Assembly (NCBI RefSeq): GCF_000018405.1
Contig: NC_009943.1
Location: 124,001 to 188,000 of the forward strand
Source of the DNA: Desulfosudis oleivorans Hxd3
GTDB taxonomy: Bacteria > Desulfobacterota > Desulfobacteria > Desulfobacterales > Desulfosudaceae
Direction: 5' to 3'
DNA: 64,000 nt
Shown: piece after piece, positions 1 to 64,000 of the stretch
Numbering within the stretch: the stretch's first letter is position 1
Layout: the number at the start of each line of letters is the position of its first letter
Notes under the pieces: generated by a model
Databases searched by the model: none
What the model saw: the letters and a program-made list of their open reading frames with translations, nothing else
What the model was told of the DNA's origin: nothing
Translations under genes and position numbers: made by a program

Positions 1-710
1 CCGGTGGTGTTGTACCGGTAGACCACGCCCTTGGGCGGGCCGGTGGTGCCGGAGGTGTAGATGATCAGGCAGAGGTCTTCGGGATCATATTGAATATCGG
101 GCCGGACGGCCGGCATCCGGTAGGCCCGGCTCAACAGCCCCATGGTGTCGGGAAGGGCAATGCCCCGGGCCTCTTCCTCAACGTCATTGATAAACACGGT
201 GTCGGGCCTGATCCGATCCAGCGCGTCCATGACAGGGATCAGGGTGTCCAGCAGCTCGGCGTCGGCCACCAGAAAATCGATGTCGCTGTGGTTGATCACA
301 TAGGCAAGGCCGTCGCCTCTCAGTTCCGGGTTGATCATCACCGAATACATGCCCGCCTTCTGGGAACCGAAAAAAACATCCAGCACCCGCGGCGCGTTGC
401 GCATCAGAATACCCACGCCTTTGCCCCTGCCGCCGCCGGCCGCCACCAGAAAGGCGGCCATCCGGTTGGCATTGGCGTTCATCTGCCGGTAGGTAAAAGA
501 CTCGGTTTTATAGCGCAGAAAGGTCTTTTCCGGCACATCCGCGGCGCAGTCCTCCAAAAGGTCGCTCCAGGCGATGTCCCGGGGCTTGTCTGAAACAAGA
601 CCGGTGATGAGTTTTATCAGCCGCCCGTGCCGTGTTTCCCGTGAAACAAAGGCCGCAATGCCGGTGAGGGCGTCTTTTGCCAGCTTGAGTTTCTGAATGG
701 TATAAGCCAT
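1..710 (-). CDS. AMP-dependent acyl-CoA ligase, N-terminal part (cut by window edge)
   Basis: The product starts MAYTIQKLKL and reads to the left edge of the window, so the C-terminal half is missing here. It belongs to the ANL adenylate-forming family, which activates a carboxylic acid to its acyl-CoA through an acyl-AMP. The diagnostic P-loop-like motif YTSGTTGPPKG lies close to the edge, about residue 216, and is preceded by a typical ligase N-terminal domain (YRQMNANANRMAAFL). It lies 40 nt downstream of an SCP2-type thiolase on the same strand, so the two are probably one operon. The substrate cannot be read from the sequence; medium- or long-chain and steroid-type acids are all possible. 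The family call is firm; the specificity is open. Confidence 0.9.
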   Translation of the reverse strand, partial: MAYTIQKLKLAKDALTGIAAFVSRETRHGRLIKLITGLVSDKPRDIAWSDLLEDCAADVPEKTFLRYKTESFTYRQMNANANRMAAFLVAAGGGRGKGVGILMRNAPRVLDVFFGSQKAGMYSVMINPELRGDGLAYVINHSDIDFLVADAELLDTLIPVMDALDRIRPDTVFINDVEEEARGIALPDTMGLLSRAYRMPAVRPDIQYDPEDLCLIIYTSGTTGPPKGVVYRYNTT

Positions 711-750
711 TTGTCTGCTACTCTGCCTGTGTTCTGTGTGTTTTTAGGGG

Positions 751-2148
751 TTATGCTCTGGCAGGCGCCTCCAGAATATGAATGCACATGGCCGCCTCTT
801 CCGTGCCCAGGGCGCCGCCGCCGTTTTCCGCCATGCCCAGCCGGGCGCCTTCCACCTGCCGCTTGCCGGCCGCGCCCCGGAGCTGGGTCACCAGCTCGTG
901 AATCTGGGCAAGGCCCGACGCGCCAATGGGATGGCCCCGGGAGACCAGGCCCCCGCTGGTGTTGATGGGAATTTTGCCGCCCAGCCGGGTTTCTCCTTGT
1001 TCCGCCAGCCGTCCGCCCTCTCCCTTGGGGCAGAAGCCCAGGTTTTCCGCCTGCACCATCTCGCCATAGGCGGTGGCGTCGTGCACTTCGGCAAGGTCGA
1101 TCTCCTTCGGCCCCAGGCCCGACACCGCGTAGGCTTTTTTGGCCAGCCGTTCACCGATCTCCGGCTCGTCCGGGGTTCTGGCCCGGCCCGATCCCAGAAT
1201 CGAGGCCCGTACCCGCACCGCCTGGTCCATAAGGCCCAGCTGGCGCACTTTTTCCTCTGAGCAGAGAATGGCGGACGCGGCCCCGTCGCCGATGGGCGCG
1301 CACATGGCCCGGGTCACGGGAAAGCTTACGATCCGGTCGGCCAGCACCTTTTCTACCGGCACTTCAAACCGGTACTGGGCATTGGGGTTTAACGTGCTGT
1401 TAAAATGGCTTTTAGACGCGATAATGGCCAGCTGCTCCACGGTGCTGCCGTACTTTTTCATGTGCTGCCGGGCCGCATATCCGTAAATGTCCATAAACGG
1501 CGAGTGGTCTCCGGCCGAGAGCCTGCTCATCTTTTTTACTGTGTCGTATCCCAGCTTTTCGCCCAGCATTACGGCTTCAGCCAGCTGGTAGCGAAGGTCC
1601 AGAAGCCGTTCCTTTAAGGTTTTCTTCTTTTTTTCGCCGACGGGCCGGGCCGGCTGGTATTTGGCCTTGAATGCCGCCAGGTCTTTTTTTTCTTCGGGCG
1701 TCAGCCGGAACACGGAAAGACCTTCAGCGATTTGGACACAGTTTTCAATATCAATACCGCCCAGAAAGCCTGAAAACACATGGTATTTATTGGGGTGGTA
1801 GAGCTTTTCCGCGCCCACGGCCATGGTGACGTCGCAGGCACCGGCGGTCACGGCCAGCCAGGCATGGTGAAAGGCGGTGGAGCCGCTGGCGCATGCATTT
1901 TCCACGTTGGTGATGGGAATGGCATCGATGCCCATGGGCCGAAGCGCCACCTGGCCCCGAATGCAGGACTGGCCCTTGGCATGGTCCCATCCGGAGTTGG
2001 AAAACCACAGGGCCTCTATGGCCTCCTTTTCAAGGCCCGCGTCTTTTAAGCACTCCGTGACGGTCCAGATCGCCAGGTCCTTTATACCCCTGTCAAGATG
2101 TTTGCCGAACCGAATGGTGTGTGCCCCGATCACATAAACGTCTCTCAT
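751..2148 (-). CDS. SCP2-type thiolase / acetyl-CoA acetyltransferase-like protein
   Basis: A 465-residue thiolase-superfamily protein. The start at 2148 (MRDVYVIG) is chosen because an AAGGAG ribosome site sits just before it and the frame upstream looks non-coding. The nucleophilic cysteine is Cys86 in NACASGS, and the C-terminal GHPIGASG histidine motif is present. The HDATAYGEM segment replaces the NEAF motif of FadA-type thiolases, which places it with the sterol-carrier-protein-2 thiolase/lipid-transfer group. A lysine-rich insertion (GEKKKKTLKERL) sits near the middle. These enzymes cleave 3-ketoacyl-CoA or perform retro-aldol side-chain cleavage; which one applies here is not visible. 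It probably forms an operon with the acyl-CoA ligase downstream and is divergent from a GntR regulator. Confidence 0.88.
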   Translation of the reverse strand: MRDVYVIGAHTIRFGKHLDRGIKDLAIWTVTECLKDAGLEKEAIEALWFSNSGWDHAKGQSCIRGQVALRPMGIDAIPITNVENACASGSTAFHHAWLAVTAGACDVTMAVGAEKLYHPNKYHVFSGFLGGIDIENCVQIAEGLSVFRLTPEEKKDLAAFKAKYQPARPVGEKKKKTLKERLLDLRYQLAEAVMLGEKLGYDTVKKMSRLSAGDHSPFMDIYGYAARQHMKKYGSTVEQLAIIASKSHFNSTLNPNAQYRFEVPVEKVLADRIVSFPVTRAMCAPIGDGAASAILCSEEKVRQLGLMDQAVRVRASILGSGRARTPDEPEIGERLAKKAYAVSGLGPKEIDLAEVHDATAYGEMVQAENLGFCPKGEGGRLAEQGETRLGGKIPINTSGGLVSRGHPIGASGLAQIHELVTQLRGAAGKRQVEGARLGMAENGGGALGTEEAAMCIHILEAPARA

Positions 2149-2242
2149 TTGCCTCTCCTTAACGAGTTTCCATCCATAAATGGCCTTTTTCCGCAATCTC
2201 TGCGTCGTGAGGGCCTGCGCCTGAAAACAGGGCCGCAACAAA

Positions 2243-2259
2243 AATTGGATAAACCAATT
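2243..2259. promoter_or_regulatory. Operator-like palindrome, thiolase side
   Basis: AATTGG and CCAATT arms separated by ATAAA form a perfect 6-bp inverted repeat just downstream of the predicted thiolase -10 box. The core TTGGATAAACCAA differs at only two or three positions from the reverse complement of the second palindrome at 2561-2573. That makes this a plausible site for the GntR protein encoded next door. Confidence 0.5.
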
Positions 2260-2285
2260 AACCTCATAAGTGGGTTCCTTGTCAA
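2257..2285 (-). promoter_or_regulatory. Predicted sigma70 promoter of the thiolase-ligase operon
   Basis: On the minus strand, TTGACA (2280-2285) is followed after 17 nt by GTTAAT (2257-2262). It faces the thiolase gene and leaves a leader of about 100 nt. The -10 box directly abuts the palindrome at 2243-2259. Confidence 0.55.
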
Positions 2286-2534
2286 GAAAAAATCAAAACA
2301 ACGGAAAAGTTTTTGGTTTTTCAGGAGAAGGTCCGGCCATAGGCTCCATGAAGAGAGCCGCCATGGTGAAAAGAGCCGGCCTGTTTAATAGCTTGTAACA
2401 AAACACAAAAGCGCTTCCGCGGCTGTTGTTTGCCGTGCGGGCAGGACCGCGCCAACAGGGCGTCCGTGGACCCCCGGCGGCCTGCACAAAAAAACCGCGC
2501 CCGGCGCCACGGAACCTGTTGTGTGAAAAAAATA

Positions 2535-2562
2535 TTGACTTGGCCGGACAATGGGCTATAGT
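2535..2562 (+). promoter_or_regulatory. Predicted sigma70 promoter of the gntR operon
   Basis: TTGACT at 2535-2540 and TATAGT at 2557-2562 are separated by 16 nt and sit 38 nt upstream of the GntR start codon. The -10 box overlaps the start of the palindrome at 2561-2573. Confidence 0.55.
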
Positions 2563-2573
2563 GGTTTTACCAA
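2561..2573. promoter_or_regulatory. Operator-like palindrome, gntR side
   Basis: GTGGTTTTACCAA contains TGG-N5-CCA arms and overlaps the expected transcription start of the gntR operon. Read on the other strand (TTGGTAAAACCAC) it closely matches the palindrome near the thiolase promoter. The position would fit autorepression. Confidence 0.5.
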
Positions 2574-2599
2574 TATTGCCAAAGAAAGGGAATAAAAGC

Positions 2600-3382
2600 A
2601 TGGGCCAGCGATTTAAAGCCGTTGTCAACTCCCTCATGCGAGACATCTTTTCAAATAAACTCGCTCCCGGCGACAAGCTTGCCGCCGAGCGGGAGCTTTC
2701 CAAAAAAATGGATATCGACCGCACCTCCCTGCGAATCGCTCTCAAGCAGCTGGAGGCCCTGGGCGTCCTGGAGATTCGCCAGGGAGACGGCATCTATGTG
2801 AAAGACTATATGAAAAATGCCGGACTCGATTTTCTTCGCCTGCTTTTTCTTCAGGAGGAAAAAGAGGGTGAGGGGCCGGTCATTGACGAGTATATCATTG
2901 ACGAGGCCATGGAGTTCTGGGTGGAGTTCATGCCCCTGATGGTCAAGGTGGCCCTTCGCCGCATCACCCCCCTGCACATAAAGCGGTTCGTGGACACGTT
3001 CAACAACGAGCTGGAGGTGATCGGAGACCGGGAAAAGGTTGTCGAATCCGAGCTGTTGCAGCAGGAGATGGTGGCCGAGGCCACGGACAACCTTCTGTTT
3101 CTGCTGCTGTCCAATACCACCCGGCCCCTGCGGAAAAAATTTCTGGAGATTTTTGTAAGCCAGCTGGACAAGGAGACCATGCGGCGCCATGTCGAGTTCA
3201 AGCGGGCCCTGCTCCGGTCCGACCTGGCTACCGACCCCAGGGGGCCGGAGGTCATCTCCGAAGGATATAAGAAAATGATGATCTACTACCGCGATGTGGC
3301 GCGAAAGTCGTGGCAGGTCACGCCTGAAGATGACAAACTGGTAAAACAGTTTATGGCTTCCGTGGATGCCGGGCAAGCGTAA
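2600..3382 (+). CDS. GntR-family (FadR-type) transcriptional regulator
   Basis: A 260-residue protein with an N-terminal winged helix typical of GntR (about residues 5-70, including LAAERELSKKMDIDRTSLR and the wing LEIRQGDGIYVKD) and an all-helical C-terminal effector domain resembling the FadR/FCD class. The ATG at 2600 follows an AAGAAAGGG ribosome site; the in-frame extension upstream runs through the promoter and is discarded. It is divergent from the thiolase/ligase operon and is the first gene of a run with SDR, nitroreductase and ferredoxin genes. By position it probably controls both directions, with an acyl-CoA or related metabolite as ligand; that last part is inference. Confidence 0.87.
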   Translation: MGQRFKAVVNSLMRDIFSNKLAPGDKLAAERELSKKMDIDRTSLRIALKQLEALGVLEIRQGDGIYVKDYMKNAGLDFLRLLFLQEEKEGEGPVIDEYIIDEAMEFWVEFMPLMVKVALRRITPLHIKRFVDTFNNELEVIGDREKVVESELLQQEMVAEATDNLLFLLLSNTTRPLRKKFLEIFVSQLDKETMRRHVEFKRALLRSDLATDPRGPEVISEGYKKMMIYYRDVARKSWQVTPEDDKLVKQFMASVDAGQA

Positions 3383-3401
3383 CCATTAAAAAGGAAAAAC
3401 C

Positions 3402-4238
3402 ATGTCTCTTAAAAGATTTCCTGAAAAACGGATTCTGATCACCGGCGCCGGTTCCGGGTTCGGCCGGGCCCTGGCCCTGGAGTTTGCAAAACTGGGGTGG
3501 CGCATCGGCGTTGCCGAAATCAACGCGGAGCGGGCCGCCGAGTCGGCCGAACTGATCCGGCAGGCCGGGGGCCGGCCCGTGGAAATTCTCTGCGATGTCA
3601 CCAAGCCCGAAGACCTGGATGCCGCCGCGGCCCTGGTGCAAAAAGAGTGGGGCGGGCTGGACATTCTGGTCAACAATGCCGGCGTGGCTGCCGCCGGTCT
3701 GGTGGAAAAGACCCCTCTGGAGACCTGGGACTGGATTCTGGCGTTAAACACCAAAAGCATTATTCTGGGGTGCCGCTCCTTTATTCCCATGCTCAAGGCC
3801 CAGAAGTCCGGCTATATCGTGAACATGGCCTCAGCTGCCGGCATCTCTTCCCTGCCGGAGATGGGGTGCTACAACATCACCAAGGCCGCGGCCATCTCCC
3901 TTTCCGAAACACTGCGCGGTGAGCTGGCGCCCTTTAATATCGGTGTGTCGGTGATCTGCCCCTCTTTTTTTAAAACCAACCTCATGGACCAGTTTACATC
4001 CCCGGACGAGCGCCAGCGCAAAATGGCGGCCGCTTTTTTCAAAAAATCCAGGGTCACGGCAGACCAGATCGCCCGGCACGTGGTCAAATCCGTGGATAAA
4101 AAAAGATTTTATATAATCACCCAGAAAGACGCCCGGGTCATGTGGTATGCCAAGCGGTTTTTTCCGGAAACCTATTTTCGGATCGCGGCCAGCATCTATA
4201 AAAAGAACCTGATGGACAAGTACCTGGGGGTTTCGTGA
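3402..4238 (+). CDS. Short-chain dehydrogenase/reductase (SDR)
   Basis: A 278-residue classical SDR. The Rossmann motif TGAGSGFG lies at residues 14-21, the NNAG motif in the middle of the fold, and the catalytic Tyr157 and Lys161 in YNITK, with the serine in NMASAAG about 14 residues earlier. It oxidises or reduces an alcohol/ketone with NAD(P). It starts 19 nt after the gntR stop with AAAGGA upstream. The context (thiolase, acyl-CoA ligase, regulator) suggests a hydroxyacyl or sterol/fatty-alcohol substrate, but the sequence alone does not say. Confidence 0.88.
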   Translation: MSLKRFPEKRILITGAGSGFGRALALEFAKLGWRIGVAEINAERAAESAELIRQAGGRPVEILCDVTKPEDLDAAAALVQKEWGGLDILVNNAGVAAAGLVEKTPLETWDWILALNTKSIILGCRSFIPMLKAQKSGYIVNMASAAGISSLPEMGCYNITKAAAISLSETLRGELAPFNIGVSVICPSFFKTNLMDQFTSPDERQRKMAAAFFKKSRVTADQIARHVVKSVDKKRFYIITQKDARVMWYAKRFFPETYFRIAASIYKKNLMDKYLGVS

Positions 4239-4290
4239 CCCGCCGGGAATTCAGACGGCGTCAGCCATAACCGTTTTGCCGGAAAAAAAG

Positions 4291-5049
4291 ATGCGCAAAA
4301 AAGAAGAAGCCCTTTCCCCTTTGGGCAGCTACGAGCCGGGCATGGAGTGGAACCCGGTGGAAAAGACCATCATGGAGCGGCGCAGTATCCGGAAGTTTAA
4401 AAAAGATCCTGTGCCGGCCACCCTGATCCGGCGGGTTCTGGAGGCGGGCCGGTTTGCGCCCTCGGCAGGTAACCAGCAGCCCTGGAAGTTTGTGGTGATC
4501 ACCAGCCCCGAGATCATTGCCGCCATGGACAAAGACGCGGCCATGGTGACCCGGTTTTTTCTGTTTTTTCTGGGGTATGTCAACCACACCGGCATTCGCC
4601 GGGCCATCTCCAAATTTCTGGCCCATGTTTTTGCCTTTCGCCTGTTTTCCAACGAGATGCACCCGGCCCCTTACGGCGCCATGCGCCAGGCGGCCCTGGG
4701 CAAAACCCCCTACTGGCACAACGCGCCCGTGGTCATCCTCATTCTGATGGATCGGCGCGGGGTCTCCGACCCGGCCGTGGACGTGGGCGTGGCCGGCCAG
4801 AACATGGTGCTGGCGGCCCACAGCCTGGGCCTGGGCACCTGCTGGGTGGGGTTTACCAAGCTTCTGACCTACCTGCCCTGGTGGAAAAAAAGGTTTAACG
4901 TCACATATCCCTATGTTTTAAAAGAGAGCATTGCCCTTGGCTGGCCCGCCTCAAAAGCCGACGGCGAGGTGGTGCGGGAGGTCCATCTGGTGGACTGGTA
5001 CGAGGGCGGAATCAACGACAAACCCAGAACAGAGCGGCAGGGAGAGTAA
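4291..5049 (+). CDS. Nitroreductase-family flavoprotein
   Basis: About 252 residues with the nitroreductase core: IMERRSIRKFKKDPV near the N-terminus (FMN-contacting RRSxRxF motif), APSAGNQQPW, and a C-terminal LGTCWVGF segment. These FMN enzymes reduce nitro groups, quinones, enoates or flavins. The ATG at 4291 follows GGAAAAAAAG; an in-frame TTG at 4276 is an alternative. The gene is only 3 nt from a ferredoxin gene, a pairing that suggests ferredoxin-coupled electron delivery in the divergon controlled by the GntR protein. The true substrate is unknown. Confidence 0.82.
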   Translation: MRKKEEALSPLGSYEPGMEWNPVEKTIMERRSIRKFKKDPVPATLIRRVLEAGRFAPSAGNQQPWKFVVITSPEIIAAMDKDAAMVTRFFLFFLGYVNHTGIRRAISKFLAHVFAFRLFSNEMHPAPYGAMRQAALGKTPYWHNAPVVILILMDRRGVSDPAVDVGVAGQNMVLAAHSLGLGTCWVGFTKLLTYLPWWKKRFNVTYPYVLKESIALGWPASKADGEVVREVHLVDWYEGGINDKPRTERQGE

Positions 5050-5052
5050 ATC

Positions 5053-5430
5053 ATGGCCACCGGCTTAAGCCTGAAAGAGCGGTTTGACATTCCCGAATAT
5101 GACGACATGGCCGCCATGCACTATGCCCTGCTGGATTTTGACCAGGAAAAGTGTGTACAGTGCGGTCTTTGCGTGTCTGCCTGCGCCGGCGGCTGCATTC
5201 TTATCGGCAGCCTTTACCGGTCCGATTTTATTTCAGGACAGGGCAAAGCCCGGCAGGGCTTTCCAGAACTGGACACCCTTCCGAACCAGACCCCCATGTG
5301 CGTGGGGTGCCTTACCTGCTCGGCGGCCTGCCCCACCGGTGCCATCACCATCAAGCAGCCCTTTCGTCCCGGCGGCCGCCTGAAAAAGCTGCACCAGGCC
5401 CCGGAGATGACCCCGCCTCACCGGTATTGA
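5053..5430 (+). CDS. 4Fe-4S dicluster ferredoxin-like protein
   Basis: A 125-residue protein with two cysteine clusters. The second, CVGCLTCSAACPTGAI, is a canonical 4Fe-4S motif. The first, CVQCGLCVSACAGGCI, has the CxxCxxCxxxC spacing but lacks the usual proline after the fourth cysteine and carries an extra cysteine. An insertion of about 45 residues separates the two. It is the last gene of the gntR run and follows the nitroreductase by 3 nt with GGAGAG upstream, so it is a likely electron partner of that flavoprotein. Confidence 0.85.
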   Translation: MATGLSLKERFDIPEYDDMAAMHYALLDFDQEKCVQCGLCVSACAGGCILIGSLYRSDFISGQGKARQGFPELDTLPNQTPMCVGCLTCSAACPTGAITIKQPFRPGGRLKKLHQAPEMTPPHRY

Positions 5431-5617
5431 TTGCGCAAACGTATTTTCTGGGATTGCCCGACCAGGGGGCTCTGACCTGTTTACCCCGGATTTTGCTTTT
5501 AAGCCAATCGGGTTGGCGGGATTTCCTGTTCCGGTCACAGCGGTTCTTCTTTGACTTCCCTGTCGTTGCCCGGCATAATAGCCAAATCGTTATCTTTGCC
5601 CTTGAGAAAGGAAACAG

Positions 5618-6499
5618 ATGCGCCCCGTCAGACAGCTTTTTCTTTTGCCGTTTCTTCTTCTGGTTTTTGCTTCTTCCGGCCTGTGCTTTACCGATGTGAC
5701 CACCCTTGAGTTTAAGGGCTTTACGCTGGGCATGTCCCTGGAGCAGGCGGTCAAAACCTTAAAGGCCCGTGCGTACAGGGAAAACAGGGACATACGGGTT
5801 TTCAGCAGCGGGGAGTATGCCATAAGCGCCTATTTTCAAAACGATATTCCCCTTCACCTGGTTTCGGCCAAAGAGAGCGACTACACGGATATGACCCTGC
5901 AGTTTGCAAACAACGAACTGCTGATGCTGGATGCAAAAACCCGGTACGTAACCGCGGACCAGGCCAGGGCCCTGCCGGATAAATACACCCGGATCTTTGG
6001 CCCGTTTGATTTTCGCGGCGAGAAGCTTTCCCGCGACACGGCCGTTTTGTTCTGGCTCTGGGGCGGGGAATCCATTCGCCCGGAAACGCCGCCCATGGCC
6101 CCTCATGTTCAGGTGCAAATCATCAGCAAAAGGGAAAACGGAAAAGAGACCCCGGAAAGCGAAGAGCTTAGAATGGTGGATGTTCCAAAACTGATGGGGG
6201 TACAATACGCGGAAACACTGGAGCAGTACCTCAAGGGCAACGCGCTTTACGCGGCAAAGGTAGAAGAAGGCCGCAAACTGGCCGCGGGGCATATACCAAA
6301 GATTCAGGCCGCCATTGACGGCGACGACCGTTACCGGCAGGTTAAGCTCAATCCTTTTGAAGACACGATTCTGGTCTCCGGCGTTGTAAAGCAGGGCGAC
6401 CTGAACCCCCTTAAAGAGATGGTCGCCGCAACCGATCCCCCCTTGAAAATAACCTGGAACGTGCGTGAATACCCGGCCGAGGTTTTCAAACAAAAATAG
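5618..6499 (+). CDS. Exported protein of unknown function
   Basis: A 293-residue protein with a clear Sec signal peptide (basic MRPVRQ, then a leucine/phenylalanine-rich core ending at about residue 22, SSGLC). No lipobox is convincing, so it is probably periplasmic. The mature part begins with a short FKGFTLGMSLEQA segment resembling motifs in bacterial exported proteins of unknown role. No catalytic motif was recognised. A GAAAGGA ribosome site precedes the ATG. It stands between the ferredoxin run and an acetyltransferase and may be its own unit. Confidence 0.75.
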   Translation: MRPVRQLFLLPFLLLVFASSGLCFTDVTTLEFKGFTLGMSLEQAVKTLKARAYRENRDIRVFSSGEYAISAYFQNDIPLHLVSAKESDYTDMTLQFANNELLMLDAKTRYVTADQARALPDKYTRIFGPFDFRGEKLSRDTAVLFWLWGGESIRPETPPMAPHVQVQIISKRENGKETPESEELRMVDVPKLMGVQYAETLEQYLKGNALYAAKVEEGRKLAAGHIPKIQAAIDGDDRYRQVKLNPFEDTILVSGVVKQGDLNPLKEMVAATDPPLKITWNVREYPAEVFKQK

Positions 6500-6560
6500 C
6501 GTCCCAAACCCTGCCCCGGTGCTAAAAAACCGCGAGCCTTTAAGAAAAAAGGGGTCTGCC

Positions 6561-7370
6561 TTGACCAGCATAAGCAACAACGACCTGTTATCTCTCGGTG
6601 ATTTGAACCTGGCCGAGTTCAACCGGGAGTTTGCCCGGTGGAACGAGAGATACGAAATTATCGAATCCGATGATCTTTTAATGACACTCGGGGCGGACGC
6701 CTTTCCCGGCGCCAATTTTGTCATGCGCCTAGCGCCGGCATGCACACCTTCGGCAAACGAACTGCTTGACCGGGCCATGGCCTTTTTTCAAGCGCGCCAG
6801 CGCGGGTTTAGCATTCATGTGCGGCGCCACATCGACACGGACCTTGAGGCCGCCTGTGAAGCCGCCGGAATGTTTAAGGTCGGCAATTCCGCCGGCATGT
6901 GTCTTGACACCCCGCTGCCGGACAAGCCGGAGGATGGGTCCGTACAGGTCCGGGTGATAGAGGAGAGGCAGGGCGCCGTTGATTTTGCGGACGTTACCGT
7001 GGCCAGCTACAAAAGTCTCGGCCTGCCGGAAGAAACGGGAAAAAAGATGTTTGCCGCGCCGGAGCGAATGCTAAAACCCCATATTGTTCCGGTGGTGGCC
7101 TATGACCACGGCGTTCCCGTATCCGTGGCCATGGCCCTGATGAGCCACGGCATTGCCGGCATATACTGGGTGGGCACGGTAGAAACCCATCGCCGCCGGG
7201 GCCTGGCGGAACGGTGCACGCGAATCGCCGGAAACAGGGCGTTTGCAATGGGGGCGACCCGTGTGGTGCTTCAGGCAAGCCATATGGGCGAGCCGGTGTA
7301 TCAGGGCATGGGGTATCGGGAGTTTACCCGCTATCCATGGTACATGTGGTTTTACAAGAAGCGGGGGTGA
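6561..7370 (+). CDS. GNAT-family N-acetyltransferase
   Basis: About 269 residues from a TTG start at 6561, preceded by AAAAAAGGGG; an in-frame GTG at 6465 would overlap the previous gene. The C-terminal half carries the GNAT acetyl-CoA motif (VETHRRRGLAERCTR) and the following beta strand and helix ending VYQGMGYREF. The N-terminal half looks like a second, degenerate GNAT-like domain, as in many two-domain acetyltransferases. The acceptor substrate is unknown. Confidence 0.78.
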   Translation: MTSISNNDLLSLGDLNLAEFNREFARWNERYEIIESDDLLMTLGADAFPGANFVMRLAPACTPSANELLDRAMAFFQARQRGFSIHVRRHIDTDLEAACEAAGMFKVGNSAGMCLDTPLPDKPEDGSVQVRVIEERQGAVDFADVTVASYKSLGLPEETGKKMFAAPERMLKPHIVPVVAYDHGVPVSVAMALMSHGIAGIYWVGTVETHRRRGLAERCTRIAGNRAFAMGATRVVLQASHMGEPVYQGMGYREFTRYPWYMWFYKKRG

Positions 7371-7722
7371 CGGGATGCGTGCGGACGGGCCGGACATCAC
7401 AGGAAGGCCCCTTCGCCCTGCTGGCTACGGCCGACAGGCCGGCCGGGAAAGCCCTGCTCAACATCGGGAATGAATGTTAAGTGAGACTAAACAAGGCCGC
7501 CGTTTTCGGCTTGATTCATAAGAATTGATGAAGAAACCGCCTTTCCCGTGTTGATTTTTTGCCGGGGCCGGGTTAAATTGCTGGATCAGGAATTTGGCAA
7601 AACAGCCCTGATGTTGCGACAAAACGGCAAAATTTTTAAGGCGTACGATAAGTACGCCATATTTTTGCACTTTACGCCGGGAAAAGTTCGACGTGCCGGA
7701 AAAAAGGACTTGAATAAAAGAG
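7371..7722 (+). other. Non-coding region before carA: weak promoter and hairpin
   Basis: No convincing gene is seen here. A possible promoter is TTGATT at 7551-7556 and TTAAAT at 7573-7578, 16 nt apart. A 7-bp hairpin, GGCGTAC/GTACGCC with a 5-nt loop, lies at 7640-7658 and is followed by ATATTTTT, about 65 nt before carA. That arrangement could be a transcription attenuator of the pyrimidine/purine operon, but the stem is short. Confidence 0.4.
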
Positions 7723-8865
7723 ATGAAAGCCCTGCTTGCCCTTGAAGACGGGCGGACCTTTGCCTGCAAAAGCTTTACCGGACCCGGAGAAACCGGCGGG
7801 GAGATCGTGTTTAACACCGGCATGTCCGGCTACCAGGAGGTACTTACCGATCCCTCCTACCGGGGCCAGATCGTGACTATGACCTATCCCCTTATCGGCA
7901 ACTACGGGGTCAACCACCAGGATGTGGAGTCGGACCGGGTCCAGGTGGCCGGTTTTGTGGTGCGCGAATACCAGGACTGCCCCAGCAACTTCCGGTCCGA
8001 GCAGTCCCTGGCAAAATACCTGCAAAGCCAGGGCGTGCTGGGCATCACCGACCTGGACACCCGTGCCCTGACCCGCCACCTTCGCACAGTAGGGGCGTTG
8101 CGGGCCTGCATCTCCACCCACGAACTCGATCCCGCGGCCCTGGTAGAAAAGGCGCTTGCCGTGCCGTCCATGGCAGGGTGCGACCTTGTCACCGGCGTGT
8201 TTTCAAAAAAGCCCTATCGCTGGATCAACGGGGCGCCGGCCGCCGTGGACATGGACCTGGCCGATATGGATGAGCGGGTGTGGCATAAAACCGGTGGCTT
8301 TCGGGTGGCGGCCTTTGATTTCGGCATCAAGTACAACATTCTGAGAAATCTTGAGGCGGCCGGGTTCCAGGTGCTGGTGGTGCCTGCCGGTGCCACGGCC
8401 GCCCAGGTAAAACAGGTCAACCCGGACGGGATTTTTCTGTCCAACGGGCCGGGCGACCCCGAGCCGTTGACCGGGCCGGTGGCCACCATTCGCGAGCTTC
8501 TGGACTACCGGCCCATGTTCGGCATCTGCCTGGGAAACCAGTTGGCCGGCCTGGCCCTGGGCGGCGCCACCTACAAGCTCAAGTTCGGCCACCGGGGCGC
8601 CAACCAGCCGGTAAAGGACCTTGAAACCGGAAAAATCGAAATCACCTCCCAGAACCACGGGTTTGCCGTGGATATCGACAGCCTGAAAAAAGAAAATCTC
8701 GTGGTGACCCACATCAACCTCAACGACAACACCCTGGAGGGGTTTGCCCACAAAGACATTCCCCTGTTTACCGTCCAGTACCATCCCGAGGCATCCCCGG
8801 GTCCCCACGACGCCCGGTACCTGTTTGACCGGTTCAAAGCCCTGATAGAGAAAACCCATGCCTAA
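7723..8865 (+). CDS. carA: Carbamoyl-phosphate synthase, glutaminase (small) subunit
   Basis: 380 residues, normal length for CarA. It hydrolyses glutamine and passes ammonia to CarB for carbamoyl phosphate, feeding pyrimidine and arginine synthesis. The N-terminal domain shows [14 protein letters not shown]. The class I amidotransferase domain has nucleophile Cys269 in FGICLGNQ and the His354/Glu356 pair in YHPEAS. It overlaps carB by 8 nt (ATGCCTAA), indicating translational coupling of the two subunits. Confidence 0.97.
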
Positions 8866-11800
8866 ACGGACCGACATAGAAAAAATTCTGATCATCGGGG
8901 CCGGCCCCATCATCATCAGCCAGGCCTGCGAGTTTGACTACTCCGGCACCCAGGCGTGCAAGGCGTTAAAGGAAGAGGGCTATTCCGTGGTGCTGGTCAA
9001 CAGCAACCCGGCCACCATCATGACCGACCCCGAGTTTGCCGACGCCACCTACATTGAGCCGGTGACGCCCGAGGCCGTGGCCGCCATCATCGAAAAGGAG
9101 CGGCCCTGCGCCATTCTGCCCACCCTGGGGGGCCAGACCGGCCTGAACACGGCCGTGGCAGTTGCCGAGATGGGGGTGCTGGAAAAGTTTAACGTGGAGA
9201 TGATCGGGGCGTCGCTTTCCGCCATCAAAAAGGCCGAGGACCGGGACCTGTTCCGAAAGGCCATGAACAACATCGGCCTGCGCATTCCCAGAAGCGGCAT
9301 TGCCACCAGCATGGACCAGGTGCGGGCCATTGCCGATGAGATCGGTCTGCCCCTGATCGTGCGGCCCAGCTTTACCCTGGGCGGCACCGGCGGCGGCGTG
9401 GCCCACACGCAGGCCGAGCTGGACGCCCTGTCCGCCGGCGGCCTGGAGGCCAGCCTCATAAACCAGGTGATGATCGAAGAGTCGGTGGTGGGCTGGAAAG
9501 AGTACGAGCTGGAGGTGATGCGGGACCGGGCGGACAACGTGGTGATCATCTGTTCCATTGAGAACCTTGACCCCATGGGGGTCCACACCGGGGAAAGCAT
9601 CACCGTGGCCCCGATCCAGACCCTTTCCGACAAAGAGTACCAGGTCATGCGGGACGCCTCCATTGCCATCATGCGGGAGATCGGGGTGGACACCGGCGGC
9701 TCCAATGTCCAGTTTGCCGTCAACCCGGCCAACGGCGAGATGGTGGTGGTGGAGATGAACCCCAGGGTGTCGCGCAGCTCGGCCCTGGCCTCCAAGGCCA
9801 CGGGCTTTCCCATTGCCAAGATCGCGGCCAAGCTGGCCGTGGGCTATACCCTGGACGAAATCGCCAACGACATCACCGGCGAAACACGGGCCGCGTTTGA
9901 GCCGACCCTGGACTACTGCGTGGTCAAGATTCCGCGCTGGACCTTTGAAAAGTTTCCGGAAACAAAAGACGAGCTCTCCACCTCCATGAAGTCCGTGGGC
10001 GAAACCATGGCCATCGGCCGGACTTTTAAAGAGGCGTTGCAGAAGGGCATCCGGTCCCTTGAGATCTCCCGGTTCGGCCTGGGGGCCGACGGCGCGGATA
10101 AAATCGACCCGTCGATCCAGGAGATCACGGACAAACTGGCCACACCCAACTCCGAGCGGCTGTTCTACCTTCGGTATGCCCTTCAGAAGGGTTTTACCAT
10201 TGACGACATTTACCGGCTCACCCGCATCGACCCCTGGTTTTTAGACCAGATCGAAAAGATACTTTTTGTTGAAAAAACACTGATCGAGCATAAAGACAAC
10301 CTTTCCGCCGACCTTTTGTGGCGTGCCAAGCGGGAGGGTTTTTCCGATGTTCAGCTGGCCCATATCACGGGAAAGACCGAAGAGGAGATTCGCGCGCTCC
10401 GTTACGAAGCGGGCCTGCGGCCGGTCTACAAGCTGGTGGACACCTGCGCCGCGGAGTTCAAGGCGGCCACGCCGTATTACTACTCCACCTACGAGACGGA
10501 AAACGAGGCCCGGGTGTCGGACCGCAAAAAGGTGGTGATCCTGGGCGGGGGTCCCAACCGCATCGGCCAGGGCATTGAATTTGACTACTGCTGCGTGCAC
10601 GCCTCCTTTGCCCTGCGCGAAGAGGGGGTGGAGAGCATCATGGTCAACAGCAACCCCGAGACCGTGAGCACCGACTATGACACCTCGGACAAGCTCTATT
10701 TCGAGCCCCTTACCGTGGAGGATGTGCTCCACATCATTGACACGGAAAAGTGCGACGGCGTGATCGTCCAGTTCGGGGGCCAGACCCCGCTTAATATCGC
10801 CGAGGCCCTTGCCCGTGCCGGGGCCCCCATTATCGGCACCTCGCCTGAATCCATTCGCCGCAGCGAGGACAGAAAGTTTTTCGCCGCCATGCTCAGCAAG
10901 CTGGGCCTGCTTCAGCCGCCCAACGGCACGGCGGTCAACGTGGAAGAGGCCGCGGCCATTGCCCAAAACCTGGGATACCCGGTGATCGTGCGGCCGTCGT
11001 TTGTGCTGGGGGGCCGGGCCATGAAGATCGTCTACACCCCGGCGGAGCTGGCCAACTTTGCCCGCCACGCCATCAAGGCCTCGCCCAAACATCCCATCCT
11101 GGTGGACAAGTTTTTAGAAGACGCCATTGAGCTGGACGTGGACGCCATTTCCGACACCACCGGCCATACCGTGATCGGCGGCATCATGGAGCATATCGAG
11201 GAGGCGGGCATTCACTCCGGCGACTCGGCCTGCGTGCTGCCGCCCCACAGCGTCAAGCCCCATGTGATCGACGAGATCATTCGGGCCACCAAGGCCATGG
11301 CCGCTGAACTGAAAGTGGTGGGCCTGATGAACGTGCAGTACGCGGTCAAGGGCGACACCCTTTACGTGATCGAGGTCAACCCCCGGGCCTCCCGCACCGT
11401 GCCCTTTGTCAGCAAGGCCACCGGCGTTGCCCTGGCCAAGGCCGCCACAAAAGTGATGCTGGGCCGGACGTTAAAGGAGCTGGGCATTGTGGACGACGCC
11501 TGGCGAACCGCGCATATCGCGGTCAAGGAGGCGGTGTTTCCCTTTAACCGGTTCCCCGACGTGGACACCCTGCTGGGCCCGGAGATGAAGTCCACCGGCG
11601 AGGTCATGGGCCTGGATATGGATTTCGGCGCCGCCTTTGCCAAGGCCCAGCTGGGGGCCGGCCAGAAACTGCCGGTCAAAGGAAACGTTTTTATCAGCGT
11701 TCAGGACAAAGACAAGCGGGCCACGGCCGGCATTGCCCGGCAGTTGAGCGACGCCGGGTTTGAGATCGTGGCCACCGCCGGTACGGCGGCGTTTTTAAAA

Positions 11801-12085
11801 GAGCAGCGCATTGCCGTCCGGCCCATCAACAAGGTGTCTGATGGCCACCCCCACGTGGTGGACGCCATTGTCAACGGAGAGATTCAACTGGTGATCAACA
11901 CCGGCACGGGCCAGGACTCCCAGGTGAAGCGGGACGGGTACATGATCCGGCGCACCACGCTGCGGTGCCAGGTGCCCTATGCCACCACCCTGCCCGGTGC
12001 CCTGGCCGTGTGCCGCGGCATTCTCCAGCTCAAGAAACAGGCCCTGGGTGTAAAATCGATTCAGGAGTATCATCAAAAGCCATGA
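8858..12085 (+). CDS. carB: Carbamoyl-phosphate synthase, large subunit
   Basis: 1075 residues, full length. Two ATP-grasp synthetase halves are visible: the first with [12 protein letters not shown] and [18 protein letters not shown], the second with [14 protein letters not shown] and [18 protein letters not shown]. Between them lies the oligomerisation region, and the C-terminal ~140 residues form the MGS-like allosteric domain. It makes carbamoyl phosphate from bicarbonate, ammonia and two ATP. It overlaps carA upstream (8 nt) and purF downstream (4 nt, ATGA), a compact nucleotide-synthesis operon. Confidence 0.98.
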
Positions 12086-13485
12086 ACGAACCGGAAAGAC
12101 CCCGTGAAGCCTGCGGCATCTTCGGCATTCACGACCACGAAGAAGCGGCCCGGCTGACCTATTTCGGGCTTTACGCGCTGCAGCACCGGGGCCAGGAGAG
12201 CGGGGGCATCGCCGTGGCCAGGGACACCCGTATCGTCTGCCACAAGGACATGGGCCTGGTCCACGAGGTCTTTACCCCCCGCCACATGGCCCGGCTTTCC
12301 GGCACCAGCGCCGTGGGCCATGTGCGCTACTCCACCACCGGCGATTCCGTGCTGGTCAATGCCCAGCCCTTTGTGGTCACCCACAAGAAGAAGACCTATG
12401 CCCTGGCCCACAACGGCAACCTGGTCAACGCCTACGAACTGAAACGGGATCTGGAGGAAGAGGGCTCGATTCTTCAGACCACCATGGACAGCGAGCTGGT
12501 GGTCCACCTGTTTATCAAGAACCTGGCCCACGGGTTTGAAAAGGCCCTGGAAGAGACGGTGCTGCGGCTCAAAGGGGCCTACTCCTTTGTCATGCTCACC
12601 GGCCTGGGCGAGCTGGTGGGCATCAAGGACCCCAACGGGTTTCGGCCCCTGTGCCTGGGAAAACTCAACGGCAGCTATGTGCTGGCATCCGAGTCCTGCG
12701 CCCTGGACCTGGTGCAGGCCACCTTTGTGCGCGAGCTGGACCCCGGCGAGATCGTGATCATCGACGACAACGGGATTCGCAGCTTCAACCCCCACAAGAA
12801 AAGCCCCCGGGCCTTCTGCATCTTCGAGTTTATCTATTTTGCCCGGCCGGACAGCACCTTTTTCGGCAAAAACGTCTATACCGTGCGCAAGGCCCACGGC
12901 CGGCAGCTGGCCAGGGAGGCCCCGGTAAAGGCCGACCTGGTGATGCCGTTTCCCGACTCGGGCAACTACGCGGCCCTGGGCTATGCCGAAGAATCGGGCA
13001 TTCCCCTGGAAATGGCCATGATCCGCAACCACTATGTGGGCCGCACCTTTATTCAGCCCACCCAGAGCATGCGGGACTTTGGTGTGCGGGTCAAGCTCAA
13101 CCCCATTCGGGAGGTGCTGGCCGGAAAAGATATCATCATCATTGAAGACTCCATCATTCGGGGCACCACCATCAAGACCCGCGTCAAAACCCTGCGGGCC
13201 CTGGGCGTCAAAAAAATCCACATGCGGGTCAGCGGCCCGGCCCACCGGTTTCCCTGCCACTACGGCATTGACTTTTCAACACGGGGGGAGCTGATCGCGG
13301 CCCGAATGGAGCTTGCCGAGCTGACCCGGTACCTGGACCTGGACTCCCTTCACTACCTCTCCGTTCCCGGCCTGCTCGAGGCCACCTGTGTGGACCGGCC
13401 GGAAGAGCACTTCTGCAAGGCCTGCTTTGACGGCTGCTACCCCGTGGCCTTTGACGACACCGCGGCCAAGGACTGCCTGGCGTAA
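12082..13485 (+). CDS. purF: Amidophosphoribosyltransferase
   Basis: 467 residues from the ATG that overlaps the carB stop. It catalyses the first committed step of purine synthesis, PRPP plus glutamine to phosphoribosylamine. The N-terminal Ntn-glutaminase nucleophile would be Cys11 (REACGIFG) after removal of a 10-residue propeptide. The PRPP loop is [13 protein letters not shown] at about residue 350. Cysteines in CIFEF, FPCHYG and [11 protein letters not shown] match the ligand positions of the Bacillus-type [4Fe-4S] enzyme, so an oxygen-sensitive Fe-S form is expected. Coupling to carAB ties purine and pyrimidine precursor supply. Confidence 0.97.
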
Positions 13486-13915
13486 AATGCCATTGCCATA
13501 ACGATAGCGCACGTTTGACTGATGACCCTTCCGCGCCGCCCCCCCGATGCCGACAATACTTTCCCCCGGGAGCACCGCCCGCTGGTGCCTACAAGGCTTT
13601 CCCCGGGAGCGCCGCACCCCAGTGCGGCTAAAGCCAGGAGTCCCCACGCTGTTTATGATGTTTTTTAAAGCCCAAAAGGCGTTTTAAGGCTGGGAAACAG
13701 TTGTTTTTGGTCTGTTTGATATGTTAAAACAAACCATTAGCGTGGTTTGACCCCCCGTATTACCCATAGAAATCGGGATCGCTATCGAAATCGAAAAGCG
13801 ACATGCAAACGGGCAAAGTCCTTCTTCTTGACATCCGGCCGTTCCCGCCGCTATAGTTCGGCCATGGCATGAGGATGGGGAAACCGCCAATTACAGAAGA
13901 GGGAAATAAGAATCA
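13486..13915. other. Non-coding region after purF
   Basis: No gene is supported. The region holds the GC-rich tandem repeat at 13560-13639 and a short run of related GAAATCG/ATCG words near 13765-13800. The last ~40 nt before the Fe-S gene's stop codon turn AT-rich. Confidence 0.5.
13560..13639 (+). repeat. GC-rich tandem repeat, copy 1 (inverted partner at 18882-18960)
   Basis: Two related ~40-nt units: one starting TTTCCCCCGGGAGCACCGCC, the next starting TTTCCCCGGGAGCGCCGCAC and continuing into CCCAGTGCGGCTAAAGCC. The second unit reappears almost exactly in reverse orientation at 18882-18960. Each unit can fold on itself. Confidence 0.75.
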
Positions 13916-13938
13916 TGTCTCCGTAATTCCGTGTCCTT

Positions 13939-14916
13939 CTAATTAGTTTTAATGTTACTGTCCGCCTGTATTAAATCGCTTTCTCTTGGTTCTGCTTTTG
14001 AATACATGAAATTAATGCTCTTTCTTGTCAATTTGTAATAAATGAAAAAGAAAAACACGGTCATGGTGAGGCAGCATATATAGATCATTTTAAAGAATCC
14101 CGGCTGAACATAGGAGGGGATATACTCGGTGTCAACAACAAGCTCCATTGCTTCATGGGGACATTTTTCAGTGCAGATCCCACAACCCAGACAAAGTCCC
14201 ATATCTATAGTGATAGTATCTTCCTGATGTGATATCGCTTTCACAGGACACCGGTTCACACAGTCCATGCATTTTTTGCAGGCCTCTTTTTTTACAACCG
14301 GCATATATGGCCCCTTTGGAGAAACATCGAGACCAAACTTATAACGTCCATTCAGTTCAATACAACAGTCGGTGCAGCATGCGCATATATTATTCTGATA
14401 TGGTTGAATGCATGACTCAAGTGAGAAAATCAGGTCATGTTTTCTCGAATTGCGCACAATTTCGAGCGCTTCGTCCTTTGTAAGTTCCTTGCTGTGTTTA
14501 TTGCCGACCCGCATGCCCCTTTTTTTTCGGAGATGGGAAGCAATTTTTTCGAGTTTTGTTGTCATTTTCGAAAAGTAATTAATTTTAATACAGGTATACA
14601 CAGGCGCCTTACATGTGCCATCATCGAAAATAATCCTGCAGGGGCATGGCCCCACAGATACATGATCACAATTCAAAATCACATCTTCAATATCCTTAAG
14701 CGGGAGTTTGATTGCACTGGTATGAACGTTTTTGTAATAGGATTCGCTCATAAATTTAAAAAGTCTTCCGATTACAGGGGTTCTGGATTTTTCCGCAGAC
14801 CAATATACAAATTTTATATAATCCATGGTTGTCATTGCAAAAAATCTAAAAAAGAACGTCCGCAAATACGATTTGTTGTCGAGAAGGGTCAGTACATCGT
14901 TAATCCGTTTTTCCAT
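13939..14916 (-). CDS. Membrane-anchored 4Fe-4S dicluster protein
   Basis: About 325 residues from the ATG at 14916, which has GGAGG 7 nt upstream; an in-frame ATG at 14940 is less likely. Cysteine-rich elements in order: GPCPCR with later cysteines near residue 90, CACCTDCC near residue 180, and two canonical 4Fe-4S motifs CKKCMDCVNRCPV and CLGCGICTEKCPHE at about residues 215-260. A hydrophobic segment (IYICCLTMTVFFFFIYY) near residues 280-297 probably anchors the C-terminus in the membrane. The role is unknown; an electron-transfer protein is likely. It is AT-rich compared with its neighbours and lies next to a MarR gene sharing the same 12-nt palindrome. Confidence 0.78.
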   Translation of the reverse strand: MEKRINDVLTLLDNKSYLRTFFFRFFAMTTMDYIKFVYWSAEKSRTPVIGRLFKFMSESYYKNVHTSAIKLPLKDIEDVILNCDHVSVGPCPCRIIFDDGTCKAPVYTCIKINYFSKMTTKLEKIASHLRKKRGMRVGNKHSKELTKDEALEIVRNSRKHDLIFSLESCIQPYQNNICACCTDCCIELNGRYKFGLDVSPKGPYMPVVKKEACKKCMDCVNRCPVKAISHQEDTITIDMGLCLGCGICTEKCPHEAMELVVDTEYIPSYVQPGFFKMIYICCLTMTVFFFFIYYKLTRKSINFMYSKAEPRESDLIQADSNIKTN

Positions 14917-14986
14917 TTGATGGCCTCCATTACCCGGCATTAGCCGGACAAATTAGTTTATCTGTAATTAATTTACGCATATATTG

Positions 14987-14998
14987 TTTTGTACAAAA
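14987..14998. promoter_or_regulatory. MarR operator candidate upstream of the Fe-S gene
   Basis: Perfect 12-nt palindrome TTTTGTACAAAA, 70 nt upstream of the Fe-S protein start. The identical palindrome occurs in the marR promoter at 15454-15465, which supports control of both genes by this MarR protein. Confidence 0.6.
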
Positions 14999-15016
14999 AT
15001 ATAATTTGAAATTTTT

Positions 15017-15448
15017 TTATTTCAAATTTTTTTCTATTTTATTTAACATAAGAAATAGAATCTCCTGCTCCTCATCACTCATATTTTTAAACAATTTATC
15101 CTGGAGTTTTAGGGATATTTCCGAAACAACAGTTATCTGTTGTTCAGCCTGTTTTGTTAGCCTGACTTTTACGCGACGTCCATCCTCAGGGTCTGAAAAC
15201 TTTTCTACATAACCTTTTTTTTCAAGCTGATTGATAATGCTGGATACTGTTGATTTGTCTTTATGTGACTGCCCTACAATTTCCTTAACATATCCAGTCT
15301 TTTGGTGATAAATAGCGTAAAGAATATCGCCATATGAAGGCGGAATGTCTGTTACACCAACTCTTGCCATTTCTCCTTCAAGGAAGGAAAATGCTGATTT
15401 GCGGATACAGCTAAGCTTGTAAAGAAAGTTTTTGTTATTCACCTTCAT
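15017..15448 (-). CDS. MarR-family transcriptional regulator
   Basis: About 143 residues from the ATG at 15448; a TTG at 15463 inside the palindrome is rejected. The winged-helix core reads ILYAIYHQKTGYVKEIVG, the recognition helix KSTVSSIINQLEKKGYVEK, and the wing DPEDGRRVKVRLT, all typical of MarR. Such regulators usually repress a neighbouring gene and their own until a small ligand or oxidant binds. Two copies of TTTTGTACAAAA, one in its own promoter and one before the Fe-S gene, fit that. The gene is AT-rich, and an inverted repeat (ATTTGAAA/TTTCAAAT) overlaps its 3' end. Confidence 0.88.
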   Translation of the reverse strand: MKVNNKNFLYKLSCIRKSAFSFLEGEMARVGVTDIPPSYGDILYAIYHQKTGYVKEIVGQSHKDKSTVSSIINQLEKKGYVEKFSDPEDGRRVKVRLTKQAEQQITVVSEISLKLQDKLFKNMSDEEQEILFLMLNKIEKNLK

Positions 15449-15452
15449 ATTT

Positions 15453-15466
15453 GTTTTGTACAAAAC
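15453..15466. promoter_or_regulatory. MarR operator candidate in its own promoter
   Basis: Perfect 14-nt palindrome GTTTTGTACAAAAC overlapping the marR -10 box and located 5 nt upstream of the start codon. Binding here would block RNA polymerase directly. Confidence 0.65.
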
Positions 15467-15483
15467 TAAATAAATCGTGTCAA
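15455..15483 (-). promoter_or_regulatory. Predicted sigma70 promoter of marR
   Basis: On the minus strand, TTGACA (15478-15483), a 17-nt spacer and TACAAA (15455-15460). The -10 box sits inside the palindrome. Transcription would start almost at the ATG, giving a very short leader. Confidence 0.6.
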
Positions 15484-15700
15484 TACTTTTTTGTTGCTTC
15501 AGGTATTTTTGGCTTACATCAAGCTACTTAACGAACTAAAATATAAAGCAGGCATTGATGCAATATTTTTAAATTTTAAATTTGGAAGCGATGATTGTGC
15601 GTTTATTTACTGGACAGGGGCATCCTATAAAGTTGAAACTTGGGGATTCCGGGGACAGGATACCGATTTAAAAGCAGGCTTTTTCTGAAAATGCTGATAT

Positions 15701-15769
15701 TCCTCAGGCACGCCCCATGCCGCGGGATTTGCGACGCTTTGAGCTTGAACTTTTTACGTTGCCATCCCA
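15701..15769 (+). repeat. Half copy of the ~130-bp inverted-repeat element
   Basis: Matches the right half of the element at 23952-24082: shared runs include GGATTTGCGACGC and CTTGAACTTTTTAC. The left arm is missing. The apparent ATG at 15717 of the following methyltransferase frame lies inside this repeat. Confidence 0.65.
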
Positions 15770-15797
15770 AATAGACTTTTTACGAGAGCATCAACCA

Positions 15798-16736
15798 TTG
15801 AAATCGATACTGACCGAACTGTTGATCTGTCCTGTGTGCCTGCCCGGAGAACACGGCCTGAAACTGAAATCAGACGAAACCGTGGCGGATGATATTATTC
15901 GGGGGGACCTTACCTGCGACTGCTGCGGCCGGTCTTTTCCCATTCGGGACGGGCTGGCCGACCTGGATCCCGGGCGCGAGGCCCGCTCCCGGACCGCCTC
16001 CAAGTATGAAACCCCGCTCGTGCTTTCTTCTTATTTGTGGAGTCATTTTGCCGGTATTCTCAAGGACAGTCAGGCATCCGGGGCCTATGTGGAATGGGCC
16101 GGCCTGATGGCCTCCCATGACGGCCTGGCCCTGGATGTCGGTTCCGCCGTGGGCCGCTTTGCCTTTGAGATGGCCCAAAAATGTGATTTTGTCATCGGCC
16201 TGGACAATTCCGTGACGTTTATTCGAACGGCCCGGGAACTGATGCAGCAGCGCCGCAAGCGCCTGTGCCTGCCGGATGAGGGACACCTGACCCTGGACAT
16301 GGACCTGGTGCTGCCGGAGACATGGCGTACGTCCAACATGGAATTCATCGTGGCCGACGCCCAGGCCCTGCCGTTTCGATGCAACCAGTTTGCTTCGGTG
16401 GCTTCGCTCAACATGGTGGACAAGCTGCCCCGTCCTCTGGCGCATTTGCAGGAAAGCAACCGTGTGGCCAAAGATCACGACGCCCGGTTCCTCCTGTCTG
16501 ATCCGTTTTCCTGGTCCGGCGAAGTGGCCGCTGAAGAGAACTGGCTGGGCGGTCTTGGCAAAGGCCCCTTTGCCGGTCACGGCCTGGAAAACACGATGAC
16601 GCTGCTGGCCGATGAAAAAGGGCTGTTGGGCCCCCGCTGGACCATCGAACAGCAGGGCCATGTCTGGTGGAAAATCCGTACCCACAGCAATCATTTTGAA
16701 CTGATCCGCAGCCGTTATGTCAAGGCGGTCCGGTGA
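15798..16736 (+). CDS. SAM-dependent methyltransferase with N-terminal zinc-ribbon-like segment
   Basis: The open frame reaches back to an ATG at 15717, but residues 1-18 of that version are encoded by a repeat, so a TTG at 15798 with GAGAG upstream is preferred (about 312 residues). Near the N-terminus LLICPVC and CDCCG form a Trm112-like four-cysteine segment. The methyltransferase motif I is ALDVGSAVGRFAFEMA, followed by the acidic residue in VIGLDNS and a motif in FIVADAQALPFR. The substrate is unknown. The stop lies 24 nt before a molybdopterin oxidoreductase, so co-expression is likely. The N-terminal boundary is uncertain. Confidence 0.75.
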   Translation: MKSILTELLICPVCLPGEHGLKLKSDETVADDIIRGDLTCDCCGRSFPIRDGLADLDPGREARSRTASKYETPLVLSSYLWSHFAGILKDSQASGAYVEWAGLMASHDGLALDVGSAVGRFAFEMAQKCDFVIGLDNSVTFIRTARELMQQRRKRLCLPDEGHLTLDMDLVLPETWRTSNMEFIVADAQALPFRCNQFASVASLNMVDKLPRPLAHLQESNRVAKDHDARFLLSDPFSWSGEVAAEENWLGGLGKGPFAGHGLENTMTLLADEKGLLGPRWTIEQQGHVWWKIRTHSNHFELIRSRYVKAVR

Positions 16737-16760
16737 CACGGCCGGGCGGGGGATAACCAC

Positions 16761-18818
16761 ATGAAAAAAGACACCATTTGCCGGCTCTGTTCGGCCTGCT
16801 GCCCGGTTGAAGCCCACATCGAGAAGGGCCGGCTGGTGGCCGCGGAAAGAAAATCTTTTCTGCCGGCGTCAAAGGCGCGGCAATGCCCCAAGCTCAAGGC
16901 GGCTCCGGATATCGTCTATTCACCGGACCGTATTCTAAAACCGCTGATAAGGGACGCTTCCGGCCCATCAGGGTTCCGGGAAGCCTCCTGGGATGAAGCC
17001 CTGGACCGGGTGGCCGGCAGCCTTCTGAAATGCCGGGAGGTTGCCGGGCCGGAACGCCTGGCCTGGCTGAGGGGGATGGCCGCGGACTGGGGCGCTCCCT
17101 GGGATTACGCCAATCGCCTCATGAACGCCTTTGGCGCGCCCAACACCATCGGCAACGGTTCGGTCTGCCACGTGGCCCGGGAGATGGCCCACAATTTCAC
17201 CTATGGGGCCATGACCCTGGCCCAGCCCAAAGATGCCGCCTGTATTGTCGTGTGGGGAAAGAACGACCGCAACACCGCCCCCGGTGTTTTTGAAGCCATT
17301 TGTCATGCCCAGCGGCAGGGCGCGCGGCTGATTGTTATTGACCCGGTTAAAAATGCCATGGCGGAGATGGCCGACCTGTGGCTGCCGGTGAAGCCGGCCC
17401 ATGACGGCCTTCTGGCCATGGCCATGATCCACGAGATCATCGCGCAGGATCTCTATGACGTTGATTTTGTATCCCGCTATACCACCGGTTTTGATGAACT
17501 GGCGGCCGCGGCCCGGCCGTTTTCACCGGATAAAGTGGCTGAAAAAATATGGCTGTCCCCGGCTGACATTCGACGGGCCACCCGCTGGTACGCCGGTACC
17601 CCACCGGCCTGCATCATTGACGGTAACGGCCTGGATATGCAGCTGCAGGCGTTTCAGGCCACCCGGGCCGTCTGTATACTGCGGGCGCTGACCGGTAATA
17701 TTGATCGGCCCGGCGGCGACTTTATTCCCCAGCCGGTGCCTGTGCGGGATATGCAGCTCAAACACCGCCTGCCTGGCGGGGTTGCCCCCGTGACACATGA
17801 CTTTCCCCTGTTTGACCAGTTCCACCCCACCTGGGGCCGGCACGCCCAGTCCTGCCTGGTGGACGCCATGGTGGATCACCGGCCCTATCCGGTCACCACC
17901 CTGGTGGTGCAGTCCGGCAATCCGGCCGTGACCATGACCGATGCCAACCGGGTGGTCCGGGGCCTGAAGAACCTGGATTTTCTGGTGGTCATCGACATGT
18001 TTATGACCCGGACCGCCCGCCTGGCCGACGTGATTCTGCCGGCCTGCGGCTGTTTTGAAAAAACCCAGCTCAATCGGGCTTATCTTCGAAACAGCCCGGT
18101 TATGCTGCAGGACCAGGTCATTGAGTGCATCGGCGAGAGCCGGCCGGACTGGCAGATCACCTTTGAGCTGGGCCGGCGGCTGGGCCTGGCGGATGCGTTT
18201 CCCTGGGAAACGGTGGAGGAGGCCATTGATTATCAGCTGGAGCCTTCCGGTATTACCGTGGCCGCTCTGCGGCAAAACCCGGATGGCCTCCGGGCGGCTC
18301 CACTTGCATTTGAAAAACATCATCAGCAGGGGTTTGCCACGCCTTCGAAAAAGGTGGAATTTGTTTCCGACCGTCTGAGGGAAAAGGGCTTTCCCGCAGT
18401 GCCGTTCGCGGACGGCGGCCTTGGGGAAGCCATCAGTTTTGCCGACCCGGCCGACCCGGACCCCCTGATCGGAATGAGCGGAGAGCGGACCCCCCGTTTT
18501 ACCCATACCCAGTTTCATACCATCGCGTCGCTGGTCAGGCAGGAACCCGAAGGGCTGGTGGAGATTCGGGACGCCGACGCCCGGCGCAAAAATATCGGCA
18601 ACGGGGATTGGGTCCGAATAAAAACGCCCCGGGGCGAGGTCCGCATGAAGGCCCGTATCTCCGACCGGATCCGGCCGGGGTCGATCCTGATCGCCTGGGG
18701 CTGGGGGGACGTCGATCCGGCGGCCAATGTCAACAACCTGACCGATGATAATCAGCGCGATCCGGTAACAGCCACGCCTTCCGGCCGGAGTTTCATGTGC
18801 AGTCTCGAAAAAGAGTAA
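16761..18818 (+). CDS. Molybdopterin-dependent oxidoreductase (DMSO reductase family)
   Basis: 685 residues. The N-terminal CRLCSACCP with a later cysteine (ARQCPKLK) forms the usual 4Fe-4S site. NGSVCHVARE places a cysteine where the molybdenum/tungsten ligand normally lies. VWGKNDRNTAPG and the C-terminal dinucleotide-binding domain (WVRIKTPRGEVRMKARI) complete the bis-MGD fold. There is no Tat signal, so it is cytoplasmic. Substrate and electron partner are not encoded next to it. The upstream methyltransferase, 24 nt away with GGGGGA before the ATG, is the only obvious operon partner. Members of this branch include formate-dehydrogenase-like and anaerobic hydroxylase-like enzymes; no finer call is justified. 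Confidence 0.87.
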   Translation: MKKDTICRLCSACCPVEAHIEKGRLVAAERKSFLPASKARQCPKLKAAPDIVYSPDRILKPLIRDASGPSGFREASWDEALDRVAGSLLKCREVAGPERLAWLRGMAADWGAPWDYANRLMNAFGAPNTIGNGSVCHVAREMAHNFTYGAMTLAQPKDAACIVVWGKNDRNTAPGVFEAICHAQRQGARLIVIDPVKNAMAEMADLWLPVKPAHDGLLAMAMIHEIIAQDLYDVDFVSRYTTGFDELAAAARPFSPDKVAEKIWLSPADIRRATRWYAGTPPACIIDGNGLDMQLQAFQATRAVCILRALTGNIDRPGGDFIPQPVPVRDMQLKHRLPGGVAPVTHDFPLFDQFHPTWGRHAQSCLVDAMVDHRPYPVTTLVVQSGNPAVTMTDANRVVRGLKNLDFLVVIDMFMTRTARLADVILPACGCFEKTQLNRAYLRNSPVMLQDQVIECIGESRPDWQITFELGRRLGLADAFPWETVEEAIDYQLEPSGITVAALRQNPDGLRAAPLAFEKHHQQGFATPSKKVEFVSDRLREKGFPAVPFADGGLGEAISFADPADPDPLIGMSGERTPRFTHTQFHTIASLVRQEPEGLVEIRDADARRKNIGNGDWVRIKTPRGEVRMKARISDRIRPGSILIAWGWGDVDPAANVNNLTDDNQRDPVTATPSGRSFMCSLEKE

Positions 18819-18881
18819 AAGCGGCTGACGCGCTTAATCCGGGACTGCTTATTTGTCCCCGGAATTTTCACCGGCAGGCTT

Positions 18882-18960
18882 TCCTGGTTTTAGCCGCACT
18901 GGGGTGCGGCGCTCCCGGGGAAAAGCATTGTCAGCTCTGGGGTGCGGCGCTCCCGGGAAG
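18882..18960 (-). repeat. GC-rich tandem repeat, copy 2 (inverted)
   Basis: Read on the minus strand it gives two units containing CCCGGGAGCGCCGCACCCCA, joined by GACAATGCTTT, close to the GACAATACTTT joint of the copy at 13560. The two copies face each other across 5.3 kb and bracket the MarR/Fe-S and methyltransferase/molybdoenzyme genes. Confidence 0.75.
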
Positions 18961-19063
18961 TGGTGTTGGCCCAATCAATTCATGGGATATTCGGGTTAAC
19001 GAAATCTTTTGACATGGCCATCTATATTGTCGATAATCTAAAATAAATTCATAAAATCGAAGA

Positions 19064-19309
19064 ATTGTTAACAAGCCTAGGATTTTAAAATTCGGGCCAT
19101 ACAGATTTTACTTTTACAGCCATGAAACAACCGAACCGCCGCATATTCATATTGATCGGGACAGCCAGTCATGTAAATTCTGGCTTGATGTTGTCGCACT
19201 AGCCCGCAATCTGGGATTCAGCCCCAAAGAGCTTCGCCAGATAGAATCCATGGTCATGGAAAACAAGGAGAAACTTCTGGAGGCATGGTATGAATATTTC
19301 GGACGTTAG
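19064..19309 (+). CDS. DUF4160 protein lacking a canonical start codon
   Basis: Reading the frame that ends at 19307-19309 gives FGPYRFYFYSHETTEPPHIH, then IDRDSQSCKFWLDVVALARN and ELRQIESMVMENKEKLLEAW, a clear DUF4160 domain. The frame is closed by a TAA at 19052. No ATG, GTG or TTG lies before the conserved start of the domain; only ATT at 19064 or GTT is available. It is therefore either a gene with a rare start or one whose start was lost by mutation. It overlaps the DUF2442 gene by 20 nt, the usual arrangement of this pair. DUF4160/DUF2442 pairs have been proposed as toxin-antitoxin-like units, which is not established here. Confidence 0.6.
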   Translation: MVNKPRILKFGPYRFYFYSHETTEPPHIHIDRDSQSCKFWLDVVALARNLGFSPKELRQIESMVMENKEKLLEAWYEYFGR

Positions 19310-19562
19310 ACCGGGAGAGAGCGCCATAAACGTCTTTTTTTCCGAAGATACGCTAAGTGTGGATTTAAATGACGGGCGTACCATTACAGTGCCGCTGGCG
19401 TGGTTTCCCCGGCTGCTTCACGCAACACCCGGGCAAAGGGAAAACTGGAAAATCTGCGGCGGCGGATTTGGTATTCACTGGCCTGACATTGATGAGGATT
19501 TAAGCACTGCAGGTTTGTTGAGGGGAGCCCCTGCGCCAAAGGCATTATCAAACGTTGCGTAA
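19290..19562 (+). CDS. DUF2442 protein (partner of DUF4160)
   Basis: 90 residues with the DUF2442 signature: the two-strand DTLSVDLNDGRTITVPLAWFPRL and the segment WKICGGGFGIHWPDIDEDLS leading to the usual C-terminal helix. A GGAGG site lies 6 nt before the ATG. It overlaps the DUF4160 frame. The DUF2442 family is small and often found beside DUF4160 in mobile or defence-rich regions; its biochemical role is unknown. Confidence 0.82.
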   Translation: MNISDVRPGESAINVFFSEDTLSVDLNDGRTITVPLAWFPRLLHATPGQRENWKICGGGFGIHWPDIDEDLSTAGLLRGAPAPKALSNVA

Positions 19563-19603
19563 TTGTCGGATTTAACTCTTTTGAGTTGCCTAAAGAATCA
19601 GGA

Positions 19604-20326
19604 ATGTTGAAAACAATTCCCATGGTGGCCTGGACCGTGATTGTCATCACTGTTGACACCCTTGTCATGGGCGGCGCGGTGATTCTTCTGGCGCCGTTTT
19701 CCAAAACCGGGCGCCTCACCTTTTTCTTCTGCCGGGCCTGGGCCTGGATCCTGTTAAAAGCCCACTTTATAAAAGTTCAGGTCGACGGCCGGGAGCATCT
19801 TCAGGCCAACCGGTCCTATGTTTTCATGTCCAACCACGCCAGCCACCTGGATCCGCCGGCCGTGGTCCTGGGCCTGCCCCACACCCTGCGATTCGTGGGC
19901 AAACGATCGCTCTCCCGCATTCCGGTGTTCGGTCTGGCCGCCCGCATGGCCAAAATGATATTCATTGACCGGGACAACAGCGCCGGCTCCCTGGAAACCC
20001 TCAACCGGTCCATTGCCGAACTGAAAGAGGGCATCAGCGCCTATTTTTTTGCCGAGGGCACACGCAGCGAAGACGGCAGTTTAAAGGCCTTTAAAAAAGG
20101 CGGCGTCATGCTGGCGTTAAAGGCCCGGCTGCCCATTGTCCCGATTGCCATCACCAACAGCCACAACCTGCTGGCAAAACACAAATTGCGCATCACGCCC
20201 GGCACGATCCGCGTCATCATTTCCCCGCCCATGGAAACGACCGGCTATACAGAAGAGAAAAAAGACGACCTGCTGGAGGCGGTACGGTCTGCCATCAGCC
20301 GGCACCTGCCCCAGGCCACCGCCTGA
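19604..20326 (+). CDS. 1-acyl-sn-glycerol-3-phosphate acyltransferase (PlsC-like)
   Basis: About 240 residues. An N-terminal hydrophobic helix (VAWTVIVITVDTLVMGGAV) is followed by the acyltransferase motifs NHASHLD (block I, catalytic His/Asp), the block III motif FAEGTRSEDG and the block IV segment VPIAITNS. It transfers an acyl chain to lysophosphatidic acid at the membrane in phospholipid synthesis. The ATG at 19604 is favoured; a TTG at 19586 is also in frame. The next gene, proC, lies 97 nt away and need not be co-transcribed. Confidence 0.88.
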   Translation: MLKTIPMVAWTVIVITVDTLVMGGAVILLAPFSKTGRLTFFFCRAWAWILLKAHFIKVQVDGREHLQANRSYVFMSNHASHLDPPAVVLGLPHTLRFVGKRSLSRIPVFGLAARMAKMIFIDRDNSAGSLETLNRSIAELKEGISAYFFAEGTRSEDGSLKAFKKGGVMLALKARLPIVPIAITNSHNLLAKHKLRITPGTIRVIISPPMETTGYTEEKKDDLLEAVRSAISRHLPQATA

Positions 20327-20423
20327 CAGCAACGGAAGTGAAGGCTCCCGGGCCTTTGGCCGTCTCTTGTTTCACCCGGCTGTTTCTGATAGACTTTTAT
20401 TCCGTTTAAATTAAGGAGAAACC

Positions 20424-21266
20424 GTGGCGAAATTAGATAAAACCGTGGGATTTATCGGCGGCGGCAACATGGCCGAGGCCATGATCGGCGGCCTGCTGGC
20501 TGCCGGGGTCTGCGAGGCGTCCCGTGTGCATGCCGCGGACGTCAGCAGGGACCGGCTGGCCTACCTGAAAACGACCTTCGGCATTCACACCACCGGCGAC
20601 AACTGCGCGGTGGTGGACGGCTGCGACGTCCTGGTGCTGGCGGTAAAGCCCCAGGTCATGGGCAGCGTGCTTTCCACTCTGGATGCCGGCTGTGGGCCGC
20701 GATTGTCAAAAAAGCTGGTGATCACCATTGCCGCGGGCATTCCCGTTCAAACCATTGAAGGCATGCTGGCGTCGGCCCCCGGCCTTGCCGTTGTTCGGGC
20801 CATGCCCAACACCCCGGCCCTGGTGGGCTGCGGCATGTGCGGTATGTACGCCAACCCGCATGTGACCAGCGCGGACAGGGGGCATGCCCGGGCCATTCTT
20901 GAGGCCACTGGCAGGGTGATCGAGTTTGAAACCGAGGCCCTGCTGGACGCGGTGACCGCGGTTTCCGGTTCCGGGCCGGCCTATGTGTTTTATTTTGTGG
21001 AGGCCATGGTCAAGGCAGGTGAAAATCTTGGCCTGGACACGAAAGACGCGTTTGCCATGACCCTTCAGACCGTCAAGGGCGCGGTAACGCTGATGGAAGA
21101 AAGGGGTGAATCCCCCAAAGAGTTGCGGCAGAAGGTGACCTCTCCCGGCGGTACAACTGAAGCGGCCCTGAGGGTTCTGAGGGAAAAGGAGTTTCCCGAA
21201 ATCGTGATGACGGCAATAGAGGCTGCCTGCCAGCGGGCTGGGGAGTTGAGTCGCCAGTATGTTTGA
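20424..21266 (+). CDS. proC: Pyrroline-5-carboxylate reductase
   Basis: 280 residues, normal for ProC, with a GTG start after AAGGAG. It reduces pyrroline-5-carboxylate to proline with NAD(P)H. Visible marks: FIGGGNMAEAMIGG at the N-terminus (dinucleotide binding), the central VVRAMPNTPALVGCG, and the dimer-domain signature SGSGPAYVFYF followed by SPGGTTEAALRVL. The stop overlaps the start of a CcdA-like gene by 8 nt (ATGTTTGA). Confidence 0.95.
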   Translation: MAKLDKTVGFIGGGNMAEAMIGGLLAAGVCEASRVHAADVSRDRLAYLKTTFGIHTTGDNCAVVDGCDVLVLAVKPQVMGSVLSTLDAGCGPRLSKKLVITIAAGIPVQTIEGMLASAPGLAVVRAMPNTPALVGCGMCGMYANPHVTSADRGHARAILEATGRVIEFETEALLDAVTAVSGSGPAYVFYFVEAMVKAGENLGLDTKDAFAMTLQTVKGAVTLMEERGESPKELRQKVTSPGGTTEAALRVLREKEFPEIVMTAIEAACQRAGELSRQYV

Positions 21267-21945
21267 TACACCATCTGTTTCCTATGCCGTGGCCTTTGGC
21301 GCCGGGCTGCTGTCGTTTTTCACGCCCTGCGTACTGCCCCTGATCCCGGTCTATTTCACCCTGATCACCGGGCTGTCGCTGGAAAACCTGACCCAGGCCC
21401 CGGACGCCGAGGTCCGTGCCAGGGTCATTTTTTCCACCATTGCCTATGTGCTGGGTTTTTCCGCGGTCTTTATCCTGCTGGGGGCCTCGGCCTTTTTCCT
21501 GGGCAGCCTGATCAACCAGCACCTGGGCGTGCTGCGCGTCATCGGCGGCGTCGTGATCGTGGTGCTGGGCATTCACATGACCGGCGTGATCACCATCCCC
21601 GGACTGCAGAGCGAAAAGCGGGTGCATGTCCGGCAGCGCTCCATGAGCCTGGCCGGCGCCTTTTTAGTGGGCGCCCTTTTTGCCGCCGGCTGGACCCCCT
21701 GCATCGGCCCCATTCTCGGTTCCATTCTGATCGTGGCCGGCAGCCAGGAGACAGCGCTTCGGGGCATGCTGCTGCTGTCCGCCTATTCCGCGGGCCTGGC
21801 CCTGCCCTTTCTGCTGCTGTCTTTTTTTATCAACGCGTTGATTTCGTTTATCCGGCGGGCAAGCCGGGTGATAAAGTATATCAATATTGTGGCCGGCGTA
21901 CTGCTGATCGGTATCGGCATCGTGCTGATCGCCGGCCTATGGTAA
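21259..21945 (+). CDS. CcdA/DsbD-like transmembrane thiol-redox transporter
   Basis: 228 residues with six predicted membrane helices. It carries the paired cysteines expected of CcdA: FFTPCVLPLIPVY in helix 1 and AAGWTPCIGPILGS in helix 4. These move reducing equivalents from cytoplasmic thioredoxin across the membrane to periplasmic thiol proteins and cytochrome c maturation. The next gene encodes an exported thioredoxin-fold protein, its probable partner. Translation is coupled to proC by an 8-nt overlap. Confidence 0.9.
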   Translation: MFDTPSVSYAVAFGAGLLSFFTPCVLPLIPVYFTLITGLSLENLTQAPDAEVRARVIFSTIAYVLGFSAVFILLGASAFFLGSLINQHLGVLRVIGGVVIVVLGIHMTGVITIPGLQSEKRVHVRQRSMSLAGAFLVGALFAAGWTPCIGPILGSILIVAGSQETALRGMLLLSAYSAGLALPFLLLSFFINALISFIRRASRVIKYINIVAGVLLIGIGIVLIAGLW

Positions 21946-22076
21946 CCAGACAGATCCGGGCAAAACATAAAAAATTCCCGGGACGATGGCGTTTTTTAAA
22001 AACAGTCTTATGTTCTCAGACAGGTGATGTATGGACGGATGTTAAAATATCTGATGAAACGACCAGGAGAAAAAAC

Positions 22077-22526
22077 ATGAAAGGCCGATTTCAAAGTGCA
22101 TGTCTGGCGCTTTTTATAGTGGCAGGGCTGCTGATTGGCGGGGCTCCGGCGATTTTTGCCGCCGACCAGACCAGGGACGGCATTCGCTGGTTTTCCTATG
22201 ACCAGGGGCTGGCCAGGGCCAAAGCGCAGCAGAAGAAAGTGTTTCTTCATTTTTACACCAACTGGTGCCGCTACTGCGACATGATGGCGGCCAGCACCTT
22301 TGTGGACAAAAAGGTGATCGATACCCTCAACCAGGACTTTGTTTCCATTCGCGTCAACTCCGACGAAGTGCGGGACGTGGCCGGCAAATACCAGGTGCGG
22401 GGCGTGCCGGTCTCCTTTTTTCTTGAGGCCAACGGCGGCCAGATCGGCTCCCGCCCCGGATTTCTTCAGCCCGACGTGTTTCTGCGGCTGCTGGAGTTTG
22501 TAAAGGCGGAAGGTTACAAGCCGTAG
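22077..22526 (+). CDS. Exported thioredoxin-like protein
   Basis: 149 residues from an ATG preceded by CAGGAGA; the longer in-frame version is discarded because it lacks a ribosome site. A signal peptide ends near AIFAAD. The mature domain contains HFYTNWCRYCDMM, a CxxC in the thioredoxin-7/DsbD-gamma style, and the cis-proline segment VRGVPVSFFLEANG. It probably receives electrons from the CcdA-like protein encoded just upstream and reduces periplasmic disulfides. Confidence 0.88.
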   Translation: MKGRFQSACLALFIVAGLLIGGAPAIFAADQTRDGIRWFSYDQGLARAKAQQKKVFLHFYTNWCRYCDMMAASTFVDKKVIDTLNQDFVSIRVNSDEVRDVAGKYQVRGVPVSFFLEANGGQIGSRPGFLQPDVFLRLLEFVKAEGYKP

Positions 22527-22528
22527 CC

Positions 22529-23116
22529 ATGAAGGTTGACCTCTCCATACTGGAAAAGGTGATGACCTCGGCCGTGGGCCCCCCGGCCCCGGCGTTTGAT
22601 CACCAGGCCGCCGCCGTGTCCCTGCTGTTTTTCGATAAAGAAGAGACCTTTATTCTGGGCATCCTGAAGGCCGACCGGGGCACGGGCTATCCCTGGAGCA
22701 ACCAGGTGGCCCTGCCCGGCGGGCTGATTGACACAAGCGACCTTTCTCCCCTGCACGCCGCCAAAAGGGAGCTGGAAGAAGAGCTGTGCATTTGCGGCGA
22801 CAACGTGACCTACTTCGGCTCCATCGGCCATTTTCAGACTTTGCAGAACAAGGTTATCGAGGTGTTTGCCGGTGTATGGAACCAGAAGGACGCGCTTTGC
22901 TTTGACCCCGGGGAAATCGCCCGGGTGATTCCCATTCCCCTGTCCGCCATTGTTCACACCCACGCCACAAAAGGGCTTTCCGGCCGGCTGCCGGCCATGC
23001 ACGAACTGCTGTACCCGGTGGCGGATGTGGTGGTGTGGGGGGTGACCGCCAAGATTCTGCACTTTACCCTTGAGCAGCTTTACCCTTTTATCCGGAAGAA
23101 CGATACCGGCTTATAG
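22529..23116 (+). CDS. Nudix hydrolase, CoA-pyrophosphatase-like
   Basis: 195 residues, starting 2 nt after the thioredoxin-like gene. The Nudix region reads LPGGLIDTSDLSP then AAKRELEEEL, in which the GGxxDxxD spacing and the preceding SNQVALPGG segment resemble the NUDT7/CoA-pyrophosphatase subgroup that cuts CoA to phosphopantetheine and 3',5'-ADP. The canonical REUXEE core is present as RELEEE. CoA as substrate is an inference from this subgroup likeness. Confidence 0.82.
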   Translation: MKVDLSILEKVMTSAVGPPAPAFDHQAAAVSLLFFDKEETFILGILKADRGTGYPWSNQVALPGGLIDTSDLSPLHAAKRELEEELCICGDNVTYFGSIGHFQTLQNKVIEVFAGVWNQKDALCFDPGEIARVIPIPLSAIVHTHATKGLSGRLPAMHELLYPVADVVVWGVTAKILHFTLEQLYPFIRKNDTGL

Positions 23117-23398
23117 CGGCAGGCCCGGCCCCTTGTCCCGGTACCGCTCAATGGCCAGAAATAGCCGCCGGCCCAGGCGGAGCATGCTTGCCATCAGCAC
23201 CACGGCCCCCAGCACCAGCAGCAGCCACGCCACCCATACGTAGTGGGAAAATTCGGCCTTTTCACCGGCCACGGAGATGCCGGCCCCGGCAAAGAGCATC
23301 ACCGCCAGGGCAAACCCCGCCGCAATGCCGTAAACGGCGGTGGTGTCGTGCCAGGAAATAACCGGTTCCTGGTCCGCTAAAAGGGATGTCCGTCTCAT
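23111..23398 (-). CDS. Small two-helix membrane protein
   Basis: 95 residues with two hydrophobic stretches (GIAAGFALAVMLFAGAGISV and VWVAWLLLVLGAVVLMASML) and a basic C-terminus. No family was recognised. It overlaps the end of the convergent Nudix gene by 6 nt and lies 20 nt downstream of the acetyltransferase gene, so the two may be co-transcribed. Confidence 0.65.
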   Translation of the reverse strand: MRRTSLLADQEPVISWHDTTAVYGIAAGFALAVMLFAGAGISVAGEKAEFSHYVWVAWLLLVLGAVVLMASMLRLGRRLFLAIERYRDKGPGLPL

Positions 23399-23418
23399 GG
23401 GGCTTTCGCTAACCCGGG

Positions 23419-23877
23419 CTAAAGAATTTTCATCATGGCGATTTCATCGCAGTCGGGAAACTTGACACAGGTGATGCAGTCGGCCCAGATTTTCAAGGGC
23501 AGGTCGGCCCGGTCGATACGGGAAAAACCGAATTTTTCAAAAAAGGCGGGCACATAGGTCAGGGCAAAGACCTGTTGAATATCAAACACCCGGGCCTCGT
23601 CAAAGGCGTTTTCAACCAGCTGCGTGCCGATGTTTTTGCCCCAGTGGTCTTGCCGCACGGCCAGGGACCGGATTTCGGCCAGGTCCGCCCAGCAGACGGG
23701 CAGGGCGCAGCACCCGATCACCGTCTCGTCGGAGGAGGGGTCCACGAACACGGAAAAGTCCCGGATATCGTCATACAGCTTGGACAGGGGCCGGGAGAGA
23801 AGGGAGCCCTGCCGGGCAAAGTCGGACAGCAGCCGGTATATCTGGGGAATGTCTTTTATTTTTGCTTTTCGAATCAT
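23419..23877 (-). CDS. ArgA-like N-acetyltransferase (possible short N-acetylglutamate synthase)
   Basis: 152 residues, a single GNAT domain. MIRKAKIKDIPQIYRLLSDF begins it; SRPLSKLYDDIRDFSVF, the strand LAEIRSLAV and the acetyl-CoA loop QDHWGKNIGTQLVENAF follow, and FFEKFGFSRI closes the fold. The pattern resembles the short ArgA-type N-acetylglutamate synthases that start arginine synthesis, but also fits other amino-acid acetyltransferases. No other arginine gene is adjacent, so the specific call is tentative. Confidence 0.75.
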   Translation of the reverse strand: MIRKAKIKDIPQIYRLLSDFARQGSLLSRPLSKLYDDIRDFSVFVDPSSDETVIGCCALPVCWADLAEIRSLAVRQDHWGKNIGTQLVENAFDEARVFDIQQVFALTYVPAFFEKFGFSRIDRADLPLKIWADCITCVKFPDCDEIAMMKIL

Positions 23878-23951
23878 CGCTTGTTTTCCAAAGGACGGAT
23901 GCCTGTGAACCCTCTTCTATAACGATGTCTGTATTCGGGTCAACATCAATG

Positions 23952-24082
23952 TTTGACGGCTTCGTAAAAAGCCCATTTTCTGCGTTGCGCTGCATTCACT
24001 CGTCACTACGGCCTACGACAGGTACGCCTCATTCCTCTGGATTTGCGACGCCTTGAACTTGAACTTTTTACTTTGCCGTAAA
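23952..24082. repeat. ~131-bp inverted-repeat element (complete copy)
   Basis: The ends are imperfect inverted repeats: TTTGACGGCTTCGTAAAAAG on the left and, on the opposite strand at the right end, TTTACGGCAAAGTAAAAAG. The interior is GC-neutral and non-coding. A half copy occurs at 15701-15769. It looks like a small non-autonomous or REP-type element. Confidence 0.7.
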
Positions 24083-24110
24083 CTTCCGGGTTAAAAGGTG
24101 TTGGAGCGGG

Positions 24111-26051
24111 TCAAGGCTGCAACGGCTCTGTTCCCGGCGTAAACAGCATGGTCTGACCCTCTTCATTCACGCCGGCCCGTTTTCCGGTCATGGGATTCAC
24201 CCGGACCCGGACCATGCCGTCGGGCACATCAAACCCCTGGCAGGGCCGGGTGTCAAATGTTTTTTCCATAAACTGTTTCCATATCGGCAGGGCCGCCTGT
24301 GCCCCGGTTTCACCGGCGCCCAGGGTGGTGTGGCGGTCGGTGCCCACCCAGACCCCGGCGGCAATATCCTGGGAAAAGCCCACAAACAGGGCATCCTTGT
24401 AAGTGTCCGTGGTGCCGGTTTTTCCGGCAACCGGGCACGGCAGGTTGCGGGCGGCCCTGCCGGTGCCGTCAAGGACCACCCCCCGCAGCATGTCCGCGAC
24501 AATGGCGGCGTTTTCGGCCGGCATGACGATTTGTGATAAAGGGGAGGCCTGCCAGAGTACCCGGTTGTGGGCGTCAATCACCCGGGTCACGCCATAGGGC
24601 TGAATCCGTTTGCCCAGGCGGGGAAAAACGGCATAGGCGGCGGTGAGTTCCATCAGAGACACTTCCGATGTGCCCAGGGCCAGGGAGAGGTAGGGCGACA
24701 GGGGCGAGGAGATGCCCAGCTTTGCCGCAAAACCGGCCACGGGTGCCGGTCCCAGCTGGTGGATCACCCGGACCGCCGGAATGTTTTTGGAGTGGACCAG
24801 GGCTTCCCGTACGGTCATTTCGCTGGAATAGTCTTTTGAAAAATTTTCCGGCTGCCAGGTGTCGTCCTTTTTTGCGCCGGGGAAAACCGCCGGCGTGTTG
24901 AGCACGGTGGTGGCCTGGGTAAAGCCGTGATCCAGGGCACAGGCATACAGGATCGGCTTGAAGGCCGAGCCTGGCTGGCGCCGGGCGGAAACGGCCCGGT
25001 TGAACGGACTGGCCTGAAAGTCGCGGCCCCCCACCATGGCCAGGACTCCGCCGGTGGCCACGTCCATGGCCACCAGCGCGGCCTGGGGCGGTTCGGTCAG
25101 GCCCTTTTCCGCCATTCGTTCTTCAAGGGCCTTTATGCCCATGGCCACCGCTTCCCGGGCCGCCGCCTGCAGGGGTAAAGAGAGGGTGGTGTGAACAGAA
25201 AGGCCGGCCCGGTATAACTGCTGTACGCCCACGGCGTTTTCAAGGTCTCCGCGAATATATTCGATAAAATAGTCGGGACGGGCCACCGGCGGGGTGATGG
25301 TCGCCGGCACCAGGGGCTCGCCTGCAGCCTGGTGGTATTCGGCCTCGGAGATCTGGCCGTTTTTTTTCATCTGGCCCAGCACGATGTTTCGCCGCCACAG
25401 GGCCAGGTCGGGATTGACCAGGGGGGAGTACCGGGAGGGGGCCTTGGGCATGCCCGCGATCAGGGCGCACTCGGCCAGGGAGAGGGCCTCCACCGGCTTG
25501 TTGAAGAAGATGCGGGCCGCGGACTTTATGCCGTAGGCGCCGCTGCCGAAATAGACCTGGTTTAAGTAAAGTTCCAGAATTTCGTTTTTGGTGTAGCGCC
25601 GTTCCAGCTGAAAGGCCAGCACCGCCTCTTTGAGTTTGCGCATCAGGCTTTTTTCAGAGGTCAGAAACAGGGTCTTGGCCAGCTGCTGGGTCAGGGTGCT
25701 GCCCCCCTGCCGGAAGTCCAGGGTGAGAATGTCCTTGATCACGGCCCGGGCAATGCCCTTGAGGTCCAGCCCCCGGTGCCGGAAAAAGGCGTTGTCTTCA
25801 GTGGCCACCAGGGCGGCAATGATCCAGGGCGGTACCTGTTCAAAGGCCACCGGATCCCGTTTTTCCGCGAAAAGCTCGGCGATCAGGCCCCCTTCCGCGG
25901 AATAGACCCGGGTGATGGCCGAGGGAGAAAAGTCCTCCAGCGCCTGAATCTGGGGAAGATCGTGGACCACGGCAAAAAAAACGCCGCCGGCGGTGCCGGC
26001 AAGAACCCCCGCGACCAGCACCAGCAATAAAGGCCATCTGCTCTTTAACAC
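24111..26051 (-). CDS. Class A penicillin-binding protein (PBP1A family)
   Basis: 646 residues, GTG start. An N-terminal membrane helix precedes the glycosyltransferase domain (ATEDNAFFRHRG with the catalytic Glu, then GGSTLTQQLAKTLFL) and the transpeptidase domain with all three motifs: SAFK (SxxK), SKN (SxN) and KTGTT (KTG). It polymerises and cross-links peptidoglycan in the periplasm. It is shorter than E. coli PBP1A because it lacks the extra OB-fold region. It is transcribed alone. Confidence 0.93.
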   Translation of the reverse strand: MLKSRWPLLLVLVAGVLAGTAGGVFFAVVHDLPQIQALEDFSPSAITRVYSAEGGLIAELFAEKRDPVAFEQVPPWIIAALVATEDNAFFRHRGLDLKGIARAVIKDILTLDFRQGGSTLTQQLAKTLFLTSEKSLMRKLKEAVLAFQLERRYTKNEILELYLNQVYFGSGAYGIKSAARIFFNKPVEALSLAECALIAGMPKAPSRYSPLVNPDLALWRRNIVLGQMKKNGQISEAEYHQAAGEPLVPATITPPVARPDYFIEYIRGDLENAVGVQQLYRAGLSVHTTLSLPLQAAAREAVAMGIKALEERMAEKGLTEPPQAALVAMDVATGGVLAMVGGRDFQASPFNRAVSARRQPGSAFKPILYACALDHGFTQATTVLNTPAVFPGAKKDDTWQPENFSKDYSSEMTVREALVHSKNIPAVRVIHQLGPAPVAGFAAKLGISSPLSPYLSLALGTSEVSLMELTAAYAVFPRLGKRIQPYGVTRVIDAHNRVLWQASPLSQIVMPAENAAIVADMLRGVVLDGTGRAARNLPCPVAGKTGTTDTYKDALFVGFSQDIAAGVWVGTDRHTTLGAGETGAQAALPIWKQFMEKTFDTRPCQGFDVPDGMVRVRVNPMTGKRAGVNEEGQTMLFTPGTEPLQP

Positions 26052-26158
26052 CTGTTATTCACCATCTACGCTAAATGTGCAAAAACCTTTGCCTTGACTC
26101 TTATTTATCCGTCCGGTTATCATACGGTTTACATAAAAAAACCACAAGGAGCAACACC

Positions 26159-26455
26159 ATGAGTCATCATCACGATTCCCACGATCACTCCCATGGCCAC
26201 GACCACGGCCACCACCACGATCACCATCATACCCACGCCGGCGGCGGTGAGATGTCGACCAAAGAAAAACTGGTCAAGCTGTTTGACTACTGGCTGCGGC
26301 ACAACGAAAGCCACGGCGACACCTACACCCAGTGGATCGACCAGGCCGAGCAGGAGGGGCTGTCCGACACCGCCGCCATTTTAAAAGAGATTGCCGACCT
26401 GACCCGGCAAATCACGGCAAAATTTCAGGCCGGCGCCGCCACTTTGAAGAAATAA
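26159..26455 (+). CDS. Small protein with histidine-rich N-terminus
   Basis: 98 residues from an ATG preceded by AAGGAG. Residues 2-30 are almost all His, Asp, Gly and Ser (17 or so histidines), a likely Zn/Ni/Co-binding tail. After GGGEMSTKEKL comes a helical domain of about 65 residues (LFDYWLRHNESHGDTYTQWI, then AAILKEIADLTRQI). The domain has no catalytic motif I recognise. A metal store, a metallochaperone or a sensor are all possible; no metal transporter is adjacent. Confidence 0.72.
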   Translation: MSHHHDSHDHSHGHDHGHHHDHHHTHAGGGEMSTKEKLVKLFDYWLRHNESHGDTYTQWIDQAEQEGLSDTAAILKEIADLTRQITAKFQAGAATLKK

Positions 26456-26541
26456 CCACAGAGCCGTTGTTGCAGCCATGCGGTCAAACCGCTGCGATTG
26501 ACACGGGCTTTATACGATTGTATAAAAGCCTTTCGCGTCAT

Positions 26542-26586
26542 GCCCGGCGCCGTTGTCAACCATCATCAATGCCGGGCGGTTTTTTA
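26542..26586 (+). terminator. Possible terminator or attenuator before the ADP-forming synthetase genes
   Basis: GCCCGGC (26542-26548) can pair with GCCGGGC (26571-26577) across a 22-nt loop and is followed by GGTTTTTT. It ends 14 nt before the next start codon, so it may end the His-rich gene's transcript. Confidence 0.45.
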
Positions 26587-26599
26587 TCAGGAGATGCAG

Positions 26600-27301
26600 A
26601 TGAAACAGAAGGAAGAAGCAGAAAAAATTCTTCAGGCGGCCGTGGCACAGGGCCGCCTGGCCCTTTCCGAATATGAGGCCAAACAGGTGCTGGCAGCCTA
26701 TGGCGTGCCTGTCACGCGGGAAGTTCTGGCAAAAACCCCGGACGAGGCAGTGGCCGCGGCCGGGGAACTGGGCTATCCCGTGGTGCTGAAGGCCTGTTCC
26801 CCGTCGTTGATGCACAAGAGCGACACCGGCCTGGTGGAACTGGGGCTGGCCGACGAGAAGGCGGTTCGAAGCGCGTTTGACCGCATCTCTTCCCGGCTTA
26901 CTTCTGAGGCGGACGGCATGCTGGTGTCTGAGATGGTGTCGGGAAAGCGGGAGCTGGTGGTGGGCATGAACCGGGACCCCCAGTTCGGCCCCTGCGTGAT
27001 GCTGGGCCTGGGCGGCGTGATGACCGAAATTTTTAAGGACGCTGTTTTTCGCATGGCGCCGGTGGACCCCATTGAGGTTGCAGAGATGGCCGGCAGCTTA
27101 AAGGCCGCGAAACTTCTGGATGCATTTCGTGGCGAGGCCCCGGCCGACCGGGACGCCCTTTACCGCTGCGTGATCGGCGCGGGCCGGATCGGCCTGGACT
27201 GGGACGCGGTGTCGGAGATCGACATCAACCCGGTGCTGGTGTCCGCCGACGGCCGCGTCAAGGCCGTGGACGCACTGATTGTTTTAAATCCGGATGTTTG
27301 A
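26600..27301 (+). CDS. ADP-forming acyl-CoA synthetase, beta (ATP-grasp) subunit
   Basis: 233 residues from the ATG at 26600 with CAGGAG upstream; longer in-frame versions run through the hairpin. The ATP-grasp_5 fold shows LSEYEAKQVLAAYGVPV, VVLKACSPSLMHKSDTGLV, GLGGVMTEIFKD and the metal-site DINPV. This subunit phosphorylates ADP from acyl-phosphate formed by its partner, making ATP from acyl-CoA. It precedes the alpha subunit by 25 nt, the reverse of the fused order. Acetyl-CoA is the classic substrate, but branched and aryl acyl-CoAs are used by relatives. Confidence 0.86.
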   Translation: MKQKEEAEKILQAAVAQGRLALSEYEAKQVLAAYGVPVTREVLAKTPDEAVAAAGELGYPVVLKACSPSLMHKSDTGLVELGLADEKAVRSAFDRISSRLTSEADGMLVSEMVSGKRELVVGMNRDPQFGPCVMLGLGGVMTEIFKDAVFRMAPVDPIEVAEMAGSLKAAKLLDAFRGEAPADRDALYRCVIGAGRIGLDWDAVSEIDINPVLVSADGRVKAVDALIVLNPDV

Positions 27302-27326
27302 CCAAACACCGGTCAAAGGAGCAGAT

Positions 27327-28805
27327 ATGACCGACCCGATTGAAGCCCACCGGCTCTATGGCATGACCCACCCGAAATCTGTCGCTATTTTCGGGGCTTC
27401 CAATAACCACTCCTCCATGGGCACCATCATTCTGCGGGCCATGATGGCGTTTGATTTTCCCGGAAAAATCTATCCGGTTCATCTCAAGGAAAAAGAGGTG
27501 CAGGGCCTGACCGCCTTTGACAGTGTTGAGTCCCTGCCCGAGGCCCCGGACCTGGCCGTGATCGTGCTGCCCACCCGAATCGTGTGCGAGACGATGGAGG
27601 CCTGCGGGAAAAAGGGCATTCGCAACGCCATCGTGGTGTCCGGTGGTTTCAAGGAGGTGGGACCGGAAGGGGCCGAGCGGGAAAAAGAGCTGGCCGCCAT
27701 TGCCGGTAAATACGGCATCAGCATCATCGGCCCCAACTGCCTGGGCGTCACCAACGCCCATGCCCGGCTCAACACCACGCCCCACCGGTATTACGGAAAG
27801 CCGGGGTTTATCGGCCTGGTCTCACAAAGCGGCAGTTTCGTGACCCAGATGTTTGCCTACCTGGACCAGCTTCACCTGGGCTTTTCCACGGCCTTCAGCA
27901 TCGGCAACGAGGTCAATACCGACCTGGTGGACTGCCTGGAGTTCCTGGGGGCCTGCCCGGACACAAAGGTTATCGCTCTTTACGTGGAGGCCATTCGCCG
28001 GGGCCGCAAGTTTGTTGAAACGGCGCGAAAGATCGTTCCCCACAAACCCATCGTGGCGCTTTACGTGGGCGGATCGGAAACCGGCCGCAAGGCGGCCCTT
28101 TCCCACACCGGGTCCATGTCCGGACCCGATGACCTCTATTCGGGCATCTTCCGGCAGAGCGGCGTGATCCGGGTTTCGTCCATCACCGAGCTGTTTGACT
28201 GCTGCATGGCGTTCGGCCATCTGCCCCAGCCCGCGGCCAACCGGGTCTTTATTCAGACCCACTCCGGCGGCCCCGGGGCCGTTGCCGCTGATGCCTGCGG
28301 CCGGTCCGGGCTTGTGCTGCCCGAACCCTCGGCGAAAACCGCTGAAAAGCTCAAAGCCCTGGTGCCGGCCACGGGCAGCGTGAAAAATCCCATTGACCTG
28401 ACCTTTACCAAGGACATGACCCAGTTTTTCGCCGACATTCCCGGCGTCCTGCTGGAAGATCCCGGTTGCGACGCCCTGATGTTCTATTATTATACGCCCG
28501 CGGACATGATCAAGCGGGTGCTCCTGCAGATGGGCGTACCGGCCGCTGAACTGGACGCCAAGATGGACGAGGTGTCGCAACACATTTCCGCCCAGATGCA
28601 GGGACTCATCAAGCGGTCCGGCAAGCCGGTATTCTGCTTTTCCTACCAGGGCCGGTCTGAAACTGCCGTCCAGTCGCTTTCGGCCCTGGGCGTTCCCTTT
28701 TACCAGGGTCCGGAACGGGCCGTGCGCGCGCTTGCGGCCATGGTGGCCTACGGCACGCTCAAGGAAAAAATCGTCCGCCAGTCCGGCATCGATCCCTCGG
28801 CCTGA
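27327..28805 (+). CDS. ADP-forming acyl-CoA synthetase, alpha (CoA-binding) subunit
   Basis: 492 residues from the ATG at 27327 after AAAGGAG. The CoA-binding Rossmann domain opens with SVAIFGASNNHSSMGT, followed by two succinyl-CoA-ligase-like flavodoxin domains. The phospho-histidine is His260 in LSHTGSMSG. With the beta subunit immediately upstream it converts acyl-CoA, ADP and phosphate to acid, CoA and ATP, a substrate-level ATP source in anaerobes. The reaction can also run in reverse to activate acids. Confidence 0.86.
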   Translation: MTDPIEAHRLYGMTHPKSVAIFGASNNHSSMGTIILRAMMAFDFPGKIYPVHLKEKEVQGLTAFDSVESLPEAPDLAVIVLPTRIVCETMEACGKKGIRNAIVVSGGFKEVGPEGAEREKELAAIAGKYGISIIGPNCLGVTNAHARLNTTPHRYYGKPGFIGLVSQSGSFVTQMFAYLDQLHLGFSTAFSIGNEVNTDLVDCLEFLGACPDTKVIALYVEAIRRGRKFVETARKIVPHKPIVALYVGGSETGRKAALSHTGSMSGPDDLYSGIFRQSGVIRVSSITELFDCCMAFGHLPQPAANRVFIQTHSGGPGAVAADACGRSGLVLPEPSAKTAEKLKALVPATGSVKNPIDLTFTKDMTQFFADIPGVLLEDPGCDALMFYYYTPADMIKRVLLQMGVPAAELDAKMDEVSQHISAQMQGLIKRSGKPVFCFSYQGRSETAVQSLSALGVPFYQGPERAVRALAAMVAYGTLKEKIVRQSGIDPSA

Positions 28806-28950
28806 CAACCCGGTTTCGCCGGAACCTGCCGGTGCCGCACGGGCCTGAAAAGCCGCCTCCTTTTAAGCAGGCAGGGTTTTTCTTGCTTTTGCCCGGTTTT
28901 TTCCTTACCATAATACCGTTGTTTAAACACAGAAAAACCGTGATCGCTTT

Positions 28951-29283
28951 ATGGACATAGATTCACTTGCCGCCAGTCAGGGCTTTACCACCGAGGAGTT
29001 TCTGGAAATCGTTGATGTGTTTATTGATGTTTCCCGGAGCGACGTGGTTCGCATGACGGAGGCGATTGAAAACCAGGATGCCGCAACAGCGGGGGACGCG
29101 GCCCACTCATTGAAGGGGGCTGCCGGCAACCTGGGGTTTTTTGACCTGTTTGATGCGGCCAAAAAAGCGGAAACGCAGGCCAAGTCCAACGACCTGGGCC
29201 AGGCCCGGGAGACGCTTTCGCATGTTCGCGACATGGTCGAGGCGATTGCCAGAGATGTTCGGCACAAAGATGCCGCGCCGTGA
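28951..29283 (+). CDS. Histidine phosphotransfer (Hpt) domain protein
   Basis: 110 residues, one four-helix Hpt domain. The phosphorylatable histidine is His52 in AHSLKGAAGN, followed by the standard helix with FFDLFDAAKKAE. It passes phosphate between a histidine kinase or another receiver and a receiver domain. The next gene, 51 nt downstream, encodes a receiver-PP2C protein, the obvious partner. No kinase is encoded nearby. Confidence 0.86.
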   Translation: MDIDSLAASQGFTTEEFLEIVDVFIDVSRSDVVRMTEAIENQDAATAGDAAHSLKGAAGNLGFFDLFDAAKKAETQAKSNDLGQARETLSHVRDMVEAIARDVRHKDAAP

Positions 29284-29334
29284 TAAAACCGGCGCGCAAC
29301 GCATAACAGTGGCAAGCAAGGGGAGCGGACCATT

Positions 29335-30450
29335 ATGCAGCAGCTGTTTACGATTCTTGTGGTTGACGACAACCTGTTGAACCTGAAGCTTCTGTCCACC
29401 ACCCTGGAAAACCACGGGTACAAAACCATCACAGCGGTAGACGGCCCCACGGCCCGGCAGCTGGCACAGACGGAAAAGCCGGATATCATTCTTCTGGATG
29501 TAAAAATGCCCGGAGAAGACGGGTTCGAGGTGATCCGGCAGCTGAAAAACGACCCGGCAACCGGCGGTATTCCCGTGCTCTTTCTTTCCGGCGTCATCGA
29601 GCTGGAATCCAAGCTCACCGGATTTGAACTCGGCGCCGTGGATTATATCACCAAGCCGTTTCACCCCCTGGAGGTGCTGGCCCGGGTGCGGCTCCACCTG
29701 AAACTTTCCATTGCCACCAGCTCCCTGATTTCCAACCAGGCCGACAAGCTGCGCCAGATCACCGAGGCCCAGACCGCCATGCTGACTACGCCGGACAATC
29801 AACCCGGCGCCGGGTTCGGGGTTTATTATTGCGCCCTGGAAGAGGCCGGCGGCGATTTTTACGACGTGCTGCCCATTTCGGACGATATTTACGGTTATTT
29901 CGTGGCCGACTTTTCCGGCCACGATATCAAGACCAGCTATCTGATCTCATCGGTCAAGGCCCTGCTCAAGCAGAACTGCACCCCCATTTACCGGCCCAGT
30001 GAAAGCATGAAGCTGATCAATGATGTGCTGGTGAAGATTCTGCCGGAAGACAAGTTTCTCACCTCCTGCTACGCCTGCCTGAACCGGAAGACCAAGAACC
30101 TCACCATCATCAGCGCCGGCCATCCGCCGGTGGTGTATCTCCCGGCCAAGGGCGAGCCCTCCTTTATTCATCTTCAGGGTGACGTGATGGGCAGTTTCGA
30201 GGATGTCTCATTCGGCCGGGAGGCCATGAAGGTCAAGCCAGGGGACCGTTTCTACATCTATTCCGACGGCCTGATCGAGTCGGTCCAGCAGAAGATTTCC
30301 TGGCCCGAAGGGTCGGAAAAGCTGCTGGCTGCCTGCGCTGCCGTGGCCGACCAGCCCATTACCAGCGCGCCCCAGCGCATTGCCGAAAAGCTCAAACCCG
30401 AGTCTGTTGCGATTGAGGACGACGTTATCGTGCTGGGTATTCAGGTCTGA
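29335..30450 (+). CDS. Receiver domain fused to PP2C (RsbU/SpoIIE-type) phosphatase
   Basis: 371 residues. The receiver domain (about 1-125) shows LVVDDNLLNLKLL with the acidic pair, the phospho-acceptor Asp in IILLDVKMPGEDG, and the lysine in YITKPFHPLEVL. The PP2C domain (about 150-371) shows GGDFYDVLPI, FVADFSGHD, TIISAGHPPVVYL and FYIYSDGLIESVQ with the metal-binding aspartates. Phosphorylation of the receiver would switch the phosphatase, which acts on a phosphorylated STAS anti-sigma antagonist in known systems. No STAS gene is present here. Confidence 0.92.
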   Translation: MQQLFTILVVDDNLLNLKLLSTTLENHGYKTITAVDGPTARQLAQTEKPDIILLDVKMPGEDGFEVIRQLKNDPATGGIPVLFLSGVIELESKLTGFELGAVDYITKPFHPLEVLARVRLHLKLSIATSSLISNQADKLRQITEAQTAMLTTPDNQPGAGFGVYYCALEEAGGDFYDVLPISDDIYGYFVADFSGHDIKTSYLISSVKALLKQNCTPIYRPSESMKLINDVLVKILPEDKFLTSCYACLNRKTKNLTIISAGHPPVVYLPAKGEPSFIHLQGDVMGSFEDVSFGREAMKVKPGDRFYIYSDGLIESVQQKISWPEGSEKLLAACAAVADQPITSAPQRIAEKLKPESVAIEDDVIVLGIQV

Positions 30451-30593
30451 GATTTCCGTTATTCGCAGTCCACCCTTTAGCCCGAGTCTTTCATGAAATA
30501 TCCAGGTTCGTTCATCCCGTTTCGGCGGAGCCTGTAAAATATTCAGAGAAAACACTTTTTACAGACGGTGCGTTTACCCAAGGCGGTTTATTA

Positions 30594-31076
30594 ATGTCCG
30601 AAGCAAAACCCCTGTCCGTGGTTCATGAAAGCCGCAGGCTTCGAATTCGGTTTTTTTCCGACATGGACGCCATCAACCGGGCCGAGGCCGAAACCCGTAT
30701 CTTTCTTGATCGGCAGGGGCTGTCAGGCGAGGCGTTTTCCGTCTGCCTGGTGATGCGCGAGGCCCTGACCAACGCGGTTAAGCACGGCAACCGCTGCGAC
30801 GCGCAAAAAAGAGTCCGGTATGTGCTGGGGTTTGAAAACGGCCTGCTGACCATGGAGGTCGAGGATGAGGGTGACGGGTTTGACTGGCGCACCGCACTGG
30901 ATCGTACGCCCTCTCCGGAAGCCGAGCACGGCCGGGGCATCATCATCATGCAGCGCTATGCGTCCGAGTGCCGGTATAATGAAAAGGGCAACCGGCTCAC
31001 CCTGGTCAAGCGGTGCAATGCCGCAAGTTCCCCGCCTGCTGACGACGCCGGCAACACGGCCGACGTCTCCCCTTAG
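30594..31076 (+). CDS. RsbW-like anti-sigma factor / serine kinase ATPase domain
   Basis: 160 residues with the GHKL ATPase fold: N box MREALTNAVKHGN, G1 box VEDEGDGFDW and G2 box GRGIIIMQ. In RsbW/SpoIIAB-type systems the kinase phosphorylates a STAS antagonist and binds a sigma factor. It lies 143 nt after the receiver-PP2C gene and, with the Hpt gene, completes a partner-switching set. The antagonist and target are missing from the window. The C-terminal ~20 residues are low-complexity. Confidence 0.85.
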   Translation: MSEAKPLSVVHESRRLRIRFFSDMDAINRAEAETRIFLDRQGLSGEAFSVCLVMREALTNAVKHGNRCDAQKRVRYVLGFENGLLTMEVEDEGDGFDWRTALDRTPSPEAEHGRGIIIMQRYASECRYNEKGNRLTLVKRCNAASSPPADDAGNTADVSP

Positions 31077-31248
31077 TTTTTCCAGCGTTCCGGTTTTCTT
31101 CCACCCGGCCGCAACGCGGTATCCCCTGTTTACCCGGAAAAGCCCGTTGGGTCCCATGGCGAACTGTGCTATAGTGGCGCTTTACGGCCCGCCCGCGCGC
31201 GGGCCAGTACCATGGAAAAAACAGTCAAAACAGGCAGGTTGATTACAC

Positions 31249-32262
31249 ATGAAACTGGGACTGATCGGAAAACCCGGGGCCGGCAAAAAGACCCTTTTTG
31301 AGGCACTGACAAAAAGCGACCCGGACAGCGGCCACAAGGGTGATCTTCGCATCGCGGCCATTTACGTGCCCGACCCCCGGGTGGACGTGCTGTCTGCCAT
31401 GTACAGCCCGCGCAAAACCATCTACGCCCAGATCGAATATTGCCTGGGCCGGACCGCCGGAGACAAGGACCTTCAGTTAAAGGCCGTGGCCGACTGCGAC
31501 GCCCTGATCCAGGTGGTGCGAAACTTTCCGGTTCCCGGCATGCCGGACCCGTCGCCGTATAAAGATATCGCCGCAATGGATGAAGACCTGATGCTGTCTG
31601 ACTTTGTGGTAATTGAAAAGCGGCTGGAGCGCATTGCCGCCGACGCCAAGCGGGGCAAAAAGGCCGATGCCCAGGAGATGGCCCTGCTGGACCAGGTCAA
31701 ACAGATGATTGAAAACGGCACCCCGGTGCGCACCCAGCCCGAGATTGCCACCGCGCCCCTGCTGCGGGGTTTTTCCCTTCTGTCAGCCAAACCGGTGCTG
31801 GTGCTGATCAACAACGACGAGGATGACACGGCCCTGCCCGCCGGCCCGCCGCCCGGGGGAATAGACCTGATGGTGGTGCGGGGAAAGCTGGAGCATGAGA
31901 TTTCCCGCATGTCCGATGACGAGGCCGCCGAATTTTTAAAGGAGTTCGGCATTGACGAGCCCGCCATTCACCGGGCCCTGCGCCGGTCTTATGCCATGCT
32001 GGGGCTGATCTCTTTTTTCACCGTGGGCGAGGATGAGGTGCGGGCCTGGACCATTAAGAAAGGGGCACTAGCCCCGGAGGCGGCCGGTACCATTCATTCG
32101 GACATGCAGAAAGGGTTTATTCGGGCCGAGGTGGTGGCCTACGACGCCCTGATGGCGGCCGGCAGCTACGCGGAGGCCAGAAAGCAGGGCACGGTGCGGC
32201 TGGAGGGCAAAACCTACGAGATGGCCGACGGCGATATCGTGAATATTCGATTTAATGTGTAA
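31249..32262 (+). CDS. YchF-like P-loop protein with degenerate GTPase motifs
   Basis: 337 residues. The C-terminal half is strikingly YchF-like: EVRAWTIKKGALAPEAAG, then HSDMQKGFIRAEVVAYD and the TGS-type ending IVNIRFNV. The N-terminal half carries a variant P-loop, GKPGAGKKTLFEAL, in place of GxPNVGKST. The switch II DxAGL segment is replaced by EYCLGRTAGDKD, and the base-recognition motif is NNDED instead of NVNE. It probably still binds a nucleotide, but its chemistry may be altered. It is distinct from true YchF, which should exist elsewhere on the genome. It is followed after 19 nt by an amidohydrolase. Confidence 0.82.
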   Translation: MKLGLIGKPGAGKKTLFEALTKSDPDSGHKGDLRIAAIYVPDPRVDVLSAMYSPRKTIYAQIEYCLGRTAGDKDLQLKAVADCDALIQVVRNFPVPGMPDPSPYKDIAAMDEDLMLSDFVVIEKRLERIAADAKRGKKADAQEMALLDQVKQMIENGTPVRTQPEIATAPLLRGFSLLSAKPVLVLINNDEDDTALPAGPPPGGIDLMVVRGKLEHEISRMSDDEAAEFLKEFGIDEPAIHRALRRSYAMLGLISFFTVGEDEVRAWTIKKGALAPEAAGTIHSDMQKGFIRAEVVAYDALMAAGSYAEARKQGTVRLEGKTYEMADGDIVNIRFNV

Positions 32263-32281
32263 CAGACAACAGGAGCGATCC

Positions 32282-33124
32282 ATGATCATCGACGCCCACA
32301 CCCATATTTTTCCCGACGCGGTGCGAAGCGACCGCAATCCCTTTTTTGACAGCGAAGGGGCCTTCAAGCTGTTGTATGAATCAGACAAGTCCCAGCTGGC
32401 CGGTGCCGGCGACCTGGTGGACTGCCTGGACCGGGAGGGCCTGGATATGGCGGTCACCTTCGGGTTCCCCTGGCAAAACCCCGACCTGATCCGCGCTCAC
32501 AACGACTACATTATTGAGTCCCAGCAGCGGTATCCAACCCGGCTGGCCGGGCTCTGCTGCGTGGATATTTACACCCCGGCCGCGCCCCTGGAAGTGGAAC
32601 GGTGCCTGGATGCCGGGCTTTACGGCGTGGGCGAGCTGGCCTGCTACCTGTCCGGCATCGACGATGAGGCCTTAAAGCATCTGGCCCCCATCATGGAGCT
32701 CTGCCGCAGCAGAAACAAACCGGTGCTGATTCACACCAACGAGCCGGTGGGCCACGTGTATCCGGGCAAAACACCGATATCGGCCCTTCAGATGTACAAC
32801 CTGGCCAAAACCTTTCCCGAAAACCGCATTGTGCTGGCCCACTGGGGCGGGGGCATCTTCTTTTTCAACCTGCTCAAGCGCGAGGCCAAAGGTGTGCTGA
32901 AAAACCTCTGGTTTGATACCGCCGCCTCTCCCTACCTTTACGATCCGGCGGTCTACGCCATTGCCTGCCAGCTGGCCGGTAACAACAGGGTGATGTTCGG
33001 CTCCGACTTTCCCCTGCTGCCGCCCTCCCGCTATTTTAAAGAGATTGATGCCGCCGGCCTGGACAGCGTTGCCAAAGCCGCCCTGCTGGGAGGCACCGCA
33101 GCAGCTCTGTTCGGCCTTTCATAA
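32282..33124 (+). CDS. Amidohydrolase-2 family TIM-barrel metal-dependent hydrolase
   Basis: 280 residues from the ATG at 32282 with AGGAG upstream. The metal-binding HTHIF motif lies at residues 5-9, a second histidine in LIHTNEP, a third in LAHWGGG, and the catalytic Asp in FGSDFPLLPP. This amidohydrolase-2 group includes decarboxylases and lactonases acting on aromatic or cyclic acids. It lies 19 nt downstream of the YchF-like gene and ends before a strong hairpin terminator. The substrate is not readable. Confidence 0.85.
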   Translation: MIIDAHTHIFPDAVRSDRNPFFDSEGAFKLLYESDKSQLAGAGDLVDCLDREGLDMAVTFGFPWQNPDLIRAHNDYIIESQQRYPTRLAGLCCVDIYTPAAPLEVERCLDAGLYGVGELACYLSGIDDEALKHLAPIMELCRSRNKPVLIHTNEPVGHVYPGKTPISALQMYNLAKTFPENRIVLAHWGGGIFFFNLLKREAKGVLKNLWFDTAASPYLYDPAVYAIACQLAGNNRVMFGSDFPLLPPSRYFKEIDAAGLDSVAKAALLGGTAAALFGLS

Positions 33125-33255
33125 AGAACCCGCATGGCCAGCCCTACCGCAGTTGATGCTGCCAGTGGCCGCTGTTGAAAATACAGCAAAAAACATCAAG
33201 AGCCCTATTTTCAATACTTTTTTCCGTGTACTTTTTTGGCATCAGGAAAAGGACC

Positions 33256-33293
33256 AAAAGAAGGCGTCCCGCATGAACGGGACGCCTTCTTTT
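33256..33293 (+). terminator. Strong intrinsic terminator
   Basis: A perfect 16-bp stem, AAAAGAAGGCGTCCCG paired with its complement, closes a 6-nt CATGAA loop and carries T-runs on both strands. It ends the YchF-like/amidohydrolase run and can also act on the convergent gene at 33358. Confidence 0.9.
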
Positions 33294-33357
33294 GTTTGGG
33301 TAAAACCTGTTTTTGTCGGCCCGGTTTTCTAACCCGGATATTTCAAGAGCATTCAGG

Positions 33358-34896
33358 CTAAATGTCGTTGCGCGAAGCCGGCGTGTCGGTGTTCGGCGGG
33401 TTGGCCGGCAGGGCGTCCACCGCTTTTAACCAGTTGCTCAGATTCGGAAACACCGCGGTGGGCAGACGGTTTCCCATGGCCACGTCCACATGGGCGGTGC
33501 CGTTGACCACATACCATTTATCGTAGGCGGTGGGGGTCTTTTTTGAAATGATAAACAGGTCCGTCTCTTCCGGGGCCACCAGGGCACCCGTGGACGAGGA
33601 GAAAACAATCAGCGGCACGGTCATGCGCGAGACGTTTGCGTCGTAGTAGTAGTATCCGTCCCTGACGGGATCGGGTGTGGGACCCTCAAATGTGGTCAGA
33701 TAATTTTCCGCTCCATTTTTATAATGCTCTCGAAGGGTATAGTGCAGGCCCATGTCCATGTACTGGCCGAATCCGCGAATGGTGGCGCCGCCGATGCTGT
33801 ACCGCAGCATCCAGTCCTCCATGCAGGGGTCCATGTCATCAACCTTCCAGAAATTCAGGTAAGCAAGCAATTCTCCCAGCGCACCGTCGCTGCCCGCAAA
33901 GTCGTTGATCAGGCCCAGGAAGGTGTCCATCACGCCGACAAGCAGGGTCTTATCCGGAAGCAGTTGAATTAAATACTCTGACATGGCATCCAGCGGCAGG
34001 TACAACCGTGAGCCCACCAGGCCCCAGAACAGGGGCCGGTCCAGAACATCCGCGGGCAGCCAGGGCACACCGGCCGGGTCAAGCCCGATAAATCCTTTGA
34101 CGTCGGCGTTTCTGGTTGCGGCAAGGGTTGCGCTGGATTTGACATGGGGCATGTATCCGAACGCATAACAGGTTTTGTAATAGGCCTCTTTCCACCAGGA
34201 CCATCTGCCGTAGTCCATGTAGGCGCCCTGCAGGTATTCATAGGACACCAGACCCCCGGTGCTGTGGCCGCCAATGAACATTCTTTTTCCGGTGATGGCC
34301 TTTACCCTGGCGATGGCCGCCGGCACGTCCTGGGTAGCCCATGTGTCAAGCGTTGTAATGCCGTTGGGGTTGGTTCCATCACTGGCAACCGGGTCATGGC
34401 CCGCCCCCCTGTAATTGGCGAACCACGCGTCAAATCCCTGGAGCCAGAGAAAGTGCGCCAAACTGTAGTAGCGCATTCTGTCGGCCTTGATATACGGGTC
34501 GTAGTCTGTTTTATCCGCGTTCAAGGCCCATGCCGGCGCGCTGGAAACCGGCGGCACATAGACGTCGTCGTAGACATCCTCCATACCGGGAGGCGTGCAG
34601 GAAAGATACTGGTTCATGTTCATGCAGATGCCGGTAAAGATAAGCACCGGCGTTCCACCGGTGCGAAACTGCGGCTTGCCTGTTGTGTATGGCGCGTAGC
34701 GATACAGATAAATTTTACTGCCGTCATCGGCCCTGGCAGAGTAAATGCCGCCGGGGTTTAACGGAATGTTGGCGGCATGGCCCGCCGGCGGCGCCAGCGT
34801 CATTATCACGGCAGCAAGCAGAAACAGAATAAAATGATGTCTGTAAAACGGCTGGCCTGATCGGCGGGTGCTTTGGAAACGAATGGGTATTTTCAT
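33358..34896 (-). CDS. Exported alpha/beta-hydrolase, lipase-like
   Basis: 512 residues from the ATG at 34896, preceded by a purine-rich GGGGGGCAAACC; the longer frame to 35007 is discarded. A Sec signal (FILFLLAAVIMTLAPPAGHA) ends near residue 42. The nucleophile elbow is GGHSTGGLVSYEYL (GxSxG), earlier sequence has the oxyanion-type HFLWLQGFDAWFANYRGAGHD, and a late AHVDVAMG supplies a candidate histidine. Such enzymes are usually lipases, esterases or amidases in the periplasm. It stands alone between terminator and hydrophobic-protein genes. Confidence 0.78.
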   Translation of the reverse strand: MKIPIRFQSTRRSGQPFYRHHFILFLLAAVIMTLAPPAGHAANIPLNPGGIYSARADDGSKIYLYRYAPYTTGKPQFRTGGTPVLIFTGICMNMNQYLSCTPPGMEDVYDDVYVPPVSSAPAWALNADKTDYDPYIKADRMRYYSLAHFLWLQGFDAWFANYRGAGHDPVASDGTNPNGITTLDTWATQDVPAAIARVKAITGKRMFIGGHSTGGLVSYEYLQGAYMDYGRWSWWKEAYYKTCYAFGYMPHVKSSATLAATRNADVKGFIGLDPAGVPWLPADVLDRPLFWGLVGSRLYLPLDAMSEYLIQLLPDKTLLVGVMDTFLGLINDFAGSDGALGELLAYLNFWKVDDMDPCMEDWMLRYSIGGATIRGFGQYMDMGLHYTLREHYKNGAENYLTTFEGPTPDPVRDGYYYYDANVSRMTVPLIVFSSSTGALVAPEETDLFIISKKTPTAYDKWYVVNGTAHVDVAMGNRLPTAVFPNLSNWLKAVDALPANPPNTDTPASRNDI

Positions 34897-35055
34897 GGTT
34901 TGCCCCCCTGGTTTTATTGACAAAAGATGGATGCCAAAAGCGCGTGTAACGTGGCTGTTGTGATTCCGCGTAGTGTCTCGACACCTGTTTATTATCCGAC
35001 CAGCCATGTGTTTGCAAGAAAAAAGAATAAAAGCCGGCCAGCATCATTAACGATG

Positions 35056-35154
35056 TTATTGTACCGGCCCTGCTGGTTCAAATTTCACCACGTTCAGTTG
35101 AATCTTGCCGATGATGCCCATCAGGTCCAGCAGTCCTTCACCGGTGCCGCCGGG
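35056..35154 (-). pseudogene. 3'-terminal remnant of a transglutaminase-like gene
   Basis: This stretch encodes GLLDLMGIIGKIQLNVVKFEPAG and a stop, matching the C-terminus of the transglutaminase-like protein at 37253-38740. A 61-bp core (35093-35153) differs at only two positions from 37290-37350. The reading frame upstream is not transglutaminase, so only the tail remains. It overlaps the stop of the next gene. Confidence 0.75.
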
Positions 35155-35731
35155 GCCAGAACGCCCCGGTGTTCCGGCAGTATTCGGCATACGTCTCCCC
35201 GTGGCGCAGCAGCAAATCCTGTTCTTCCGCATAGCAGAGGACAAGAAAGATTGGAAAGAAGACCAGGGAGAACAGCGCAAGAAACGGCGAGTGCAGCAGA
35301 ATGGCGATGACCGGGAAGAGCCAGACCTCTCCTGCTGCCTGCGGGTGTCGAAGCCTGCGGTATATGCCTTTGAACAGGGCCTGTTCCTTTTTGGGACGCA
35401 GGGCCTCTTCTCCGGCATCGCGCAGGCCGATCAGCATCAGGGCCAGGGCCGGGACCCCGATGATGCCGGCCACCACAACTGAAAACCACCATGGCCACGG
35501 GAACCTGTCCGGCAGCGGCGTGGGCAGAGGGAAGAAGCAGTAGATGGCGAAGCAGGCCACTACGAGCAGTTCGGCCACAGAGGCAGCGACCCGGAGATGG
35601 TAGCACCGGCGGTATGCCCCGGGACCGATGATCTTTTCCTGCGCGGCCGGACTGACACTGCGCACGTAGAGGACCATGAAGATCAGAGAGACAAAAATCA
35701 GAGAAAAAAAGTTGATCCAGGCGATCATCAT
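35138..35731 (-). CDS. Isoprenylcysteine-methyltransferase-like membrane protein
   Basis: 197 residues, several membrane helices, with the PEMT/ICMT ending YRRLRHPQAAGEVWL then EEQDLLLRHGETYAEY and NTGAFWPR. These proteins methylate lipids or isoprenylated substrates, or are simply uncharacterised. The stop codon falls inside the transglutaminase-derived repeat. No neighbour suggests a substrate. Confidence 0.75.
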   Translation of the reverse strand: MMIAWINFFSLIFVSLIFMVLYVRSVSPAAQEKIIGPGAYRRCYHLRVAASVAELLVVACFAIYCFFPLPTPLPDRFPWPWWFSVVVAGIIGVPALALMLIGLRDAGEEALRPKKEQALFKGIYRRLRHPQAAGEVWLFPVIAILLHSPFLALFSLVFFPIFLVLCYAEEQDLLLRHGETYAEYCRNTGAFWPRRHR

Positions 35732-35792
35732 AAAGCCTCTTGTCCTGATTACCCTTTCAATCCTGCCGGGTGCAAAAATTGATCAGAAGGCG

Positions 35793-36650
35793 CTATGCTT
35801 TTAGCTCCTTAGCTTTTTTTAAGGTTATAAACAAACTGTTTGCATCAACACCAAGTTGCTTCAATTTGTATGGTTTGCTGCCGTTTTTTACTGTAACCCA
35901 TACCTCCGGAAATCTTGCACCTTTTTGAAAGGTGTCAGCCATTTTAATGCTTGAAATATCTGAGTAAGCAATGGTTTTTTTGCTTGTTGGATAAACTATC
36001 AATAGACCGTTGTCGATAAGATCAAGGCGGTAGGCAGTTGCAAGGTATTCATAGAGGATTATTATAACAAGGATGCCCATTCCTATATAGCCAAACCAGG
36101 GGTTGCTATGTCTCCCGACATAAAGACCTAACCAAGAAAAGCCTATAATGCAAGCACCATAAAAAAAATGATACAAAACATTTTTTGAAAAAGAACTTTG
36201 CTGACTCTTTGGGAGCCAATCAGAAAGCTTATCGTTTAATATGTTTCTTAATACCTCAAAATTATTTAGTTGATATTCTATTCTGATAAGTTTACGCCCA
36301 TCTGAATCCAGTATGTCCAGGCATTGCAGATATAAGCGTTCTTTAATTTTGCCAATTTTTTTCCATGGCACAAGACCATCTTTTTTTTGTTTGTGTTTGT
36401 ACCATAGCCCATCATTATCAACAATTATGTCAACACAGGGCAATTTTTTTAACGTTCGCCAGATCAGAATTGTGAAAAAGCCAAAAACAATCGTACAAAT
36501 TATTGATAGAATCAATGCACCCTCAGTACTTCCTTTCCCATCGCCTGGAAAAAAGGGGAGGGCAAGCCCTAAAAATAGAAAAGCCACAAAGACAACTAAG
36601 CAGCCTTTCATTAAGCGTTTGAACTTTTTGTCTAAATTAAATTCTTGCAT
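35793..36650 (-). CDS. AT-rich membrane protein, possible PH-like domain
   Basis: 285 residues encoded by DNA clearly more AT-rich than the surroundings. Two pairs of hydrophobic segments (GCLVVFVAFLFLGLALPFF, then IICTIVFGFFTILIW, and later YHFFYGACIIGFSWLGLYV with IGMGILVIIILYEYLA) alternate with soluble parts resembling bacterial PH-like folds (LDLIDNGLLIVYPTSKKTIA, then YSDISSIKMA). I do not recognise the family further. Base composition and isolation suggest recent acquisition. Confidence 0.62.
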   Translation of the reverse strand: MQEFNLDKKFKRLMKGCLVVFVAFLFLGLALPFFPGDGKGSTEGALILSIICTIVFGFFTILIWRTLKKLPCVDIIVDNDGLWYKHKQKKDGLVPWKKIGKIKERLYLQCLDILDSDGRKLIRIEYQLNNFEVLRNILNDKLSDWLPKSQQSSFSKNVLYHFFYGACIIGFSWLGLYVGRHSNPWFGYIGMGILVIIILYEYLATAYRLDLIDNGLLIVYPTSKKTIAYSDISSIKMADTFQKGARFPEVWVTVKNGSKPYKLKQLGVDANSLFITLKKAKELKA

Positions 36651-36669
36651 TGAATTTTAAAAGCCGCCT

Positions 36670-36700
36670 GATAGCACAGGCGCGAGGCGCCTCTGCTATC
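36670..36700. other. Hairpin between two membrane-protein genes
   Basis: GATAGCACAGGCGC pairs at 13 of 14 positions with GCGCCTCTGCTATC across a 3-nt loop. No T-run follows on the plus strand; on the minus strand a CTTTT lies several bases beyond. It could be a weak terminator or a repeat-type hairpin. Confidence 0.45.
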
Positions 36701-36801
36701 GTTCACGGTGTGGGGACGATAGGGGAACTGGCCATCCGCAGTATTTTCGTTAATAAAGACAAGCAGTTTGTCGCGAGTCTCGTGCTGGCTGTCGTGAAGC
36801 G

Positions 36802-37182
36802 TCATTTGATGATTAGCCCTATTGAGCCCAACAACGCGATCAGGCCAAAAAAGTAAACTGCCGGCAATTTTAACATCACGTTGTGCCCTCGCAGCGCCAT
36901 TGCAAAAATCATAATAGTTGTCGCACCACTCATTAATGAGGCGACTGCCGCTAACGATACGTTTTGCGGCTTCAAGGCAACAAATGCGAAGGTCACAGCA
37001 AAAGAGGCAAACAACAAAGACACACAGTGCCAGGAAACATAGCTGAGGGATTTTATCGTTGGGTCGATGGTCGTATTCTGCATAAGCGGTGCGACGAACA
37101 TCTTGCCACCGGCGAATACATGCGCCGCGAAACAAACCGCGGAGAATGCCGAAGCTGCCCAAAAAAACAGTGCTGAGTTCAT
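36802..37182 (-). CDS. Small four-helix membrane protein of unknown function
   Basis: 126 residues with four hydrophobic helices, beginning with ALFFWAASAFSAVCFAAHVF. Conserved-looking polar residues (HVFAGGK, SWHC, RGHN) lie between them. The family was not recognised. The start has only a weak GAGAT upstream. It lies between the AT-rich gene and the transglutaminase-like gene, all on the minus strand. Confidence 0.6.
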   Translation of the reverse strand: MNSALFFWAASAFSAVCFAAHVFAGGKMFVAPLMQNTTIDPTIKSLSYVSWHCVSLLFASFAVTFAFVALKPQNVSLAAVASLMSGATTIMIFAMALRGHNVMLKLPAVYFFGLIALLGSIGLIIK

Positions 37183-37252
37183 AAGAAGATCTCGATTGAG
37201 GGTCCAGTAGTCAAGGCGCCTGTCGGATTCACAGCCATATGCCCCCTATTGC

Positions 37253-38740
37253 CTATTGCTGCGACCCCGCCGGTTCAAACGCAACGACCTTCAGTTGAAT
37301 TTTGCCGATGATGCCCATCAGGTCCAGCAGTCCTTCGCCGGTGCCGCCGGCCAGGCGGATATGGGTGACGTCAGCCGGAAACTGGCCGAAAGTCGCGTCC
37401 GCGGTGATCCATTTCCCCACATAAAGCGAGTTCCAGGCGTGGTAGAAGAATTTTCCGTCCAGGTAGACCAGCCCGGTTTCAATACCGGCGGGAATGCCCG
37501 CGGCTCGTGCCAGGGCCGCCAGGAGCACGGCGTGTTCGTTGCAGTCGCCCTGCCGGGTGCGAAGGGTGGAAAGGGCGTTGGGCAGGGACACCACCGGCCG
37601 TTTTTCAATTTCGGTGTAGACCCAGTCGATCAGGGCCTGTGCTTTTTTGACCGGTTCGCTGTGGTCTTTTGTGATGCGCGCCGCAAGCTCTCTGATGGCC
37701 GGATCATCGGACTGGACAAAGGGGTCTGCCAGCAGAAAGGGCGCCAGCCGGCCGGCCGGAACCCGGTCCCCCCGGCCGTAAAGCGACTCTTTTGTGATGG
37801 TCAGCACCTGTTCGTCAAACGACTGGCGGACCGAAGAGAGCCGGTCCGGATTGATGTCGATGCCGCTGATTTCCACTGCCAGCCATTTAAGGGCCGAAGG
37901 ATTGTCAAACCGGACCCCGGCATCCACGGCCACCAGCTCCACCAGGTCCGCTGCATCTTCGGACAGGCCGGCGATGGCATCGTATTTTTCCGCCTTTACA
38001 AGGGTCAGCCCCATGAGGCCGGACTCTTTTACCACCTCACCGTCCTCGCTGAGCCAGGCAAATTGTTCGGCCTGCTTCATTCGCATGTGAATTTTTGTGG
38101 TAATCCGGTCAACACCCAACACCGTGATGGTCTCTTTTCCCACAACCGTGACCGTGACCGGTGTGGTGGCCATGATGGATGGGTCGAACATGGAAAAGGT
38201 CATGGATTCGCCCGGTGCCATGCTGGAGTTGGTGACGGCGTGAAGAACACCAGACGGCAGGTAGGGGGCCTCCTGCAGGGGGATTTCAAAGGACTGGGTC
38301 TTGCCGTCGGCCGTGGTGTTGACAACAGCCCGCCCATCCGCCACCCGTCCCTGGGCGGAAAAGGAGAGCCGGCCCGAATCCATCTTAAAAGAAAACGTGT
38401 CCACGGTCAGGTCCGGGTGAAGCACGGCGGAGGTGTTCAGTTTGACAGCGTGGCGCATGCCCATGGCCGTGATGTTTAAAAAAACGGTTTCAGCAACCGC
38501 GTAGCCGTCTGCTGTTTTAAACAACCGGGAGTGGGAATAGCCGATTTTTTTGTCGTTCTGCAGGATACTCATCCACGTGTCCTGCTCCGGCAGCACCTGG
38601 TCGGCCAGGTGGGCGGCGCCGGGCAGGGAGGGGTTCATCAGGCCGGAAAAAAGGCCGAAGCGCATGCCCAGCAGCACGGCAAACAGGCCGGCCATCAGAA
38701 GGCCGGCCATCCAGTAGGGTTTCATGGTTTTTTTCGGCAT
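37253..38740 (-). CDS. Transglutaminase-like membrane-anchored protein
   Basis: 495 residues. An N-terminal helix (YWMAGLLMAGLFAVLLGMRF) anchors or exports it, a beta-rich domain of about 300 residues follows, and the C-terminal Transglut_core carries the catalytic triad: Cys in TRQGDCNEHA, His in FYHAWNSL, Asp in ITADATFGQ. It probably acts in the periplasm as a protease or cross-linking enzyme, judged only by fold. Its last ~30 codons are duplicated at 35056. It starts after GAGGAG. Confidence 0.83.
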   Translation of the reverse strand: MPKKTMKPYWMAGLLMAGLFAVLLGMRFGLFSGLMNPSLPGAAHLADQVLPEQDTWMSILQNDKKIGYSHSRLFKTADGYAVAETVFLNITAMGMRHAVKLNTSAVLHPDLTVDTFSFKMDSGRLSFSAQGRVADGRAVVNTTADGKTQSFEIPLQEAPYLPSGVLHAVTNSSMAPGESMTFSMFDPSIMATTPVTVTVVGKETITVLGVDRITTKIHMRMKQAEQFAWLSEDGEVVKESGLMGLTLVKAEKYDAIAGLSEDAADLVELVAVDAGVRFDNPSALKWLAVEISGIDINPDRLSSVRQSFDEQVLTITKESLYGRGDRVPAGRLAPFLLADPFVQSDDPAIRELAARITKDHSEPVKKAQALIDWVYTEIEKRPVVSLPNALSTLRTRQGDCNEHAVLLAALARAAGIPAGIETGLVYLDGKFFYHAWNSLYVGKWITADATFGQFPADVTHIRLAGGTGEGLLDLMGIIGKIQLKVVAFEPAGSQQ

Positions 38741-38783
38741 GGTGTCTCCTCAATCAAAACGGTTTTTTTGAGTTGAAACAACA

Positions 38784-38867
38784 CGTCATTGCGAGGAGTG
38801 GAGCGACGAAGCAATCTTGTGGCACACGCATCCCGGTAAAGATTGCTTCGCTTCGCTCGCAATGACG
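38784..38867. repeat. REP-like palindromic repeat
   Basis: CGTCATTGCGAG at the left and CTCGCAATGACG at the right form exact inverted ends, with GAAGCAATCTT and AAGATTGCTTC inside as a second nested pair. This is the widespread CGTCATTGCGAGG type of intergenic repeat. It lies between the transglutaminase-like gene and mutL. Confidence 0.85.
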
Positions 38868-38932
38868 CCTTAAGCCGGTTTGTGTTTTAGAAAACGATTT
38901 GTCCATGTCGAAAATCCAATGAGAAATTCCGG

Positions 38933-40750
38933 TCAGACAATGCGCTTGAAAGCCTTTTCAATCTCACTTGTGGACCAGAAAATCGCGGTGGGCCGGCCGT
39001 GGGGGCAGTGCCTGGGGTTGTCGCAGCCGTCCAGCCGGGCCAGCAGGGCCTTTATTTCCGCCTCGGAAAGCCGCTGGTGGGCGCGGATGGCGGCGTGGCA
39101 GGCCATCACGTGCAGCACGTCGTTGGTGAGGGTGTCGGGGTCCGGGGCAAACCCGGTGTCTGCCTGCTTTTCCGCGATTTCGGCCACCATGGGGCCAACG
39201 GCCGTGTCGGCCAGGACGGCGGGCACGGCCTTGATTACAAAGGCGGTGGGGCCAAAGGGCTCGATCTCAAGGCCCATGGCGGCAAAGGCGTCCAGCAGGG
39301 GCTCAATGGCGGCCGCGCTTTTGTGGGTCAGTTCCACGGTTTCCGGCACCAGCAGGTTCTGGCCGGGGAGCGGGCGGTTTTGGCCCCGCTGCTTCAAGGC
39401 TTCAAACAGGATGCGTTCATGGGCCGCGTGCTGGTCGATCAGCACCACCTGGGCGTCGGCCTGGCAGACAATATAGGTGTTAAACACCTGTCCCACCACG
39501 GCCAGGTCGGAAAAGCGGAAAAACGACTGATGACCGTCCGAAGAAACGGGCGTTTCGAGCGGCCGGGGCTCTGCATCCCCGGAAAGCCGGGGCCTGGCCG
39601 GGGCCGGCGGTTCATCCCCCGCATTCGCAAAGGAGGGCAGGGGAAGGGGTGTGGCATATTGAAACACAGACTCGCTGACTTTGGGCGCGGGCCTGACGCC
39701 CGGCAAAGAAAAAGCCGGCGCCGGCCGGGATGGCTTTTGTCCGTCGCTCCAGGGTGGGGCTGCGTTTATGGCCCAGGCACCGGCCACCGCGGTTTTCAGG
39801 GCCTGGTAGACCCGGCGCTGGTCGGCAAACCGCACCTCGTTTTTGGTGGGGTGAACATTGACATCCACCCGGTCAAAGGGAATGTTGATAAAGATGGCGG
39901 CCACGGGAAAGGCGCCTTTGACCAGCCGCCCCCTGTAGCCTTCAAACAGGGCGTACTGAAGGCCCCGGTCTTTTACGATCCGGCCGTTTACAAACAGGTG
40001 AATCTTCTGGGAGGTGCTGCGCGTCACCGCCGGAGAGGAGGTCCAGCCGGATATGGTAACCGTGTCGTCAGCACAGGAAATCGGCGCCATGTGGCCCCGG
40101 GTCTGGCTGCCCAGCACGTCCGTGATCCGTTCCAGGGGATCGGCGGTTCGGGGCCAGTTTTTCACGGTCCGGCCGTCCTGGACCAGCTTGAAGTGAATGT
40201 CGGGCCGGCACAGGGCAAAGGCGGCCAGGGTGTCGGCAATGTGGCCGGTTTCCGTGGCCACGGCCTTTAGAAACTTGCGCCGGGCCGGGGTGTTGAAAAA
40301 GAGGCGGCCCACCTCCACTGTGGTGCCCGGGGGCGCGCCTGTGTCGGCCACGTCGGTGATGGTGCCGCCGGAGACCCGAATGCGGGTGCCGGCATCGGCA
40401 TCGGCCGGCCGGGTGGTCAGAACGAACTCGGATACCGAGGCAATGCTGGGAATGGCCTCTCCCCGGAACCCCAGGGTGGAGATGGCAAACAGGCTTTTTT
40501 CGTCGGCGATTTTGCTGGTGGCGTACCGCTCCAGGCAGAGCAGGGCGTCGTCTTTGCCCATGCCCGCCCCGTTGTCGGTTACCCGGACCAGGGAGCGGCC
40601 CCCGTTCTGGATTTCCACGAAGATGGCCGAGGCTCCGGCGTCGATGGCGTTTTCCACCAGCTCCTTGACCACCGAGGCGGGCCGTTCCACCACCTCGCCG
40701 GCAGCGATCTTGTTGGAAAGGTGTTCCGGAAGAATCCGAATCACGGCCAT
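38933..40750 (-). CDS. mutL: DNA mismatch repair protein MutL
   Basis: 605 residues. The N-terminal GHKL ATPase shows EVVERPASVVKELVENAIDA, then DNGAGM, ATSKI and GFRGEAIPSIASV. The C-terminal domain carries the metal-dependent nicking endonuclease motifs LIDQHAAHERILFE (DQHAx2Ex4E), ACHAAIRAH and CPHGRP, as expected in organisms without MutH. Gene order gatC, gatA, a 62-residue protein, mutL on one strand suggests an operon. Confidence 0.96.
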   Translation of the reverse strand: MAVIRILPEHLSNKIAAGEVVERPASVVKELVENAIDAGASAIFVEIQNGGRSLVRVTDNGAGMGKDDALLCLERYATSKIADEKSLFAISTLGFRGEAIPSIASVSEFVLTTRPADADAGTRIRVSGGTITDVADTGAPPGTTVEVGRLFFNTPARRKFLKAVATETGHIADTLAAFALCRPDIHFKLVQDGRTVKNWPRTADPLERITDVLGSQTRGHMAPISCADDTVTISGWTSSPAVTRSTSQKIHLFVNGRIVKDRGLQYALFEGYRGRLVKGAFPVAAIFINIPFDRVDVNVHPTKNEVRFADQRRVYQALKTAVAGAWAINAAPPWSDGQKPSRPAPAFSLPGVRPAPKVSESVFQYATPLPLPSFANAGDEPPAPARPRLSGDAEPRPLETPVSSDGHQSFFRFSDLAVVGQVFNTYIVCQADAQVVLIDQHAAHERILFEALKQRGQNRPLPGQNLLVPETVELTHKSAAAIEPLLDAFAAMGLEIEPFGPTAFVIKAVPAVLADTAVGPMVAEIAEKQADTGFAPDPDTLTNDVLHVMACHAAIRAHQRLSEAEIKALLARLDGCDNPRHCPHGRPTAIFWSTSEIEKAFKRIV

Positions 40751-40809
40751 GTGTCGTTTCCTCGTCCGAAAAGTGTCATGCGATACGCAGGCAGCCTGAA
40801 ATATTTGTG

Positions 40810-40998
40810 TCAGCAGCCGCCGGCCTTGCCGCAGGCAAATTTTTCCAGAAAGTCGGCTTCCAGGGGAGAGAGGTCAAACATGAGCGTGGCCTCACCGGCA
40901 ATGGCCAGGGGCGGTTTTTCCGGGTGTTCCCGCCGCTGTTCATCAACCCATGCCACCGCTTTCTTGATACGATCGCCCTCGGGCATTACGGTTGTCAT
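40810..40998 (-). CDS. Conserved small protein ending in a Cys-x6-Cys tail
   Basis: 62 residues with AAGGAG before the ATG, so it is very likely translated. Sequence: an N-terminal helix (RIKKAVAWVDEQRREHP), a central AGEATLMFDLSPLEADFL and a tail FACGKAGGC with two cysteines. It sits 15 nt after gatA and 59 nt before mutL. No family was recognised; the cysteine tail might bind a metal or a cluster. Confidence 0.7.
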   Translation of the reverse strand: MTTVMPEGDRIKKAVAWVDEQRREHPEKPPLAIAGEATLMFDLSPLEADFLEKFACGKAGGC

Positions 40999-41013
40999 GA
41001 TTTCTTCTCCTTA

Positions 41014-42474
41014 TTATAAGGCCGGCTTTTTGTTCGCGATGTTTACGGCCTGCTCCAGGTTCCAGGCGCACCGCACCAGGGCCGGTTCGTTAAAATGGCC
41101 GGCGATGAGCTGTACGCCGATGGGCAGGCCGGTGCTGGAAAACCCGCCGGGCACCGACATGCCGGGCACGCCGGCGAGGTTGGCCGAAAGGGTAAAGATG
41201 TCGGACAGGTACATGGTCAGCGGGTCTTCGGTCTTGGCGCCCAGTTCAAAGGCCGGGGTGGGGGCCACCGGCGACACGATCACGTCGCAGGTTTCAAACG
41301 CTTTTTTAAAATCATCGGCGATCAGGGATCGCACCTGGGAGGCCTTTCGATAGTAGGCGTCGTAATAACCGGAGGAGAGACAGTAGGTGCCGATAATGAT
41401 CCGTCGCTGGACCTCCTTGCCAAACCCCCGTGACCGGGTGCGGGCGTACATCTCCAGCAGGCTGTCGGCTTCAGGATCGCGGAACCCGTACTTGACCCCG
41501 TCGTACCGGGCCAGGTTGGAGCTGGCCTCGGCCGGGGCAATGACATAATAGGCGGCCACCGCGTATTGAGCATGGGGCAGGGAGACCTCCACGCAGGCGG
41601 CGCCCTGTGCTTTCATGTGTTCGATGGACCGGTTCACGGTATCGGCCACCTCGGGATCCAGGCCCTCGGCATTGATGTACTCCCGGCACACGCCGATAGT
41701 GAGGCCGGAAAGCCCTTTTTCGCAGGAGGCCGCGTAGTCCGGTACCTCCCTGGGCACCGAGGTGGAGTCGCTGGGATCGTGGCCGGAGATGGCCGAAAGC
41801 AGCAGGGCGCTGTCGGTCACATCCTTGGCCAGGACCCCGATCTGGTCCAGAGAGGAGGCAAAGGCCACCAGGCCGTACCGGGAGACCCGGCCGTAGGTGG
41901 GTTTGATGCCCACCACGCCGCAGTGGGAGGCGGGCTGGCGGATGGAGCCGCCCGTGTCCGACCCCAGAGAGCCAAGGCACATGTCCGCGGCCACGGACGC
42001 GGCCGACCCGCCGGAAGAGCCGCCGGGAATGCAGGCCAGGTTCCAGGGGTTTTTGGTGGACCCCAGGGCCGAATGCTCGGTGGATGATCCCATGGCAAAC
42101 TCGTCCATGTTCACCTTGCCCGTGATCACGGCCCCCTGAGTTTTAAGCTTTTCAATCACCGTGGCGTCATAGGGGGGCATAAAGGTTTCCAGCATGCGGG
42201 AGGCGCAGGTGGTGCGAAGACCGGTGGTGCAGATAAGGTCCTTGACGGCAAGCGGAATGCCGGTAAGGGGCGCGATGCCGCCGCTCTGAAGGCGCGTGTC
42301 CGCGGCAGCGGCAGCGGACAGGGCAGACTCCCGGGCCAGGGTAATGTAGGCCCCCACTTTTGGCTCCACCCGTTCGATGCGGTCAAACACCGACCGGGTC
42401 AGCTCAACGGAAGAGATCTCTTTTTTGTCCAGCAGTTGCCGGGCCTCATGTATGGTTAATGCGTAAGGTTCCAT
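41014..42474 (-). CDS. gatA: Asp/Glu-tRNA(Asn/Gln) amidotransferase subunit A
   Basis: 486 residues, full length. The amidase-signature triad is Lys in LAVKDLICT, Ser in GSIRQPAS and the nucleophile Ser in [14 protein letters not shown]. It releases ammonia from glutamine for transamidation of misacylated Glu-tRNA(Gln) or Asp-tRNA(Asn). gatC is 32 nt upstream; gatB is not in this window. Confidence 0.96.
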
Positions 42475-42506
42475 GTCTGTTTGTGTCTTTTGCTTTTATT
42501 TTGCCG

Positions 42507-42794
42507 TTATTCTATGATTTTGGGCACGCAAAACATATTATCCGCGGCTGCCGGCGCGTTGTTGAGAATTTTTTCCACAGGCCCCGCTTCCCGGACCGTG
42601 TCCTCGCGAAAGGCGTTGGTCAGCGAAATGGCGTGGGCCATGGGCTCCACGTTCTCCGTGGCCACCTGGTTCAACGTGTCTACATAGTCCAGGATTTCAC
42701 CGATCTGGGAGACAAAGGCGTTGATGTCGGTCTCCGCGATATCCAGCCGTGCCAGTTTTGCCACGTGGCGAATATCATCAGGCGTAATTTTCAT
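42507..42794 (-). CDS. gatC: Asp/Glu-tRNA(Asn/Gln) amidotransferase subunit C
   Basis: 95 residues from the ATG at 42794 (GAGGGA upstream). Typical GatC: VAKLARLDIAETDINAFVSQ and ILDYVDTLNQVATENVEPMAH, then the proline-rich FREDTVREAG. It clamps GatA to GatB in the amidotransferase complex. First gene of the gatC-gatA-mutL run. Confidence 0.94.
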   Translation of the reverse strand: MKITPDDIRHVAKLARLDIAETDINAFVSQIGEILDYVDTLNQVATENVEPMAHAISLTNAFREDTVREAGPVEKILNNAPAAADNMFCVPKIIE

Positions 42795-42919
42795 GTTTTT
42801 ATCCCTCGATTGAAAGCCGTATCCCTGATTGCGCACAGGGTATCACGAACCTTCTTTTTACAAAAGACTGAACCGGATTGCAAAAAAATAACGACTTCAG
42901 CAGGAGCGCCGGGGTATGC

Positions 42920-42925
42920 TATAAT
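42920..42925 (+). promoter_or_regulatory. Extended -10 promoter of the exporter gene
   Basis: TATAAT preceded by TGC gives an extended -10 (TATGCTATAAT), 28 nt before the GTG start of the exporter. The -35 region (around 42895) is weak, as is common with extended -10 promoters. Confidence 0.5.
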
Positions 42926-42952
42926 GACAAGACTATATATGGAAGGTAAATT

Positions 42953-44641
42953 GTGCTGAAAACAATCAAAACCCTGCTGGCGCCCAGGATACTGTCGTTT
43001 AAAAACCGGATTTTTCTGTCCGGAAAGACCCGGGTGGCGGTGTTCGGCGCCGTGGGACTGGTGCTGTGGGCCGGGGTCTTTGCCGGCGCCTTCCGGGTGC
43101 TGACCTATTTTGAATCCATCGAAGACCTGGGCGATATTCTGGCAAACAAACTGCTTTCCATGCTGTTTGTGGTCATGCTCTCCCTGCTTGTTTTCAGCAG
43201 TATTATTACCACCCTGTCCAAGCTCTATCTCTCCCGGGACCTGGACCTGGTGCACTCCCTGCCGGTGGCGGCCCGGCACCTGTTTTTCGCCCGGTGGATC
43301 GAAAGCACGGCGGACAGTTCCTGGATGGTGGTGCTTTTTGTGCTGCCGGTGTTTCTGGCCCACGGCATTGTTTACAGCGCCGGTCCGCTTTTTTACCTGG
43401 CCGTGGTTTTGTTTCTGCTGATGCTGTGCGTCACGTCCTCGGCCATCAGTGCCACCGGCATTGCCTTTGTGGTCAACCTGATCTCCGCCTCCCGGTTGAA
43501 AACCATTTTCGTGTTTCTGGGGCTTTTGCTGTTTGTTCTGCTGTACGTCGCCTTTCGCATGATGCGGCCCGAGCGGCTGGTGGATCCGGAGATGTTTGCC
43601 ACCACCCTGGTGTATCTGAGGTCCCTTAACGCCCCGGCCCCGGCCTGGCTGCCCAGCACCTGGGCCTATGACGGCGTGACCGCCGCCCTGTCCGGCAACA
43701 CCGGCGCCCTGTTGTTCAACCTGTTGCTGAGCGGCGCCTGTGCCGGAAGCCTGGTGGTGTTCATGCTGATTGTTGCCGAGGCAGTCTATTTTTCGGGATT
43801 TTCCAGGTCATCCTCCGGATGGGCCGACCCGGTCACACCGGAAGATACGGCCCGCCGTATCTATCGGGACCGGTCATGGCCGGCCTTTCTCCCGGCCCCT
43901 GCGCGGGCCTTTTTCGTAAAGGAGGTCCGTACCTTTGTCCGGGACCAGTCCCAGTGGTCCCAGCTGTTTCTGATCGCTGCCCTGGTGGTGATCTATATTT
44001 ACAATTTCAAGGTGCTGCCCCTGGAAACATCACCCATGCCCGTGGTGTGGGTGCAGAACATTTTTGCCTTTCTGAACATGGGGCTGGCCGCCTTTGTGCT
44101 GACCGCGGTGACGGCCCGGTTTGCTTTCCCCGCAGTGAGCATGGAAAAATCGGCTTTCTGGATCGTCCAGTGCGCGCCGGTCTCCATTCGGACCTTTCTG
44201 CGAATCAAGTTTTTCGTCTACCTGGTGCCGCTGTTTGTGCTGACCATGACCCTGATCGTTGTCACCAACCTTCTGCTGAACGTGGCCGGTGAGATGATGG
44301 TGCTCTCCCTTGTCACGGTATCGCTGATGGTGCCGGCTATCGTGGCCATGGGCGTGGGTATCGGCGCGGTGTATCCCGATTTTTCTTCGGAAAATCCGGC
44401 CCAGGCGGTGAGCAGTTTCGGCGGGTTTGTGTTCATGGCAACCAGCGCGCTTTATGTGATCGCGGTGATCGTGCTGGAGGCCGGTCCGGCCAGCCGGCTG
44501 GTTTTTGCCGGCCTGCGGGGCCGGTCCCTGAGCCCGGAGTCGTGGGCCTGGATCATCGGCTCTTTTACGACCGTGGTCGCCCTGTCCGTTCTTGCCGTGG
44601 TGGTTCCCCTGAGATTGGGAGAAAGGCGGCTGCAGGGCTAA
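42953..44641 (+). CDS. ABC-2-like exporter permease (putative ABC exporter family)
   Basis: 562 residues from a GTG with GGAAGG upstream. At least a dozen hydrophobic helices lie in two groups separated by a soluble loop (SRSSSGWADPVTPEDTARRIY). The segment LSRDLDLVHSLPVAARHLFFARW after helix 3 resembles the putative ABC exporter family, whose members normally pair with an ATPase gene. No ATPase lies beside it here, so the partner must be elsewhere or missing. Confidence 0.7.
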   Translation: MLKTIKTLLAPRILSFKNRIFLSGKTRVAVFGAVGLVLWAGVFAGAFRVLTYFESIEDLGDILANKLLSMLFVVMLSLLVFSSIITTLSKLYLSRDLDLVHSLPVAARHLFFARWIESTADSSWMVVLFVLPVFLAHGIVYSAGPLFYLAVVLFLLMLCVTSSAISATGIAFVVNLISASRLKTIFVFLGLLLFVLLYVAFRMMRPERLVDPEMFATTLVYLRSLNAPAPAWLPSTWAYDGVTAALSGNTGALLFNLLLSGACAGSLVVFMLIVAEAVYFSGFSRSSSGWADPVTPEDTARRIYRDRSWPAFLPAPARAFFVKEVRTFVRDQSQWSQLFLIAALVVIYIYNFKVLPLETSPMPVVWVQNIFAFLNMGLAAFVLTAVTARFAFPAVSMEKSAFWIVQCAPVSIRTFLRIKFFVYLVPLFVLTMTLIVVTNLLLNVAGEMMVLSLVTVSLMVPAIVAMGVGIGAVYPDFSSENPAQAVSSFGGFVFMATSALYVIAVIVLEAGPASRLVFAGLRGRSLSPESWAWIIGSFTTVVALSVLAVVVPLRLGERRLQG

Positions 44642-44652
44642 AAATATCCAGG

Positions 44653-45213
44653 TCAGTCACCCAGCTCGTTGCCGTAGGTGTCGATAAACATTTCCATCTG
44701 CATTTTCTGCATGGGCAACAACCGTTCAAAGGCCACGCAGAGGTTGCGGACCTCTTTGTCGTCGGGCAGGTCGGCGACCTTTACATTGCCCACAATACGG
44801 AAAGGGATTTTGTCCACAATAATCCCTTCACCTGGAAACATGATGGAAAGGGTGGCTGCCTTGCCCAGCAGTTTCTGGTTTTTTTCCACGTAGTGAATGG
44901 CCAGCCCCTTCATGCTGATGTTTTTAACCGGGCCGAGCTTGATGTAACTGGTTTTGCCCATGCGCCAGAAGGCGGTCTGGGGAATCATCACAATGGCGCC
45001 CTCAATGGTGAACCGTTTCCAGCGCCGCCGGTCCCGGCCGTGGCGGTCTGTCTGAATAAAGCGGTTTACCGCATTGTCGCTTGCCTTTGCCGTTGGCTTT
45101 GGCCGCGGCGGCTCCATTTCTGCCATGTCGGCGGCATCGGAAAGGTCGGCAATGGAAAAGTCCAGCTCAAGCTCGTCGGAAGGTTCCCGCGGTGGATCGG
45201 TTTTGGATGTCAT
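44653..45213 (-). CDS. PilZ-domain protein
   Basis: 186 residues. A disordered acidic N-terminus leads to RRRWKRFTIEGAIV and NISMKGLAI, the RxxxR and N/DxSxxG elements that bind cyclic-di-GMP in PilZ domains. It therefore probably senses c-di-GMP to control motility, adhesion or a nearby process. It converges with the exporter gene (12 nt between stops). Confidence 0.82.
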   Translation of the reverse strand: MTSKTDPPREPSDELELDFSIADLSDAADMAEMEPPRPKPTAKASDNAVNRFIQTDRHGRDRRRWKRFTIEGAIVMIPQTAFWRMGKTSYIKLGPVKNISMKGLAIHYVEKNQKLLGKAATLSIMFPGEGIIVDKIPFRIVGNVKVADLPDDKEVRNLCVAFERLLPMQKMQMEMFIDTYGNELGD

Positions 45214-45266
45214 GCAACCCCCTGGTGTCGATCGACTGTGGTGATAAAACGTTAATAATTATAGAA

Positions 45267-45282
45267 CAGACTTCAAAGTCTG
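45267..45282 (-). terminator. Possible terminator of the tRNA-Ser transcript
   Basis: CAGACTT and AAGTCTG form a 7-bp stem with a 2-nt loop; on the minus strand it is followed by a TTCTATAATTATT tract. It lies 58 nt downstream of tRNA-Ser(GCT). Confidence 0.45.
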
Positions 45283-45340
45283 ATCAATGCTTATTTTTTC
45301 GGGGGCAGGTGTGGGCGCGGGTCGGAAAGCGCGAAAAAGA

Positions 45341-45433
45341 TGGCGGAGAGAGAGGGATTCGAACCCTCGGTGCAGCTTTCACCACACACTCGCTTAGCAG
45401 GCGAGCGCCTTCGACCGACTCGGCCATCTCTCC
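45341..45433 (-). tRNA. tRNA-Ser (anticodon GCT)
   Basis: On the minus strand a 93-nt class II tRNA folds with acceptor GGAGAGA/TCTCTCC, anticodon loop CTGCTAA (GCT), a long variable arm, the TTCGAATC T-loop and an encoded CCA end. It reads serine AGC/AGU codons. Confidence 0.95.
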
Positions 45434-45444
45434 ATTTTGACGGC

Positions 45445-45530
45445 TGGCGGAGGAGGTAGGATTCGAACCCACGGAGCTTTCGCTCAACGGTTTTCAAGAC
45501 CGCCGCCTTCAACCGCTCGGCCACTCCTCC
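45445..45530 (-). tRNA. tRNA-Ser (anticodon TGA)
   Basis: On the minus strand an 86-nt class II tRNA with acceptor GGAGGAG/CTCCTCC, anticodon loop CTTGAAA (TGA), variable arm around GAGCGAAAGCTC, the TTCGAATC T-loop and an encoded CCA. It lies 11 nt upstream of tRNA-Ser(GCT) in one transcript. Confidence 0.95.
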
Positions 45531-45547
45531 TCGCTTTAAAGTTCCTA

Positions 45548-45576
45548 TCTATACCGTGCCGCGGAATTTACGTCAA
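45548..45576 (-). promoter_or_regulatory. Predicted sigma70 promoter of the tRNA-Ser pair
   Basis: On the minus strand TTGACG (45571-45576), a 17-nt spacer and TATAGA (45548-45553), 18 nt before the first tRNA. A near-consensus promoter. Confidence 0.65.
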
Positions 45577-45664
45577 TGTTTTTTTGGTTGTACTTTCAGT
45601 TGGACTGGTGTAGTCTTGAATGATACGGCAAGTTATGACAAACAGTTGCGTCACCGCCAAAAAA

Positions 45665-45682
45665 TGAATGAGCGTTCATTCA
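45665..45682. promoter_or_regulatory. FadR/TetR-type operator candidate upstream of fadN-fadA
   Basis: TGAATGAGCGTTCATTCA is an inverted repeat of TGAATGA around four bases, 47 nt before the fadN-like start codon. It closely resembles the TGAATGA...TCATTCA box of the TetR-family FadR of Bacillus, which represses the homologous fadN-fadA genes. The regulator here is unknown. Confidence 0.6.
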
Positions 45683-45728
45683 CTATGGTGTCAAGTTCAA
45701 CCTAAAATATATTACAGGAGGTTGTGTA

Positions 45729-48134
45729 ATGAGCAGAAAGATTAAAAAAGCCGCTGTCATCGGATCCGGCGTGATGGGCGGCGGCATCGCCGCGCTGCTG
45801 GCCAGCGCGGGCGTCGAGACCCTGCTGCTCGACATTGTTCCCTTTGATCTGACCGATGAGCAGAAAAAAGATCCCGCGGCACGGAACCGCATCGTAAAGT
45901 TCGGGTATGACACGATTATGATGTCCCGGCCCGCGGCCCTGATGCATTCGTCGGACGCGGCCCTGATCTCCATCGGCAACCTGGAGGACGATTTCGACAA
46001 GCTGGCCGACTGCGACTGGATCGTGGAGGTGGTAGTGGAGAACCTCAAGATCAAGCAGCAGCTGTTCAAGCGCATCGAACCGGTGCGAAAAAAGGGCAGC
46101 ATCATCTCCTCCAACACCTCGGGCATTCCCCTCAAGGCCATGTCCGAAGGCCTGAGTTCCGATTTTAAACAGCATTTTCTGGGCACTCACTTTTTCAACC
46201 CGGTGCGGTACATGCACCTTTTGGAAATTATCAAGGGTGAGGAGACCTCTGAAGAAGTACTCCGTTTCATGGCCGCGTTCGGTGAAAAGCGGCTGGGCAA
46301 AGGCATTGTGTGGGCCAAGGACACCCCCAACTTTATCGGCAACCGCATCGGGGTCCAGGGCATTGTCAAGGCCATGCAGCTGATGCTGGAGATGGGACTG
46401 ACCATTTCCGAGGCCGACGCCCTGTTCGGACCGGTCATGGGCCGGCCCAAGACCGCCATGTTCAAGACCACCGACCTGGTAGGCCTGGACACCATGAGCC
46501 ATGTGGCCAAAAACACCTATGACCTGGTGACCGACGACGAGGCCAGAGATGACTTTCTGACCCCGGACTTTGTTTCAACCATGATCGAAAAGAAGCTGCT
46601 GGGCAACAAGACCAAGGCCGGTTTCTACAAGACGGACAGAAGCCCGGAGGGCAAAAAGCTTCGCCTGGTGATCAATCCCGCCACTCTGGAGTATGAATCC
46701 GCCGGTGACGTGGATTTCCCCTGCATTGCCGATGCCAAGTCCAAAAAGACCCTGCCGGAAAAGATGAAGGCCATTGTGTACGGCGAGGACAAGGGCGCGG
46801 CCTACGCCTGGAAGGTGGTGGCGTCCGGTCTGATCTACGCGGCCAACCGGGTGCCGGAGATTTCCGATACCATCGTGGAGATCGACAATGCCATGAAGTG
46901 GGGCTACAACTTTGAAATGGGTCCCTTTGAAACATGGGATGCCATCGGCGTGGCCGAATCCGTGGCAAAGATGGAAAAGGACGGCCTGGCCGTTCCGGAA
47001 AAGGTCAAGAAGATGCTGGCCGACGGCAACCAGACTTTTTATAAGATCGAAAAAGGCCAGACCCTGTTTTATGATTTTGCCTCCGGGTCTTACAAGGCTG
47101 TGCCGGTAAGCGATGTGGCGGTTTCCCTGGCCATTCTCAAGGGAGAGGGCCGGGAGGTCAAAAGCTGCAAGTCCGCCTCCCTGATCGACCTGGGTGACGG
47201 CGTGTTCTGCTGCGAGTTTCACACCAAGATGAACGCATTGAACACCGAACTGATCGCCTTCATGCACGAGGCCATGGACTATGTGGATGCCAACGGCGCC
47301 GGCATGGTGCTGGGCAACCAGGCCGGCGGCATGCCCGGGGCCTTTTCCGCGGGCGCCGACCTCAAGGAGATCCTGACCGCTGTGGGCAACAAGGAGTTTG
47401 ACGGCATTGACACAATGATCGATTCCCTGCAGCAGGCCGTGCAGCGCGAGCGCTACTCCCACTTTCCCGTGGTGGCGGCACCCTACGGCATGGCCCTGGG
47501 CGGCGGCTGCGAGGTGTGCCTGGGCGCCGACCGGATCGTGGCCCATGCAGAGCTTTACATGGGCCTGGTGGAAATCGGGGTGGGCGTGCTGCCCGCCGGC
47601 ACCGGGTGCATGAACCTGTGGAAAAAGATGACCAGCGGCATTCCCGCGCCGGTGACCGACGCCGACCTGGCCAAGTTCTTCATTCCCACCTTCATGGCCA
47701 TTGCCATGGCCAAGGTGTCCATGTCCGCGGCCGAGGCCCGGGCCAACGGTTTTCTGGGGCCCAACGACAGAATCGTGTTCAACCGGGACAACCTGATCGG
47801 CGAGGCCAAAAAAGAGGTGCTGCGCATGATCGACGACGGTTACGCGCCGCCGGCCAAAAAGCCCCTCAAGGTGCTGGGCGAGGCGGCCTGGGGTATGGTC
47901 AACGCGGAAATTTTCAACATGCAGAACGGCGGCTATGTCAGCGAATACGACGCCTACCTGGCCAAAAACATTGCTTATGTCATTGCCGGCGGCGACGCCC
48001 GGACCAACAGCGAGCTGGATGAGCAGGCCATTCTCAACCTGGAGAGATCCATGTTTATCGAATTTCTCAAGCAGGAAAAGACCATGGCCCGCATCGAACA
48101 CATGCTCAAAACCGGCAAACCGCTTCGCAACTAA
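45729..48134 (+). CDS. 3-hydroxyacyl-CoA dehydrogenase / enoyl-CoA hydratase (FadN-like)
   Basis: 801 residues, with AGGAGG upstream. The dehydrogenase comes first: NAD-binding KAAVIGSGVMGGGIAALLA at the N-terminus and the catalytic histidine in LGTHFFNPVRYMHL. The hydratase follows (about 480-720) with AFSAGADLKEI forming the oxyanion site and ALGGGCEVCLGADRIVAHAE then VEIGVGVLPAGTG supplying the two glutamates. This dehydrogenase-first order is that of FadN rather than E. coli FadB. It performs the hydration and oxidation steps of beta-oxidation and is coupled to a thiolase 12 nt downstream. Confidence 0.94.
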   Translation: MSRKIKKAAVIGSGVMGGGIAALLASAGVETLLLDIVPFDLTDEQKKDPAARNRIVKFGYDTIMMSRPAALMHSSDAALISIGNLEDDFDKLADCDWIVEVVVENLKIKQQLFKRIEPVRKKGSIISSNTSGIPLKAMSEGLSSDFKQHFLGTHFFNPVRYMHLLEIIKGEETSEEVLRFMAAFGEKRLGKGIVWAKDTPNFIGNRIGVQGIVKAMQLMLEMGLTISEADALFGPVMGRPKTAMFKTTDLVGLDTMSHVAKNTYDLVTDDEARDDFLTPDFVSTMIEKKLLGNKTKAGFYKTDRSPEGKKLRLVINPATLEYESAGDVDFPCIADAKSKKTLPEKMKAIVYGEDKGAAYAWKVVASGLIYAANRVPEISDTIVEIDNAMKWGYNFEMGPFETWDAIGVAESVAKMEKDGLAVPEKVKKMLADGNQTFYKIEKGQTLFYDFASGSYKAVPVSDVAVSLAILKGEGREVKSCKSASLIDLGDGVFCCEFHTKMNALNTELIAFMHEAMDYVDANGAGMVLGNQAGGMPGAFSAGADLKEILTAVGNKEFDGIDTMIDSLQQAVQRERYSHFPVVAAPYGMALGGGCEVCLGADRIVAHAELYMGLVEIGVGVLPAGTGCMNLWKKMTSGIPAPVTDADLAKFFIPTFMAIAMAKVSMSAAEARANGFLGPNDRIVFNRDNLIGEAKKEVLRMIDDGYAPPAKKPLKVLGEAAWGMVNAEIFNMQNGGYVSEYDAYLAKNIAYVIAGGDARTNSELDEQAILNLERSMFIEFLKQEKTMARIEHMLKTGKPLRN

Positions 48135-48146
48135 GGAGGATTTAAA

Positions 48147-49331
48147 ATGAGAGACGCTTATATTGTTACATCGGTCAGAACACCGGGCTGCAAGAACCGG
48201 CGGGGCGCCCTGAAAGACACCCGCCCCGAGGACCTGATTTCCTTTATCATCAACGCGGCCATGGAAAAAACCGCGGGTCTTGAGAAAAAAGACGTGGACG
48301 ACCTGATGCTGGGCTGTTCCTTTCCCGAGGCCGAGCAGGGCCTGAATATCGGCCGTATTGCCGTCCAGATGGCCGGTTTTCCGGACCAGGTGTCCGGCGC
48401 CACGGTCAACCGTTTCTGCTCTTCCGGCCTGGAAGCCATTGCCCTGGCATCGCTGCGGGTCATGTCCGGCTGGTCGGACGTCACCCTGGGCGGCGGCGTC
48501 GAGTCCATGACCTACGTGCCCATGGGCGGCAACCTGCCCCGCCCTCATCCGGAATGGTCTCGCGAGCGGGCCGACTACTACGTGTCCATGGGCATCACCG
48601 CGGAAAACGTGGCCAACCGCTACAAAATTTCCAGAGAAGATCAGGACGCGTTTGCCTACCAGTCCCAGATGAAGGCCTCCAAGGCCAAGGCGGAAAAGCA
48701 GTACACTGAGATCGTTCCCACCCCGGCCACCAAATTTGTGAAGCAGGCCGACGGCACCGTCAAAAAGGAGACCTTTCTGCAGGACTTTGACGACGGTATC
48801 CGGGAGGCCACCACCGTGGAAGGACTGGCCAAGCTGCGGCCCGTGTTTGCGGCCGGCGGTTCGGTCACGGCGGGCAACTCCTCCCAGACAACGGACGGGG
48901 CTGCCGTTTCCGTCATCATGAGCGAAAACAAGGTCAAGGAGCTGGGCCTCAAGCCCATTGCCAAGCTCAAGATCTACACCACGGTGGGGTGCCGGTCCGA
49001 CGAGATGGGCGTGGGCCCGCGGTATGCGATTCCCAAGCTGCTGGACAAGGCCGGTCTGAAGGTCGAGGACATCGGCCTGTGGGAGATCAACGAAGCCTTT
49101 GCCTCTCAGGCCCTGTACTCTATCCGGGAGCTGGGGATTGACAAGTACATGGACCGGGTCAACATTCACGGCGGCGCCATTGCCCTGGGCCATCCTTTGG
49201 GCTGCACCGGCGCCAAGCTTTGCGCCACGTTGCTTGCCAACATGCAGGCCAGGGGCGTCAAGTACGGCGTGGAGTCCATGTGCATCGGCGGCGGCATGGG
49301 CGCGGCCGGCCTGTTTGAGCTGTGTGACTAA
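48147..49331 (+). CDS. fadA: Acetyl-CoA C-acyltransferase (3-ketoacyl-CoA thiolase)
   Basis: 394 residues, with AAGGAGG upstream. Nucleophile Cys in NRFCSSGLEA near residue 92, NEAFASQALY, the histidine in GHPLGCTGAK and the second cysteine in CIGGGMGAAG are all present. It cleaves 3-ketoacyl-CoA to acetyl-CoA and a shortened acyl-CoA. It forms a trifunctional beta-oxidation operon with the FadN-like gene and ends at a hairpin terminator. Confidence 0.95.
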   Translation: MRDAYIVTSVRTPGCKNRRGALKDTRPEDLISFIINAAMEKTAGLEKKDVDDLMLGCSFPEAEQGLNIGRIAVQMAGFPDQVSGATVNRFCSSGLEAIALASLRVMSGWSDVTLGGGVESMTYVPMGGNLPRPHPEWSRERADYYVSMGITAENVANRYKISREDQDAFAYQSQMKASKAKAEKQYTEIVPTPATKFVKQADGTVKKETFLQDFDDGIREATTVEGLAKLRPVFAAGGSVTAGNSSQTTDGAAVSVIMSENKVKELGLKPIAKLKIYTTVGCRSDEMGVGPRYAIPKLLDKAGLKVEDIGLWEINEAFASQALYSIRELGIDKYMDRVNIHGGAIALGHPLGCTGAKLCATLLANMQARGVKYGVESMCIGGGMGAAGLFELCD

Positions 49332-49354
49332 GCGCTGAATAAAACGGCAACACC

Positions 49355-49398
49355 AAAAGCCGGATCTTCCTGAAGTCCTGGGAAGGCCCGGCTTTTTT
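49355..49398 (+). terminator. Intrinsic terminator after fadA
   Basis: AAAGCCGG...CTTCC pairs with GGAAG..CCGGCTTT across an 11-nt loop with small internal mismatches and runs into TTTTTT. Confidence 0.8.
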
Positions 49399-49579
49399 AT
49401 TGAGTCCTTCAGGAAGCCGTTTGAATATAGGGTTTTTTCAAAAACATTGACGGAAAATACCGGCCTTGCTATAGCAGGGGGATCGGTATCAATGTGCCGA
49501 TGGCGGTGGAAGAAGGACGGGGTTTTTCGGCGCTTTGGAAAATGAAAGATCTCCTGAGAGCATGAAAGGAATGAACGCC

Positions 49580-50560
49580 ATGGCCCATCAAAAAGTTCTT
49601 CTCACCGGCCCCACCGGGTTTATCGGCAAGCGGCTGCTCTATCAGCTGGATGAGAGGGGGTATCAGGTCCGGTGCCTGGTAAGGGCCGGCGAAACCCTGG
49701 ACCTGAATCTTCCGCTGCGGCAGGAACCGGAAATCGTTTACGCGGACCTTCTTGATCCGGATTCCCTGCCAACGGCGCTTGACGGTATGGACACCGCCTA
49801 CTATCTGGTGCACTCCATGGGGGGGAGAAGCATCCGCCAGACCCGGGCCTTTGTGGAAAAAGACCGCACCGTCGCACGCAACTTCAGGGAAGCCGCCGAC
49901 CGGGCCGGCCTTTCCCGCATTATTTATCTCGGGGGCCTGGGGGATGCCGGAGACCGGCTGTCCCATCACCTGGCCAGCCGCCATGAGGTGGCCCGGATTC
50001 TTCAGGCCGGAAAGGTGAAAACCACCGTGCTGCGGGCCGCGGTCATCATCGGGGCCGGCGGGGCCTCTTTTGAAATTATTCGGTACCTGGTGGAGCGGCT
50101 GCCGGTGCTCCTCGGTCCCCGGTGGGTGTACACCAAATCCCAGCCCATTGCCGTGGAAAATGTCCTGGCGTATCTTTGCGGATGCCTGGAGACCCCGGAA
50201 ACCGCCGGTCGGACCTTTGACATCGGCGGCCCCCAGATTTTGAGTTATGCCGATCTCATGGGAATGTACGCCCGGGTCCGGGGGCTGTCCCGCACCATTA
50301 TCGGGGTGCCCCTGGTGCCCATCCGGCTTTCCGCCTACTGGGTCCACTTTATCACCCCCGTGCCCGTCGGTGTCGTCCTGCCCCTGGCCGAAGGGCTCAG
50401 AAACAGGGCCATCTGCCGGGAAAACAGCATTCGGGATCTGATCCCCATTCACCTGACCCCCATGGAAACCGCCATCTGCAATGCCCTTGCCGAAGAAACA
50501 GAAGGCCCGGGAAAATTATTGTCTCAGCAGGCCTGCTTTCTGCCGGGAGACCTGGCATGA
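49580..50560 (+). CDS. NmrA-like NAD(P)-binding protein
   Basis: About 326 residues from the ATG at 49580 (AAAGGA 9 nt upstream); ATGs at 49562 and 49571 are alternatives. The N-terminal GPTGFIGKRLLYQL is the NmrA-type dinucleotide motif, and LVHSMGG and IYLGGLGD follow. It lacks the SDR YxxxK pair in the usual place, as NmrA proteins do. The C-terminus has a hydrophobic TPVPVGVVLPLAEGL stretch. The next gene overlaps by 4 nt and encodes an SRPBCC protein; in relatives the two are often fused (DUF2867-like). Confidence 0.82.
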   Translation: MAHQKVLLTGPTGFIGKRLLYQLDERGYQVRCLVRAGETLDLNLPLRQEPEIVYADLLDPDSLPTALDGMDTAYYLVHSMGGRSIRQTRAFVEKDRTVARNFREAADRAGLSRIIYLGGLGDAGDRLSHHLASRHEVARILQAGKVKTTVLRAAVIIGAGGASFEIIRYLVERLPVLLGPRWVYTKSQPIAVENVLAYLCGCLETPETAGRTFDIGGPQILSYADLMGMYARVRGLSRTIIGVPLVPIRLSAYWVHFITPVPVGVVLPLAEGLRNRAICRENSIRDLIPIHLTPMETAICNALAEETEGPGKLLSQQACFLPGDLA

Positions 50561-51009
50561 TCATCAAAGCTGTTGTTCAGATCAACGCCCCCCGGCAAAG
50601 GGTTTGGGACGTGTTTGCGGATATTCAAAACTGGAAAGCGTGGAACCCGGTATGCCGGGAATGCCGATTTGAAGCGGGAAACGCCCTTGTCAAAGGGGCC
50701 TGCATCTCTTTTGAACTCAACCCCCTGATTCTTCCTTTGCGCATCGCACCGAAAGTGACCCACTGCAAGCCCGGGGAAAAAGTGGTCTGGGAGGGTTTTC
50801 GGCTGGGTATTCACGCGGTTCATGAATTTTATTTTGCGGAAAAAAATGGCGGCGTGGAATTGACCAGCATCGAGAACTTCAGCGGCCCCTTGCTGATTGT
50901 CGCCAGGATGATCGGGGTTCCTTCCAGGCTCCACGCGCTCACGACTCAGCTTCTGGAAGCCATCAGGCAAGCCGCCGAGTCTTCCGGTGCTGAAGCACAC
51001 CCATCTTAA
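50557..51009 (+). CDS. SRPBCC-family lipid-binding-like protein
   Basis: 150 residues with a START/polyketide-cyclase-like SRPBCC fold: IIKAVVQINAPRQRVWDVFA at the N-terminus and later EFYFAEKNGGVELTSIENF and a long C-terminal helix. It starts within the stop of the NmrA-like gene (ATGA overlap), so the two work together. No substrate is known; the fold binds hydrophobic ligands. Confidence 0.82.
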   Translation: MIIKAVVQINAPRQRVWDVFADIQNWKAWNPVCRECRFEAGNALVKGACISFELNPLILPLRIAPKVTHCKPGEKVVWEGFRLGIHAVHEFYFAEKNGGVELTSIENFSGPLLIVARMIGVPSRLHALTTQLLEAIRQAAESSGAEAHPS

Positions 51010-51178
51010 AACCACCGGAGACAGCCTTCCTCCCTCATCTGGTCCTGGGTCTTGGCTGGAGAACCTTCCTGCGCGCCGTTGTTTTGTCCGGTGACACCGT
51101 GATAACCTTGCAACTTTTTTGAAATGGCGTTAGGTTGAAGACAGTTCTCAATTTTTAACGTTTCAGGAGGATAATCCC

Positions 51179-51652
51179 ATGGCCAAAAAAATTTTAATCG
51201 CAATGGATGAATCGGAAAACTCAAAAAGAGCGGTCGAGTTTGTCGGCGGCAACTTTGACACCAGATCCTCGGTGACACTGTTCAGTGTGTTGCAGAATAC
51301 GGAAACCATGTGTGCCATGCAGGCACCGGAGCTGACGCCCTATTTTGTTGCTCAGCAGACCAGTTTCTGTACTCTGGAAGACAAGAAAAAGGAGCTGGTT
51401 GCCGAGGCCATGGAAAAAGCAAAAAAAGTGCTGGTAAAAAAAGGCTTTGCCGCAAACAGGGTAGACGTCAAGCTGGTAAAACGTAAAAAAGGCGTGGCCC
51501 GGGTTATTATCAGCGAGGCCAGGACCGGCAAGTATGACCTGGTGGTCATGGGCAAAAAGGGGCTGTCAGGAGTCCGGGAGTTTCTGTTTGGCAGCATCAC
51601 CCAGAAAGTCCTGCATGGCGTCAAAAACGCGTCGGTTCTGCTGGTCGACTAG
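51179..51652 (+). CDS. Universal stress protein (UspA family)
   Basis: 157 residues, with AGGAGG upstream. ILIAMDESENSKRAVEFV is the N-terminal Usp strand and loop; the ATP-binding GKKGLSGVREFLFGSITQKVL and the final ASVLLVD complete the fold. ATP-binding Usp proteins respond to starvation and oxidative stress. It lies 191 nt upstream of a second Usp gene. Confidence 0.9.
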   Translation: MAKKILIAMDESENSKRAVEFVGGNFDTRSSVTLFSVLQNTETMCAMQAPELTPYFVAQQTSFCTLEDKKKELVAEAMEKAKKVLVKKGFAANRVDVKLVKRKKGVARVIISEARTGKYDLVVMGKKGLSGVREFLFGSITQKVLHGVKNASVLLVD

Positions 51653-51843
51653 CCCGCATATTTCACGAGTTGATTGGGCCGCGTTTTGCACCGGCTTTTT
51701 GTCTTTCTTGATTTTTGATACCGGGTTATCATATTTTTTCATGGCATTTTGCCACGGCTGTTGTAAAAAACAGATCCTGATTTATACAGGCGGCCGAAAA
51801 TGTGATATTTAAAAGGCATATTATTATCAAAGGAGAACGGTAA

Positions 51844-52248
51844 ATGAAAATCATGGTCTGTTACGACGGAGGCGACGGCTCGCAGTGGGCATTGACGTTG
51901 GCGATTCAGCACGCCAAAGTCTTTGATGCCGAACTTTACCTTGTGGCCTCCCTGGAAAAGGGAACCGACGCCGAGCAGCCGCTTATCGATCACCTGGAAA
52001 GCGAACTGGCCAAAGCCAAAGAGAAACTGGAGGAACAAGGGTTTGCCTGTACAACCCACCTGCTGGTGCGCGGGCTTACCCCGGGTGAAGACATGGTGGC
52101 CTACGCCAGGGAGAACAACATCGACGAAATCGTCATTGGTATTCGCAGAAAATCCAAGGTGGGCAAACTCATCTTCGGCTCAACCGCTCAGTACCTGATT
52201 CTAAAGGCCCCCTGCCCCGTGCTTACAATAAATCACCGGCCCTCCTGA
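51844..52248 (+). CDS. Universal stress protein (UspA family), second copy
   Basis: 134 residues, with AAAGGAG upstream. It shows IMVCYDGGDGSQWALTLAI, the binding loop GIRRKSKVGKLIFGSTAQYLI and CPVLTI. It is a clearly divergent paralogue of the previous gene. It converges with the K+ channel gene, leaving 27 nt between stops. Confidence 0.9.
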   Translation: MKIMVCYDGGDGSQWALTLAIQHAKVFDAELYLVASLEKGTDAEQPLIDHLESELAKAKEKLEEQGFACTTHLLVRGLTPGEDMVAYARENNIDEIVIGIRRKSKVGKLIFGSTAQYLILKAPCPVLTINHRPS

Positions 52249-52275
52249 AACAGGAGCGCTCCTTTTTTGAGATGT

Positions 52276-53982
52276 TCATTTTTTGTCCGGCGGATACCGT
52301 TCCATGAAGGTCTTTTCCGCTTCGGTCAGCCCTATCAGCAGGAGTTCATCCCCCGCTTCCAGAACAATGGCGGGATCCGGGTTGACGATCAGCTCTCCGG
52401 CCCGTTTTACAGCCATGACGCTGCACCCGGTCTGCTCGCGGATGGAGAGATCAGCCAGTGCCTGACTTACCATTTTTTCGTTCAGGGCGGCGCGAAACAT
52501 GTTGAGCCCTTCGGAAAGCATCAGCATTTTCTGGGGCTGCAGCAGGTTGAGAATGGTGCTGTTCAAGAGGGAGCTGTAGGACAGGACCAGGTTGGCACCG
52601 GCCCGGTGCAGGGTGGTGATATTGCGGTCCAGGCTGGAACGGCTGATAATTTGAACATCCGGGCGAAGACGGCGAATATAGATGGTCAGGTAAATGTTCA
52701 GGTTGTCGTCATGGGTGGTGATGATCACCGCGGGTGTTTCCTGAAGGCCGGCCCGGTCCAGCACCTCCCGTTCCGCGGCGCTGCCCTCGATGTAATGGGC
52801 ATGACGGGAAGCGATGTCCGACCGTTTTTCCACCACCCGGAATTCAACTTCCCGGCCTTTCAGCGTATCGGCCACTGCCGTGCCCACCCGCCCCCCGCCG
52901 ATTACCAGCACCGGCCCCTTTTGATGGCTGTCGGCCATTTTGCCGGCGATGGAACGGTCAAACAGGTTCAATTGTTCTTCGGTTCCGGCCAGCACCAGTA
53001 CGGTGGATTCTCCGATGCGGGAGTGGGGGCCGGGCATGATGAAGCGCCCCTGCTCCCAGATGCCGACCACCGTTACGCCGGCGACCTGGCGAAGGCGGCT
53101 TTCCGCCAGGGTTTTTCCCTGAAGCCAGGTCCGCATGGCCGACGCCTCGGCGATCAGCAGCTCGTCAAACCGGCCGATGACATTGGCCGTCATGCTGACC
53201 CCGTACACGCGTCGGGCCAGTGCCTGGCCCAGCATTCGGGTCATCTGCAGCACATGGGTGCTGCCCGCCAGCTTGAGAATATCCAGCGACTCCTCCCGGT
53301 CGGCGTTGGTTACGGTTATCACGTCAGGGCTTATTTCACGAATGGTGTAAATGATGTTGGTGCTGACCACGTCGTCATTGAGAACCACTACCAGGGCGGC
53401 CCGGTCGACATTTAAGCGCGGATAGGTATCCGGGTCGTCCAGGTCGCCCACCACGACATGGTAGCCCTGGTCGTGCAGGTTCAGGGCCGCCTGCAGGTCG
53501 GCCACCAGAAGAACATAGCGGATATGGTGCTGCTCCAGCTTTCGGATCAGGTGGATGGTAATGTCATCGTAATGGGTAAAAATCACGTGACCGGACAGCG
53601 CTTCAGCCACGGCCCTCGGGGTGCGGGCCTTGTTCTGCTCTTCCAGCCAGGGCGCGTAAAAAAATTGAATAAAAGTAAAGGGCAGCATTACCAGTAGAAA
53701 GATAATGCCGCTGAGCAGCACCACCACGGAAAAAACCTTTCCGATATCGCTGGTGAAGGTGATGTCTCCGAACCCCAGGGTGGACATGGTGGTCAGGGTC
53801 CAGTAAAAGCCGGTTATCCAGGAATAGGAGCGGCCTTCGTAAACCATGAGCACATGGAACAGAACACTGTATAAAACAAAAAAACAGGCCAGCATCAGGC
53901 AGAATTTTACCAGCAGCCGGATATTCCCTCTGCGCCGGTCGGCCTGAAGCAGCAGCGAGAGTTGCGTGGCCATGGTTTTCAT
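52276..53982 (-). CDS. Potassium channel with two RCK (TrkA) modules
   Basis: 568 residues from the ATG at 53982 (AGGAG 8 nt upstream). Two membrane helices flank the pore with selectivity filter TLTTMSTLGFGDITF. The long cytoplasmic part holds two TrkA-N Rossmann domains (first HVIFTHYDDITIHLI, second PVLVIGGGRVGTAVAD) each followed by a TrkA-C-like domain. The TLGFGD filter is the K+-selective type. The RCK modules gate the channel by nucleotide or calcium; which is unknown. Confidence 0.9.
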   Translation of the reverse strand: MKTMATQLSLLLQADRRRGNIRLLVKFCLMLACFFVLYSVLFHVLMVYEGRSYSWITGFYWTLTTMSTLGFGDITFTSDIGKVFSVVVLLSGIIFLLVMLPFTFIQFFYAPWLEEQNKARTPRAVAEALSGHVIFTHYDDITIHLIRKLEQHHIRYVLLVADLQAALNLHDQGYHVVVGDLDDPDTYPRLNVDRAALVVVLNDDVVSTNIIYTIREISPDVITVTNADREESLDILKLAGSTHVLQMTRMLGQALARRVYGVSMTANVIGRFDELLIAEASAMRTWLQGKTLAESRLRQVAGVTVVGIWEQGRFIMPGPHSRIGESTVLVLAGTEEQLNLFDRSIAGKMADSHQKGPVLVIGGGRVGTAVADTLKGREVEFRVVEKRSDIASRHAHYIEGSAAEREVLDRAGLQETPAVIITTHDDNLNIYLTIYIRRLRPDVQIISRSSLDRNITTLHRAGANLVLSYSSLLNSTILNLLQPQKMLMLSEGLNMFRAALNEKMVSQALADLSIREQTGCSVMAVKRAGELIVNPDPAIVLEAGDELLLIGLTEAEKTFMERYPPDKK

Positions 53983-54187
53983 TGGCATATCTCCTGAGTT
54001 TATAGGGTTCGGCAAATCACCTGTTCCATTGTAAAGAGAAACACCCTCAGAGTGAAGTGCTTTTCGTTCCCGGCCGACGGGTCGGGGCAAGACGGGTGTT
54101 GCTATTTATGCCGGCCATGCACTAGAATGCTTGTTTTTCAGGTCCCGCGTGATGAGGACCGGCAAAACAGACAAAAAGGTATGGGTA

Positions 54188-55702
54188 ATGAACGAACGCG
54201 TTGAAAAAATGGAAAAGATATTTTCCCCCCGGTCCGTGGCCCTGATCGGGGCCTCAAACAATGTGGCCAAATGGGGCGGGATTGTGGCAATTAATCTGAT
54301 TTTGGGCGGTTTCAAGGGAAAGCTCTATCCCGTCAACCCCAAAGAAGCGTCGGTCCACGGCGTTCCGGCATTTGCTTCGGTAAAAGACATACAGGACGAA
54401 ATCGACCTGGCCGTGATTATTGTTCCGGCCGCCGGTGTACCGGATATCATATCCGACTGCGTGGACAAAGGCATTGGCGCGGCTGTTGTAATCACCTCCG
54501 GATTCGGGGAACTGGGCGAAGAGGGAAAAGGCCTTCAGAATGAGATGCTCAGGCGGGCCAGGGCCGGGGGCATGGTGCTGGTGGGCCCCAACGGCCAGGG
54601 TATTGCCGCGCCGGAATCAAAGTTTTATCCCTGGTTTCCAACGTTCCGGCCCGATCCCGGCGTCATCGGTATTGCCAGCCAGAGCGGCGGCATTTCAACC
54701 GAACTGTCCGAGCAGTTGGCGGAATTCGGTTTCGGCTGTTCCAAGGTCATTTCAACCGGCAACTGCGCCGATCTCTCCTGGCCCGACTATCTGGCCTATT
54801 TTCGGCAGGACCCGTCCACCAAAGTGGTGCTGCTGTACATGGAAGGGGCGCAAGACGGCCGGGCGTTTTTTCGCGAGGCGAAAAAAACCGCCCTGGAAAA
54901 GCCGGTCATTCTCATTAAAAGCGGCCGAACACAGGAGGGGGGCCGGGCTGCCTCCTCCCACACCGGGTCCATGGCCGGATCGGACGCGGTGTTTGACGGT
55001 GTCTGCAAACAGGCCGGCCTGATTCGGGCAAAAACCCTGGAGGAGGCCGTTGTTCTTGCCGCCGCCTTTGTCACCACGCCGCTGCCCAGGGGCCGGCGGG
55101 TCTGTGTGCTGACCGGCGGTGGGGGCCAGGGCGTGTTGACCGCCGATGCTCTTGCCGCGCGGGGCCTTACCCTGCCACCCCTTTCCGAAGCCACCGTTAA
55201 AAAGCTCCGGGAGCAGCTTCCCGCCTGGTGGCACCCGAACAATCCGGTGGACATGGTGGCTGGTCTGGGTTACGGCGGCCCCACCGAAATCATTCCCATT
55301 TTGATGGAAAGCGATGATTTTGACGGCATCATATTCAACGGGATCGGATGGATTTACTCCATGGTGGATCCGGTGAACAACCCCCAGGAAACAAACATGG
55401 TCCGCAAAGGGGCCCAGCGCGTGATTGATAAAGAGGTCGAACTGAGCCATGTTCTGGCAGAGTATTCCGGCAAATGGGGCCTGCCCCTGCTGATCTGTTC
55501 CAAGGTCGCGCGCCTGGCCATTCGGCGGGAGTATGAGGCCATCTTAAACCTGCTGCAAAAAGACATCATGCTGTACCCAACCGCCCATGACGTGGTCAAC
55601 GTGTTTTCCGCGCTGGCCGACCGGTATGAATTTTTAAAACGAGAAGGGGCGCTTCGGGCCAATGGAGAACATAGCAGACCTCTCGTGGAGACGGCTGAAT
55701 GA
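54188..55702 (+). CDS. ADP-forming acyl-CoA synthetase alpha-like protein
   Basis: 504 residues from the ATG at 54188. The CoA-binding domain begins SVALIGASNNVAKWGG and the phospho-histidine is His258 in SSHTGSMAG. It resembles the alpha subunit at 27327-28805 but has no ATP-grasp beta gene beside it, so it must use a beta subunit from elsewhere or act differently. It overlaps the tex start by 4 nt. Lysine/arginine acyltransferase relatives carry a GNAT domain, which is absent here. Confidence 0.82.
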   Translation: MNERVEKMEKIFSPRSVALIGASNNVAKWGGIVAINLILGGFKGKLYPVNPKEASVHGVPAFASVKDIQDEIDLAVIIVPAAGVPDIISDCVDKGIGAAVVITSGFGELGEEGKGLQNEMLRRARAGGMVLVGPNGQGIAAPESKFYPWFPTFRPDPGVIGIASQSGGISTELSEQLAEFGFGCSKVISTGNCADLSWPDYLAYFRQDPSTKVVLLYMEGAQDGRAFFREAKKTALEKPVILIKSGRTQEGGRAASSHTGSMAGSDAVFDGVCKQAGLIRAKTLEEAVVLAAAFVTTPLPRGRRVCVLTGGGGQGVLTADALAARGLTLPPLSEATVKKLREQLPAWWHPNNPVDMVAGLGYGGPTEIIPILMESDDFDGIIFNGIGWIYSMVDPVNNPQETNMVRKGAQRVIDKEVELSHVLAEYSGKWGLPLLICSKVARLAIRREYEAILNLLQKDIMLYPTAHDVVNVFSALADRYEFLKREGALRANGEHSRPLVETAE

Positions 55703-57978
55703 TCCCTGCAACCGCTACGGCGCTGGGCATTAGCGAAAAACAGGTTCAGGCCGTGGCCGCCCTGCTGGAAGACGGTGCCACCATCCCCTTTATCGCCCGT
55801 TACCGCAAAGAGGCCACCGGCAGCCTGGATGAAGTGGCGGTTGCCCGGATTCGCGACACCCTGCACCAGCTCAAGGAATTAGACGACCGGCGCCAGGCGG
55901 TTCTGGCGTCGCTTGAAAAAAACGGCCACCTGACCGATGAATTAAAACAGCGGGTCCTGGCGGCAGACACCCTGACCGTGCTGGAAGACATCTATCTTCC
56001 CTTTCGGCCCAAGCGCCGGACCCGGGCCGTGATGGCCAGGGAAAAGGGCCTGGAGCCCCTGGCCCTGGTTCTTCTGGAACAAAAAGGGACAGACCCTCAG
56101 GCCGAAGCGTTGCCCTTTGTTGACCCGGAAAAGGGCGTGGCCTCGGTTGACGAGGCCCTGGCCGGGGCCCGGGACATTATCGCGGAGATGACCAGTGAAG
56201 ACGAGGCCGCCCGGTCGGCCCTGCGGGATCTGTTTTTCACCAAAGGCATGGTCTCGTGCCGGGTCGTGATGGGAATGGAGGAGGCCGGGGCCAAGTTTAG
56301 GGATTATTTTGACTGGAAAGAGCCGGTGGCCACGGTGCCGTCCCACCGCATGCTGGCCATGCGGCGCGGGGAAAAGGAAGGTTTTCTTGTTCTTGCCATC
56401 GCCCCGGAAGAGCCGGACGCCATTGCCATTTTAGAGCGACTGTTTGTCAAAGGAGATACCGAAGACGCGGTCCAGGTGGCCCTGGCGGTAAAAGACAGCT
56501 ACAAGCGGCTGCTCTCCCTTTCCATGGAAACCGAAACCCGCCTTGCTGCCAAAAAGAAAGCGGATGCCGAAGCCATCCGGATCTTTGCCGAAAACCTTCG
56601 CCAGCTCCTGCTGGCCCCGCCCCTGGGCGCGAAACGGGTGATGGGCATTGACCCGGGATTCCGGACCGGCTGCAAGGTGGTCTGCCTGGACCGGCAGGGA
56701 AAGCTGCTCTGCTGGGACACGGTGTATCCCCATTTTTCCGAAGGCAGGGAGCAGGCGGCGGCGGACCGGATAAAGTCGCTGTGCGACCAGTTCGAGGTGG
56801 AGGCCATTGCCGTGGGCAACGGCACCGCCGGCAGAGAGACCGAGGCGTTTGTAAAAGCCGTCGCTTTTTCCCGGCCGGTGCAGGTGGTCATGGTCAATGA
56901 AAGCGGGGCCTCCATCTATTCGGCCTCCGAAGTGGCCAGAGAAGAGTTTCCGGACCATGACCTGACCGTGCGGGGAAGCGTTTCCATTGCCCGGCGCCTC
57001 ATGGACCCTTTGGCCGAGCTGGTCAAGAGCGACCCTAAATCCATCGGCGTGGGCCAGTATCAGCACGACGTAAGCCCCGCCGAATTAAAACAGTCCTTAG
57101 ATGACGTGGTGGTCAGCTGCGTTAACCGCGTGGGCGTCGACCTGAACCGGGCCAGCGCCCAGCTGCTGACCTATGTATCGGGCCTGAATGCCGGCATCGC
57201 TAAAAACATCTTGGTCTATCGGGAAGCAAACGGCCCGTTTGCCTCCCGGGAGGCATTAAAAGCCGTGCCGCGTTTCGGGCCCAAGACCTTTGAACAGAGC
57301 GCCGGTTTTCTGCGCATACCGGATGCGGCCAATCCCCTGGACGCCAGCGCGGTTCACCCGGAAAGCTATGCCATTGTCGAGGCCATGGCCAAAGACCTTG
57401 GCAAACAGGTGGCCGACATCATGCACCAGACGGACCTGCGTAAACAGGTCGACCTTTCCGCCTATGTCACCGGCACCGTGGGCCTGCCCACCCTGACCGA
57501 CATTCTGGACGAACTGGCCAAGCCGGGCCGTGATCCCCGGCAGGCCTTTGAGTCGGTCTCTTTTATCGAAGGAATCAACACCATTGATGACGTGCAGCCG
57601 GGCATGAAACTGCCGGGCATTGTCACCAACATCACGGCTTTCGGTGCCTTTGTGGACATCGGCGTGCACCAGGACGGGCTGGTCCATATCAGCCAGATGG
57701 CGGACCGGTTTGTCAAATCTCCGGCAGACATCGTCAAGGTCCAGCAGCGGGTTATGGTCACGGTGCTGGAAGTGGACAAGGAGAGAAAGCGGATCAGCCT
57801 CTCCATGAAAGCCGAACGCCCGGCGCCCACGGCGGCCCGGGAGGAGACCGCGGGACCCTCTCCCAGGCCCGACACCCCGGGCAAGGCAAAAGGGAAAAAG
57901 CCGGAGAAAAAAGAGAAGAGAAATATCCCCGCCAATTCGGCCCTGGCCGAAGCCTTGCGAAAAAGCGGCCTGACCTGA
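55699..57978 (+). CDS. tex: Transcription accessory protein Tex
   Basis: 759 residues. N-terminal helical region with IPFIARYRKEATGSLDE, the YqgF/RNase H-like domain (MGIDPGFRTGCKVVCLD), the helix-hairpin-helix part (VGVDLNRASAQLLTYVSGL), and a C-terminal S1 domain (PGIVTNITAFGAFVDIG, then GLVHISQM). Tex binds RNA polymerase-associated RNA and is widely conserved. A basic KKPEKKEKR tail follows. Its start overlaps the acyl-CoA synthetase-like gene. Confidence 0.95.
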   Translation: MIPATATALGISEKQVQAVAALLEDGATIPFIARYRKEATGSLDEVAVARIRDTLHQLKELDDRRQAVLASLEKNGHLTDELKQRVLAADTLTVLEDIYLPFRPKRRTRAVMAREKGLEPLALVLLEQKGTDPQAEALPFVDPEKGVASVDEALAGARDIIAEMTSEDEAARSALRDLFFTKGMVSCRVVMGMEEAGAKFRDYFDWKEPVATVPSHRMLAMRRGEKEGFLVLAIAPEEPDAIAILERLFVKGDTEDAVQVALAVKDSYKRLLSLSMETETRLAAKKKADAEAIRIFAENLRQLLLAPPLGAKRVMGIDPGFRTGCKVVCLDRQGKLLCWDTVYPHFSEGREQAAADRIKSLCDQFEVEAIAVGNGTAGRETEAFVKAVAFSRPVQVVMVNESGASIYSASEVAREEFPDHDLTVRGSVSIARRLMDPLAELVKSDPKSIGVGQYQHDVSPAELKQSLDDVVVSCVNRVGVDLNRASAQLLTYVSGLNAGIAKNILVYREANGPFASREALKAVPRFGPKTFEQSAGFLRIPDAANPLDASAVHPESYAIVEAMAKDLGKQVADIMHQTDLRKQVDLSAYVTGTVGLPTLTDILDELAKPGRDPRQAFESVSFIEGINTIDDVQPGMKLPGIVTNITAFGAFVDIGVHQDGLVHISQMADRFVKSPADIVKVQQRVMVTVLEVDKERKRISLSMKAERPAPTAAREETAGPSPRPDTPGKAKGKKPEKKEKRNIPANSALAEALRKSGLT

Positions 57979-58105
57979 TTTTCCCCCGGCATTGTCATTT
58001 TTCGACCCTCTTTTTTTCTTCGCCATTTTGCGGCGTTCTTTTTCCCTCGTGCCCATCCATCTGTCTAGACGCTTCATAAAAGGATTGTTTTTTCAACCGA
58101 TAAGA

Positions 58106-58151
58106 TGCATTGTGGAAGAATAAGTGCATTCTTTTTCAGCAACAATGCATT
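58106..58151. promoter_or_regulatory. Three TGCATT words upstream of the acyl-CoA ligase
   Basis: TGCATT occurs at 58106, 58125 and 58146, spaced 19 and 21 nt, roughly two helical turns apart, in the 200-nt gap before the ligase. It may be a multi-site operator or chance AT-rich repetition. Confidence 0.3.
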
Positions 58152-58181
58152 CCACAAAAAAACATAAAGAGAGGGACCGAC

Positions 58182-60158
58182 ATGACAAATATCGATTATT
58201 TTAATCTGCCTTGGAAAGACCAGTGGGAGTGGGAAAGGGTTAATTTGCCGACATTAACCCGGAAATTTCTTGAAAACGCCAAAAAGCACGCCAATAAGGA
58301 TTTTCAGCGGTTTAATGCCGCACTCTATAATGGTGACAGCAACGGTAAAATGACATGGGCAGAGACTGCCGCCAGAGTGGAAAACTATGCCTGCGGGTTA
58401 ATGAGCCTGGGGCTCGGGAAGCAGGAAATGGTGGGACTGATGTCCGCAAGCGGCCCCTACTGGACCCATGCCGACCTTGCGCTTGCCTGCGCAAATGGTG
58501 TCAGTGTCGCCATATACCCGACCCTGTCATTTAAGGAAGCATCGTATGTCGTCAACGATTCAGGGAGCAAATTCCTTTTTCTAAGGGGCGACACCATTCT
58601 TGAAATGATGCTCAACGGCTTTGACCATATGCCCGGGCTCGAAAAGATAATCGTTATGGACAGGGAATACAAGAGCAGCGATGCGAGAGTTATCAGCATG
58701 GGCGATCTTGAAAAAGCCGGCATCGAGTGGAAAAAAGACAGCAATCATTTTGACGCTTATGTGGCAAGAAGAGATGGGGTTTCTCTTGATGACATCTACA
58801 CGATTCTCTACACTTCAGGCACAACCGGCCGGGGTAAAGGTGTTGTTCTTACGCACCACAACTGCTCAGCCAGAATGAACGGTGTAAATGAATTCTTTGA
58901 TTACTGCGGCATGGGGTTCAAGACGGAATATACAACCCTCTGCTTTCTTCCCCTCGCGCATATTTTCGACAGGGGATCATGCCAGGGCGTTGCCATTTTC
59001 AACGGCTGCACAATTGCCTACGCGGACGCTCCGGGAACGCTTTTAGAAGACCTTCAGAAATACAACCCCCACTGGATCAACTGTGTGCCACGGCTTTATG
59101 AAAAAATATATATTCAGCTGCAGGAGAAAATGGGGCAAAGCGGCCCGAAACGAAAACTTTTTAACTGGGCGCTTAAGGTCGGCGAAGCGGTTTTCATGCA
59201 GCGGTATGATGCTGAAACAGGCACTTATAATATGGGGCATGATTTTGATATTACCGGCAATCTTTCGTTTGGAATGAGAATAAAGTATAAAATTGCCGAC
59301 AAGCTGTTCTCAAAGGTCAGGGCACTGTTTGGTAAAAACTTTAAGCATTCTTTTTCAGCCAGTGCATCAATTTCCCCCGAGCTGCTAAAATTTTTCTATA
59401 TCATTGGAATCAGAGTAAGCGAAGGTTACGGATCAACCGAAAGTTTTAACGCCTGTTCAAACATGCCCCTTGTGGCCTGCAAACCCGGATCTATCGGTCT
59501 TGAGTCAAATGGAAGCAGGCTCAGGGTGTCAGGCATAGGTGAGCTTGAGATCTCCGGCGCCGGTATTTTTAAAAGATACTGGAATAAGCCCCAGGAGACG
59601 GCCGAATCCTTCACTGCTGACGGATGGTTTAAAACAGGGGACAAGGTTGAGGTTGACAGGTTCGGTTATTATAAAATTGTTGACCGCATTAAAAATATTA
59701 TCTGTCTTTCCAACGGAAAGAATATCGCCCCGGCAAAAATTGAAGCGCTTTTTACCACAAGCCCATATATTGAGCAGCTTTTTGTTGTTGGTGATGAACG
59801 GGCCGTAATAAGCACACTGTTGGTCCCAAGCCTTACATACTTTAAAGACAGGTTTGACAAAGAAGGTGTTGAATACGATAACAGTCAGGTTGTTATAGAT
59901 ACGTCAGCGGGGACCCCGATTGTAGTGAAGGTCGGTCCGGATTTTATCGAAAAAGGAAACATCAAAGGCCTTATTGCTGAAGAGGTTGCAAGAGCAAACA
60001 AGGAACTGGAAGGGTTTGAGAAGATAAAACAGTACACCATTCTCCGTGAAAGATTCACAGAGCAAAACGGCATGCTGACACCTACGCAGAAAACAAAGAA
60101 GAGGGTGATTCTTGACACGTATGCAGCTGAAATCGAAAAAATGTATGCTCGGAAATAA
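58182..60158 (+). CDS. Long-chain fatty acid-CoA ligase
   Basis: 658 residues from the ATG at 58182 (GAGAGGG upstream). The AMP-binding motif YTSGTTGRGKG lies near residue 212, LCFLPLAHIFDRG follows, YGSTES is the central element and WFKTGDKVEVDRFGYYKIVDR the hinge. It activates long-chain acids for beta-oxidation, matching the fadN-fadA operon. The DNA is somewhat AT-richer than the flanks. The N-terminal part (WKDQWEWERVNLPT) is atypical for FadD and suggests a subfamily of anaerobes. Confidence 0.92.
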   Translation: MTNIDYFNLPWKDQWEWERVNLPTLTRKFLENAKKHANKDFQRFNAALYNGDSNGKMTWAETAARVENYACGLMSLGLGKQEMVGLMSASGPYWTHADLALACANGVSVAIYPTLSFKEASYVVNDSGSKFLFLRGDTILEMMLNGFDHMPGLEKIIVMDREYKSSDARVISMGDLEKAGIEWKKDSNHFDAYVARRDGVSLDDIYTILYTSGTTGRGKGVVLTHHNCSARMNGVNEFFDYCGMGFKTEYTTLCFLPLAHIFDRGSCQGVAIFNGCTIAYADAPGTLLEDLQKYNPHWINCVPRLYEKIYIQLQEKMGQSGPKRKLFNWALKVGEAVFMQRYDAETGTYNMGHDFDITGNLSFGMRIKYKIADKLFSKVRALFGKNFKHSFSASASISPELLKFFYIIGIRVSEGYGSTESFNACSNMPLVACKPGSIGLESNGSRLRVSGIGELEISGAGIFKRYWNKPQETAESFTADGWFKTGDKVEVDRFGYYKIVDRIKNIICLSNGKNIAPAKIEALFTTSPYIEQLFVVGDERAVISTLLVPSLTYFKDRFDKEGVEYDNSQVVIDTSAGTPIVVKVGPDFIEKGNIKGLIAEEVARANKELEGFEKIKQYTILRERFTEQNGMLTPTQKTKKRVILDTYAAEIEKMYARK

Positions 60159-60188
60159 ATGGCATAAGACATCTGATATAATAACCCC

Positions 60189-60218
60189 AAAAAGCCGCGG
60201 ACCTTTTCGCGGCTTTTT
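60189..60218 (+). terminator. Intrinsic terminator after the acyl-CoA ligase
   Basis: An 11-bp stem AAAAAGCCGCG/CGCGGCTTTTT with an 8-nt loop and a continuing T-run, 30 nt after the stop codon. Confidence 0.85.
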
Positions 60219-60294
60219 TACTTGTGTGTACAACATGCGGCATGACGGCGGCGTCCGGAATCATTCGTAACCGCTTCGGGTCAGGGGGTTGACA

Positions 60295-60627
60295 GTGCCG
60301 GTCTCAAATGAGTTTCTCATCTTTGTGCTGGACCAGCTGGCCGAGTGGGGCGGCGTTACCGCCCGCAAGATGTTCGGCGGAGCCGGGCTGTACCGGGACG
60401 GCCGGATGTTCGGACTGATTGCCGGTGACGTGGTCTACCTCAAGGTTGATGACTCCAATCGCGAGGCGTTTGTCCGGGCCGGGTCATCGGCCTTCAAACC
60501 GTTTGCCGATAAACCCGTCAGCCTGTCCTATTATGAGGTACCACCCGATGTTCTGGAGGTTCCGGAAGAACTGATTGACTGGGCCGCCCGGTCGCTGGCT
60601 GTTCAGAGCAGAAAAAAGAAGAAGTGA
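60295..60627 (+). CDS. TfoX N-terminal domain protein
   Basis: 110 residues with the TfoX-N signature: VTARKMFGGAGLYRDGRMFGLI, then DVVYLKVDD and the proline-rich YYEVPPDVLE. GTG at 60295 with AGGGGG upstream is favoured over TTG at 60289. Only the N-terminal domain is present; the C-terminal TfoX domain of competence regulators is missing. The function of such single-domain proteins is unknown. Confidence 0.85.
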   Translation: MPVSNEFLIFVLDQLAEWGGVTARKMFGGAGLYRDGRMFGLIAGDVVYLKVDDSNREAFVRAGSSAFKPFADKPVSLSYYEVPPDVLEVPEELIDWAARSLAVQSRKKKK

Positions 60628-60692
60628 ATTACAGTTTTATCTATTATCTTGTTCTGGGACCGAAGAAAATCCAGACGCATTAAGGAGTGTTT

Positions 60693-62132
60693 ATGAATGA
60701 ATTCAAAGTAAATACCGTTTGTGAGGATGCCCTGGGAGATTCGGATGCCACCGCGCTTGCCGGGCGCCTTGAAAAAGGTGAGATAACACCAACAGATCTG
60801 GTGGAAGCAGCGATCAACCGGGCAAAGCGGGCAAACCCCGAGCTGAACGCCATTGTGACAGAGACCTTTGATGCGGCGCGGAAGCAGTCCAAAATGCCCC
60901 GGAAAGGAAAACTTGGCGGCATCCCCACATTCATTAAGGACAATGTCGAGGTGGAGGGGGTTCCCACACTGTTCGGCACCCGCGCTTTGCCCAGACATCC
61001 GGCGCACAAAGACCATGCCTTTATCCGGCAGTTTAAATCGTTGGGCATGATCAGCCTGGGCAAGACCGCCCTGCCCGAGTTCGGCATTCCGCCAACCACG
61101 GAATCACTGCTCCACGGTGCGACTGCCAACCCTTGGAACATCCAGTATTCCGCGGGCGGCTCTTCCGGCGGATCGGCGGCTATGGTGGCTTCCGGCGTTG
61201 TGCCCATGGCCCATGGCAATGATGGCGGGGGGTCGATTCGTATTCCGGCCGCGTGCTGCGGCCTGGTTGGATTAAAACCCACCGGGGGTCGCCTGATAAC
61301 AGCGCCGGAACTCAAGATGCTGCCCATCAATGTCGTGTTTGAAGGGGTTATCACCCGAACGGTAAGAGATACGGCTTTATTTATGGCTGAAGCGGAAACG
61401 TACTATGCCAACCACCGCCTGCCGTCGCTGGGGCTGATTGCCAAACCGGGAAAAAAGCGACTGCGGATTGCTGTCATTACCGAAGCAATCAACAATGTTG
61501 TTGTTGACGAAGAGGTGCTTGAAGCCGTTCACGCCACGGCTGCGTTATGCGAGAAGCTCGGTCATCGTACGGAGGCGCTTGACCTTCCCTTTACAGACCA
61601 GATCGGTGATGATTTTACATTGTATTATGCGTTTCTGTTTTTCATGCTTCACCGGTTCGGCAAAAAGCTGCTTTCGCCTGATTTTGATCCGGCCCGGCTT
61701 GAACACCTGACCCTTGGCATGAGCCGGCATTTTACGAAACATCTTTTTTCATTTCCTTTTGCAACCCGGCGGTTAAGAAAAGCGATAAAGGTGACACAAT
61801 CTTTTTATAAAAAATATGATGTGGCGCTTTGTCCGGTGCTTGCCGCAAAAACCGTCAGGAATGGAACTTTGCTCGACCCTACGTTACCCTTTGACACGGT
61901 TTTTGAAGGCATCCGCAACTATGCGCCCTTTACCGCACTGCAGAACATCACCGGAGAACCGGCCATTTCCCTGCCTTTGGGCATGAGCAAAGAGGGCTTG
62001 CCCATTGGTGTTCAATTTGCCGCTCCCATGGGACAGGATCAGACACTGCTGGAGCTGGCGTTTGAACTGGAACAGGCCCAACCATGGCCGCAATTTCCTG
62101 TTATAGATACTGAACAGGCCGGGCCGGGATAG
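60693..62132 (+). CDS. Amidase-signature family hydrolase
   Basis: 479 residues from the ATG at 60693 (AAGGAG upstream). The Ser-Ser-Lys triad is Lys in FIKDNVEV, Ser in GGSIRIPAACCG and nucleophile Ser in [13 protein letters not shown]. It hydrolyses amide bonds; it is not GatA, which is encoded at 41014-42474. Specificity unknown. It precedes a remnant and a TetR gene on the other strand. Confidence 0.9.
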   Translation: MNEFKVNTVCEDALGDSDATALAGRLEKGEITPTDLVEAAINRAKRANPELNAIVTETFDAARKQSKMPRKGKLGGIPTFIKDNVEVEGVPTLFGTRALPRHPAHKDHAFIRQFKSLGMISLGKTALPEFGIPPTTESLLHGATANPWNIQYSAGGSSGGSAAMVASGVVPMAHGNDGGGSIRIPAACCGLVGLKPTGGRLITAPELKMLPINVVFEGVITRTVRDTALFMAEAETYYANHRLPSLGLIAKPGKKRLRIAVITEAINNVVVDEEVLEAVHATAALCEKLGHRTEALDLPFTDQIGDDFTLYYAFLFFMLHRFGKKLLSPDFDPARLEHLTLGMSRHFTKHLFSFPFATRRLRKAIKVTQSFYKKYDVALCPVLAAKTVRNGTLLDPTLPFDTVFEGIRNYAPFTALQNITGEPAISLPLGMSKEGLPIGVQFAAPMGQDQTLLELAFELEQAQPWPQFPVIDTEQAGPG

Positions 62133-62145
62133 TATCCGGCCAGGA

Positions 62146-62373
62146 CTACATTAAATTATTCAAACAAGCTTTTATGCCTTTAATAATGTCCTCCACATCC
62201 TGATCCGTGATTGTGAGCGGTGGGCGTATGACGACGCTGTGTTTCACGACCTCTCCGCTTTTTAGCAGCACCCCCTGTTGAATCGAGCTTCGACAGAATT
62301 TTTCCGCCTCTTGTGCGCTTTCAAATTCCAGGGACAACATCAGTTCCGACACCCGGCACGGATTTGAGTTAAA
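62146..62373 (-). pseudogene. C-terminal remnant of a class III aminotransferase
   Basis: About 76 residues ending SVVIRPPLTITDQDVEDIIK then GIKACLNNLM, the C-terminal signature of PLP-dependent class III aminotransferases (ornithine/GABA aminotransferase type). The frame is closed upstream by a TAA at about 62374, and no N-terminal or PLP-lysine portion exists here. It is a broken gene fragment, immediately next to the TetR gene. Confidence 0.75.
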
Positions 62374-62391
62374 TTAGCTTTTCAATGAATT

Positions 62392-63033
62392 TCAACTGAC
62401 GGTGATAAAAAGATAGCTGCAAATCATGTCTTCAAGCTCTTTGAGCAGCCGGTCTTCATCGATTGCGTCTTTATGAATCATGATCCGGTGGATAATCTCA
62501 TCGCTTGTCCTAAACAGCAAGACGGCAGCGGCTTCAATATCATCCACACGAATTAACTGCTTATGCTGTTGTAAGAGAGTGATTAAAAATGCGATTATCT
62601 TTTTGTCTTCTTCGCTGCTGATATTTCTAACATCTTCATCCAGAAGAATCAAAGCTGTGGTTTCCTTGTGAAGCAGCGGATTGATGGCATGGGATTCCTT
62701 TAAAGATTTAATTATAAATCGAACGAGCTTTCTTCCCGTATCAAGGTTTTCCGCAACGTTGTCGCCGATCTGTATGTAAAAATTGGAGAGTGCCTTTTTA
62801 GATACTTCTTTATAGAAGCGCATCATTAACTCTATGCCAACTTCCTTCTTGTTATTGAAATATCCATAAAAGGATCCCGTGGCTATCCCGGCTCGTTCGG
62901 CCAACTCATTCGTATTAGTTTTAAAATATCCCTTTTCAGCAAAAAGCTCCCAAGCTGCGTTTAGGATTTTTTCCTTGGTTTCGATGCTGCGCTTTTGTAC
63001 CGGTATTCGAGCTTTATTTTTTGATATAGTCAC
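62392..63033 (-). CDS. TetR/AcrR-family transcriptional regulator
   Basis: 213 residues. The N-terminal HTH reads TKEKILNAAWELFAEKGYFK and TNELAERAGIATGSFYGYFNNK, typical of TetR. The C-terminal ligand domain is divergent. The gene is AT-rich and divergent from a crotonase gene with 196 nt between them containing palindromes, so it probably represses that gene and itself. It may bind acyl-CoA, by context only. Confidence 0.88.
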   Translation of the reverse strand: MTISKNKARIPVQKRSIETKEKILNAAWELFAEKGYFKTNTNELAERAGIATGSFYGYFNNKKEVGIELMMRFYKEVSKKALSNFYIQIGDNVAENLDTGRKLVRFIIKSLKESHAINPLLHKETTALILLDEDVRNISSEEDKKIIAFLITLLQQHKQLIRVDDIEAAAVLLFRTSDEIIHRIMIHKDAIDEDRLLKELEDMICSYLFITVS

Positions 63034-63117
63034 AATTGCTCTCCGAAGTTGAATTATTTTAACCTTTTATAAAAAAACACCTTATTATGCAACCCTAATT
63101 TAAGGATCAATAAAAAT

Positions 63118-63133
63118 ATGATATTCGTATCAT
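63118..63133. promoter_or_regulatory. Palindrome in the TetR/crotonase intergenic region (1)
   Basis: ATGATATTCGTATCAT: 6-nt arms ATGATA/TATCAT around TTCG. It lies between the divergent start codons, 85 nt from tetR and 97 nt from the crotonase, and is a candidate TetR operator. Confidence 0.5.
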
Positions 63134-63146
63134 GTTTTTATTGATA

Positions 63147-63172
63147 ATATGATACAGATATCGTATTCATAT
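63147..63172. promoter_or_regulatory. Palindrome-like site in the TetR/crotonase intergenic region (2)
   Basis: An imperfect inverted sequence starting ATATGATAC and ending GTATTCATAT, sharing TGATA..TATCA-type halves with the first palindrome. It would place a second operator nearer the crotonase gene. Confidence 0.4.
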
Positions 63173-63229
63173 TGCCATTATAATAATTAACAATTTTGCG
63201 ATGTCAAAAGCGAGGGGGGACGCGTCAGC

Positions 63230-64000
63230 ATGGTATATAAATATCTGAAAACACGGAAAGAAAATTATACGCTCTGGGTTGAAATAAATAATCCGCCGGT
63301 AAATTTCCTGACCGGGGCTATGCTCGAGGAACTGTTTGCTCTGGTCAAGCAGGTGTCCAAAGACGATTCTGTCAGAGTTTTCATTCTCACCGGCGGCATT
63401 GAAGATGTCTACATCATGCACTTCTCCATTCCTGAACTTCTTCAATTATCAAAAGACAATAAAAAATTGCTTCTTAATCTTTTCGTAAAATCCAAAATAA
63501 CAGGCGCCTTCTTAAAATACTTTACAACCTGCACCAACTGGCTGATGGATTGGTTCGGCTGGTACGAAACGCTGGTGCTGAAACTCGCCAAAATAATGAG
63601 TGGTTATTCGTCGAGTTTGTATCTGTGGTTTATCATGCAAAGAACTTATTTTGCCATTGAACGTCTTAATAAAATAACCATCGCCGCGATCAACGGCAAC
63701 TGCAACGGAGGCGGCACTGAACTTTCCGCCTGTTTTGATTTGCGCTTCATGGTGGGCGATCAGGGTTTCACCCTTGGGCAACCGGAAGTGCTGATTAATA
63801 TCGTACCCGGCGGCGGTTCAACGCAGAGGCTGCCGCGGCTGATCGGCCGAGCCAAAGCACTGGAATTTATGTTACGCGGCAATCAGTGGGGTGCTCAGGA
63901 AGCCTGGCGCATCGGACTAATTACGGACTTTTTCAATAAGGTAGAATTCAAAAACAAAGTACAGGAATTTGCCGATCTGATGAGCAAACGCCCCCTGACA
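63230..64000 (+). CDS. Enoyl-CoA hydratase/isomerase family protein (cut by window edge)
   Basis: 257 residues seen, reading off the right edge. The N-terminal VEINNPPVNFLTGAMLEEL and FILTGGIEDVYIMHFS replace the usual FSAGADL oxyanion motif. AAINGNCNGGGTELSACFD and GQPEVLINIVPGGGSTQRL give the second oxyanion strand and a glutamate. Between them lies an unusual aromatic insertion of about 40-50 residues (CTNWLMDWFGWYETLVLKL). ATG at 63230 follows GAGGGGGGA. Divergent from a TetR gene. Confidence 0.85.
   Translation, partial: MVYKYLKTRKENYTLWVEINNPPVNFLTGAMLEELFALVKQVSKDDSVRVFILTGGIEDVYIMHFSIPELLQLSKDNKKLLLNLFVKSKITGAFLKYFTTCTNWLMDWFGWYETLVLKLAKIMSGYSSSLYLWFIMQRTYFAIERLNKITIAAINGNCNGGGTELSACFDLRFMVGDQGFTLGQPEVLINIVPGGGSTQRLPRLIGRAKALEFMLRGNQWGAQEAWRIGLITDFFNKVEFKNKVQEFADLMSKRPLT

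Follow-up and report, generated by a model that had tools for sequence, protein, structure and literature searches.

A putative Bacillus-type FadR operator before fadN-fadA in the sulfate reducer Desulfosudis oleivorans Hxd3

The fadN-fadA locus and its palindrome

The window, that is the whole stretch of 64,000 nucleotides analysed (NC_009943.1, positions 124,001 to 188,000), carries two adjacent genes of fatty-acid β-oxidation on the plus strand, preceded by a short palindrome. The features of the locus are the following:

45635-45640, plus strand: a weak -35-like element, ATGACA, starting 30 bp 5′ of the palindrome (consensus match only)
45665-45682, no strand: putative FadR operator TGAATGA-GCGT-TCATTCA, with perfect 7-bp half-sites and a 4-bp spacer
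45716-45722, plus strand: Shine-Dalgarno-like AGGAGGT of fadN, read from the sequence
45729-48134, plus strand: fadN, an 801-aa 3-hydroxyacyl-CoA dehydrogenase / enoyl-CoA hydratase (best model NF052272)
48147-49331, plus strand: fadA, a 394-aa acetyl-CoA C-acyltransferase (thiolase), 12 bp downstream of fadN

The FadN product scores 566.7 bits against its best NCBIfam model, under the cut-off of 999, and FadA exceeds the cut-off of TIGR01930 (428.4 against 240.55 bits). The palindrome TGAATGAGCGTTCATTCA, which a preliminary description had placed upstream of fadN-fadA, is indeed present at 45665-45682, 46 bp 5′ of the fadN ATG; the label "Desulfobacterium-like" given there to the genome is a loose one. 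The box resembles what we take to be the FadR box of Bacillus, TGAATGA-N4-TCATTCA; the consensus and the target list of the B. subtilis regulator (YsiA) were reportedly established by Matsuoka in 2007.

Within the window the box is the sole match at up to three mismatches, itself having none, while a shuffled window yields a mean of 1.79 such matches. A sigma-70 scan of positions 45540-45740 returns one promoter-like site, TTCACT-18-TAAAAT at 45679-45708, which does not clearly stand out from shuffled sequence (one site; shuffles, mean 0.6, sd 0.9). The ATGACA element is poor, and its spacing is unlike that in the fadN promoters of relatives. A chance palindrome was considered and rejected on the counts in the window, in the genome and in 116 genomes, set against shuffles or a reversed control pattern. 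Directly 5′ of the fadN promoter lie two minus-strand tRNA-Ser genes (gct and tga, 45341-45433 and 45445-45530), and the letters of the one nearer fadN are also found 5′ of fadN in a genome of the same family (G070).

The candidate regulator and the other boxes of the genome

The preliminary description had proposed looking for a TetR regulator with a matching recognition helix, and such a protein is encoded far from the window, at G000:C1:2851938-2852543 (G000 being the Hxd3 genome). This candidate regulator, a TetR-family protein of 202 aa, has the FadR of Bacillus (3WHB/5GP9) as its closest sequence in the PDB (2.5e-39 by phmmer), the next other protein standing at 3.5e-16. The FadR query finds 30 TetR-like matches in the genome at E ≤ 1, FadR itself counted, and the next best of them reaches 4.4e-15. 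The recognition helix, GVADGTIYLYF, is the same as in B. subtilis FadR and is absent from the seven TetR paralogues of the genome that were compared. The helix-turn-helix part is identical to that of B. subtilis FadR at 32 of 48 positions, and the ligand part at 40 of 136 (29%). An AlphaFold2 (AF2) model (mean pLDDT 88.4, pTM 0.82) points the same way: ranks 1-13 of a Foldseek search are all Bacillus FadR entries (3WHB, 3WHC, 5GP9, 5GPA, 5GPC and 1VI0; TM 0.82-0.86 by query), with 1VI0, a regulator without title, counted as such since its matched stretch has the letters of 3WHB.

Against the equivalog model NF053878 (FATransRegFadRBac) the protein scores 196.5 bits (196.1 in the scan of the phylum) and misses the curated cut-off of 200 by 3.5, so it is not filed under that family. 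Arg109 of B. subtilis FadR, described as key for the conformational change in the available part of PMC13176608, aligns with an arginine in the Hxd3 protein. In four FadR relatives (L018, L021, L035 and L040) the position is occupied by histidine.

Other regulators of fatty-acid metabolism fit the protein less well. In Gram-negative bacteria, the proteobacterial PsrA, FadP and GntR-type FadR control fatty-acid degradation, the last belonging to a protein family separate from the TetR-type FadR of Hxd3 (PMC5343134, available part). PsrA was rejected as the family (NCBIfam NF053516, 19.2 bits, 8e-4, cut-off 300), and so was the FadR of Thermus thermophilus, which shares the TetR fold, an acyl-CoA ligand in crystals (3ANG/3ANP) and a similar job, yet gives a weaker structural match (Foldseek TM 0.62, 20% identity, ranks 26-27). 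The accessible text of PMC13176608 places Thermus FadR in another TetR subfamily than Bacillus FadR.

The box occurs in three exact copies in the Hxd3 genome (one contig, 3,944,167 bp). Besides the fadN-fadA copy, one stands in front of an acyl-CoA dehydrogenase gene and one in front of the TetR gene that opens fadR-fadE-ech. At up to two mismatches there are eight sites genome-wide, against two for the reversed control. The copy at 2852567-2852584 precedes fadR, which is followed by genes for a 601-aa acyl-CoA dehydrogenase and a 256-aa enoyl-CoA hydratase. The copy at 2624757 precedes the other acyl-CoA dehydrogenase gene (605 aa when read from the ATG) and is doubled, since a one-mismatch copy, the only one in the genome, starts 19 bp from the exact one. 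Both sites have TTGACA upstream and the box beside a possible -10. Exact boxes doubled at 19 bp, the same spacing, also stand before fadR elsewhere (L178, L181, L198 and G105:C4:9377-9413).

These further copies in front of fatty-acid genes support the reading of the palindrome, as first proposed, as an operator of the Bacillus FadR type, as far as sequence can speak to function. It counts against this reading that the three FadD matches of Hxd3, like its fadF (65% identical to a boxed fadF), have no box nearby, the best match at these loci showing four mismatches.

Another palindrome, TGACTGATGGATCAGTCA, lies outside the window at G000:C1:2822359-2822376. It has perfect TGACTGA half-sites and stands just 5′ of another TetR gene, a FadR-query match on the minus strand at 2821831-2822325. 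It is perhaps a related but different operator belonging to this TetR paralogue.

Distribution of the box and FadR in the order

A sample of 116 genomes was drawn from the order. Among the 81 with a strong fadN, the best 30 fadN loci were taken, and 29 were scored (the start was not found in L084). An exact box precedes fadN in 22 of the 29, the Hxd3 locus included, and inside fadN the best match has at least four mismatches in every one. At 17 of 19 exact-box fadN loci, a TTGACA-like -35 begins 26-28 bp 5′ of the box, a distance that sets the box against the -10 and the start region; the window locus is not among the 17. In two genomes of the same family, G070 and G111, the 300 bp leading up to fadN contain no box and nothing closer to it than a match with six mismatches, so the fadN site is patchy in the neighbourhood of Hxd3, having been lost twice, or lost and then regained.

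This patchiness is one ground for reading the window box as a relic or chance survivor, with fadN-fadA no longer, or barely, under FadR and the other two targets still controlled. The degenerate -35 of the window, set beside the 17 of 19 loci, goes in the same direction. However, the two half-sites of the box are without mismatch, the genome holds just three exact copies, and the exact box is the rule at the scored fadN loci of the order; we therefore hold a relic to be unlikely and keep to a functional operator as the reading of the site.

Across the sample, the exact box and FadR go together. There are 150 exact sites in 71 of the 116 genomes; the reversed control pattern matches exactly in a single genome of the 116. 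The box is present in 68 of 79 genomes with FadR versus 3 of 37 without (Fisher 2e-16, kinship ignored); when each family is represented by a single genome, this becomes 44 of 51 versus 1 of 22, and when the count is restricted to the 81 genomes in which fadN is strong, a box occurs somewhere in 57 of 66 versus 3 of 15. In these counts the FadR match of G115 (79 bits, 33% identity) was scored as negative, which makes 79 rather than 80 positive genomes, and partial matches in G037 and G060 were retained as positives. Two of the three genomes with a box and no FadR, G018 (85% complete) and G081 (75% complete), carry the box at fadN; in the third, G115, no fatty-acid gene was found beside the box (L105). 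The exact box is absent from 11 of the 79 FadR genomes, in which the best match within 260 bp before fadR shows one mismatch (3 genomes), two (2), three (3), four (2) or six (1).

The same co-occurrence bears on whether the box might be bound by another TetR protein of Hxd3, for instance by the window TetR at about 62.6-63.0 kb or by that near G000:2822000, with FadR a bystander. TetR-like genes are many, as the 30 query matches indicate, and the one at 2821831-2822325 has a palindrome related to the box just upstream. Against this stand the association of box and FadR over the 116 genomes, the Bacillus FadR helix found in FadR alone among the eight TetR proteins of Hxd3 compared, and the fact that fadR is the only gene of Hxd3, enzyme genes apart, to be fronted by an exact box. 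The window TetR (L010), which the preliminary description had already set apart, shows 26% identity across part of its length and has a different helix. Binding by another TetR is thus very improbable, and FadR remains the preferred regulator.

The targets were classified for the 75 exact sites listed, out of 150. At 29 of these, fadR begins within 400 bp downstream, and 21 precede fadN; one of the remaining 25 is the Hxd3 dehydrogenase site, and the other 24, in other genomes, were examined. At 12 of the 24, a FadF-like iron-sulfur oxidoreductase (CCG + Fer4) and a FadD-like AMP-binding ligase lead away from the box; FadF alone is found at five and FadD alone at one, and two sites, in genomes of the same family, front the orthologue of the boxed acyl-CoA dehydrogenase. 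Alongside the last four (L105, L106, L125 and L126) stood none of the fatty-acid genes tested.

Desulfococcus multivorans DSM 2059 (G010, one contig of 4,455,399 bp) allows the boxes to be compared with protein data. Only three exact boxes are present: at 3188678, before fadR2 with an acyl-CoA dehydrogenase gene; at 3193530, in the gap between fadD and fadF-etf, 48 bp before fadF; and at 1033239, before fadN-fadA. FadR2 belongs to the same regulator group as the Hxd3 protein (57% identical), and the boxes at fadR2 and fadNA are shared; the third box is at fadD/fadF in D. multivorans and at the second acyl-CoA dehydrogenase gene in Hxd3, whose fadF has no box. According to the available part of PMC5109826, FadD5, AcdA9, FadA and FadB, with genes at 3.19 and 1.03 Mbp, were assigned to myristate from myristate-specific protein formation; FadR2 was detected specifically in myristate-adapted cells and suggested as a possible mediator of that formation, and FadF and EtfA5B5 were constitutive. 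The measured protein formation fits the boxes except at fadF-etf, because FadF-EtfA5B5 is constitutive despite the box. That study, in its available part, names no operator. In the literature covered, mostly without subscription papers and partly in excerpt (PMC5343134, PMC6449355, PMC5109826 and PMC13176608 included), such an operator in Desulfobacterota was not found, which is no proof of absence.

A possible shared module across phyla and the proposed control

On a wider scale, the best 80 of at least 512 FadR relatives were taken from a scan of species genomes, with phylum labels assigned by the analyst from record titles; the peptide patterns of the scan select for the helix, so its conservation among the 80 is partly built in. 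In 63 of the 80 loci the 260 bp upstream of fadR include an exact box, six more have one mismatch and 11 neither, while elsewhere in these loci there are two exact boxes in 486,776 bases. By phylum, the exact box precedes fadR in 26 of 35 loci of Desulfobacterota/delta, 32 of 34 of Bacillota, four of nine of Acidobacteriota and one of two of Calditrichota/KSB1 (the KSB1 one). Counted on the same 80 named loci, the promoter spacing differs: a TTGACA-like -35 begins 26-28 bp 5′ of the fadR box in 18 of the 26 exact-box loci of Desulfobacterota/delta, and 35-37 bp 5′ of it in 20 of the 32 of Bacillota.

Ten whole genomes were also searched, hand-picked as FadR holders, nine of them with an exact fadR box, so that box presence there is no test; fadN was found in nine of the ten. 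An exact box stands 20-158 bp before fadN in Bacillus zhangzhouensis, Parageobacillus thermantarcticus, Brevibacillus porteri, Metabacillus halosaccharovorans and a Pyrinomonadaceae bacterium; for an Acidobacteriota bacterium the distance is 313 bp. Paenibacillus tyrfis and a Vicinamibacteria bacterium have no box directly before fadN and a boxed fadR within about 3 kb; no box was found at fadN in Oceanobacillus caeni. Thus, a box with the half-sites and spacer of the window box occurs before both fadR and fadN in Bacillota genomes.

In the phylum of Hxd3, FadR-like genes (E ≤ 1e-20) are present in 186 of 297 genomes, and the NF053878 cut-off is passed in 26 of the 297. A FadR tree of 93 rows (quick method, SH-aLRT only, unrooted) puts the classified Bacillota rows on one side of a supported branch (99), while the Hxd3 protein falls among 54 rows of Desulfobacterota, Acidobacteriota, Calditrichota and KSB1 behind another (99), a split that disfavours recent transfer from Bacillota. 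The preliminary description had left the choice between conserved and transferred regulation: a recent transfer is improbable for Hxd3, and deep inheritance and very old transfer both fit, the root of the tree being unplaced.

Two other families of the phylum supply five FadR proteins (L143, L144, L148, L150 and L152) that the tree places on the side of the Bacillota, close to Alicyclobacillus. Their branches are long and their position is flagged by the program as unsure; a transfer of this group is possible. They have high NF053878 scores and FANK after the helix, and upstream of L143, L144, L148 and L150 the best box match has at least five mismatches. Five loci (L193-L197; Desulfobacteraceae, Desulfobacterium, Desulfamplus) form a FadR clade (support 100) without a box at zero or one mismatch: L193, L195 and L196 have a core ATGAAT-N4-ATTCAT instead, and L194 and L197 nothing clear.

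A recent acquisition of the module from a Bacillus-like donor, which the identical half-sites and target genes of Bacillota and the five proteins beside Alicyclobacillus on their long, unsure branches might suggest, is hardly credible given the supported branches (99, in a quick tree with SH-aLRT only) between the Hxd3 FadR and classified Bacillota, the 29% identity of the ligand part to that of B. subtilis and the wide spread of FadR-like genes in the phylum. It is somewhat more probable than otherwise that FadR, its operator and a β-oxidation set including fadN make up one control module across Bacillota, Desulfobacterota and Acidobacteriota, either handed down from a very ancient ancestor or passed as a unit between phyla in the distant past; FadR and operator are also present in one KSB1 genome.

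Several features are shared with the FadR regulon of B. subtilis. The box, the recognition helix, the FadR fold (predicted here) and the targets fadN, fadA and acyl-CoA dehydrogenase genes are the same, and in relatives of Hxd3 the targets fadD and fadF as well. The differences are that Hxd3 is a Gram-negative anaerobic sulfate reducer, that its operon has the layout fadR-fadE-ech, that the ligand part of its FadR has diverged, and that, in Desulfobacterota/delta, the -35 of fadR lies closer to the box than in Bacillota. Boxes before β-oxidation genes, the helix with the predicted fold, and a box at the regulator's own gene, all of them found in Hxd3, are among the features that membership in a Bacillus-type FadR regulon entails, as would be binding of the box by the regulator and its release by long-chain acyl-CoA.

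We assign a probability of about 0.9 to the reading that the palindrome before fadN-fadA is the operator of the Bacillus-type TetR FadR encoded elsewhere in the same genome; the computed sites, the kinship and predicted fold of the regulator, the co-occurrence of FadR and box, and the like pairing of box and genes in other phyla make it, in all likelihood, a functional FadR operator in a regulon held in common with Bacillus. Binding by FadR, repression and acyl-CoA as the ligand are what we infer. A FadR dimer would most likely occupy the box, close to the -10 and to the start region, and keep fadN-fadA from being transcribed; it would also repress its own operon, with the 601-aa dehydrogenase and 256-aa hydratase genes, and act through the doubled box on the second acyl-CoA dehydrogenase gene. 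When the cell activates fatty acids, the resulting long-chain acyl-CoA would release the repressor, and β-oxidation would be switched on.

What the analysis adds to the preliminary description is the regulator gene, the further sites and the breadth of the distribution. The main surprise is a TetR operator whose letters are kept constant across phyla while the ligand part of FadR has diverged. The box is a site that can be searched for in any genome of the group, and it suggests an explanation, open to testing, of the myristate-specific proteins measured in Desulfococcus multivorans. With FadR, a likely main switch is named for the breakdown of long-chain fatty acids in sulfate reducers, and perhaps of alkane-derived acyl-CoA too.
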